From positions 1 to 38,890 of the forward strand of contig CACZWA010000013.1 of the NCBI GenBank assembly GCA_902784685.1: 38,890 nt of DNA. Reading direction: 5' to 3'. The DNA comes from an uncultured Ruminococcus sp. (GTDB lineage Bacteria; Bacillota; Clostridia; RUG12999). The position numbers and the translations under genes were made by a program. The notes below the pieces were generated by a model. It did no database searches, had not been told where the DNA came from, and saw nothing but the letters and a program-made list of their open reading frames with translations. Positions 1 through 38,890 of the stretch are shown one piece after another (the stretch's first letter is position 1; each line of letters begins with the position of its first letter).

Positions 1-95
1 AGAAAAATCACGACAAGCTCCGCGCGCTCTACGACCACGGCTATGACTGCACAATGGCACAAATAGACAAAATAAATGCGCTGTTCACAGAATAA
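1..95 (+). CDS. C-terminal end of an unidentified protein (possibly patatin-like phospholipase), cut by the window edge
   Basis: An open frame enters from the left edge and ends at TAA 93-95, giving about 30 residues that include LRALYDHGYDCTMAQIDKIN. The pattern of a KLRALYDxGY segment followed by a short helix resembles the C-terminal tail of bacterial patatin-like phospholipases. That is recognition from memory on a very short piece, so the function is tentative. The codons match the plus-strand genes nearby. The stop codon lies inside the last bases of the convergent phosphopantetheinyl transferase gene, so the two 3' ends overlap by about 11 bases with no room for a terminator between them. 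Confidence 0.4.
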   Translation, partial: KNHDKLRALYDHGYDCTMAQIDKINALFTE

Positions 96-609
96 AAAGC
101 TTTGCGTTTTCGGCATTTTCACCCACTGCCGAAAGAACGTATTTATCCGTTTTCAGGCTTAACATATGCTCGCACCGTTTTCGGTAATCGCCGTAAAGCT
201 TGAAATTTGCCTCCTTCACCGTCCACACGGCGGTGAAGGCTTCTTTTTTATTGTCAGCATTTTTTATTATTTCCTTCTCATCGTCTGAAAAAAAACGCTC
301 CGCTATTTTTTTGTTTTCTTCCGAAAGTACCTGAATATCAATCCCGACAGGCTTTTTTGAAAGCGCAACCGCCGCTATACTTTGGCTATGGCTGATACTT
401 ATGTAAAGCTCCGCTCCTTCTATATGCGGCTTTCCTTTTTCGTCACGAACTATTTTGCAGTTTTTGTTAAGACCAAGGTCGCTTTTGGCACGCTCAAAAA
501 CAAGCTCCACGCTTTTAAGCTCCGCCATGCGCCTGTAACGTTTTGTTCCGTCACCGCTTTTCTCATAATCGCCCGCAAGCCACGAAAAATCAGTTAAATA
601 TATATACAT
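85..609 (-). CDS. 4'-phosphopantetheinyl transferase (Sfp/AcpS superfamily)
   Basis: The enzyme moves the phosphopantetheine arm of coenzyme A onto a serine of carrier proteins, making the active holo form. The 174-residue product carries both signature regions of the superfamily: GID at residues 89-91, which holds the Mg-binding aspartate, and WTVKEAxxK at 129-137 with the conserved W-x-x-K-E-A and a following lysine. The conserved SHS-type segment ISISHSQS is at 70-77. The length is short for a full two-lobed Sfp (about 220 residues) but longer than AcpS (about 120), so it may be a compact Sfp-type protein; the first lobe looks abbreviated. The start at 609 has only a weak ribosome site. 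An acyl carrier protein that could be its substrate lies at 10851-11084, but the genes are not linked. The 3' end overlaps the partial plus-strand gene. Confidence 0.85.
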   Translation of the reverse strand: MYIYLTDFSWLAGDYEKSGDGTKRYRRMAELKSVELVFERAKSDLGLNKNCKIVRDEKGKPHIEGAELYISISHSQSIAAVALSKKPVGIDIQVLSEENKKIAERFFSDDEKEIIKNADNKKEAFTAVWTVKEANFKLYGDYRKRCEHMLSLKTDKYVLSAVGENAENAKLFIL

Positions 610-640
610 TTTCTTTCATCTCGCTTTAAGCTTTTTATAT

Positions 641-669
641 ATTTTACCTCATTTATTGTTTTTTTGCAA
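641..669 (-). promoter_or_regulatory. Predicted sigma-A promoter for the phosphopantetheinyl transferase
   Basis: On the minus strand TTGCAA (664-669) and TAAAAT (641-646) are separated by 17 bases, about 30 bases before the start codon at 609. The -35 match is only 4 of 6, so this is a moderate prediction in an AT-rich stretch. Confidence 0.45.
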
Positions 670-769
670 GTACGTCAAAATTACAGTTGTATTTATAAAC
701 AATATTGACTAAAAAATATCAATATTTTTTGTCATTATATATAAATATAGAAAAAATTATATAAAGCTC

Positions 770-798
770 TTGCATTTTTTTTCCTTTTGGTGTAAAAT
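770..798 (+). promoter_or_regulatory. Predicted sigma-A promoter for the pgk-tpiA-gpmI block
   Basis: TTGCAT (770-775) and TAAAAT (793-798) are 17 bases apart, with TG directly before the -10 hexamer. This leaves a leader of about 105 bases before the pgk start at 910. The rest of 610-909 is AT-rich and non-coding, and I see no riboswitch in it. Confidence 0.55.
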
Positions 799-909
799 AT
801 TATATGGTATATATTGTCCTTTTTATGCTTTTTCGCTGTCGGATAAATATACCCTGCCGTTACGGCGGCAAAATATAATATGTTAATTTTTTATAATGAG
901 GTGTTATTT

Positions 910-2097
910 ATGTTAAACAAAAAAACCGTTGAAGACATTGATGTCAGCGGAAAAAAAGTTCTTGTAAGATGTGACTTTAACGTTCCGCTCGACGCTGACG
1001 GAAACATTACGGACGAAAACCGTATTGTCGGCGCTCTTCCCACAATTGAGTATCTTATAAAGAACAATGCAAAGGTTATTCTTTGCTCGCACATGGGCAG
1101 ACCGAAAGGCGAATTTAATATGAAATACAGCTTGGCTCCTGTTGCAAAGAGACTTTCAGAAAAGCTCGGCAAAGAAGTTAAACTTGCAAAAGACGTTATC
1201 GGCGACAGCGCAAAAGAACTTGTTGCAGGTCTTAAAGACGGCGACGTTATGCTTCTTGAAAACGTTCGTTTCCATGCTGAAGAAGAAAAGAACGACCCTG
1301 CTTTTGCAAAAGCTCTCAGCGAATTTGCGGATATATTCGTAAACGACGCTTTCGGAACAGCTCACAGAGCGCACGCTTCAACAGCAGGCGTTGCAAACTA
1401 TCTTCCCGCCGTTTCGGGTTATCTTATCAAAAAAGAAATTGACTTTATGGGCAAAGCTCTTTCAAACCCCGACCGTCCGTTTGTTGCAATTCTCGGCGGC
1501 GCAAAGGTTAAAGACAAAATCGGCGTTATAAACAACCTTCTTGAAAAGGTTGACTCTATCGTTATAGGCGGCGGTATGGCTTACACGTTCATAAAAGCTA
1601 TGGGCGGAAGCATAGGAAAATCTCTTCTTGACGAAGAAAGACTTGACTACTGCAAAGAAATCCTTGCAAAAGCAAAGGATAAAGGCGTAAAACTCCTTCT
1701 TCCGGTTGATAACGTTGTAGCTGACGATTTCAGCAACGATGCAAACTTTAAAGTTGTTGATTCTATGGCTATTCCGGACGACTACCAGGGTATGGATATA
1801 GGTCCTAAGTCGATAGAACAGTTCAAAGAAACAATCCTTGCCGCAAAGACAATTGTATGGAACGGTCCTATGGGCGTATTTGAAATGCCGAATTTTGCAA
1901 AAGGTACAATTGCGGTAGCTCAGATGGTTGCAGACGCAGACGCAACAACAATCATCGGCGGCGGCGACTCGGCAGCGGCTGTTGAACAGCTTGGCTTTGC
2001 GGATAAAATGTCGCATATCTCAACAGGCGGCGGCGCAAGCCTTGAATTCCTTGAAGGTCTTGAACTTCCCGGAATTGCTTGTCTTGAGGATAAATAA
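910..2097 (+). CDS. pgk: Phosphoglycerate kinase
   Basis: Catalyses 1,3-bisphosphoglycerate + ADP to 3-phosphoglycerate + ATP, the first ATP-forming step of lower glycolysis, in the cytosol. The 395-residue product has the usual length. Visible landmarks are the [12 protein letters not shown] signature near the N-terminus, the SHMGRP substrate segment, GGAKVKDKI in the hinge region, and the C-terminal nucleotide-binding motifs WNGPMGVFE and [13 protein letters not shown]. An upstream in-frame ATG at 880 would add ten atypical residues; the ATG at 910 is preferred because TGAGGTG lies just before it and the protein then begins like its family. It is the first gene of pgk-tpiA-gpmI. Neither gapA nor eno is in this window. 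Confidence 0.97.
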
Positions 2098-2126
2098 GAA
2101 TCTTTTTGAAAGGAATGTCATTAAAA

Positions 2127-2885
2127 ATGAGAAAAAAGTTAATTGCCGGCAACTGGAAAATGAACAACACTCCTTCTCAGGGCACTGCTCTCATTGCCGA
2201 AATAAAAGAAACTGCGGATAAAGCAACCTGTGATGTTGTTGTTTGCACTCCGTACATTTGCCTTCCGGCGGCTGTTGAAGCCGCAAAAGGCAGTAAAATT
2301 GCCGTATCTGCCGAAAATATGCACTTTGAGGACAAAGGTGCATTTACAGGTGAGATTTCAGCCGAAATGCTTAAAGAGGTCGGCGTAACATACACAGTTA
2401 TCGGTCACTCCGAAAGACGTCAGTATTTTGCGGAAACAGACGAAACCGTTAACCTTAAAACTCTTAAAGCTCTCGAAAATGATATTACTCCCATCGTTTG
2501 TGTAGGAGAATCACTTTCTCAGCGTGAAAACGGCGTAACCTTCGACTTTATTGCTATGCAGGTTAAGCTTGCTCTTAAAAACGTTTCGGCTAAGGACGCC
2601 GAAAAGGTTGTTATTGCTTACGAGCCTATTTGGGCAATCGGAACAGGCAAAACAGCTACCGACGAGCAGGCAAATGAAGTTTGCGCTTTCATTCGTGAAA
2701 CGGTTAAAGCTCTTTACGGCGCAAAAGTTGCCGACGAAATAAAAATTCTTTACGGCGGCAGTATGAATGCCAAAAATGCAGCCGGACTTCTTGCACAGAG
2801 CGATATTGACGGCGGTCTTATCGGCGGCGCAAGTCTTAAAGCTCCCGATTTCTGCACAATTATAAACGCTGCAACAAATGCATAA
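2127..2885 (+). CDS. tpiA: Triose-phosphate isomerase
   Basis: Interconverts dihydroxyacetone phosphate and glyceraldehyde 3-phosphate. From the ATG at 2127 the product is 252 residues, the normal length, and begins [13 protein letters not shown]. Catalytic residues are all present: K11 in GNWKMN, H94 in VIGHSERR and E166 in [13 protein letters not shown], which is also the mobile loop; the phosphate-binding GGS (LYGGSMN) and IGGASL are near the end. Earlier in-frame starts exist (TTG 2106, ATG 2115), but AAAGGA at 2109-2114 would sit inside or against them; it is about 13 bases from 2127, a slightly long gap, so the start is the least certain part. It follows pgk by 29 bases. Confidence 0.96.
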
Positions 2886-2899
2886 GGAGGCTTAACACT

Positions 2900-4411
2900 A
2901 TGGCAAAAAAACCTCTTGCATTAATTATTATGGACGGCTACGGTGTAACGCAGGACGAAAGCGTAAGCGCAATCGCAAAAGCAAAAACGCCGAATATGGA
3001 CAGATATTTAAAAGAATATCCGAACTCTCAGCTTAACGCAAGCGGTCTTGCCGTTGGACTTCCCGACGGACAGATGGGTAACTCCGAGGTCGGACATACA
3101 AATATCGGTGCCGGCAGAATTGTGTATCAGGAGCTTACAAGAATAACAAAGGCAATCGAGGAAGGACCGTTTTTTGAAAACGATGTGCTTGTTTCCGCTA
3201 TGGAAAATTGCAAAAAATACGGAAGCAAACTTCATCTTATAGGTCTTTTGTCGGACGGTGGCGTTCACAGCCACAACACTCACCTTTATGCTCTTGTAGA
3301 GATGGCTAAAAAATGCGGTGTGACCGACGTTAACGTTCATGCCCTTCTTGACGGACGTGACGTTCCGCCGAACTCAGGCGCAGGCTACGTTAAAGAGCTT
3401 GATGCAAAGCTTAAAGAAATCGGTGTTGGCAAAATAGCTACCGTTGCAGGCAGATACTACGCCATGGACCGAGATAATCGCTGGGACAGAGTAGAAAAAG
3501 CCTACGACGCAATTGCACTCGGTATCGGTGAAAAAGCCTTTGATGCCGTAGACGCTGTTGAAAAATCTTATGATGCAAAAGTTTTTGACGAATTTGTTGT
3601 TCCTACGGTAATTGCCGGCGGCGCAAAAGTCGAAAAAAACGACAGCATAATTTTCTTCAATTTCAGACCCGACAGAGCAAGAGAGCTCACTCGTTGCTTT
3701 GTTGACGACGCTTTTTCGGGATTTGAAAGAAAAGTATATAATAAGGTATTCTACGTTTGTATGACACAGTACGACGCTTCAATGCCTAATGTTGAAATTG
3801 CTTTTAAGCCCGAAACCCTTAAAAACACTCTCGGCGAATATTTAAGCGAAAAAGGCTTAAAACAGCTTAGAATTGCCGAAACCGAAAAATATGCTCACGT
3901 TACGTTCTTCTTTAACGGAGGCGTTGAGAAAGTGTATGACGGCGAGGACAGAGCGCTTATTCCCTCACCGAAGGTTGCAACCTACGACCTTCAGCCCGAA
4001 ATGAGCGCATACGAAGTAACCGACGAGGTTTTGAAACGTATTGCAAGTGACAAATACGATGTTATTATACTTAACTTTGCAAATTGCGATATGGTAGGAC
4101 ATACAGGCTTTATGGACGCCGCAATCAAAGCGGTTGAAACCGTTGACGAGTGCCTCGGCAAGGTGGTTGACGCAATTACCGCAAAAGGCGGTGCGCTTTT
4201 AATAACTGCGGACCACGGCAACGCCGACTGCATGGTAGACACGGACGGCGGTCCTTTCACGGCGCACACCACAAATCCTGTTCCGCTTGTTATGATAGGT
4301 TTTGACGGCAAGCTTCATAACGGCGGTCTTTCGGACCTTGCGCCCACAATGCTTACAATGCTTGGGCTTGATATTCCCGAAGAAATGACAGGAAAATCAC
4401 TTATAGATTAA
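2900..4411 (+). CDS. gpmI: 2,3-bisphosphoglycerate-independent phosphoglycerate mutase
   Basis: Converts 3-phosphoglycerate to 2-phosphoglycerate without a 2,3-bisphosphoglycerate cofactor, using two Mn ions. The 503-residue length is typical. D12 (IIMDGYG) and the phosphoryl-accepting S62 ([14 protein letters not shown]) are in place; [23 protein letters not shown] and [10 protein letters not shown] mark the inserted phosphotransferase domain; NCDMVGHTG and TADHGNAD supply later metal ligands. A strong AAGGAGG at about 2884-2890 precedes the ATG and overlaps the tpiA stop region, which points to co-transcription. It is a member of the alkaline phosphatase superfamily. Confidence 0.97.
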
Positions 4412-4425
4412 CTTTTGTGTTTTTA

Positions 4426-4456
4426 CGTTTGCGGTGAAAAAATACTGCCGCAAACG
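4426..4456 (+). promoter_or_regulatory. Hairpin between gpmI and nifJ
   Basis: CGTTTGCGG (4426-4434) and CCGCAAACG (4448-4456) form a perfect 9-bp stem with a 13-base loop. It is followed by an A/T-rich run rather than a clean U-tract, so it is a weak terminator candidate. It could equally be an mRNA processing or stabilising structure that lets nifJ be expressed separately from the glycolytic genes. Confidence 0.5.
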
Positions 4457-4483
4457 AGAAATAAATTTTAAAATAATTTTTAG

Positions 4484-8032
<3,549 letters not shown>

Positions 8033-8056
8033 TAAATATTCGTAAAACGGTAAATT

Positions 8057-8092
8057 TATGCGGTACGCCTTTTGGCGTACCGCATATTTTTG
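8057..8092 (+). terminator. Intrinsic terminator of nifJ
   Basis: TATGCGGTACGCC (8057-8069) pairs with its complement at 8074-8086 across a TTTT loop and is followed by a T-run. This is a 13-bp perfect stem. The minus-strand gene ending at 8099 may also use it, although the tract on that side is only AAATTTA. Confidence 0.9.
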
Positions 8093-8098
8093 TATATA

Positions 8099-10333
8099 CT
8101 ATGGTATAAGAATTACAGCTTCGCATATCGGTCTAATACTGTCTCCCTTTTCAAAAGCCATAACCTTTATTTCATCAAACTCCCCTTTTAAAGTACTCAC
8201 AACTTCATATTCACCGAAATCCTCTTTGTGATAAGCTGTAAGGCGCTTGTTACTGTATGCCGCAATTACAACATCACAAGCCTCACTAACATTGTTAATT
8301 TGTGCTCTCACCGTGTAACTTGTTCCTTCTGTTGTAACCTCTGCCAGAAGCTTTGGCTTAGGAACACTCCAATGTGCATATAGATTTTTACAAGAAACGG
8401 AAACAGCCGATTCTTCGGTTATCTGCACTCCTCCGTCAGCTGAATCATACCAACCTTCAAAAACTCTCCCGTTACAGTCATTTAATTGAGGTAATGTGCC
8501 ATAGCTACTGCCAACCATAACGTTTTTCCCCTTTTCAATAAGCCGTGAGTTTTCATCCCATATCTGCAATTCATTTGTATCTATATTGTAAACTGCGTAA
8601 TCTCCCTCTTCTACGTTATCACATAACCACGATGAGGCTGTTCCGTTGCCGGATGCTATGAATCCCTTATGCGGAACAGTTGCATTTCCCTTGTACCATT
8701 CGAGTTTCTCAACCCTACCGTTAGCACCTACAAGAATTTCAGTACCCCACGAATTAGTTCCTGTGGTCTGCTCACTGTTATTGTATATAACCATTTTGTC
8801 CGCACCCCTGCCACCGTTAACCAAATCGGGATAATATACTGCTTTTGGCGCAATTATAAAGCCATCATTATTACAATTAAAGTTGATTTTTTCTATATTT
8901 ATTTTTTCAATATCAAAAAGCTGTGAGTTTGTTCCTTTAATAGTATAAGTTTGTACATTTGCGCCTTCGCTTGCTGCTAAAAAATCAGCTACATGTTGTG
9001 TACACTTTGCCCTTAAAATATAACGACTGCCATTTTTATAAATATACCATTTCTGCGCATTGTTACCATTATCGCCTGCAACCTTGATATTCGTTGCTGC
9101 AAATGTACCTGCCAAATGAACATCTAAACACAAATTATCGTAGTATGAAACTATCTTATAGGAATAATCATCATACCTTACAAAATGCCACCATTGGTTT
9201 TCATTGTTCTTATATTCTCTCATCGAAACATTGATTGAATCATTTGTAAAGCACATATCGTAATAAGGATTTATAATTTTTGCATCAAAGTCTTCACCCA
9301 AATCAATATTACAACCTGCTATGTGCGACTCTATTGTGAACAGCTGAACATTAGTTCCGTTAGCTGTATATGTCCATACGTTAGCTCCGTCTCCTGTTGT
9401 GATGTTATCAACATCTATTACGCAGCTTGTGCAAAGGGCACGCAAAACATACTTATTCTGCGAACCTGTTATTGCCCACTTCTGAGCATTACCCCCATTA
9501 TCTGTCGCAACTTTTATATTTGTCTTTATACCGGTACCTGACAAATGTACATCAAGACATTTTGATGTATCTTTCATTGATATTATCTTATATGTTCCAT
9601 CGCTGTTCCTTATAAAATGCCACCACTGACTATCGGAATTTGAATCAGTTCTTACCGAGACATTATCTGAATCATTTGTTAGGCACAAACCATAATAAGT
9701 ATTTTTTATCTTTGCATAAAAATCTCCACCCAAATCTACATATGCATTCAAATCTTTATAATCATTTCCATTTTGATGCCTTATGTATCCGTATCCCGAA
9801 CTCATGACAAGCTTTTTATTCACCTTTGTCTGAAGTTCAGACTTTGAAATTGTTCTGTCCCATTTTATTTTATTTGAATAACTTACACTGCCAACTTTGC
9901 CGCCATTACAATCGGTATAATATAATGTATTTCCGTCAATACCGGTTATTATGATTGAATGGTCATATTCTATTGTAGAGTTATAACGCACATAATCCCC
10001 TATGCATATGTTGTTTACATTAGTATGAGTCTCTCCTGTTGAAATGCTTTTCTCCCAAAGAGTATCATAAACTTTACATCCCCAAGCTAAACACTGCCAA
10101 GAGCCATAACCCGATAAATCCTTATATCCCATGCTGTATCCGCCAATATCGCTATCATATATCTGCGCATTATAAAATTTGGTTTGCGAGGTTCCGTCAG
10201 GATATTGACTTTTTAACGAGTCAAGTCTTTGTTTAATAGTATCCTTTGTCGGAATGGCAGCACTTACCGTCATAAAATGACAAACAAACATTAATATAGA
10301 TACCAACAAAATCATTATTATACTCTTTTTCAT
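8099..10333 (-). CDS. Secreted multidomain protein: papain-like cysteine peptidase domain, two ricin-type lectin domains, InlB-type repeat
   Basis: A 744-residue exported protein with no family name I can give as a whole. Residues 1-25 are a signal peptide ending SAA. Residues about 45-165 look like a secreted papain-fold peptidase or amidase: C81 in GSWQCLAWG, H125 in YDHSIIIT, and D141/N143 in YYTDCNGG as the third polar residue. Two beta-trefoil ricin B-type units follow at about 199-337 and 342-478, with SQWWHF, NAQKW and NVQLF/NSQLF repeats; they are tandem copies. Residues about 488-596 form a beta-rich module (VPHKGFIASGNGTASSWL) recalling the tail of phosphodiester-glycosidase proteins (weak). 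About 600-656 is a Listeria-Bacteroides InlB repeat (VFEGWYD, LYAHW), then an 85-residue C-terminal beta domain. No LPXTG, membrane anchor or dockerin is seen. It likely binds carbohydrate and cuts peptide or peptidoglycan outside the cell; the substrate is unknown. A divergent XRE gene probably controls it. Confidence 0.8.
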   Translation of the reverse strand: MKKSIIMILLVSILMFVCHFMTVSAAIPTKDTIKQRLDSLKSQYPDGTSQTKFYNAQIYDSDIGGYSMGYKDLSGYGSWQCLAWGCKVYDTLWEKSISTGETHTNVNNICIGDYVRYNSTIEYDHSIIITGIDGNTLYYTDCNGGKVGSVSYSNKIKWDRTISKSELQTKVNKKLVMSSGYGYIRHQNGNDYKDLNAYVDLGGDFYAKIKNTYYGLCLTNDSDNVSVRTDSNSDSQWWHFIRNSDGTYKIISMKDTSKCLDVHLSGTGIKTNIKVATDNGGNAQKWAITGSQNKYVLRALCTSCVIDVDNITTGDGANVWTYTANGTNVQLFTIESHIAGCNIDLGEDFDAKIINPYYDMCFTNDSINVSMREYKNNENQWWHFVRYDDYSYKIVSYYDNLCLDVHLAGTFAATNIKVAGDNGNNAQKWYIYKNGSRYILRAKCTQHVADFLAASEGANVQTYTIKGTNSQLFDIEKINIEKINFNCNNDGFIIAPKAVYYPDLVNGGRGADKMVIYNNSEQTTGTNSWGTEILVGANGRVEKLEWYKGNATVPHKGFIASGNGTASSWLCDNVEEGDYAVYNIDTNELQIWDENSRLIEKGKNVMVGSSYGTLPQLNDCNGRVFEGWYDSADGGVQITEESAVSVSCKNLYAHWSVPKPKLLAEVTTEGTSYTVRAQINNVSEACDVVIAAYSNKRLTAYHKEDFGEYEVVSTLKGEFDEIKVMAFEKGDSIRPICEAVILIP
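8900..9739 (-). repeat. Tandem duplication encoding the two ricin-type lectin units
   Basis: Protein residues about 199-337 (9323-9739) and 342-478 (8900-9310) align end to end: LGGDFYAKI/LGEDFDAKI, CLTNDSDNVS/CFTNDSINVS, QWWHF in both, CLDVHLSGT/CLDVHLAGT, NAQKW in both, and NVQLFTIE/NSQLFDIE. Each copy is roughly 410-420 bases. They have diverged in protein sequence, so this is an old internal duplication within the gene and not a fresh repeat. Confidence 0.85.
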
Positions 10334-10361
10334 TTCTATTTCCCTCCATAAACACCAAAAT

Positions 10362-10382
10362 TTGACATTCAGTAAATGTCAA
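10362..10382. promoter_or_regulatory. Palindromic operator, probably for the adjacent XRE repressor
   Basis: TTGACATT (10362-10369) and AATGTCAA (10375-10382) form an 8-bp perfect inverted repeat around a 5-base centre. It lies just downstream of the predicted -10 of the secreted-protein gene and upstream of the -10 of the regulator, a position suited to repress both. Confidence 0.65.
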
Positions 10383-10391
10383 TATGTTTTT

Positions 10392-10420
10392 ATTATAACA
10401 TATAATAATAAAAAAGGCAA
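10392..10420 (-). promoter_or_regulatory. Predicted promoter of the secreted peptidase-lectin gene
   Basis: On the minus strand TTGCCT (10415-10420) and a perfect TATAAT (10392-10397) are 17 bases apart. The start point would fall near 10385, so the operator at 10362-10382 would cover the first transcribed bases. On the plus strand TATAAT at 10401-10406 may serve the regulator, with no good -35. Confidence 0.6.
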
Positions 10421-10424
10421 GTAC

Positions 10425-10436
10425 TAAATGTCATTT
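10425..10436. promoter_or_regulatory. Second operator-like site
   Basis: TAAATGTCA occurs here (10425-10433) and again within the main palindrome (10373-10381), 52 bases apart, close to five helical turns. This copy is itself a short palindrome, AAATG-T-CATTT (10426-10436). It sits just upstream of the -35 of the secreted-protein promoter. Confidence 0.5.
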
Positions 10437-10467
10437 TTAAATCTTTTTTAATTTTTAGGGTGATTAT

Positions 10468-10719
10468 ATGTTTAAAAATAAAAATGAAAATGGACTAAAT
10501 AACATAAGCGGAAAGAAAATTGCATTATTAAGGAAAAATGTGAAACCGAAAATGTCACAAAGAGTACTTGCGGAAAAACTTCAGCTTCAGGGAATTGATG
10601 TTGATAAAAACGCTGTGCAAAGAATTGAGTGTGGAAAACGCTTTGTTACTGATATCGAGCTTGTCTCTTTTGCAAAAATTTTTGATATTTCTGTAGATGA
10701 ACTCCTTGGTCTTAAATAA
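10468..10719 (+). CDS. XRE-family (Cro/C1-type) transcriptional regulator
   Basis: An 83-residue protein made almost entirely of one helix-turn-helix domain of the phage Cro/C1 type: KIALLRKNVKPKMSQRVLAEKL, then the recognition helix KNAVQRIECGKRFVTDIELVSFAKIF and the closing helix ISVDELLGL. It has no dimerisation or sensor domain. TAGGGTG at about 10456-10462 precedes the ATG. It is divergent from the secreted peptidase-lectin gene, and the intergenic region holds TGACATT/AATGTCA palindromes, so it most likely represses that gene and itself. What relieves the repression cannot be seen. The gene and its neighbour are more AT-rich than the flanking genes, which suggests acquired material. Confidence 0.85.
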   Translation: MFKNKNENGLNNISGKKIALLRKNVKPKMSQRVLAEKLQLQGIDVDKNAVQRIECGKRFVTDIELVSFAKIFDISVDELLGLK

Positions 10720-10756
10720 AGAAATTCATTCTTACAAATTCGGGCTACCGCAATAT

Positions 10757-10786
10757 ACCGCTTATATATGCGGTTTGAGTTTTTAT
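10757..10786 (+). terminator. Possible weak terminator of the XRE gene
   Basis: ACCGC (10757-10761) pairs with GCGGT (10770-10774) and is followed by T-rich sequence interrupted by G/A. The 5-bp stem makes this a low-strength prediction. Confidence 0.4.
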
Positions 10787-10808
10787 TTGATTTTTACGGT
10801 AAATAAAC

Positions 10809-10833
10809 GCCCACCGCTAAATTAGCAGTGGGC
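10809..10833 (-). terminator. Terminator of the metG-alkD-acpP unit
   Basis: GCCCAC (10809-10814) and GTGGGC (10828-10833) enclose GCTA/TAGC. Read on the minus strand the one internal mismatch becomes a U-G pair, giving an 11-bp stem with an AUU loop followed by GTTTATTTA. On the plus strand the same position is C-A, so the structure fits termination of the minus-strand acyl carrier protein gene better. Confidence 0.65.
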
Positions 10834-10850
10834 TTCTTGCTATATTTTAC

Positions 10851-11084
10851 TTAAAGTTCTATTCCGTTATCCTCAACAAATTTTACTATATCGCCGACGG
10901 TTTTTACCGACTCAAGCGCTTCATCGGGAATTTCAAGGCTAAACTCATCTTCAAGCGACATTACAAGGTCAACAAGCGCAAGTGAGTCTGCTCCCAAATC
11001 ATCTTTAATGGATGACTCCGGTGTTATTGAATCTTCCTCAATCATAAGTTCACTTGCTATAATCTTTCTTATTTTTTCAAACAT
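10851..11084 (-). CDS. acpP: Acyl carrier protein
   Basis: Carries acyl intermediates on a phosphopantetheine arm attached to a serine, for fatty acid or lipid synthesis in the cytosol. The 77-residue product has the usual length, acidic character and the DSL motif GADSLALVDLVMSLE, with S34 as the modification site. An ATG 18 bases upstream (11102) would add MKGKRK, but those bases carry the AAAGGAAAGAG ribosome site for 11084, so the shorter start is preferred. No fatty acid synthesis genes are next to it; it follows the AlkD-like gene by 50 bases with only a 4-bp hairpin (CCGC/GCGG) between, so it is probably read from the metG promoter. It may be a second, specialised ACP rather than the main one. 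Confidence 0.9.
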   Translation of the reverse strand: MFEKIRKIIASELMIEEDSITPESSIKDDLGADSLALVDLVMSLEDEFSLEIPDEALESVKTVGDIVKFVEDNGIEL

Positions 11085-11134
11085 TTTTCTCTTTCCTTTC
11101 AAGGTTATATTTTCACCCGCTTTTGCGGATTAAG

Positions 11135-11833
11135 TTACTTATTTCTGTAAGTTTTAAGCAGTTCCTTCATGCTGTCCGAAATACGATAGCTCTCAACCGC
11201 CTTCTGAATTGCCTTGCGGTGAACATCGGGGCTTAAACGCTTTTCGGTTATAAATGTCAGTGCCTGCTCAGGCTGCTTATAAAGAGCCGTAGCAAAATAC
11301 CACGCAATCATCATATTTATATAGTATTCATCTGAGCGAATTTCCCCTACTGCCGACATATATTCAGGCTCAAAAAAGTCGTCCAAAAACAAATTCATCA
11401 AAAGCCCTATCCCGTACCTTACGGTATAAGTTTTATCACTTTTAAGCCAGTCAAAAATTTTGTTAAGAAGTCTTTTTCGACTATCAGCCAAACCAAGCGA
11501 CTTTTTAAAAGCTTTCGGCTGAAAACAGTCACAGGTTGCCCAGTTATCTATATACGGCACAAATCGCTCCGTTTCGGCAAGAGCCGTATCGAAATCAGCA
11601 ATATCCGCCACCAAAAAAGCATGAAGATTATTCTCCTCATAATACTTATGCGGCAAATTCTTCAAAAAAGCCTCCGCCTCATTCGTTTTTTTAAATTCTT
11701 TTGCAAATTTGCGAAGGACAGGCGTTCTTATACCGATAATTCTCTCTTTTTCTATTGTCGGCATAAGTCGGCTGTGAAAATCACGGTAGTTACAATCCTG
11801 AAGCTCAAAAAGTTTTTTCTGCAAATCTGTCAT
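11135..11833 (-). CDS. AlkD-like DNA alkylation repair protein (HEAT-like repeat glycosylase family)
   Basis: The 232-residue all-helical protein matches the AlkD family (DNA alkylation repair, PF08713-type): N-terminal RIIGIRTPVLRKFAKEF, then PHKYYEENNLHAFLVA, the central WATCDCFQPKAF with its conserved Trp-Asp, YTVRYGIGLLMNLFLDDFF, and YYINMMIAWYFATAL. AlkD enzymes excise bulky or cationic alkylated bases without flipping them. Many family members of this short clostridial type have not been shown to be active, so catalysis is inferred. It starts 5 bases after the metG stop and is therefore translationally linked to metG. Confidence 0.85.
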   Translation of the reverse strand: MTDLQKKLFELQDCNYRDFHSRLMPTIEKERIIGIRTPVLRKFAKEFKKTNEAEAFLKNLPHKYYEENNLHAFLVADIADFDTALAETERFVPYIDNWATCDCFQPKAFKKSLGLADSRKRLLNKIFDWLKSDKTYTVRYGIGLLMNLFLDDFFEPEYMSAVGEIRSDEYYINMMIAWYFATALYKQPEQALTFITEKRLSPDVHRKAIQKAVESYRISDSMKELLKTYRNK

Positions 11834-11838
11834 GATAA

Positions 11839-13749
11839 TCAGCCTATTTTCGTTCCGCTCGGCATATCGCCGTCAACGGTCAAAAGAACAAGATTTTTGT
11901 CGTCCGCCGCCGCAAGAAGCATACCTTTAGACTCTATTCCCCTTATCTTTGCAGGTTTAAGGTTTGCAACAAGCACAATATTTTTACCGACAATGCTTTC
12001 GGGGGTATAATTTTTTGCTATCCCCGAAACAATAGTGCGTTCTTCGCCGCCGAGGTCAATTTTCAGTTTGAGCAGCTTATCGGCTTTTTCAACCTTTTCC
12101 GCCGCAAGCACTTTTGCAACACGCAAATCAATTTTTTCAATATCTTCAATTGTGATTTCCGGCTTTATATCAAGCTGAGGCTCCTGCGTATTTGCCGTAA
12201 GCTCTTCAAGCATCTTCTTTTCGTCAATTCTTGCAAACAGCGGAACTGCCTCGCCCACTTTCGTTTCCGCCTTGAAGTTTCCAAAGCTTTCAAGACTGTC
12301 TGCGCCGCAATCTGCGGCATTTATCATTGCAAGTATTTTCTCGCCTGTTTCGGGCATAAACGAAGTGATAAGAATACCGATAAATCTGATTGCTTCAATA
12401 AGGTTATAAAGAACCGTACCGAGTCTTTCCTTGGTTTCTTCACTTTTTGCAAGCGTCCACGGCGTTGTTTCGTCAATGTATTTATTGCTTCTTCTTGCAA
12501 GATTCATAATTATTTCAAGACTGTCCGCAACGTGATGACCCTTCATTGCCTCGCATACGTCTTTATATGCTTTAACCGCCGCAGCTTTAAGCTCACCGTC
12601 CGTGCCTTCTTCCGCACCGGGGCTTGGTACAGTTCCGTCAAAATACTTATTAACCATAGCAACTGTACGGTTTACAAGATTTCCGAGAATATTTGCAAGG
12701 TCGGAATTATACCGTGCAATAACCATTTCATAGGTTATACTGCCATCATTTGCAAACGGCATTTCGCTGAGTACATAGTAACGCACAGCGTCAACTCCGA
12801 ATTTCTCGGCAAGCTCGTCGGCATAAATAACATTACCCTTTGATTTACTCATTTTATCGTTTCCGAAAAGCAGCCACGGATGACCGAAAACCTGTTTCGG
12901 CAACGGCTCGCCGAGTGCCATAAGAATAATCGGCCAATATATTGTATGAAAACGAAGAATATCCTTGCCGATTATATGCACATCTGCCGGCCAGTATTTT
13001 TTATAGTTTTCGCCTTTGGCTTCCGGAGAATATCCGAGAGCGGTAATATAGTTTGAAAGTGCGTCAATCCAGACATAAATTACATGTTTATCGTCAAATT
13101 CAACGGGTACGCCCCATTTGAACGAGCTTCTCGAAACGCACAAATCCTGAAGTCCCGGCTTTAAGAAATTATTAACCATTTCTTTTTTTCGGGATTCGGG
13201 CTGTATAAATTCGGGGTTATCTTCAATATATTTCATAAGCCTGTCCGCATACTTGCTCATTTTAAAGAAATATGCTTCTTCCCTCGTTGGTTTAACAGGT
13301 CTGCCGCACTCGGGGCAACAGCCGTTAACAAGCTGTGTTTCGGTGAAACACGACTCACAGGGTACGCAGTACATACCCTCGTATTCGCTTTTATAAATAT
13401 CGCCTTGCTCATAAAGCTTGGTAAATATCTTCTTTACGGCTTCTTCGTGATAATCGTCGGTTGTGCGGATAAACTTGTCGTAGCTGACATTCATTTTATC
13501 CCATATTGTACGGATTTCGCCCGCAACCTTATCAACATAAGCTTTTGGGCTTATTCCTGCTTCCTTTGCAAGTTCTTCAATTTTCTGACCGTGTTCGTCC
13601 GTTCCCGTAAGGAAGAAAACATCGTAGCCCTGAAAACGTTTGAATCTCGCAATGGCATCGGTTAAAATAGCCTCATATGTGTTACCTATATGGGGCTTGC
13701 GTGATGTATATGCGATTGCCGTTGTGATATAAAACTTTTTATCTTCCAA
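11839..13749 (-). CDS. metG: Methionyl-tRNA synthetase
   Basis: Charges tRNA-Met with methionine using ATP. The 636-residue class I enzyme has the HIGH-type motif as HIGN at residues 20-23 (common in this clostridial group), two CxxC knuckles in the connective domain (CVPC, CCPEC), WIDALSNYI, and KMSKS at 299-303. The C-terminal 110 residues form the EMAPII/Trbp111-like OB-fold tRNA-binding domain (IDLRVAKVLAAEKVEKADKL), which normally mediates dimerisation. A promoter lies 47-75 bases upstream. The leader is only about 40 bases, so there is no T-box or SAM riboswitch. It leads an operon with the AlkD-like gene and probably acpP. Confidence 0.97.
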   Translation of the reverse strand: MEDKKFYITTAIAYTSRKPHIGNTYEAILTDAIARFKRFQGYDVFFLTGTDEHGQKIEELAKEAGISPKAYVDKVAGEIRTIWDKMNVSYDKFIRTTDDYHEEAVKKIFTKLYEQGDIYKSEYEGMYCVPCESCFTETQLVNGCCPECGRPVKPTREEAYFFKMSKYADRLMKYIEDNPEFIQPESRKKEMVNNFLKPGLQDLCVSRSSFKWGVPVEFDDKHVIYVWIDALSNYITALGYSPEAKGENYKKYWPADVHIIGKDILRFHTIYWPIILMALGEPLPKQVFGHPWLLFGNDKMSKSKGNVIYADELAEKFGVDAVRYYVLSEMPFANDGSITYEMVIARYNSDLANILGNLVNRTVAMVNKYFDGTVPSPGAEEGTDGELKAAAVKAYKDVCEAMKGHHVADSLEIIMNLARRSNKYIDETTPWTLAKSEETKERLGTVLYNLIEAIRFIGILITSFMPETGEKILAMINAADCGADSLESFGNFKAETKVGEAVPLFARIDEKKMLEELTANTQEPQLDIKPEITIEDIEKIDLRVAKVLAAEKVEKADKLLKLKIDLGGEERTIVSGIAKNYTPESIVGKNIVLVANLKPAKIRGIESKGMLLAAADDKNLVLLTVDGDMPSGTKIG

Positions 13750-13795
13750 TTCTGTTCAACCTTTCAATATTAAGCATAATAAAACACATATTACT

Positions 13796-13824
13796 ATTAT
13801 ACACTTATTTGTAAAAAAATTCAA
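13796..13824 (-). promoter_or_regulatory. Predicted sigma-A promoter of metG
   Basis: On the minus strand TTGAAT (13819-13824) and TATAAT (13796-13801) are exactly 17 bases apart with TG before the -10. The predicted start is near 13789, about 40 bases ahead of the metG ATG. Confidence 0.75.
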
Positions 13825-13847
13825 GTACTTTTAATAAAAAACTGAGA

Positions 13848-14009
13848 AAAGCTCCGCCAAACGGCGGAGCTTTCAGCTTAATGACAAAGTCATTAAGCTG
13901 AGCAGAGGCTGAGAAGCGAAGGTATATTTCGTCCTTTAAAACTCGTCGGCGTACATAGGTACGGTAGAGATGTCAGCACTCTGAAAGCTCCGCCAAACGG
14001 CGGAGCTTT
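13848..14009. repeat. Non-coding element bounded by two identical hairpins, with a third long hairpin inside
   Basis: The same 26-base hairpin, an 11-bp stem AAAGCTCCGCC with loop AAAC, occurs at 13848-13873 and 13984-14009. Directly after the first copy is a second perfect hairpin, CAGCTTAATGAC with a 3-base loop, at 13874-13900 (12-bp stem). The remaining 83 bases contain a small hairpin CGTAC/GTACG near 13950-13963 and no open reading frame worth calling. Either outer hairpin could terminate minus-strand transcription from the transporter gene ending at 14026, but two identical copies plus a third structure look more like a REP/MITE-type dispersed element. Its occurrence elsewhere in the genome cannot be judged from this window. 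Confidence 0.7.
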
Positions 14010-14025
14010 TAACAACTCAAAACCT

Positions 14026-15630
14026 TTATGCCTGTTTTTTATCCGCAGTAACGGATTTTATTACAAACAATGTAGCAATCATAAGAACTATTGCTACGGG
14101 AAGGCAAATCCATACATTCTTTACGAAACCGGAAATTATGTACGAAACAAACGAAACGGCCGCAACCGTAATTGCATACGGAAGCTGTGTCGAAACGTGG
14201 TTAATATGGTTACACTGTCCTCCTGCGGACGACATAATTGTCGTATCGGAAATAGGTGAGCAGTGGTCGCCGCAAACAGCACCTGCAAGACAAGCAGACA
14301 TACCGATTATAAACAGCGGATCGCTCGGAGCAAACATTGCTGTTACTATCGGAATAAGAATACCGAATGTTCCCCAAGATGTACCTGTTGCAAAAGCAAG
14401 AAGGCAAGCAACAAGGAAGATAACAGCCGGAAGGAAGCTTGCAAGACCGGTGGCGGCGTTCTTCATAATTCCGTCAACGTAATCTGCGGCGCCGAGAAGA
14501 CCTGTCATATTTTTAAGGGTTGTTGCAAAGGTAAGAATAAGAATTGCCGGTACCATTGCTGTAAAGCCCTTCGGAATACATTCCATAGCTTCTTTAAAGC
14601 TTACAACTCGTCTTGCAACAAGATAGATAATTGTAACAACAAGTGCAATGAGCGCACCCCACGGAAGACCTACGGTTGCATCTGTATCACTGAAAGCGTC
14701 AACAAAGCTTGCACCGCTGAAGAAGCCGCCGTTATAAATAAGAGCTACTACGCAAATTGCAATAAGCACAACAATCGGAAGTACAAGGTCGATAACCTTA
14801 CCCTTTGAAGAAGGAGCTTCTTCGGGTACTTCTGCTTTTTCGCCGCTTGTATAAAGGTCGCCTTTTTCAAGTGCGTTCTTTTCGTGAATTTTCATCGGGC
14901 CGTAATCAAACTTCATAAGAGAAATTGCAATTACGAAAACAAGTGTAAGAAGCGAATAGAAGTTAAACGGAATCGCTTTTATAAAGAGTGCGATACCCTG
15001 TCCTTCGGGAGCGTAGCTCGAAACTGCCGCAGCCCATGAAGAAATCGGAGCAATCATACATATGGGAGCCGCCGTTGCGTCAATAATAAACGCAAGCTTT
15101 GCTCTTGAAATTTTATGACTGTCTGTTACAGGGCGCATTACAGAACCAACTGTAAGGCAGTTGAAATAGTCGTCTATGAAAATAAGTACGCCGAGTGCAA
15201 AGGTTGCAAGCATAGCGCCGGGTCTTGTTTTAATGTTCTTCTTTGCCCATGCGCCGAAAGCCGCACTACCGCCTGCCTTGTTTACAAGAGCAACAATCGT
15301 GCCGAGTATAACAAGGAAGATAAAAATACCGGCAGTATCCGCAACAGCCGCCATAAGACCGTCCTCTACAAGTCTGTCCATAGCCGCAACCGGAGCAAAA
15401 TCAGCCGCAAAAAGCGCACCGACTACAATACCGATGAAAAGAGAAGAATAAACTTCTTTTGTGATAAGCGCAAGTCCGATTGCGATAATCGGCGGAATAA
15501 GCGCCCAGAAGCTCGCATACATTTTCGGAGCTTCGTCTTCGCCTGCAGCAAAGCAACAGACTGTCATTGCCAGCATGAGCATTACCGTCAGAAGCGAGGT
15601 GGCGGTAAAAGCCTTTTTAAAGTTTTTCAT
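14026..15630 (-). CDS. NhaC-superfamily transporter, predicted lysine transporter (LysW type)
   Basis: A 534-residue multi-spanning membrane protein of the Na+/H+ antiporter NhaC family, with about a dozen hydrophobic segments and the family motifs FIDDYFNCLTVGSVMRP, ATAAPICMIAPISSWAA, ATGTSWGTFGILIP and CGDHCSPISDTTIMSS. Family membership alone would suggest Na+/H+ exchange. However, the gene lies directly behind a lysine riboswitch with its own terminator, and the NhaC-like LysW group was proposed as lysine importers from exactly this association. Lysine uptake is therefore the better call; it remains inference. The first 30 residues look like a cleavable signal peptide (FKKAFTATSLLTVMLMLAMTVCCFAAG), an unusual addition for this family. 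AAGGAGAG precedes the ATG. Confidence 0.85.
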   Translation of the reverse strand: MKNFKKAFTATSLLTVMLMLAMTVCCFAAGEDEAPKMYASFWALIPPIIAIGLALITKEVYSSLFIGIVVGALFAADFAPVAAMDRLVEDGLMAAVADTAGIFIFLVILGTIVALVNKAGGSAAFGAWAKKNIKTRPGAMLATFALGVLIFIDDYFNCLTVGSVMRPVTDSHKISRAKLAFIIDATAAPICMIAPISSWAAAVSSYAPEGQGIALFIKAIPFNFYSLLTLVFVIAISLMKFDYGPMKIHEKNALEKGDLYTSGEKAEVPEEAPSSKGKVIDLVLPIVVLIAICVVALIYNGGFFSGASFVDAFSDTDATVGLPWGALIALVVTIIYLVARRVVSFKEAMECIPKGFTAMVPAILILTFATTLKNMTGLLGAADYVDGIMKNAATGLASFLPAVIFLVACLLAFATGTSWGTFGILIPIVTAMFAPSDPLFIIGMSACLAGAVCGDHCSPISDTTIMSSAGGQCNHINHVSTQLPYAITVAAVSFVSYIISGFVKNVWICLPVAIVLMIATLFVIKSVTADKKQA

Positions 15631-15656
15631 AAAAAACTCTCCTTAAAATAAATTTT

Positions 15657-15694
15657 AAAAAAGGTCACGGCATGCACTACTGCAAACCGTGACC
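15657..15694 (-). terminator. Expression-platform terminator of the lysine riboswitch
   Basis: On the minus strand GGTCACGG and CCGTGACC (15687-15694 and 15663-15670) form an 8-bp stem, with further TGCA/TGCA pairing inside, followed by six U residues (15657-15662). It lies between the aptamer and the ribosome site of the transporter, so lysine binding would be expected to favour termination. Confidence 0.85.
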
Positions 15695-15711
15695 ATAAAC
15701 TAACGATTTTG

Positions 15712-15893
15712 GGTTGCAATAGCTCTCCACTAAAATAAGTGACAGTGCAATGCATATTCTGCATTACCCCGGCGGCGATTTCTTCGGGCAAAAAACCGCG
15801 CCTCGGCACTCTCCCCTTTCGCCGCTTACGTTTGCCCAAAATTAAGCGGGTACTGATGAATTGTGCGCCTCTACTTGCGATAACCAATTTTAC
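15712..15893 (-). ncRNA. Lysine riboswitch (L box) aptamer
   Basis: Read on the minus strand the leader carries the hallmarks of the lysine aptamer in order: GTAGAGGCGC, CAGTA, GGCGAAAGGGGAGAGTGCCG, and near the 3' end CTGTCAC followed by AGTGGAGAGCTATT. The first and last segments pair to close the five-helix junction (GCAAGTAG with CTATTGC). The predicted start point, near 15893, falls right before the aptamer. A terminator follows at 15657-15694, so control is by premature termination of the transporter mRNA. Confidence 0.95.
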
Positions 15894-15899
15894 TTACAT

Positions 15900-15928
15900 A
15901 TATTATCACATTTATATGTACATTTCAA
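15900..15928 (-). promoter_or_regulatory. Promoter of the lysine riboswitch transcript
   Basis: On the minus strand TTGAAA (15923-15928) and TAATAT (15900-15905) are 17 bases apart, and TGA directly before the -10 gives an extended -10. It is placed correctly for a transcript starting just ahead of the aptamer. Confidence 0.6.
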
Positions 15929-15978
15929 TCGTCATTTTTTACAAAATTTTACTGCATTTTTTTGTATATTGTATATTT

Positions 15979-16122
15979 TTACGGCAAATTCCGCCCATCA
16001 TTTACGCAGGTATAGCCGTCCTTTGTTTCAAATTCAAGTTCCTTGTTTTGAGGTGCGAGATATACCCTTTCTACCTCATGCGGAAGCTTTACCTTTAACG
16101 CAACTGTTGTGATACAATTGAT
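15979..16122 (-). pseudogene. Remnant of a gene 3' end, possibly a glycoside hydrolase beta-sandwich domain
   Basis: The minus strand reads an uninterrupted 47-48 codons ending at TAA 15979-15981, with local codon use: it includes VALKVKLPHEVERVYLAPQN and ELEFETKDGYTC. The alternation of KLPxxVxxVYLAP and LEFExKDGY resembles the C-terminal beta-sandwich end of several glycosidase families, for example glycosidases ending in a trimming or Greek-key domain. There is no start codon and the upstream side runs directly into insertion-sequence debris at 16123, so it appears to be a truncated leftover. The family assignment is weak. Confidence 0.45.
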
Positions 16123-16300
16123 GGGTGACAAATAAAAAAGAAAATAGGCTCCAAATATGATATAATGTTAGAGACCAATCAAAACATTATGCAAAGGAGC
16201 TATTTTCTTATGAATAATATTATAACATCAGAAGCTAAGTTTTGTCACATCAGAAGCTAAGTTTTGTCAACGGGTAATTAAATATTCGTATAAATACTGA
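16123..16300 (+). mobile_element. Fossil insertion-sequence left end with the first codons of a DDE transposase
   Basis: AAGAAAATAGGCTCC (16138-16152) and GGAGCTATTTTCTT (16196-16209) form an interrupted inverted repeat, and GTGACAAA (16125-16132) is matched by TTTGTCAC (16241-16248). Between them are an extended -10 TGATATAAT (16158-16166), an AAAGGAG ribosome site and ATG 16210. The frame begins MNNIITSEAKFC, like integrase-core transposases that start with ITSEAKFRQRV. A perfect 22-base tandem duplication (16225-16246 and 16247-16268) shifts the frame; the second copy continues TSEAKFCQRVIKYSYKY and stops at 16298-16300. Only about 20 transposase codons survive, so the element is dead. Confidence 0.65.
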
Positions 16301-16334
16301 TGTACAATTTATGTGAAATTTTTGTATTTACCCC

Positions 16335-16363
16335 TTGACAAAGCATAAATTATGTGGTATAAT
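16335..16363 (+). promoter_or_regulatory. Consensus sigma-A promoter of the infC-rpmI-rplT operon
   Basis: TTGACA (16335-16340) and TATAAT (16358-16363) both match consensus perfectly with a 17-base spacer. This fits a strongly transcribed translation operon. The start would be near 16370, giving a leader of about 150 bases. Confidence 0.9.
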
Positions 16364-16369
16364 TTAAAA

Positions 16370-16506
16370 GAATTAACAAGCAGAGGTTTTCGCTTCTCGC
16401 CTGCCGATTATAAGAGCGGAGGGCAAATATTATTGAGTGTTCCTGATTTATGAGGAATATTCTATGGTATTTTGAGGCGGAAATTTTAACCGGCTCAATT
16501 TTTTTT
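16370..16506 (+). ncRNA. Structured leader of infC-rpmI-rplT (L20-type leader) with terminator
   Basis: The ~137-base leader contains CGCTTCTCGCCTG and other segments like those of Firmicutes infC leaders, where ribosomal protein L20 binds and causes early termination. It ends in a terminator: TTGAG (16472-16476) and CGG (16478-16480) pair with CCG (16490-16492) and CTCAA (16494-16498), with one G-G mismatch, followed by eight T residues (16499-16506). The infC ribosome site GGAGGTG starts on the very next base. Assignment to the L20 leader family is by position and partial sequence memory; the terminator is seen directly. Confidence 0.7.
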
Positions 16507-16519
16507 GGAGGTGTTAAAG

Positions 16520-17029
16520 ATAGCAAAGGAGCTTTTAATTAACGAGGAAATTAAACACAAGGAAATCAGGGTGGTAGACAGCGACGGCGGTCAGCTCGGC
16601 ATTCTTTCCCTTAAAGAAGCCATGCGCATTGCCGACGAAAAAAATCTTGACCTTGTAGAAATTGCTCCACAGGCACAGCCGCCTGTATGCAAAATTATGG
16701 ATTACGGCAAGTACAGGTTTGACCGTGCAAAACGTGAAAAGGAAACACGCAAAAATCAGAAAGTCGTAAGCATTAAAGAGGTAAGGCTTACCCCGTCGAT
16801 TGATGTCGGAGACCTTGAAACAAAAGTCAGACAGGCTAAAAAATTCATTGCCGCAGGCGATAAAGTTAAGGTATCGCTTCGTTTCAGAGGTCGTGAGCTT
16901 GCTCATACAGATGTGGGCGCACCCCTGCTTGATAAATTTGCCGCTTATTTTGAGGGTGAGGCGACAGTTGAAAAACAGGCTAAAATGGAAGGCAGAAGCA
17001 TGGTTATGTTCCTTACGCCTAAACAGTAA
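16520..17029 (+). CDS. infC: Translation initiation factor IF-3, with a non-AUG start codon
   Basis: IF-3 binds the 30S subunit, keeps subunits apart and checks start codon and initiator tRNA. The product, about 169 residues, has the N-domain (LLINEEIKHKEIRVVDSDGGQLGI), the lysine-rich linker (YGKYRFDRAKREKETRKNQK) and the C-domain (KEVRLTPSIDVGDLETKVRQA). No ATG or GTG fits: the GTG at 16511 is inside the ribosome site and the TTG at 16505 has none. ATA at 16520 lies 8 bases after GGAGG (16507-16511) and gives the family-like start (M)AKELLINEE. ATT at 16538, 6 bases after AAAGGAG (16525-16531), is an alternative. Rare starts on infC are known to let IF-3 limit its own translation, so this is a likely feedback device. 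First gene of infC-rpmI-rplT. Confidence 0.93.
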   Translation: MAKELLINEEIKHKEIRVVDSDGGQLGILSLKEAMRIADEKNLDLVEIAPQAQPPVCKIMDYGKYRFDRAKREKETRKNQKVVSIKEVRLTPSIDVGDLETKVRQAKKFIAAGDKVKVSLRFRGRELAHTDVGAPLLDKFAAYFEGEATVEKQAKMEGRSMVMFLTPKQ

Positions 17030-17104
17030 ATACGTTTATGATTTGCAGAGAATTCTTATTTTCTGAATTTCACATAATATCAATTTCTGAGAGGAGAGAA
17101 AAAT

Positions 17105-17302
17105 ATGCCTAAAATAAAGACACACAGAGGCGCAGCTAAGAGATTTAATCTCACAAAAAACGGTAAAGTTAAAAAGAATCACGCCGGAAGACGTCACATT
17201 CTTACAAAGAAATCAACAAAGAGAAAACGCGGTCTCAGAAAACAGAGCTATGCAGTTCCTGCAAATGCAGCTGTAATCAAAAAGTTAATTCCGTACAAAT
17301 AA
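17105..17302 (+). CDS. rpmI: 50S ribosomal protein L35
   Basis: A 65-residue highly basic protein starting [20 protein letters not shown], with the family segments [15 protein letters not shown] and KRKRGLRKQ. It is part of the large ribosomal subunit and lies in the standard place between infC and rplT. GAGAGGAGAG just before the ATG is the ribosome site. The 75-base gap from infC holds no clear terminator, so the three genes are probably read together. Confidence 0.97.
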
Positions 17303-17322
17303 ACATAGGAGGTTGAGATTAA

Positions 17323-17676
17323 ATGGCCAGAGTTAAAGGCGCAGTTACAACAAGAAGAAGACATAAAAAAATATTAAAGCTTGCCAAGGGTTATTTCGGT
17401 GGCAAATCCAAGCTGTTCAGAACAGCCAACGAAGCTGTTATGAAGTCGCTTGTATATTCTTATATAGGACGTAAACAGAAAAAGAGAAACTTCAGAAAGC
17501 TTTGGATAACTCGTATAAGTGCTGCTGCAAAGCTTAACGGCATGAATTATTCAACATTTATGCACGGTCTTAAAAACGCAGGTATTACGCTTAACAGAAA
17601 AGCTATTTCGGAAATGGCAATAAGCGACCCTGCTGCTTTTACCGCTCTTGCAGAAGCTGCTAAAAAAGCACTTTAA
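17323..17676 (+). CDS. rplT: 50S ribosomal protein L20
   Basis: A 117-residue basic protein starting [29 protein letters not shown], the typical L20 N-terminal tail, followed by the globular part ([26 protein letters not shown]). L20 is needed early in 50S assembly and binds 23S rRNA; in Firmicutes it also binds the infC leader to repress this operon, and the leader at 16370-16506 is the expected target. A good GGAGG ribosome site lies about 12 bases before the ATG. Last gene of the operon, 47 bases before a terminator stem's far arm. Confidence 0.98.
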
Positions 17677-17693
17677 AATTTAAAAACATATTT

Positions 17694-17720
17694 AAAACGC
17701 CTCGAAAATCGAGGCGTTTT
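17694..17720. terminator. Bidirectional terminator between rplT and the flavodoxin-like gene
   Basis: AAAACGCCTCGA (17694-17705) and its complement (17709-17720) form a 12-bp perfect stem with a 3-base loop. Because the arms begin with A4 and end with T4, it can terminate both rplT (plus) and the convergent gene ending at 17724 (minus). Confidence 0.85.
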
Positions 17721-17723
17721 GTC

Positions 17724-18167
17724 TTACACTATTTTATTTTTAAGAAACTCGCAAAAAGCTTTAATATCTTTTTCGCTCGGTCTGCCCTTCCCCGTTCCGC
17801 CGATAAGCTTAAACGGTCCGAAAGTATTAAAGCCTTTGCATGAATACTCTCCTATAATTTCACAGTTTTTGTCTTTTGCGATATTAACCGCCGTTTTTGA
17901 ATAGCTTTTCATATTCACTCCGCTTGTATGCACAACAAAAACTTTCTTGCCGACAGGCAATTTTTCGTTCAAAAATTTAAGAAGCGGTTTGCCGAAAGAT
18001 GATGCGTAAATCCCCGAAGCAATGCCGATTACATCGTATTCTTCAAGATTCGGCTTTTCTTTTACCACATCAAAAACATCAATTTCGGGATAACGACTCT
18101 TTGCGCCTTCCACAAGCTTTCTTGTGTTGCCGTGGTGGGCGGAAAAATAAACAATCGCTGTTTTCAT
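17724..18167 (-). CDS. Flavodoxin family protein
   Basis: A small FMN-binding electron carrier fold: the first strand and phosphate loop read TAIVYFSAHHGNTRKL (S/T-x-x-G-x-T type), followed by VIGIASGIYASSFGKPL and VFVVHTSGVNMKSYS. The open frame extends to 18266, but those residues overlap the preceding gene and are not flavodoxin-like; the ATG at 18167 is preceded by AAAGGGG and gives a 147-residue protein of normal size. The length and the ASGIYASSFGKPL segment fit the Flavodoxin_5 type, whose members include oxygen-independent protoporphyrinogen oxidase-like and EFR1-partner proteins, so its exact role is open. It is the last gene of the trkA-trkH operon. Confidence 0.85.
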   Translation of the reverse strand: MKTAIVYFSAHHGNTRKLVEGAKSRYPEIDVFDVVKEKPNLEEYDVIGIASGIYASSFGKPLLKFLNEKLPVGKKVFVVHTSGVNMKSYSKTAVNIAKDKNCEIIGEYSCKGFNTFGPFKLIGGTGKGRPSEKDIKAFCEFLKNKIV

Positions 18168-18186
18168 AAATTTTTCCCCTTTCATA

Positions 18187-18537
18187 TCAGAATTTTTCAT
18201 TCCAGCTTTCCTCTTTAAAGCCGACAAGCACAAAATCATCGCCAACAACAAGCGGTCTTTTAACAAGCATGCCGTCGCTTGCGAGTAATTTTAGCTGTTC
18301 TTCCTCACTCATTGATGGAAGCTTGTCTTTAAGGTTCAGCTCTTTATACAAAAGCCCACTTGTGTTAAAAAACTTTTTTAGCGGCATACCGCTCATTTTT
18401 TGCCAGTTATAAAGCTCATCATAGCTCGGATTTTCCTTTTTAATATCTCTCTCATCATAAGGAATATTCTTGTCGTCAAGCCATTTTTTTGCCTTTTTAC
18501 AAGTGGAGCATTTTGGATAATGTATAAATGTAATCAT
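18187..18537 (-). CDS. ArsC/Spx-family thioredoxin-fold protein
   Basis: A 116-residue protein with the ArsC/Spx fold: HYPKCSTCKKAKKWLDDKNI carries a CxxC pair (C10, C13), followed by ERDIKKENPSYDEL, SGLLYKELNL, LLASDGMLVKRPLVVGDDFVLVGFKEE with the cis-proline KRP and the GF ending. Glutaredoxin-type arsenate reductases, Spx and MgsR/YusI all share this pattern. With no ars genes nearby, arsenate reduction is not supported; a redox role or RNA polymerase-binding regulation is equally possible. It sits 23 bases after the DUF554 gene and 19 before the flavodoxin gene, so it is probably co-expressed with K+ uptake. Confidence 0.85.
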   Translation of the reverse strand: MITFIHYPKCSTCKKAKKWLDDKNIPYDERDIKKENPSYDELYNWQKMSGMPLKKFFNTSGLLYKELNLKDKLPSMSEEEQLKLLASDGMLVKRPLVVGDDFVLVGFKEESWNEKF

Positions 18538-18560
18538 AGTTTTCTCCTTTTCTCTTTATT

Positions 18561-19247
18561 TTAATAGAAAAAAGCAATTTGCGCAAGCACCGCCGAAATA
18601 AATATAGCAGGTATGTAATTTACAATTTTAAGCTTTGTAACTCCAAGAAGATTAAAGCCTATCATCATTATAAGCAGTGAGCCGGAGCAGGTCATTTCCG
18701 CAATTGCCGTTTCCGTAAGATATGGTTCAAGAAAGCCCGAAAGGAGCGTAATTGCGCCCTGATATATAAATACGGGCACTGCCGAAAGCATTACGCCAAA
18801 CCCAAGCTGGGAAGCGAGAATGATTGACATTATTCCGTCAAGTATAGACTTTGTAAAAAGAGTTGAGTGGTCGCCCGAAATACCGCTCTGAAGCGAGCCG
18901 ACAATAGCCATAGCTCCGACACCGTACAGAAGGGTTGCCGTAACAAATGCTTGCGAGATTTTATTATCGTTCCCCTTAAAGCGGCTCTGAACGTAATCGC
19001 CGAGCTTATTCATTTTCCCTTCAAGGTCAAAAAGTTCTCCTATAAAAGCCCCGATTGCTATTGATATTACAATAACAAGTGTACTTTTTCCTTTTAGAAG
19101 TCCCGTTATTCCGACATATACGGTGCAAAACGCCATACCGCCTATAATAACATCACGAAATCTTTCGGGAATCCCTTTTTTAAGGGCAAGTCCTATAAGA
19201 CTGCCGAAAAAAATCGTTGCAAAATTTACTGCTGCGCCAAGTAACAT
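18561..19247 (-). CDS. DUF554 family membrane protein
   Basis: A 228-residue inner membrane protein with six or seven hydrophobic segments that matches the DUF554 (YdfK/YqgA-like) family: LGAAVNFATIFFGSLIGLALKKGIP, GAFIGELFDLEGKMNKLGDYVQ, FVTATLLYGVGAMAIVGSLQSGISGD and FTKSILDGIMSIILASQLGFGVMLSA. These proteins look like small transporters or channels but their substrate is not established. It lies 19 bases after trkH and is therefore likely part of the same transcript; a role in ion balance is only a guess from context. Confidence 0.85.
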   Translation of the reverse strand: MLLGAAVNFATIFFGSLIGLALKKGIPERFRDVIIGGMAFCTVYVGITGLLKGKSTLVIVISIAIGAFIGELFDLEGKMNKLGDYVQSRFKGNDNKISQAFVTATLLYGVGAMAIVGSLQSGISGDHSTLFTKSILDGIMSIILASQLGFGVMLSAVPVFIYQGAITLLSGFLEPYLTETAIAEMTCSGSLLIMMIGFNLLGVTKLKIVNYIPAIFISAVLAQIAFFY

Positions 19248-19266
19248 TTTCTAAAAATCCTCCAAG

Positions 19267-20703
19267 TTATTTTCTCCATGTGTACGGTGAGAAGAACACC
19301 AACATCGGGAATATTTCAAGTCTTCCCGCAAGCATGTCGAAAATAAGAATCAGTTTTGAAAGCGGTGAATAAAAGCCGAAATTCTTTGTCGGACCAACGT
19401 CCGCAAAGCCGGGTCCGATATTGTTAAGCGAAGCTATTACCGCAGTAAAATTCGTTGTAAAGCTATGCCCGTCAATGCTTATAATAAGCAGCGAAATGAG
19501 CAGTATCGCAAGATATGCCATCATAAAAACGTTTATGGCTCTTACCGTTTCGTGTTCAACGGTTTTGCCGTTCATAGTTATTTTATGAGTGCTTTTCGGC
19601 ATGGCGGCAATTTTTATTTCTTTAACAATGCTTTTGCAAAGTATTACAATTCTCGATACTTTTATTCCGCCGCCCGTACTGCCCGCACACGCACCCGAAA
19701 GCATAAGCATGAGCAGAATTGTCTTTGCAAATTCGGGCCACATATCAAAATCTGTCGTGCCGTAGCCGGTTGTCGATATAAGCGAAGCCGTTTGAAACGC
19801 AGTATGACGGAGAAGCTCGCTGAAAGAGCCGAAATACCCATGACAACTGAGACACAAAAGCGCTATTGCCGAAACAACAATACCAATATATGCCTTAAAC
19901 TCGTCTGAACGCAAAACCCCGAAAATATGCTTTACAAAAAGCAGGTAATATATTGAAAAATCTATTCCGAACAGGAACATAAACACAGTAACTACCCACT
20001 GGCAGTATGGTGAAAAAGACGCCAGACTGTCGTTTCTTATGCCAAGACCTCCTGTACCTGCCGTTCCGAAAGAGGTTGTGAGCGAATCAAAAAGATTCAT
20101 ACCTCCCGCAAGCAAAAAGATTATTTCAAGCAAGGTAAAGAGGATATAAATTCCGTACAGAATTTTTGCGGTTGACTTTACCTTAGGCACAAGCTTACTT
20201 ACCGAAGGACCCGGACTTTCCGCTTTGATAAGATACAGATTGCTTCCACCCGAAAGAGGCAAAATTGCCACAAGGAAAACAAGCACGCCCATGCCGCCTA
20301 TCCAATGTGTAAAACTGCGCCAAAACAGAATTGACCTCGGCAGGCTTTCAACCTCCGGCAAAATTGACGCACCGGTTGTTGTAAAGCCTGAAACCGTTTC
20401 AAAAAGCGCATTTATAAAGTTTGGTATCACTCCCGAAATAACAAACGGAAACGATCCGAAAAGACTTATTACAAGCCAACTGAGCGCAACTATTACATAT
20501 CCTTCTTTGGAATACATTGCTTTATTTTCAGGCTTAACTGCTGTAAGCAATGCTCCGCAAACAACGCATACAGCGGCGCAAAGGGCAAATACGCCGAATT
20601 CTCTTTCGCCGTAAATACCTGCGCATATAAGCGGAAGTACCATACAAGCCGCTTCAAAATTCAGTACCCAACCGACCGTATATCTTATAATTTTATAGTT
20701 CAT
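19267..20703 (-). CDS. trkH: TrkH/KtrB-type potassium uptake channel subunit
   Basis: A 478-residue membrane protein with four repeated M1-P-M2 units; the pore loops include SGFTTTGASILPE, SFGTAGTGGLG, TASLISTTGYGTTDFDMWP and NIGPGF, each with the selectivity-filter glycine. GACAGSTGGGIKVSRIVIL is the typical intramembrane loop region of TrkH. It imports K+ with the cytosolic gating protein TrkA, whose gene ends 18 bases upstream. Both TrkH and KtrB share this plan; the pairing with a double-RCK TrkA favours TrkH. Confidence 0.95.
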   Translation of the reverse strand: MNYKIIRYTVGWVLNFEAACMVLPLICAGIYGEREFGVFALCAAVCVVCGALLTAVKPENKAMYSKEGYVIVALSWLVISLFGSFPFVISGVIPNFINALFETVSGFTTTGASILPEVESLPRSILFWRSFTHWIGGMGVLVFLVAILPLSGGSNLYLIKAESPGPSVSKLVPKVKSTAKILYGIYILFTLLEIIFLLAGGMNLFDSLTTSFGTAGTGGLGIRNDSLASFSPYCQWVVTVFMFLFGIDFSIYYLLFVKHIFGVLRSDEFKAYIGIVVSAIALLCLSCHGYFGSFSELLRHTAFQTASLISTTGYGTTDFDMWPEFAKTILLMLMLSGACAGSTGGGIKVSRIVILCKSIVKEIKIAAMPKSTHKITMNGKTVEHETVRAINVFMMAYLAILLISLLIISIDGHSFTTNFTAVIASLNNIGPGFADVGPTKNFGFYSPLSKLILIFDMLAGRLEIFPMLVFFSPYTWRK

Positions 20704-20721
20704 TAAATCCCGTTCTTTCAG

Positions 20722-22080
20722 TTATTCTAATATGTCGTCAATATCTTTAAAGCCTCGGTGAGTCGTTACAACAATAACGGTATCGCCTTCTTGTATTACG
20801 TCATAGCCTCTCGGCGTCATAATGCTACCTTCTCTGTTTATGCAGGCAATTATGATATTACTTTTTAAATTAAGACTTTCAATTGTCTTGCCCGCAACAG
20901 GTGAATTTTCATTTATTCGGAATTCAAGCGCTTCCGCTTTTCCGTCAAGAATAAGGTGCATTGTTTCTATATTGCTGTCAATTGAGTTGTTTTTTGCACG
21001 GACAAACTTAACAATATATTCAGCCGTTATATTTTTTGGATATATAGTTGTATCAAGATTAAGATTATTTATAACATCATCGTAAGCAATACGGTTTATT
21101 TTTGTGATAAGCTTTCCGTCGCACTTGCTTTTTGCAAAAAGCGAAAGAAGAATGTTTTCTTCATCAATATTTGTAAGAGCAACAAAAGATTCCGTATATT
21201 CAAGCCCTGCTTCCAGCAAAACATGGTTATCCGTGCCGTCTCCGTTAATTATGGTTGCTTTTGGCAAAAGCCTGCAAAGCTCCTCGCATCTCGCCTGATT
21301 TTGCTCTATTATTTTAACCTTAATTCCGGTCTGCAAAAGATTTTTTGCAAGATAATACGCCGTAGCTCCGCCGCCGACTATCATTGTATCTTTAACCTTA
21401 TTTGTTTTTACACCGATTTTCTTGAAGAAAAACGCTCCGCTTTGCTGTGAGGCAACAATGCTTATTCTGTCCCCTGCTTTTATAACGAAATCTCCGCCCG
21501 GAATAAACGCTTTATCTCCTCTTTCAATGCCGCAAACAAGCACATCGCATTTGAGCTTTCCGCTTATGTCGGCAACTATCATATCTGCAAGAGGCGAGTC
21601 TTGAGAAACACGGAATTTTAAAATTTCCACTCTGCCTTTTGCGAAGGTATCAATCTGAATTGCAGACGGAAATTTCAAAACCCTTGCAATTTCATCCGCC
21701 GCAGTTTGCTCCGGATTTATTATCATAGCAAGACCGAGATCCTCTTTGAAGAGGTGAAGTTCCTTACCGTATTCGGGTTTGCGCACTCTCGCAATAGTCT
21801 GGCAATCGCCCGACTTTTTTGCAATAAGGCAGGTTAAAAGGTTCAGTTCGTCCGAACCTGTTACGGCAATCAGCAAATCCGCATCCTTAACGCCTGCGTC
21901 AAGCAGGGTGTCAAGGCTTGTTCCGCTGCCGACAACACCCATTATATCATATTGATTTATAAGGTCATGCACAACGCCTGCACGCAGGTCAACAACGGTT
22001 ATATCATGCTCCTGTTCACCGCTGAGCTGTTCTGCAAGCTTCTGACCTACCTTGCCGCAACCGACAATTATAATATTCAT
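20722..22080 (-). CDS. trkA: TrkA, cytosolic regulator of K+ uptake
   Basis: A 452-residue protein with two RCK units in tandem, each a Rossmann domain plus an RCK_C domain: IIIVGCGKVGQKLAEQL with acidic DLRAGV after strand 2, TGSDELNLLTC, then the second unit TMIVGGGATAYYLAKNL with KIIEQNQARCEEL and GDGTDNHVLLEAG. The two RCK_C parts contain GDRISIVASQ and GDTVIVVTTH. It binds nucleotides (NAD(H) or ATP/ADP in relatives) and gates TrkH. A GTG start at 22101 would add seven residues, but the AAAGGA there is the ribosome site for the ATG at 22080, although the spacing is slightly long. First gene of a five-gene operon. Confidence 0.95.
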   Translation of the reverse strand: MNIIIVGCGKVGQKLAEQLSGEQEHDITVVDLRAGVVHDLINQYDIMGVVGSGTSLDTLLDAGVKDADLLIAVTGSDELNLLTCLIAKKSGDCQTIARVRKPEYGKELHLFKEDLGLAMIINPEQTAADEIARVLKFPSAIQIDTFAKGRVEILKFRVSQDSPLADMIVADISGKLKCDVLVCGIERGDKAFIPGGDFVIKAGDRISIVASQQSGAFFFKKIGVKTNKVKDTMIVGGGATAYYLAKNLLQTGIKVKIIEQNQARCEELCRLLPKATIINGDGTDNHVLLEAGLEYTESFVALTNIDEENILLSLFAKSKCDGKLITKINRIAYDDVINNLNLDTTIYPKNITAEYIVKFVRAKNNSIDSNIETMHLILDGKAEALEFRINENSPVAGKTIESLNLKSNIIIACINREGSIMTPRGYDVIQEGDTVIVVTTHRGFKDIDDILE

Positions 22081-22128
22081 TATTTCGACTTTTCCTTTCA
22101 CAAATAAAATAATATTCTCTAATTCACA

Positions 22129-22157
22129 ATTATAACAAAATAATCAAAAAAAGTCAA
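22129..22157 (-). promoter_or_regulatory. Promoter of the trkA-trkH-DUF554-arsC-flavodoxin operon
   Basis: On the minus strand TTGACT (22152-22157) and TATAAT (22129-22134) are 17 bases apart. The leader to trkA is about 40 bases, too short for a c-di-AMP riboswitch. Confidence 0.8.
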
Positions 22158-22252
22158 GCATTGTAAACCGCATTGAACAGCTTAATTCTGCACAAAAAAA
22201 ATCACGTTTTTAAACAATTATTGTGTTATTAGCCGAAATTGCTTTTTTTCTC

Positions 22253-22281
22253 TTTACTTTTTATATTTTTTGTTGTATAAT
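22253..22281 (+). promoter_or_regulatory. Promoter of the argCJBD operon
   Basis: TTTACT (22253-22258) and TATAAT (22276-22281) are separated by 17 bases, with TG before the -10. The -10 lies inside the first ArgR-type box, so repressor binding would block RNA polymerase. Confidence 0.7.
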
Positions 22282-22287
22282 TATTCA
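22274..22287. promoter_or_regulatory. ArgR-type operator (ARG box 1) over the argC -10
   Basis: TGTATAATTATTCA matches the general ARG box TGAATWWWWATTCA at 13 of 14 positions and covers the -10 hexamer. ArgR itself is not encoded in this window. Confidence 0.65.
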
Positions 22288-22304
22288 CATAAGATGATTT
22301 TAAA

Positions 22305-22318
22305 TTAATTTTTATTCA
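22305..22318. promoter_or_regulatory. ArgR-type operator (ARG box 2)
   Basis: TTAATTTTTATTCA also matches TGAATWWWWATTCA at 13 of 14; its reverse strand ATGAATAAAAAT is like the Bacillus ARG box core. Its centre is 31 bases from box 1, three helical turns, so both face the same side of the DNA. Confidence 0.65.
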
Positions 22319-22334
22319 TTTAGGGTGTGTTTTT

Positions 22335-23264
22335 ATGCAAAAAATTTTTATAGACGGAAGTGCCGGCACAACAGGACTCAGAATTTACGACAGACTCGGC
22401 TCAAGAAGCGATATTGAGCTGTTTACTCTTTCCGACTCCGACCGAAAAGACCCTATAAAACGTGCCGACGCCATTAACGACTCGGATATAACTTTTCTTT
22501 GCCTGCCTGATGACGCTTCTCGTGAGGCTGTGAGCTTTGTTAAAAACCCGAATACGGTAATCATAGATACATCAACCGCTCACCGAACAGAGCAGGGCTG
22601 GGCATACGGTTTTCCGGAGCTTTCAAAGGAACATAAAGAGGCTCTCTCTCACTCAAAGAGAATAGCTGTTCCGGGTTGCCATGCAAGCGGCTTTATTGCC
22701 CTTGTTTATCCTCTCATAAAAAACGGATATTTATCTCCAAACGCTCTTTTAACCTGTCATTCTCTTACGGGTTACAGCGGCGGCGGAAAGAAAATGATTG
22801 CACAGTATGAAGAAGAAAAAAACGACCTGCTTAAAGCTCCCAGACAGTACGGAATAACTCAAACTCACAAACATTTAAAAGAAATGGTTAATGTATGCGG
22901 ACTTGAAAATTCACCTCTATTTTGCCCGATTGTTGCGGACTTTTACAGCGGCATGGAGGTAAGCGTTCCCTTATTTGCTTCACAGCTTGAAGGCGGCAAA
23001 ACAATTGACAATATTAAAGAGCTTTATGCAAATACATATAAAAGCAGTATCGTATATTACAGCGAAAACTCCGACGAGAACGGCTTTTTATCCGCCGCAA
23101 AGCAATCTGGCAAGGATATTATGGAAATATCCGTTTTCGGTAACTGCGAGAGAATTTTGCTTACGGCAAGATACGATAACCTCGGCAAAGGAGCTTCGGG
23201 ATCGGCAATAGAATGTATGAATATTGTTCTCGGCTCTGATGAAAAAACAGGACTTGTTTTATAA
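22335..23264 (+). CDS. argC: N-acetyl-gamma-glutamyl-phosphate reductase (short type)
   Basis: Reduces N-acetylglutamyl phosphate with NADPH to the semialdehyde, third step of ornithine synthesis. The 309-residue product is the short ArgC form: FIDGSAGTTGLRIYDRL is the nucleotide-binding loop, CLPDDASREA follows, the catalytic cysteine is C115 in VPGCHASGF, and HSLTGYSGGG plus YGITQTHKHLKEM are the substrate region. AGGGTG precedes the ATG. First gene of argCJBD and the target of the two ARG boxes. Confidence 0.95.
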   Translation: MQKIFIDGSAGTTGLRIYDRLGSRSDIELFTLSDSDRKDPIKRADAINDSDITFLCLPDDASREAVSFVKNPNTVIIDTSTAHRTEQGWAYGFPELSKEHKEALSHSKRIAVPGCHASGFIALVYPLIKNGYLSPNALLTCHSLTGYSGGGKKMIAQYEEEKNDLLKAPRQYGITQTHKHLKEMVNVCGLENSPLFCPIVADFYSGMEVSVPLFASQLEGGKTIDNIKELYANTYKSSIVYYSENSDENGFLSAAKQSGKDIMEISVFGNCERILLTARYDNLGKGASGSAIECMNIVLGSDEKTGLVL

Positions 23265-23316
23265 AAGCTCATTTTAAACCGGCTAATTATAAATATTTAA
23301 GATTGGAGAGAAAGCG

Positions 23317-24528
23317 GTGAATATTATAAACGGCGGCATCTGTGCCGCAAAAGGATTTACGGCAAACGGAGTGCATTGCGGATTGCGCCGCAATCACACA
23401 AAAAAGGACCTTGCTCTTATTGTGAGTGAAGTTCCTGCGGTTACATCTGCGGTATATACGACAAATCTCGTTAAAGGTGCGCCTATAGTACTCGATAAAA
23501 AACATCTTGAAAATCACACAGCGCAAGCTATCATATGCAACAGCGGCAACGCAAATACCTGCAACGCCAACGGCATGGAGGTTGCAGACAGCATGGCGGA
23601 GCTTGTTCATAAACATATGGGAATAAAAAAAGAGGACGTAGTTGTTGCCTCTACAGGCGTAATCGGTCAACCGCTTGATATAACGCCGATTGCAGGTGGT
23701 ATGGAAAAACTTGTCGGGGGGCTTGCCGATAACAGCAAAGACGCCGCGCACGCCATTATGACCACCGACACGGAGCTTAAAGAAATTGCTTTAAGCTTTA
23801 AAATAGGCGAAAAAACCTGTCACATAGGTGGTATTGCAAAAGGTTCGGGAATGATACATCCCAACATGGCGACAATGCTTGTGTTTATCACCTCGGACGT
23901 TGCAATTTCCCCAAAAATGCTTGATAAGGCTCTTAAAAGCGATATTAAAAACACTTTCAATATGTTAAGTATCGACGGCGACACATCAACAAACGATATG
24001 GTTGTCGTTATGGCAAATGGTCTTGCCGAAAATCCTGTTATAGACAGCGAAGGCGCAGATTTTGATGAATTTGCAAAGGCGCTTAATACGATAAACATTT
24101 GGTTGTGCCGCAAAATTGCCGCCGATGGCGAAGGCGCAAGCAAGCTCCTTGAATGTAAGGTGAGCGGCGCAGATACCCTTGAAACCGCCAAAACGGTTGC
24201 GAAGTCCGTTATTTGCTCATCTCTTTTAAAAGCCGCCATGTTCGGCGCTGACGCCAACTGGGGACGTGTACTTTGCGCAATCGGTTACAGCGGTGCAGAT
24301 GTCGATGTGACAAAGGTTTCGGTAAAATTCAAATCCGCAAAAGGTGAAATTACCGTATGCGAAAACGGCGCAGGTGTGGACTTCTCGGAGGAAATTGCAA
24401 AAGAAATTCTTCTTGAAAACGAAATAGATATTCTTATAAATTTAGGTGACGGCAAATATTCCTCAACAGCCTGGGGCTGTGACCTCACATACGACTACGT
24501 TAAAATAAACGGCGATTACAGAACCTGA
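23317..24528 (+). CDS. argJ: Ornithine acetyltransferase / N-acetylglutamate synthase
   Basis: Transfers the acetyl group from N-acetylornithine to glutamate, recycling it; many ArgJ also make N-acetylglutamate from acetyl-CoA, which would start the pathway, since no argA is seen here. The 403-residue precursor has the self-cleavage site KGSGMIHPNMATMLVF, with T186 as the new N-terminal nucleophile of the beta chain, and ends in the conserved SSTAWGCDLTYDYVKINGDYRT. The start is GTG at 23317 behind TTGGAGAG. It lies 52 bases after argC and 21 before argB. Confidence 0.95.
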   Translation: MNIINGGICAAKGFTANGVHCGLRRNHTKKDLALIVSEVPAVTSAVYTTNLVKGAPIVLDKKHLENHTAQAIICNSGNANTCNANGMEVADSMAELVHKHMGIKKEDVVVASTGVIGQPLDITPIAGGMEKLVGGLADNSKDAAHAIMTTDTELKEIALSFKIGEKTCHIGGIAKGSGMIHPNMATMLVFITSDVAISPKMLDKALKSDIKNTFNMLSIDGDTSTNDMVVVMANGLAENPVIDSEGADFDEFAKALNTINIWLCRKIAADGEGASKLLECKVSGADTLETAKTVAKSVICSSLLKAAMFGADANWGRVLCAIGYSGADVDVTKVSVKFKSAKGEITVCENGAGVDFSEEIAKEILLENEIDILINLGDGKYSSTAWGCDLTYDYVKINGDYRT

Positions 24529-24549
24529 TAACGGAAAGGAAGAAAAGCT

Positions 24550-25404
24550 ATGGATATTACAAATGCACAAAGGGCAAGAGTTCTTGTTCATGCTCTCCCC
24601 TACATAAAAAAATATAACGGAAAAATTGTGGTTATTAAATACGGCGGCAATGCTATGCAAAGTGAAAAACTTAAAAACTCCGTTATGGGTGATATTGTAC
24701 TTCTTTCGCTTATAGGTGCAAAGGTTGTACTTGTCCACGGCGGCGGTCCTGAAATTACCGATATGCTCAAAACCATGGGTAAAAAGACAGAGTTTGTAAA
24801 CGGACTGAGAGTCACGGACGAAGAAACCGCTCAGGTAGCACAAATGATTCTTGCGGGTAAAATCAACAAAAGTCTTGTTAACCTTATTTCCAAAAAAGGC
24901 GGTAACGCAGTTGGACTTTGCGGAATTGACGGCAGAATTTTTGAAGCTAAAAAGCTTAGTGATGAGCTTGGTTTTGTGGGTGAAATAACAAAAGTGAATG
25001 CTGGACTTGTTTCGGATATTCTTGAAAAAGGCTATATTCCCGTTGTTGCAACCGTTGGTTGTGACAAAGAGGCTAACGTATATAACATAAATGCCGACAC
25101 GGCGGCGGCAAGGCTTGCAGGAGCGCTCGGAGCGGAAAGCTTTATATCTATGACGGATATAAGCGGCATACTGCGTGATAAAGACGACCCCGGCTCTCTT
25201 ATTCCGAAAATCACACTTGACGAAGCTCCCGAATTGATTAAGTCCGGTATAATAAACGGCGGAATGATACCGAAAGTGAACTGTTGCATTGATGCTATAA
25301 ATCACGGCGTTAAAAAAGTGTTTATAATTGACGGAACTGTTCCTCACTCGCTTCTTATTGAAACGCTTACGGACGAAGGAATAGGCACAATGGTAGTAAA
25401 ATAA
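24550..25404 (+). CDS. argB: Acetylglutamate kinase
   Basis: Phosphorylates N-acetylglutamate, second step of the pathway and usually the arginine-inhibited one. The 284-residue amino-acid kinase has VVIKYGGNAM (phosphate-binding lysine and glycines), VLVHGGGPEI, and NINADTAAARLAGALGAESFISMTDISG for nucleotide binding. The N-terminal helix before YIKKYNGKIVVIKYGG resembles that of arginine-sensitive kinases, so feedback inhibition is plausible. AAAGGAAG precedes the ATG. Confidence 0.96.
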   Translation: MDITNAQRARVLVHALPYIKKYNGKIVVIKYGGNAMQSEKLKNSVMGDIVLLSLIGAKVVLVHGGGPEITDMLKTMGKKTEFVNGLRVTDEETAQVAQMILAGKINKSLVNLISKKGGNAVGLCGIDGRIFEAKKLSDELGFVGEITKVNAGLVSDILEKGYIPVVATVGCDKEANVYNINADTAAARLAGALGAESFISMTDISGILRDKDDPGSLIPKITLDEAPELIKSGIINGGMIPKVNCCIDAINHGVKKVFIIDGTVPHSLLIETLTDEGIGTMVVK

Positions 25405-25423
25405 TTCCGAAAGGAACAGAAAA

Positions 25424-26584
25424 ATGGATATAAAAAACGTTGATTCAACTTATATTGCAAACACTTACAACCGTTTTCCTATTCAGCTTTGCAAAGGAAA
25501 TGGAAGTCTTGTTTATGATGAAAACGGCAAAGAATATATTGATATGGGCAGCGGAATTGCCGTAAACTCTTTCGGCTTTTGCGATGAGGAATGGCAAAAT
25601 GTGGTAACAGCCCAGATTTCACAAATTCAGCATAGTTCAAATCTTTATTATACAGAGCCTTGTGCAAAGCTTGCGGAGCTTATATGCAAAAAAACCGGAA
25701 TGAGCAAGGTTTTCTTTGCAAATTCCGGTGCTGAAGCAAACGAGTGCGCTATTAAAACTGCAAGAAAATATGCCGCCGAAACAAAAGGAAGCGAATTCTA
25801 TACGATTATAACGCTTAAAAACAGCTTTCACGGCAGAACGCTTGCAACCCTTGCCGCTACCGGTCAGGACGTATTTCACAAAGATTTTCTTCCGCTTATG
25901 CCGGGCTTTGTTTACGCACAGGCAGGCGACACCGATGAACTGCACCGCCTTGTAAATGAAAACAAGTGCGCCGCAATTATGTTTGAGTGCGTTCAGGGTG
26001 AAGGCGGAGTTATACCTCTCAGCCAAGAATATGTTGATGAAATTGTAAAGGTTGCAAAAGAAAATAATCTCCTTGTAATATGCGATGAGGTGCAGACAGG
26101 CAACGGCAGAAGCGGCGAGCTTTACTCATATATGCACTACGGCATTAAGCCCGATATTTTCACGACAGCAAAAGGGCTTGGCGGAGGTTTACCGATAGGT
26201 GCCGCCGTTCTCGGTGAAAAGGTGCAAAACACTTTAACCGCCGGTACACACGGCTCAACTTTCGGCGGAAACCCGGTATGCTGTGCGGGAGCTTTGAGTA
26301 TTTTAAACCGTATTGATAGCCGCCTGCTTGAAGATGTAAAGAAAAAATCGGAATATATAATAAATTCTCTTTGCTCGGCAAAAGGAATAGAAAGTGTTAC
26401 AGGACTTGGACTTATGCTCGGCATAAAGACCGTAAAGCCTGCCTCTGATGTCATTAAAATCTGTATGGAAGGCGGCGTGCTTTGCCTTTCGGCAAAGGAT
26501 AAGGTTCGCCTTCTTCCTGCGCTGAATATTCCTTGGAATTTGCTTGAAAAAGCGGTAAGCGTTATAAAAACAGCCTCAGCGTAA
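25424..26584 (+). CDS. argD: Acetylornithine aminotransferase
   Basis: PLP-dependent transfer of the amino group from glutamate to N-acetylglutamate semialdehyde, giving N-acetylornithine. The 386-residue class III aminotransferase shows FFANSGAEANECAIKTAR (cofactor phosphate site), FHGRTLATLAATGQ, IMFECVQGEGGVIP, CDEVQTGNGRSGELYSY and TTAKGLGGGLPIGA with K250 forming the PLP link. It is the fourth gene of argCJBD, which together runs from glutamate to ornithine when combined with the recycling ArgJ. The remaining genes (argF, argG, argH) are not here. A strong terminator follows. Confidence 0.96.
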   Translation: MDIKNVDSTYIANTYNRFPIQLCKGNGSLVYDENGKEYIDMGSGIAVNSFGFCDEEWQNVVTAQISQIQHSSNLYYTEPCAKLAELICKKTGMSKVFFANSGAEANECAIKTARKYAAETKGSEFYTIITLKNSFHGRTLATLAATGQDVFHKDFLPLMPGFVYAQAGDTDELHRLVNENKCAAIMFECVQGEGGVIPLSQEYVDEIVKVAKENNLLVICDEVQTGNGRSGELYSYMHYGIKPDIFTTAKGLGGGLPIGAAVLGEKVQNTLTAGTHGSTFGGNPVCCAGALSILNRIDSRLLEDVKKKSEYIINSLCSAKGIESVTGLGLMLGIKTVKPASDVIKICMEGGVLCLSAKDKVRLLPALNIPWNLLEKAVSVIKTASA

Positions 26585-26592
26585 TATATTAT

Positions 26593-26626
26593 AAATCCCA
26601 CGGCAATGACCATTGCCGTGGGATTT
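26593..26626. terminator. Bidirectional terminator between argD and the sugar-dehydratase gene
   Basis: AAATCCCACGGCAATG (26593-26608) pairs perfectly with 26611-26626, a 16-bp stem with a minimal loop, flanked by A and T runs. It separates convergent operons: argD (plus) and the gene ending at 26629 (minus). Confidence 0.9.
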
Positions 26627-26628
26627 TC

Positions 26629-28530
26629 TTACGCATTTATTATTTTCCTGTTGTCTTCTTTTTGCTTTTTAGTGTGCTTTACATCTCTTACATATGTCGG
26701 AACAACATCGGCTATAATATCTTTAATATATTCTTCATCGTCGGAAACAGCCGCCTTTTCAAGCTTTGCAAGAGATTTTTTGAGCGTATCCATATTTGTA
26801 AAAATCGGATGACCTATAAAAATCTTACTGTTATCTGTGCTTTGCAAGCCTTCCTCGTCCATAAGAAGCTCCTCATACAGCTTTTCGCCCGGTCTCAGCC
26901 CCGTAATCTTTATATCAATATCTTCATACGGTTTAAGCCCCGAAAGTCTTATAAGGTTAATCGCCAAATCGTAAATTTTAACCGGTTGCCCCATATCGAG
27001 CACAAAAATCTCTCCGCCCTTTGCATAGCACATTGCCTGGAGAACAAGCTGTGCCGCTTCCGGAATTGTCATAAAAAACCTGGTTATATCTTTATGCGTT
27101 ACGGTTATCGGTTTATGCTCTTCAATCTGCTTTTTAAAAAGCGGAATTACCGAGCCGTTACTGCCGAGCACGTTTCCAAATCTTACCGCAACAAATTCCG
27201 TCCTGCTTATCTCCTGCATTGATTGCACAATCATTTCGCAAATACGTTTTGTTGCGCCCATTACATTTGTAGGATTAACCGCCTTATCCGTAGATATAAG
27301 CACCATCTTTTTCACGCCGCAGTTATCGGACGCTTTTGCAACATTATATGTGCCGAAAACATTGTTTTTAATTGCTTCACCGGGATTATACTCCATAAGA
27401 GGAACATGTTTATGCGCCGCCGCATGGAAAACAATTTCCGGTTTATAGTGGTTAAAAACGTTTACAATTTTATCGTAATCACGCACCGATGCGATAATAA
27501 TACGCAGTTCCAGCATCGGATACTTTGTTGTTAACTCATTTTGCAAGTCATATGCGTTGTTTTCGTATATATCAAGCACAATGAGCATTTTAGGTCCATG
27601 CTTTGCAATCTGTCTGCAAAGCTCAGAGCCTATTGAGCCGCCGCCGCCCGTAACAAGAATTACTTTATTGTTTATTTCATTAACAATCTGTTCATCATTA
27701 AGCTTAACTTCTTTTCTCGGCAGCAAGTCCTCAATTTTGACCTGCCTTATATGATACGCAGCATCATCGTAAGACGATTCCGAATTTATCATTTCATCAA
27801 TTGACGGAATAGTATTAACTGCAAGCCCTGTCCGTGAACATATGGTATAAACCTTGCTTCTGACTTCTGCGCTTGCTTCCGGCAATGCCATTATTATTTC
27901 TTTAATATCGTTTTCACGGCATATTTTTTCAATATCTTTATATGTGCCAAGTATTTTTTTACCGTCAATGAACATGCCTACTTTGCTTTCATCCTCATCG
28001 ACTATTCCGCACACATCGTAGCTGCTCGTTTTACTGTTTGTAATAGAGCGCACAATCCAGCCTCCTGCATCTCCGCCGCCGACAATCAGCACCTTGATTT
28101 TTTTATTTGAAGGCGTCGAATTGGATATGCCGTAGTACATAAAACGTATTAAAACTCTTACGCCAACAGTAAACGCCGTAACAAATATAGCAGAAAGAAC
28201 GTTTGCTTTTACATTAAGAAAAAATTCTTGCGGCAGCAAAGCAGCTAAAACAGCAATAACAGCTCCTGCAATTGCAGACCATATAACCATCCAAAGAAAA
28301 TATCTTGTTGTGGCAAATTGTATTATATTTATATAAACCCTGCTGAAAACATAGGCTAATATATATATAATTTCGGCTGCAATAAGATTTATGCCAAACT
28401 GCAAACTACCCATTATTGTTGCTTCTTCCGTAAACGAATGTATAAAACCGAGCGCAACAATATATGAAATACCAATAAGAATAATGTCAAACAATAACAT
28501 TATTTTATTCTGTCTGCTTATTTTCCCCAT
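26629..28530 (-). CDS. CapD/WbpM-type membrane-bound UDP-sugar 4,6-dehydratase
   Basis: A 633-residue inner-membrane protein that modifies nucleotide sugars, most likely UDP-GlcNAc 4,6-dehydration for capsule, glycan or glycoprotein synthesis. Four hydrophobic segments occupy about residues 8-135. A first, non-catalytic Rossmann domain starts at VLIVGGGDAGG (about 148), and the catalytic short-chain dehydrogenase domain starts at VILVTGGGGSIGSELCRQIA (about 290). STDKAVNPTNVMGATKR carries the serine-threonine-aspartate-lysine and the M-x-x-x-K motif of the long WbpM/PglF/CapD enzymes, in which methionine replaces the usual tyrosine. HVPLMEYNP and KITGLRPGEKLYEELL are also typical. It follows glyQS by 42 bases with no terminator. 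No other glycan genes are adjacent. Confidence 0.9.
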   Translation of the reverse strand: MGKISRQNKIMLLFDIILIGISYIVALGFIHSFTEEATIMGSLQFGINLIAAEIIYILAYVFSRVYINIIQFATTRYFLWMVIWSAIAGAVIAVLAALLPQEFFLNVKANVLSAIFVTAFTVGVRVLIRFMYYGISNSTPSNKKIKVLIVGGGDAGGWIVRSITNSKTSSYDVCGIVDEDESKVGMFIDGKKILGTYKDIEKICRENDIKEIIMALPEASAEVRSKVYTICSRTGLAVNTIPSIDEMINSESSYDDAAYHIRQVKIEDLLPRKEVKLNDEQIVNEINNKVILVTGGGGSIGSELCRQIAKHGPKMLIVLDIYENNAYDLQNELTTKYPMLELRIIIASVRDYDKIVNVFNHYKPEIVFHAAAHKHVPLMEYNPGEAIKNNVFGTYNVAKASDNCGVKKMVLISTDKAVNPTNVMGATKRICEMIVQSMQEISRTEFVAVRFGNVLGSNGSVIPLFKKQIEEHKPITVTHKDITRFFMTIPEAAQLVLQAMCYAKGGEIFVLDMGQPVKIYDLAINLIRLSGLKPYEDIDIKITGLRPGEKLYEELLMDEEGLQSTDNSKIFIGHPIFTNMDTLKKSLAKLEKAAVSDDEEYIKDIIADVVPTYVRDVKHTKKQKEDNRKIINA

Positions 28531-28572
28531 TTTCCATTTCCCCTTTAATTAAATAATAAAGGTATTTGCGGA

Positions 28573-29964
28573 TTAAAACGCAATTTTCTTTGAAATATAC
28601 TCGTTAAGCTCGGAAATCTTAACACGCTCCTGCTCCATTGTATCACGGTCACGAACAGTTACGCAACCGTCCTCCTCGCTGTCGAAGTCATATGTTATGC
28701 AAAACGGTGTACCGATTTCGTCCTGTCTTCTGTATCTTTTTCCTATGCTTCCTGCATCGTCATATTCACACATAAAGTCCTTGCGGAGCTGTTCATAAAC
28801 TTTTTCCGCACTCTCGCCGAGTTTTTTGGAAAGCGGAAGTACAGCGGCTTTATACGGCGCAAGTGCAGGGTGAAGATGAAGAACTACTCTTGTATCATTT
28901 TCGCCCACCTGTTCCTCATCGTAAGCTTCAACAAGGAAAGCAAGGGTTACTCTGTCTGCGCCGAGTGACGGTTCTATTACATAAGGAATATATTTTTCAT
29001 TTGTGAATGGGTCTGTATATTCCATACTTTCGCCGGAAACATTCTGGTGCTGTGTGAGGTCAAAATCCGTTCTGTCGGCAATTCCCCAAAGCTCGCCCCA
29101 GCCAAACGGGAACATAAATTCAAAGTCGGTTGTTGCATTTGAATAGTGACTGAGTTCTTCCGGGTCATGGTCACGAAGGCGAAGATTTTCTTTGCTTATG
29201 CCAAGAGAATAAAGCCAATTTGCGCAAGCGTCTTTCCAATATGCAAACCATTCGAGGTCTGTGCCCGGCTTACAGAAAAACTCAAGCTCCATCTGCTCAA
29301 ACTCTCTTGTTCTGAAAGTGAAGTTACCGGGAGTTATTTCGTTTCTGAAAGATTTACCAACTTGTCCTACACCGAAAGGAACTTTTTTTCTTGTACTTCT
29401 CTGAATATTTTTGAAGTTGACAAATATTCCCTGTGCCGTTTCGGGACGAAGGTAAATTTCGGATTTGGAATCCTCCGTTACACCCTGAAATGTTTTAAAC
29501 ATAAGGTTAAACTTTCTTATATCGGTATAGTTAAGCTTGCCGCACACGGGGCAAACAATTTTATGCTCGTTTATATAGTCCATCATACCCTTGTCGTCAA
29601 GTACGGCAGGGTTAAAATCAATACCTTCTTTTGCAACATAGTCCTCAATAAGCTTGTCCGCTCTGTGACGTGTTTTACATTCCTTACAGTCGGTAAGCGG
29701 GTCGCTGAAGCCGCCAATATGTCCCGATGCTACCCATGTCTGCGGATTCATAAGTATTGCGGAATCAAGTCCCACATTATACTGACTTTCCTGGATAAAT
29801 TTTTTCCACCATGCTTTTTTAACATTATTTTTAAGCTCAACGCCGAGCGGACCGTAGTCCCAAGTATTTGCAAGTCCGCCGTAAATTTCGGAGCCTGCAA
29901 AAATAATGCCCCTGCTTTTTGAGAGCGCAACTATTTTATCCATTGTTTTTTCTGTGTTTTTCAT
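28573..29964 (-). CDS. glyQS: Glycyl-tRNA synthetase, dimeric (alpha2) class II type
   Basis: Charges tRNA-Gly. The 463-residue single-chain enzyme is the alpha2 type: [24 protein letters not shown] at the N-terminus, [69 protein letters not shown] (motif 2), [14 protein letters not shown] (motif 3) and the C-terminal anticodon-binding domain. CxxC zinc-type pairs occur at CKECKTRH and CPVCGK. AGAAAGGAA precedes the ATG. It is read from the promoter at 30020-30048 with a leader of about 50 bases, so no glycine T-box precedes it. The distinct alpha2beta2 form (glyQ plus glyS) is not present here. Confidence 0.96.
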
Positions 29965-30019
29965 TGGTGAACATTCCTTTCTATGTATAAAAACCCTCGT
30001 TTTTTATTCTCTAATTTAT

Positions 30020-30048
30020 ATTCTACCACATAATATTCCTGCGGTCAA
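30020..30048 (-). promoter_or_regulatory. Promoter of glyQS
   Basis: On the minus strand TTGACC (30043-30048) and TAGAAT (30020-30025) are 17 bases apart. The -35 lies a few bases past the end of the broken rqcP gene. Confidence 0.75.
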
Positions 30049-30061
30049 GTGCTAAAATATG

Positions 30062-30228
30062 TCACATAACTGCACGGTACATTTCCTTTGCGCCGTCTTT
30101 TGTAACATGGTCGTCAATACTTTTGCAGGCTTATCGTTAATTAAAACTCTGTCGCCGCTGCAAGCTTCATTTGCAACCGTTCGGCGTTTTATGAGCCTTG
30201 ATACTTTCAAAAACTTATCTATTCTCAT
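30062..30228 (-). pseudogene. rqcP: rqcP/yabO (S4-domain ribosome quality-control factor) broken by an internal deletion
   Basis: The intact family is about 80-90 residues, an S4 RNA-binding domain (RqcP, formerly YabO/Hsp15-like) that helps RqcH add C-terminal alanine tails on stalled 50S subunits. Here [20 protein letters not shown] through NDKPAK (36 residues, 30121-30228) reads normally. The frame then goes to [14 protein letters not shown] and stops at 30052. In another frame, from 30118 to TGA 30062-30064, the sequence reads [18 protein letters not shown], which looks like the normal C-terminal tail of the family. About 25 residues between the two parts are missing and the join is out of frame. 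The start overlaps the mazG stop by 14 bases, the usual order mazG-rqcP. Confidence 0.7.
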
Positions 30229-31027
30229 TTCCTGCCCTTTCTTCTTCCTTTGCCATATCCCAAAGCCTGTCCATTTCCTCAAAAGACATTTCTTCAAGTT
30301 TTCTGCCGCTTTCCGTTGCTTTCTTTTCTATATATCCAAAGCGGCGCATAAACTTTTTATTTGCCTTTTCCGCCGCAAGCTCCGGATTTACTTTTTCAAA
30401 ACGTGCTACGTTTACAACGGCAAAAAGCAAATCGCCAATTTCTTTTTCAATCTCTTCTGGATTTCCTTCTTCAACAGCCTTTTCAACCTCCGCCGTTTCT
30501 TCACGCACTTTATCGAGCTGTCCTTTTATTTCGCTCCAGTCAAAGCCCACCTTTGCCGCTTTGCCCTGAATTTTATACGCCCTAAGAAGGGCAGGCAAGC
30601 CTTTTGTAACGTCCTGCATTGCTCCCGAAACCGTCTTTATATCACGTTCGTTACGTTTTATTTTTTCCCAGTTGTCAAGCACTTTTTCACTTGTGTCAGC
30701 CTTAACGTTACCAAAAACATGCGGGTGCCGTTGTATCATCTTCTTTGAAACAAGGTCGCACACGTCGTCAAAGCAAAAAGTACCGTCCTCCGAGCCTATC
30801 TGTGACAACATTGTTATCTGCAAAAGCAAATCACCAAGCTCGTCCGCAAGCTTCATACCGCCTGTGTCGCATGCGTCAATCACCTCATACGCTTCTTCAA
30901 GAACGTATCTTTTAAGGCTTTCGTATGTCTGCTCTCTGTCCCACGGACAACCGCCCTCGCCTCTTAAAATAGCTGTAATTTTAAGAAAATCGTTTATATC
31001 GTATTTATCTTTAAATTCAAAATCCAT
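30215..31027 (-). CDS. mazG: Nucleoside triphosphate pyrophosphohydrolase MazG (YabN-type without methylase domain)
   Basis: Hydrolyses non-canonical and other NTPs to NMP and pyrophosphate, a housekeeping clean-up role. The 270-residue protein has two MazG units. The first has [34 protein letters not shown] with the E-E-x-x-E metal site and [11 protein letters not shown]; the second has [36 protein letters not shown]. This is the usual E. coli-type two-domain form. The order flippase-mazG-rqcP matches yabM-yabN-yabO of Bacillus. It starts 14 bases after the flippase stop. Confidence 0.95.
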
Positions 31028-31041
31028 GCATATCTCTCTCT

Positions 31042-32727
31042 TTAGCTTTTAATAAGCTTTATTTTCTTTAGAGCCGCCTCTATTTTATCACCTTTGGGAA
31101 GATTTTTTATTTCTTCCGCAGTAAGAGTTTCCGTTTTAAACAGCATTATAAGATATACTATTCCGCCTGCTCCGACAGACACCGCCGTACAAATTACAGC
31201 CGCTATTCTTGACTGTCCGAGGTAGGCTTCAAGCACTCTGTTTACTATATAAACAGCCGCTCCCATAACCGCAGATGACGACAACGGTTTTAATACCAAA
31301 TCAGAAAAAGTGAAATTCGGCTTTGTTACCTTTACAACGTAGTAAACGTTAAGAGTCATATAAATAAAATAGCAAACAGATGAGCCTATTGCAACGCCGT
31401 TTATGTTTACGCTCGGCACAACCAACAGAAAATAGTTGATTATAACCTTTGTAATTCCCGCAATTGCTATATTTATTACAGGAATAATAACGTTTCCTGT
31501 TGCCTGCAAAATTGCGTTTGTTACAAGAACAAGCGAAACGCATACGATTGCCGGAGTTATAAGCCTTAAAAGGAAAGAGGCATCGTTACTTCCAAACAGA
31601 GTGCGCAGAATAGGGCTCGAAAGAACGCCTATCCCGACCGCACCGGGGAGCGCAAAAGCAATTGTAAGCTTGACAGACATATATGTGGTCTTTGATACCT
31701 CGGAATAATTTTTTGCGGTGTATGCCCTTGCTATCGCAGGCACAAGCGGCAAGCACAGCGCAACCACGATTGCAGGAATAAGGTTAAGCATTGTTATGAC
31801 CTTTGCCGTGTACATACCGTAAAGGCTGTTTACTATAACCGCTGTTTTATCGGCAGCGCCGCTCAAAGAGCCTTCTGCATATTTTACGCAACGGTCAATC
31901 TGCTCCTGCGGAATTTTATCTGCAATAAGCGAAAGTCTTTTTCCTATCTGAAAAACATCGATAAGGTTTGTTATTGTAAACACCGAAGCGCTGACGGTAA
32001 CGGGCAATGCAACGCCCATAAGCCTTGCAAAAACATTTCCGTAAGACGGCGGCGCAAGAGTATTATCGAGTGAGGAATATATTTTTTTGCGTTTTACAAA
32101 AAACATTGCAATAAGAAAAGCACAGCCGAAAATACTTCCTGCGGTAACGCCGCTTATTGCTCCTGCGGCTCCGTAAACAAGCCCTTTTTTAAGAAAAATA
32201 TATGCCATCGCATAACCTAACACAAGCTTTGTTCCGGACTCTATCAGTTCGCTGAACGCTGTCGGGTACATATCGGAAAGCCCCTGAAAAAAGCCCCTGT
32301 AAACGCTCATAACAGCAACAAAAAACAGTGCCGGCGCAACGATTTTTATACATATCGAGTTATCCCCATAGGATTTCACAAACCTGTCTGCTCCAAAGAA
32401 AAGCACGCATGCGCCTGCCACGCCTATAACGGCAAAAATGGCGTAAGATACGCCGTGTATGCGTTTAAGCTCACGGAGATTGCCACGCGCCGTGCTTTCC
32501 GCAATCATTTTTGCAATTGCCACAGGCAAACCTGCCGTTGCAACGGTAAAAAGCCCCGAATATATCGTATATGCGGAGCTGAAATATCCCATGCCTTCGT
32601 TTCCGAGAAGATTGGTAATCGGAATTTTAAAAAGTGCGCCTATAACCTTAACAAGAAGGTTTGCAACAACAAGAATGAGCGAACCTTTAAGCACCGACTG
32701 ACCAAGTTCATTACTGTTTTTTTTCAA
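31042..32727 (-). CDS. SpoVB/YabM-type oligosaccharide flippase family protein (MOP superfamily)
   Basis: A 561-residue protein with about 14 membrane segments of the MVF/MATE-like (MOP) superfamily: VLKGSLILVVANLLVKVIGALFKIPITNLLGNEGMGYFSSAYTIY at the N-terminus is the typical SpoVB/YabM start, followed by FRGFFQG-like YRGFFQGLSDMYPTAFSELIES. Relatives flip lipid-linked precursors; SpoVB acts in spore cortex synthesis and YabM, the syntenic protein, is of unclear role. The start is TTG at 32727, behind AAAGGAATG; no ATG or GTG fits the frame nearby. The gene order with mazG and rqcP supports YabM rather than SpoVB itself. Confidence 0.88.
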   Translation of the reverse strand: MKKNSNELGQSVLKGSLILVVANLLVKVIGALFKIPITNLLGNEGMGYFSSAYTIYSGLFTVATAGLPVAIAKMIAESTARGNLRELKRIHGVSYAIFAVIGVAGACVLFFGADRFVKSYGDNSICIKIVAPALFFVAVMSVYRGFFQGLSDMYPTAFSELIESGTKLVLGYAMAYIFLKKGLVYGAAGAISGVTAGSIFGCAFLIAMFFVKRKKIYSSLDNTLAPPSYGNVFARLMGVALPVTVSASVFTITNLIDVFQIGKRLSLIADKIPQEQIDRCVKYAEGSLSGAADKTAVIVNSLYGMYTAKVITMLNLIPAIVVALCLPLVPAIARAYTAKNYSEVSKTTYMSVKLTIAFALPGAVGIGVLSSPILRTLFGSNDASFLLRLITPAIVCVSLVLVTNAILQATGNVIIPVINIAIAGITKVIINYFLLVVPSVNINGVAIGSSVCYFIYMTLNVYYVVKVTKPNFTFSDLVLKPLSSSAVMGAAVYIVNRVLEAYLGQSRIAAVICTAVSVGAGGIVYLIMLFKTETLTAEEIKNLPKGDKIEAALKKIKLIKS

Positions 32728-32779
32728 GATGTAACATTCCTTTCCGGCCTATTATAAACCTGCCAGAACAGTGAAATCT

Positions 32780-32808
32780 GACAAGCCATATAAAAATATA
32801 TGCTTGTC
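32780..32808. other. Hairpin between the phosphoribosyltransferase and flippase genes
   Basis: GACAAGC (32780-32786) pairs with GCTTGTC (32802-32808), and ATATA/TATAT continues the stem after one bulged C, closing on AAAA. On the plus strand a T-rich run follows; on the minus strand, where the genes are read, none does. It may reduce read-through or act on mRNA stability. Confidence 0.4.
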
Positions 32809-32820
32809 TTATATTTTTTA

Positions 32821-33381
32821 TTACTCTATCGGATTGCCTTCCTTATCGAAAAGCGGAAGCGGAGCAAGATATTTAATATCGCTTCTTCCCTGTGCGTCAC
32901 CCTCTGCAAGCACGCACATTTTACCTGCAACAATGCCGCCTGCATCTTTAACAAGCTGTTCAAGCGCCCTGATAGACTCGCCTGTACTGATAACGTCGTC
33001 TATTATAAGAATTTTCTTTCCTTTTATAAGCTCGGCGTCTTTTCCGTCAAGGTAAAGCATCTGGTCGCCCTCTGTTGTAATGGATTTTACAGCGGCGCTG
33101 AAAATATTTTTCATATAAAGCTTAGCTTTTTTTCTTGCTATAAAGTGCGTTTTTTCGCCAAGCATTTTTGCCATTTCATGAACAAGCGGTATGCCCTTGC
33201 ACTCCGCCGTAAGAATATAATCGTGTTCGGGTGCGATTTTAACAAGCTCTTTTGCGCATGCCTCGGTAAGTTCATAGTCTCCAAGCACGACAAAGCCTGC
33301 AATCTGAAGATTTTCGTTTATCGGGCAAAGCGTAAGCTCCCTTGTCACTCCGCCTATTGTAAGCTGATATGTGGTTTTCAT
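32821..33381 (-). CDS. Purine-type phosphoribosyltransferase (adenine phosphoribosyltransferase-like)
   Basis: Type I phosphoribosyltransferase fold of 186 residues. The PRPP-binding motif is ILIIDDVISTGESIRAL; ILTAECKGIPLVHEMAKMLG is the preceding loop with its conserved residues, and YLDGKDAELIKGKK leads into the PRPP site. It is APT/XPT-like, so it probably salvages a purine base to its nucleotide, but the base cannot be chosen from sequence alone. The open frame extends to 33420; the ATG at 33381 behind GAAAGG is preferred since MKTTYQLTIGGVTREL starts like its relatives. It has its own consensus promoter. Confidence 0.85.
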   Translation of the reverse strand: MKTTYQLTIGGVTRELTLCPINENLQIAGFVVLGDYELTEACAKELVKIAPEHDYILTAECKGIPLVHEMAKMLGEKTHFIARKKAKLYMKNIFSAAVKSITTEGDQMLYLDGKDAELIKGKKILIIDDVISTGESIRALEQLVKDAGGIVAGKMCVLAEGDAQGRSDIKYLAPLPLFDKEGNPIE

Positions 33382-33428
33382 TTCTAACCAGACCTTTCTT
33401 ATGAATTTATAAAAAATCACCGTCTTTT

Positions 33429-33457
33429 ATTATATCTCAAACAGAAAAAAATGTCAA
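33429..33457 (-). promoter_or_regulatory. Consensus promoter of the phosphoribosyltransferase-flippase-mazG operon
   Basis: On the minus strand TTGACA (33452-33457) and TATAAT (33429-33434) match consensus with a 17-base spacer. It lies just after the yqeK stop, separating this unit from the rplU operon. Confidence 0.85.
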
Positions 33458-33470
33458 TATAAAAAAGGTG

Positions 33471-34040
33471 CTATTTTCGCAATTTTCCTATAACTTCATT
33501 ATGTATATCAATACAGCCGAAATTAATTTTAAGCCCTCTTTTTACAAGAGAATTTATCGTTCTGTCGGTAACTTCAAGAAGGGCCGCGTCAAGGTTTTTA
33601 AACGCCTTTTCACGGCAAGCCGACGTCCAGTCGGCATACTCGTCACGTTCAGGCTCAATCGCATCTGCAATATAGATGATTTTTGTCAGCAGCGACATAT
33701 TTTTTTTGCCGATTGTATGGTAAAAAACAGCGTCAAAAATTTCCTCATCATCAATGCCGTAGTCACCTTTAAGAAGGTAAGCCCCGACCGGTCCGTGCCA
33801 CAAAGTCGGCGACTGCTTTACCGATTCGTCCGCCCCTGTTTTCTCTATAAGAATACCGCTTTTTTCTTTATCCATATTTTTGGCGTTATCGTGCAAAAGC
33901 CCTGCAAGCCTTGCTTTTTTAGCATCTGCTCCCCATTTTTCGGCAAGCTCAACCGCAAGCTTTTCAACGCTTTTTGAGTGGCTGTACCGCTCCGGTTTTA
34001 AACGGCTTTTAAGCTTTCTGTCCATTTCCTCGTAATTCAT
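33471..34040 (-). CDS. yqeK: YqeK family HD-domain phosphohydrolase (Ap4A hydrolase type)
   Basis: A 189-residue HD-domain protein: HSKSVEKLAVELAEKWG, ARLAGLLHDNAKNMDKE with the HD pair, WHGPVGAYLLKGDYGIDDEEIFDAVFYHT, and LTKIIYIADAIEPERD with the final aspartate. YqeK proteins hydrolyse diadenosine tetraphosphate to ADP and are usually found right behind nadD. Here it starts 4 bases after nadD ends, which supports the assignment. Last gene of the rplU operon. Confidence 0.92.
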   Translation of the reverse strand: MNYEEMDRKLKSRLKPERYSHSKSVEKLAVELAEKWGADAKKARLAGLLHDNAKNMDKEKSGILIEKTGADESVKQSPTLWHGPVGAYLLKGDYGIDDEEIFDAVFYHTIGKKNMSLLTKIIYIADAIEPERDEYADWTSACREKAFKNLDAALLEVTDRTINSLVKRGLKINFGCIDIHNEVIGKLRK

Positions 34041-34044
34041 AATC

Positions 34045-34626
34045 TCAAAACCTTTTGTATAAATTGTTTTTTTCTATATATTCCATTACTTTTTCGGGAA
34101 CTTCCTCCTCTGCCTCGCCGTTTCTTATTTCCGTTGAAGAAACTTCCTCAGGCAAAAAATCGAGCACATATATTTCAGCCCCGAAACGCTCAATTTTATC
34201 TTTTACTGCTTTTTCAACCTGCTCTTTTTGCGCAACGCTCCTGCTTCCGACAATAAAAGCACATCTTGTTATGAGCTTGTTCCATTCATGCCATTTTTCA
34301 AAATCAAGCATTGAGTCACCTCCGATGATAAAATACAGCTTATCATCGGGGTACAGCTTTTCAAGCTCCTTTAACGTATCTATCGTATAAGACGGCGTTT
34401 TTCTTGCATACTCAATTTCACAAAGCTCAAAGCCGTACTCCTCTGCCGCAAGAGCCGCCATATTACGCCTGTGAAGCGGATTTGTCATACTTTTTTTATG
34501 CGGCGGATTTGCCGCAGGCATAAGCACAAGCTTGTCAAGCCCGCACCGTCCTATTGCCGCAAGCGCAAGCTTTATATGCCCCATATGAGGCGGGTCGAAG
34601 GTTCCGCCCAAAATACCGATTTTCAT
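34045..34626 (-). CDS. nadD: Nicotinate-nucleotide adenylyltransferase
   Basis: Joins nicotinate mononucleotide and ATP to deamido-NAD, the essential late step of NAD synthesis. The 193-residue product has GILGGTFDPPHMGHIKLALAA (nucleotidyltransferase GxFDPxHxGH), MPAANPPHKK, and EVSSTEIRNG, the ISSTxIR loop that closes the ATP site. It sits in the order obgE-yhbY-nadD-yqeK seen across Bacillota. Confidence 0.96.
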   Translation of the reverse strand: MKIGILGGTFDPPHMGHIKLALAAIGRCGLDKLVLMPAANPPHKKSMTNPLHRRNMAALAAEEYGFELCEIEYARKTPSYTIDTLKELEKLYPDDKLYFIIGGDSMLDFEKWHEWNKLITRCAFIVGSRSVAQKEQVEKAVKDKIERFGAEIYVLDFLPEEVSSTEIRNGEAEEEVPEKVMEYIEKNNLYKRF

Positions 34627-34640
34627 TTCGGCTCAGTCCT

Positions 34641-34934
34641 TTAAATTTCAATTTTCCTGTTTTTGGGGTTTTTTGCCTGTCTGTACATAACAAATTTAAG
34701 CCCTATGCACTGCACCGGCTCTGCGCCGAGCTTTGCCGTACACTCCTCGCAGGCTTCTCTCGCCGAAAGAAGCGCCGTTTCAAGCACCGTCACCTTAACA
34801 AGCTCTCTTGCTTCAAGCAAGTCGTCAAGCTGATTTATTAAATTCTCACCTATGCCGTCCTTGCCTATCTGAAATGCCGGTCTTAACGTGTTTGCCATGG
34901 CACGGAGCTTGGCTCTCTGTTTACTTGTTATCAT
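34641..34934 (-). CDS. yhbY: YhbY-type CRM-domain RNA-binding protein
   Basis: A 97-residue protein with one CRS1-YhbY (CRM) domain: MITSKQRAKLRAMANTLRPAFQIGKDGIGENLINQLDDLLEARELVKVTVLE, then ELVKV and GLKFVMYRQAKNPKNRKIEI. Members bind the 50S precursor and assist its assembly. It starts 14 bases after the obgE stop, matching its role beside Obg. Confidence 0.92.
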   Translation of the reverse strand: MITSKQRAKLRAMANTLRPAFQIGKDGIGENLINQLDDLLEARELVKVTVLETALLSAREACEECTAKLGAEPVQCIGLKFVMYRQAKNPKNRKIEI

Positions 34935-34948
34935 ATGTTATCACCACT

Positions 34949-36232
<1,284 letters not shown>

Positions 36233-36241
36233 TCACGAAAT

Positions 36242-36271
36242 AAGGGGATGCGACTTTCGTCACAACCCCTT
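36242..36271 (-). other. GNRA-capped hairpin between rpmA and obgE
   Basis: On the minus strand AAGGGG, TT and GTGAC are followed by a GAAA tetraloop and then GTCGC, AT and CCCCTT. This gives a nearly continuous 13-bp stem with one U-U mismatch and one U-G pair. No U-run follows, so it is not a terminator. It may be an RNase processing site or stability element that sets different mRNA levels for the ribosomal proteins and Obg. Confidence 0.55.
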
Positions 36272-36307
36272 TCGCATCTGATAAATTCAATTAAATTGTT
36301 CGGTAAA

Positions 36308-36595
36308 TCAGTTAGCGGCAACCTCATAAACGCTTACCTGCTTTTTGTCTTTACCGACTCTTTCAAACTTAACTTTACCGGAAACAAGTGCAAACAATGT
36401 ATCATCGCTGCCTTTTTTAACGTTAACTCCGGGATGAATTTTTGTTCCTCTCTGTCTTACAAGAATGTTTCCTGCAAGCACTTCCTGACCGTCGGCCTTT
36501 TTTACGCCAAGTCTTTTGGACTCACTGTCACGGCCGTTCTTTGTGCTGCCGACACCCTTTTTATGAGCAAAGAACTGAATACTAATCTTTAACAT
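36308..36595 (-). CDS. rpmA: 50S ribosomal protein L27 with a Prp-cleaved N-terminal extension
   Basis: A 95-residue protein of the peptidyl-transferase region. Its start [30 protein letters not shown] carries the Firmicutes-type extension MLKISIQFF ahead of the normal AHKKG. The Prp protease cleaves after the second F (F9), exposing the tail that reaches the catalytic centre. The protease gene lies immediately upstream at 36611-36949. Uncleaved L27 is toxic or non-functional in Staphylococcus. Confidence 0.97.
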
Positions 36596-36610
36596 CAGTT
36601 ATTCCTCCTT

Positions 36611-36949
36611 TTACACGGTAGTAATATTTAACTTAATATTTTTCGGAAAATCTTTTTCCCATTCCTCCATAAGAATTTTAAAGCCTTTAAGAACAGTATC
36701 TGCAATTTTCCTATCCTCACCTTTAAGTGCGGATATATCGCAAAAAACCGAGTTTTCTTCGTCATCTCTTACGGAAAAACATTCGGTGAAACCCATTTGT
36801 CCGTCAAGGACGGCAATAACTGTCTGCACAGCACCGCTCACAGCGGCGCACACAATATCTTTGCCGCTTTCCGCCGCTCCCGAATGACCCGAAAGCTCAA
36901 AGGAAAGCGCCTCATTTTGTGCGGACAACTTAAAACTTGCCTTTATCAT
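36611..36949 (-). CDS. prp: Ribosomal-processing cysteine protease Prp
   Basis: A 112-residue cysteine protease that removes the N-terminal extension of L27. Catalytic residues are visible: H22 in ELSGHSGAAESGKDIVC and C34 in IVCAAVSGAVQT, the same positions as in Staphylococcus Prp. The conserved glycines between them form the flexible loop over the active site. It lies between rplU and rpmA, as in other Bacillota. Often annotated as YsxB. Confidence 0.95.
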   Translation of the reverse strand: MIKASFKLSAQNEALSFELSGHSGAAESGKDIVCAAVSGAVQTVIAVLDGQMGFTECFSVRDDEENSVFCDISALKGEDRKIADTVLKGFKILMEEWEKDFPKNIKLNITTV

Positions 36950-36972
36950 AAGCTCACCCTTTTGAGGAAACC

Positions 36973-37281
36973 TTAAGCATTGATAGCTTTGATTTCAACT
37001 TTTGAATAGTTCTGTCTGTGACCTTTACGTCTGCGGTAGCCTTTTTTGGGCTTATACTTGAAAATTCTTACCTTTTTGCCCTTAACATCACCAAGAACAA
37101 CAGCCTCAACGCTTGCACCTTTAACTGTTGGAGCGCCAAGCTTTGTGTTTTCTCCGTCAACAACGGCAAGAACATCAAACTTAACGGCAGAATCAGCGTC
37201 TAAACCAAGCTTTTCAACGTAAATTACGTCTCCTACGCTTACGTTATACTGCTTTCCGCCTGTCTCGATAACTGCGTACAT
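36973..37281 (-). CDS. rplU: 50S ribosomal protein L21
   Basis: A 102-residue protein starting MYAVIETGGKQYNVSVGDVIYVEKL and ending KVRIFKYKPKKGYRRRKGHRQNYSKVEIKAINA, the signature basic C-terminus. It binds 23S rRNA in the large subunit. TGGAGGTG precedes the ATG. It is the first gene of the rplU-prp-rpmA-obgE-yhbY-nadD-yqeK operon and is preceded by a leader of about 180 bases. Confidence 0.97.
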   Translation of the reverse strand: MYAVIETGGKQYNVSVGDVIYVEKLGLDADSAVKFDVLAVVDGENTKLGAPTVKGASVEAVVLGDVKGKKVRIFKYKPKKGYRRRKGHRQNYSKVEIKAINA

Positions 37282-37459
37282 TCAAATTACACCTCCACTA
37301 TCAATCTCGCCGGTACTGCAGGTAAACGGCAAAACCGTTATTTAAAACCCGACCCGTGCGGTTACCATTTATTATATCATATACGCAAGGCACTAAACGT
37401 GCCGAAGCGCTATGAAACAATAAAAATTTCCATATGGCAACGCCATTTTTACATGGAAC
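37282..37459 (-). promoter_or_regulatory. Leader region of rplU (L21-type leader candidate)
   Basis: About 180 transcribed bases precede rplU from the main promoter. The part nearest the gene reads GGTAACCGCACGGGTCGGG, then AACGGTTTTGCCGTT (a short hairpin) before the ribosome site. Conserved L21 leaders are known here in Firmicutes; the resemblance is from memory and not verified. A second extended -10 (TGATATAAT, hexamer at 37371-37376) suggests an internal start. Confidence 0.5.
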
Positions 37460-37465
37460 ATACTC

Positions 37466-37494
37466 ATTATATCACAGTTTTTTCCTTTTGTCAA
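37466..37494 (-). promoter_or_regulatory. Consensus promoter of the rplU operon
   Basis: On the minus strand TTGACA (37489-37494), 17 bases, TATAAT (37466-37471), with TGA just before the -10. It is a perfect consensus promoter with extended -10, as expected for a ribosomal protein operon. Confidence 0.9.
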
Positions 37495-37501
37495 GTACCA
37501 A

Positions 37502-37740
37502 AAACCGCTTTTTGCAAAGATTTTACATTTTATAACATTCTTTCGGGACGATGTGGGCATCGTCCCCTACGCCGTCACAAATCGCCCATACAACAAATAT
37601 TATCTTATTACCATCATTTTACATTTTGAATTTTGAATTTTGAATTTTCCATTTAATAACTCCGCTCTCCACACTTAACTCCCCTCGCCTATCGGCAAGT
37701 GCGCCCTTTCACTACGCCGCCCAAACCGATTTTTGCAAAG
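37502..37740. repeat. REP-like repeat patch with flanking 18-base near-repeats
   Basis: The 240-base gap contains no gene. GGGACGATG (37545-37553) and CATCGTCCC (37558-37566) form a hairpin; read on the minus strand with its flanks it has the GTAGGGG...CCCG form of repeats I associate with gut Clostridia genomes. A period-8 run TTTTGAAT repeats three times at about 37624-37648. The patch is bounded by AAACCGCTTTTTGCAAAG (37502-37519) and AAACCGATTTTTGCAAAG (37723-37740), 17 of 18 identical. Confidence 0.6.
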
Positions 37741-37741
37741 C

Positions 37742-38569
37742 TCAGGCTTTAATTCCAAAGGTTGCTTTAAGCTGGCAAACGTTTGACGGACCTATTATCG
37801 GAAAAACCTCAAAACCGCTGCTCTCCACAAGCATTTTAAGAGCGGCATGCGAAATTGTATCTCCGCTTTTTTCGGCGCTTTCCTTAATTTTTTTGTACAT
37901 TTCTATGCTTGCCTCGTTAAGATAGCGGTCTTTTGCTTTTTCCGAAAGCGTTCCTTCATCATATTTTTCAAAAAAGCCAAACTCTTGTCCTTGTCGCAAG
38001 ATTATACAGTGCCTGGCTTGCAAAAAAGCCCTCCTGTCCGCTTTCCGCCGCATATGAATTTGCCTCGGCAATTCTGTCATACGTCCAGTTGGAAGCGCCG
38101 AAAAAGCGTACCTTCCCCTTCTTTTTCATAAGATTAAGCGTATCTATTATCGGCATTACGGGAAGAGAAACATCGTCTCTGTGAAGCCAGATTATATCAA
38201 TATAATCAGTGCCGAGCGCTTTAAGGCTTGCGTCAATATCCGCTTCAATACTTTCTCTGTCTAATCTGCTATGCTTCATATTATCAGCCGGAGGGTGAGC
38301 GCATTTTGTTGATATAATAATCTTATCCCTCTTGCCTTGCACAAACCTTCCGACAAGCTCCTCGCTTTTACCGCCGCAATAGCTCCGTGCCGTATCAATC
38401 ACGTTTCCGCCCATAGATACATACATTTCCATAATTTTAAGAGCCGTTTTTTTGTCTATTCTGCGCATGATATGGGTCGTTTGCGCCGATGTGCCATTAT
38501 CAGCGGCAGGCTCGTCAGTGTGTCATGGCTCTGTTTTTGTGGCAGATTATACAAATACTGCACAGACAT
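37742..38569 (-). pseudogene. Aldo/keto reductase with two frameshifts
   Basis: The minus strand encodes an NADPH-dependent aldo/keto reductase in three frames. From ATG 38569: MSVQYLYNLPQKQSHDTLTS, then SLPLI; the frame shifts near 38494-38500, where one missing G would restore it; then GTSAQTTHIMRRIDKK, GGNVIDTARSY (catalytic D), ADIDASLKALGTDYIDIIWLHRDD, FFGASNWTYDRIAEAN and ASQALYNLAT. A second shift near 37985-37992 leads to QEFGFFEKYDEGTLSEKAKD and FPIIGPSNVCQLKATFGIKA, ending at 37742. The expected catalytic Tyr, Lys and His landmarks are partly visible. The end is about 20-25 residues shorter than usual. This is either a decayed gene or a stretch of sequencing error near a poorly supported contig end. 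Confidence 0.8.
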
Positions 38570-38616
38570 CGGCTCCGCGCAAATTGCTGCCGATATGAAA
38601 ACGGCGGACCTTTTAA

Positions 38617-38890
38617 CCTCATTCAGTTGAAGGTGATGTCCTTTCGGCTGTGGGAATCATGGGAGGGCTTGTCCTATGTAACTTCGCTATCAATATGACC
38701 GCTGTGTGGGTGAAGAATATCCTTGGTGTTCGTGCTCAGAACCGAATGCAGAGACGTATGCTTGACCGTATCTTGCGTTCTGAGTGGCATGGTAAGGAAA
38801 GCCTTCATAGCGGAGATGTCATAAATCGTCTTGAACAGGACGTGAATCAGGTGGTAGTGTTCCTTACGGAGACTCTTCCGAGTACGCTAT
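38617..38890 (+). CDS. ABC exporter transmembrane-domain fragment, running off the window and lacking a start
   Basis: In the frame after TAA 38614-38616 the sequence reads without stops to the window end: VLSAVGIMGGLVLCNFAINM, then VWVKNILGVRAQNRMQRRML, RILRSEWHGKESLHSGDVIN and RLEQDVNQVVVFLTETLP. This is a transmembrane and coupling-loop part of a type I ABC exporter (GVxxQxRMxxRxxxxILxSEW, HSGDVxNRLExDV), a form I associate with Bacteroidota ABC transporters. No start codon or ribosome site lies before it, so the N-terminus is missing. Base composition and codons (CTTGACCGTATCTTGCGTTC) differ from the rest of the window. It could be a transferred fragment or an assembly chimera. Confidence 0.7.

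Follow-up and report, generated by a model that had tools for sequence, protein, structure and literature searches.

A decayed MITE-like element, very probably moved by IS1182-family transposases, inside a duplicated transcription terminator of an uncultured Ruminococcus

The window analysed here, a stretch of 38,890 nucleotides from an uncultured Ruminococcus sp. (assembly GCA_902784685.1, contig CACZWA010000013.1), carries a patch of hairpins between the end of a gene for an antiporter-like transporter and the start of metG, both of which are encoded on the minus strand. Only 16 nt separate the end of the antiporter-like gene from the second copy of the outer hairpin, and the terminator of this gene is probably what served as the insertion target discussed below. 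A lysine riboswitch (RF00168, 98 bits) was identified at 15712–15881 on the minus strand, just upstream of this gene, which suggests that its product is a lysine-regulated transporter; its match to the Tet(35) model is far under the cut-off (204.6 against 750 bits). Elsewhere in the window, long direct repeats of 51 and 92 nt with a spacing of 432 nt (9146–9309 and 9578–9741) lie within an ORF at 8099–10333 (minus strand) and perhaps represent an internal domain duplication. The features of the locus are as follows.

11839–13749, minus strand: methionine--tRNA ligase gene metG (NCBIfam NF008900, 920 bits, above cut-off)
13848–13873, no strand: terminator stem-loop copy 1, the left target-site duplication, identical to 13984–14009 (the syntenic empty site of genome G003 has one different hairpin)
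13874–13900, plus strand: left end of the element, hairpin e, a 12-bp hairpin (CAGCTTAATGAC/GTCATTAAGCTG) with the left terminal repeat as its 5' arm (helix 1, where relatives show paired changes)
13901–13970, plus strand: 5' part of the structured core, with the 5' strands of P1 and P2 and the P3 hairpin at 13951–13962 (match to RNA model R1; BLAST loci)
13970–13971, no strand: junction of an internal deletion (comparison with the longer copies L003, L004, L005, L010 and L014)
13971–13983, plus strand: right end TGTCAGCACTCTG, the remaining right terminal repeat (reverse complement CAGAGTGCTGACA; conserved end of the family)
13984–14009, no strand: terminator stem-loop copy 2, the right target-site duplication (identity to copy 1; family-wide pattern)
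14026–15630, minus strand: Na+/H+-antiporter-like transporter gene (three NCBIfam matches, all under curated cut-offs)

The two outer hairpins, AAAGCTCCGCCAAACGGCGGAGCTTT, have an 11-bp stem and an AAAC loop and start 136 nt apart. The hairpin that adjoins the first of them, CAGCTTAATGAC-AAA-GTCATTAAGCTG, is perfect over 12 bp, or 13 bp if one flanking base is counted, and the small inner stem of 4 bp reads GTAC-ATAG-GTAC. Positions 13848–14009 are free of ORFs of at least 80 aa. Coordinates and ORF check alike agree with the original prediction, made from the letters alone, of identical 26-base hairpins at both ends, an abutting 12-bp hairpin, an inner stem and no ORF. A palindromic 20-mer that recurs within 400 nt was found once in the window and in none of 50 random sequences of its length drawn from an order-2 Markov model; the hairpin repeat exceeds chance expectation.

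A search of the genome with positions 13840–14015 returned 30 loci (loci are denoted here by L and genomes by G, with G000 for the genome of the window). An RNA model built on the 5' half of the element (R1), which matches the window copy at 13902–13999 (E 1.1e-10), has 28 matches in the 1.55 Mb of G000, 17 in G002 and 7 in G001, and none in G003, a genome of the same genus. The original prediction had proposed this search of the genome and its relatives as a check, and the dispersed repeat family that it offered as one reading is what the search recovered; the outcomes named as speaking against it, absence of a second copy and conservation of a single terminator, were not what we found. Among 391 genomes drawn from the class, 32 were R1-positive, including G000, and these represent 25 of 222 genera; among good-quality genomes of the class the count was 21 of 318, and of 398 genomes sampled across the phylum G000 alone was R1-positive. 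A pattern scan of named genomes yielded at least 116 stretches. Among the 80 matches listed, all titles are of Clostridia, comprising Oscillospiraceae, Ruminococcus, Clostridiales/Eubacteriales MAGs and Ructibacterium gallinarum DSM 107454, many of them from animal guts. One viral contig matched the element, and phage and plasmid records searched with the single copy L014 gave no match.

Each locus has its own flanking hairpin sequence around a constant interior, which assigns the hairpins to the insertion sites and not to the element. The 162-base unit originally delimited at 13848–14009 therefore has to be trimmed: because the outer 26-nt hairpins are a duplicated terminator target, the element in the window is the 110-bp interior at 13874–13983, which is an internally deleted copy. 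Longer copies, bounded by CAGCTTAATGAC and CAGCACTCTG, span ~240 bp, and comparison with them shows that the window copy is without ~130 nt, namely the 3' strand of P2, P4 and P5. The terminal inverted repeats of the longer copies in the same genome, CAGCTTAATGACAAAG and CAGAGTGCTGACAAAC, are imperfect (11 of 16 nt alike), those of many relatives are CAGCGTGTCGATAAA and CAGACTGTCGAAAAA, and the type found in most relatives is CAGNNTGTCGANAAA; in the window copy the right repeat is cut down to CAGAGTGCTGACA. With a full length of ~240 bp, 30 loci in its own genome and no room for a gene noticed in the copies examined, the family is short, multicopy, dispersed and gene-less, as are MITEs. An ORF-bearing version was sought through the distance from core to right end, through far-lying end motifs and, for part of a set of 14 genomes, by reading right ends, and none was found. 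Where long interiors were encountered, they proved to be variants or sequence that was nested or inserted (L126, L156), and the IS ends described below emerged from this search.

In L005 the right end and the start of the target hairpin are repeated (TTTGTCAGCACTCTGGGTGCG), a possible trace of slippage or of an aborted transposition. L329 (G000:C109:3855–3886) is a lone left-end hairpin without core, located between two different terminator-like hairpins.

Filtering of the retrieved loci left 191 distinct copies, of which 73 had both ends recognised and 72 also had sufficient flank. With a local score of at least 12 as the criterion, left and right flanks match in 64 of these 72 copies, as opposed to 3 of 710 mismatched left/right pairs used as control. 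The duplicated segment is 16–42 nt long (median 25 over the 64 copies), contains a stem with a score of at least 6 in 62 of them, and directly abuts the element (gap 0) on the left in 54 and on the right in 55. Eight of the 72 copies failed the duplication test. By eye, three of these (L075, L156 and L180) are mis-called left ends, and in the other five (L010, L032, L038, L135 and L184) the hairpins are different or have no match, as might result from decay or from recombination between copies. In L156, a second, diverged core-like element on the reverse strand (~4550–4870) is apparently nested within the P5 hairpin of another copy and, read by eye, seems to show a hairpin duplication of its own. 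"Type B" copies have neither hairpin e nor hairpin copy 1, and a relic of copy 1 would be expected at their junction. At least 8 nt matching the beginning of hairpin copy 2 were present at 9 of 24 such junctions and in 9 of 552 mismatched pairs; of the nine, three were mis-sorted and still have hairpin e (L033, L066, L169), three with a score of 20 are probably artefacts of overlapping windows (L027, L131, L192), and L021, L070 and L257 remain. These counts are only suggestive of a retained relic.

One could suppose instead that a terminator was duplicated locally, or copied by gene conversion, to give the second hairpin, and that the insert is unrelated debris. The two flanking hairpins have different loops in L033, L041 and L059 and are altogether different in L135 and L184, as such a history would allow; however, in most of the 64 copies the duplicated hairpins abut the ends of the element exactly, and intact insertion sequences, described below, show the same pattern. 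This reading is strongly contradicted, and we consider it barely credible. As to L033, L041 and L059, their matching stems with differing loops imply that the stems seem to have been maintained on both sides after insertion.

Empty sites, which the original prediction had suggested looking for in other strains, were found in genomes of relatives. When 43 query rows from G000–G002 were compared with stretches of G003, both flanks occurred at one place for four of them (the window locus, L014, L038 and L053), and each of the four sites has one terminator-like hairpin. The L014 site in G003 keeps the same CGCACGA stem, while the sequences of the other three hairpins differ between the species. 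A fifth site, that of L080 of G287 compared with G304, again has a single terminator-like hairpin. The filled copies have two matching hairpins in four of the five cases, the exception being L038, which is without a matching left one. The family thus combines target-site duplication (64/72 against 3/710) with five syntenic single-hairpin empty sites, as a MITE does. By nearest ORFs, the 191 copies lie between convergent genes in 72 cases, in ++ context in 28, in -- context in 25 and between divergent genes in 3, and 63 have one side lacking ORF assignment. The orientation of the element relative to genes is unbiased, and the gene-context counts are the pattern expected for a shape-specific target without strand preference.

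The same observations bear on the idea that the patch is a fixed regulatory RNA between two terminators, either a small RNA gene or an attenuator, that does not move. A conserved, covarying fold in the family (see below) and the hairpin-rich nature of 3' regions would suit it, but copies are found at unrelated loci with locus-specific hairpins, empty sites exist, and the window copy is without most of the fold. We regard a fixed RNA as very improbable.

The ends of the element, of the CAGNNTGTCGANAAA type, match the terminal repeats of insertion sequences (IS) of the IS1182 family, and the two share the type of target as well. At six contig ends of G288 and at one locus of G084 (L363), the right-end sequence of the element, beside a terminator hairpin, opens a longer element in which an open frame begins ~75 nt inside; the leading nucleotides identical between IS end and short-element end number 16 in G084 and 18 in G288. 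The G084 frame (L396) runs for 288 aa to the contig edge and matches NF033551, the IS1182 model, with 242.7 bits, which is under the cut-off because the frame is truncated; it is 70% identical to the L428 transposase over an alignment of 289 columns. The 21 readable residues of the G288 frame resemble L397 of G015, an internally deleted NF033551 match that is flanked by two different hairpins.

Clostridial IS that carry the ends of the element also match NF033551. We assembled 32 IS1182-type loci above the cut-off of this model, 29 from the class survey and three from G109. In eight of them (L420, L421, L422, L424, L425, L428, L429 and L440) an IS with these ends lies between two copies of one stem-loop; L426 has these ends with two different hairpins, and L432 starts at a contig edge. 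The transposases of L421 and L429 carry the Pfam domains DDE_Tnp_1_6 and DUF772. Targeting of palindromes or terminators, reported for some IS1182 members, is thus seen both in the short element and in 8 of the 32 IS1182-type loci. Taken together, the shared ends, the IS ends beside terminators in two carrier genomes and the eight loci make a MITE-like passenger of an IS1182-type IS the most likely identity of the element. The non-autonomous mobile repeat among the original readings is upheld by the dispersed loci, the flank duplication in 64 of 72 copies and the identical pattern of these IS.

The assemblies of G000, G001 and G002 have no match to NF033551, and no genome was found with a complete IS of the subgroup plus the short element, the G084 copy running off its contig and G288 holding only ends. 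Co-occurrence across the 391 genomes lends no support to this identity, the IS1182 model matching 8/32 of the element-positive genomes against 149/359 of the others, in a comparison where the model spans far more than the end-sharing subgroup and assemblies break inside IS. We infer that the element was mobilised in trans by an IS1182-type enzyme unseen in the assembly of its own genome. The window element differs from the IS1182-type IS in having no transposase and in carrying a structured core that is absent from the IS: R1 finds nothing under E 0.48 in 34 IS1182-type loci.

The core was modelled as a 65-pair fold, an RNAalifold consensus with hairpins e and P5 added by hand. Alignment A2 comprises 24 copies from G000, G001, G002 and G017, of which 11 lack hairpin e, and omits the internally shortened L009, L050 and L059 and the window copy (alignment A1 omits L009, L020, L032 and L050). 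In A2, 92.8% of the cells are standard pairs, and two-sided changes number 102 cells as opposed to 33 in shuffles, with 0 of 500 shuffles as high. A second set of 98 distinct rows from 100 loci, which was aligned to the model and is hence biased towards it, has two-sided changes in 13 of 13 P2 pairs. Wobbles at paired positions are G-U in 142 cases and A-C in 8 in these model-aligned rows (95 and 33 in A2, a MAFFT alignment), and this excess of G-U implies that the plus strand of the element folds, as RNA or as single-stranded DNA. Neither the window nor sampled relatives have an Rfam 15 match above gathering threshold at the element. At relaxed E-value, csRNA, GcvB, RsmY, hammerhead and other families matched, but all under the gathering scores, and these matches were rejected; the sole intron match of Rfam, at 7600–7784 of L195, lies outside the element. 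As to the small RNA bounded by hairpins that was originally considered, the longer copies of the family do hold what is predicted to be a conserved folded RNA, but the window copy has lost ~130 nt, and with them most of the fold.

One would not expect a plain MITE to carry a conserved RNA fold, and this counts against the explanation that we favour. On account of this fold, our first idea was RNA-mediated retrotransposition, in which the core RNA would be reverse transcribed in trans, for instance by a reverse transcriptase (RT) of group II intron type, and inserted by target priming at terminators with a duplication as long as the hairpin. Folding on one strand, the two-sided changes throughout P2 and the lack of an ORF-sized interior among the copies examined all fit such a route. 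Group IIC introns, too, are structured RNAs that insert next to intrinsic terminators, downstream of them. Such introns, however, have catalytic domains and an RT and are not known to make a target duplication, and the intron models of Rfam have no match at the element in the window or in sampled relatives and so give no indication of catalytic intron domains there. Further, both ends of the element match terminal repeats of IS that encode DDE transposases and make the same duplication, and insertion is unbiased in orientation relative to genes; nor did we notice A-tails or a systematic 5' truncation. The idea was dropped once the IS ends were found, and retrotransposition now appears improbable to us.

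The explanation that we consider very probable is that 13874–13983 is a decayed, non-autonomous MITE-like element that was moved by IS1182-family DDE transposases and lies inside a duplicated terminator. An IS1182-type transposase would recognise the terminal repeats, and insertion would take place at the palindrome of a transcription terminator, probably extruded as a cruciform or folded. On each strand the end of the element would be joined to the 5' foot of the hairpin, and gap filling would then copy the entire stem-loop onto both sides. The sequence outside the two hairpins would stay unchanged, as a rule A-rich ahead of copy 1 and T-rich behind copy 2, and genes on either side should therefore retain a terminator whichever way they are transcribed. 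Their transcripts would traverse the element before reaching the outer terminator.

This mode of insertion has a partial precedent in staphylococci. As reported in two papers (Furi 2016, PMC4923244; Wan 2017, PMC5678879), IS1272 and TnSha1 of the IS1182 family target stem-loops, several of them confirmed terminators, show no primary-sequence preference at the target and are found in both orientations. Like the present element, they are DNA elements bounded by terminal repeats, with stem-loop targets and both orientations. Unlike it, IS1272 deletes or replaces the target hairpin, according to these reports, and leaves no duplication, a trait of IS1272 rather than of the IS1182 family by definition; ISCaa15, also of this family, is tabulated with 4-nt direct repeats in PMC3196728. 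Duplication of the whole hairpin fits instead the hypothetical pathway b in Fig. 13 of Wan 2017 (PMC5678879), in which the stem-loop would be duplicated if the joining took place at its 5' feet.

Among prokaryotic MITEs, BOX, RUP and SPRITE of Streptococcus pneumoniae (PMC3049150, PMC10969869) are similarly short, multicopy, intergenic and able to form RNA hairpins; the core of the present element differs in having no Rfam 15 family match. The MITE review has zero occurrences of IS1182, and the portions considered contain no whole-terminator duplication. Likewise, none of the open-licence papers listed in our literature searches describes, by its title and the opening lines of its abstract, an IS1182-type MITE with whole-terminator duplication or such a core RNA; a paper on 5S-rRNA expansion (PMC7812874) concerns a different phenomenon and was set aside. 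The kind of element is thus already known, and, within the literature searched, the novelty lies in the regular duplication of whole terminators and in the fold conserved inside the longer relatives.

The family provides an example from natural genomes of an outcome that Wan 2017 (PMC5678879) drew only as a possible pathway, namely stem-loop-aimed transposition that duplicates an entire terminator. It also places a covarying fold without Rfam 15 match inside a MITE-like element of 25 of the 222 class genera sampled. There is an outside chance that the core is a working RNA of the element rather than a sequence remnant, and that this short DNA transposon depends on it, either for bringing the IS1182-type transposase to terminator hairpins, by recruitment or guidance, or for shielding the host transcript that passes through the element. 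The family would then be, with a similarly small likelihood, a DNA parasite common across Clostridia that is terminator-specific and RNA-assisted. Were the core RNA functional, it would be a structured RNA tied to DNA transposition beyond the known guide-RNA systems. In practical terms, such elements break assemblies and put false terminators and RNAs into annotations. For the host, an element that lands on a terminator and copies it should leave one terminator on each of its outer sides, a plausibly near-neutral haven that could account for 28 copies in a genome of 1.55 Mb.
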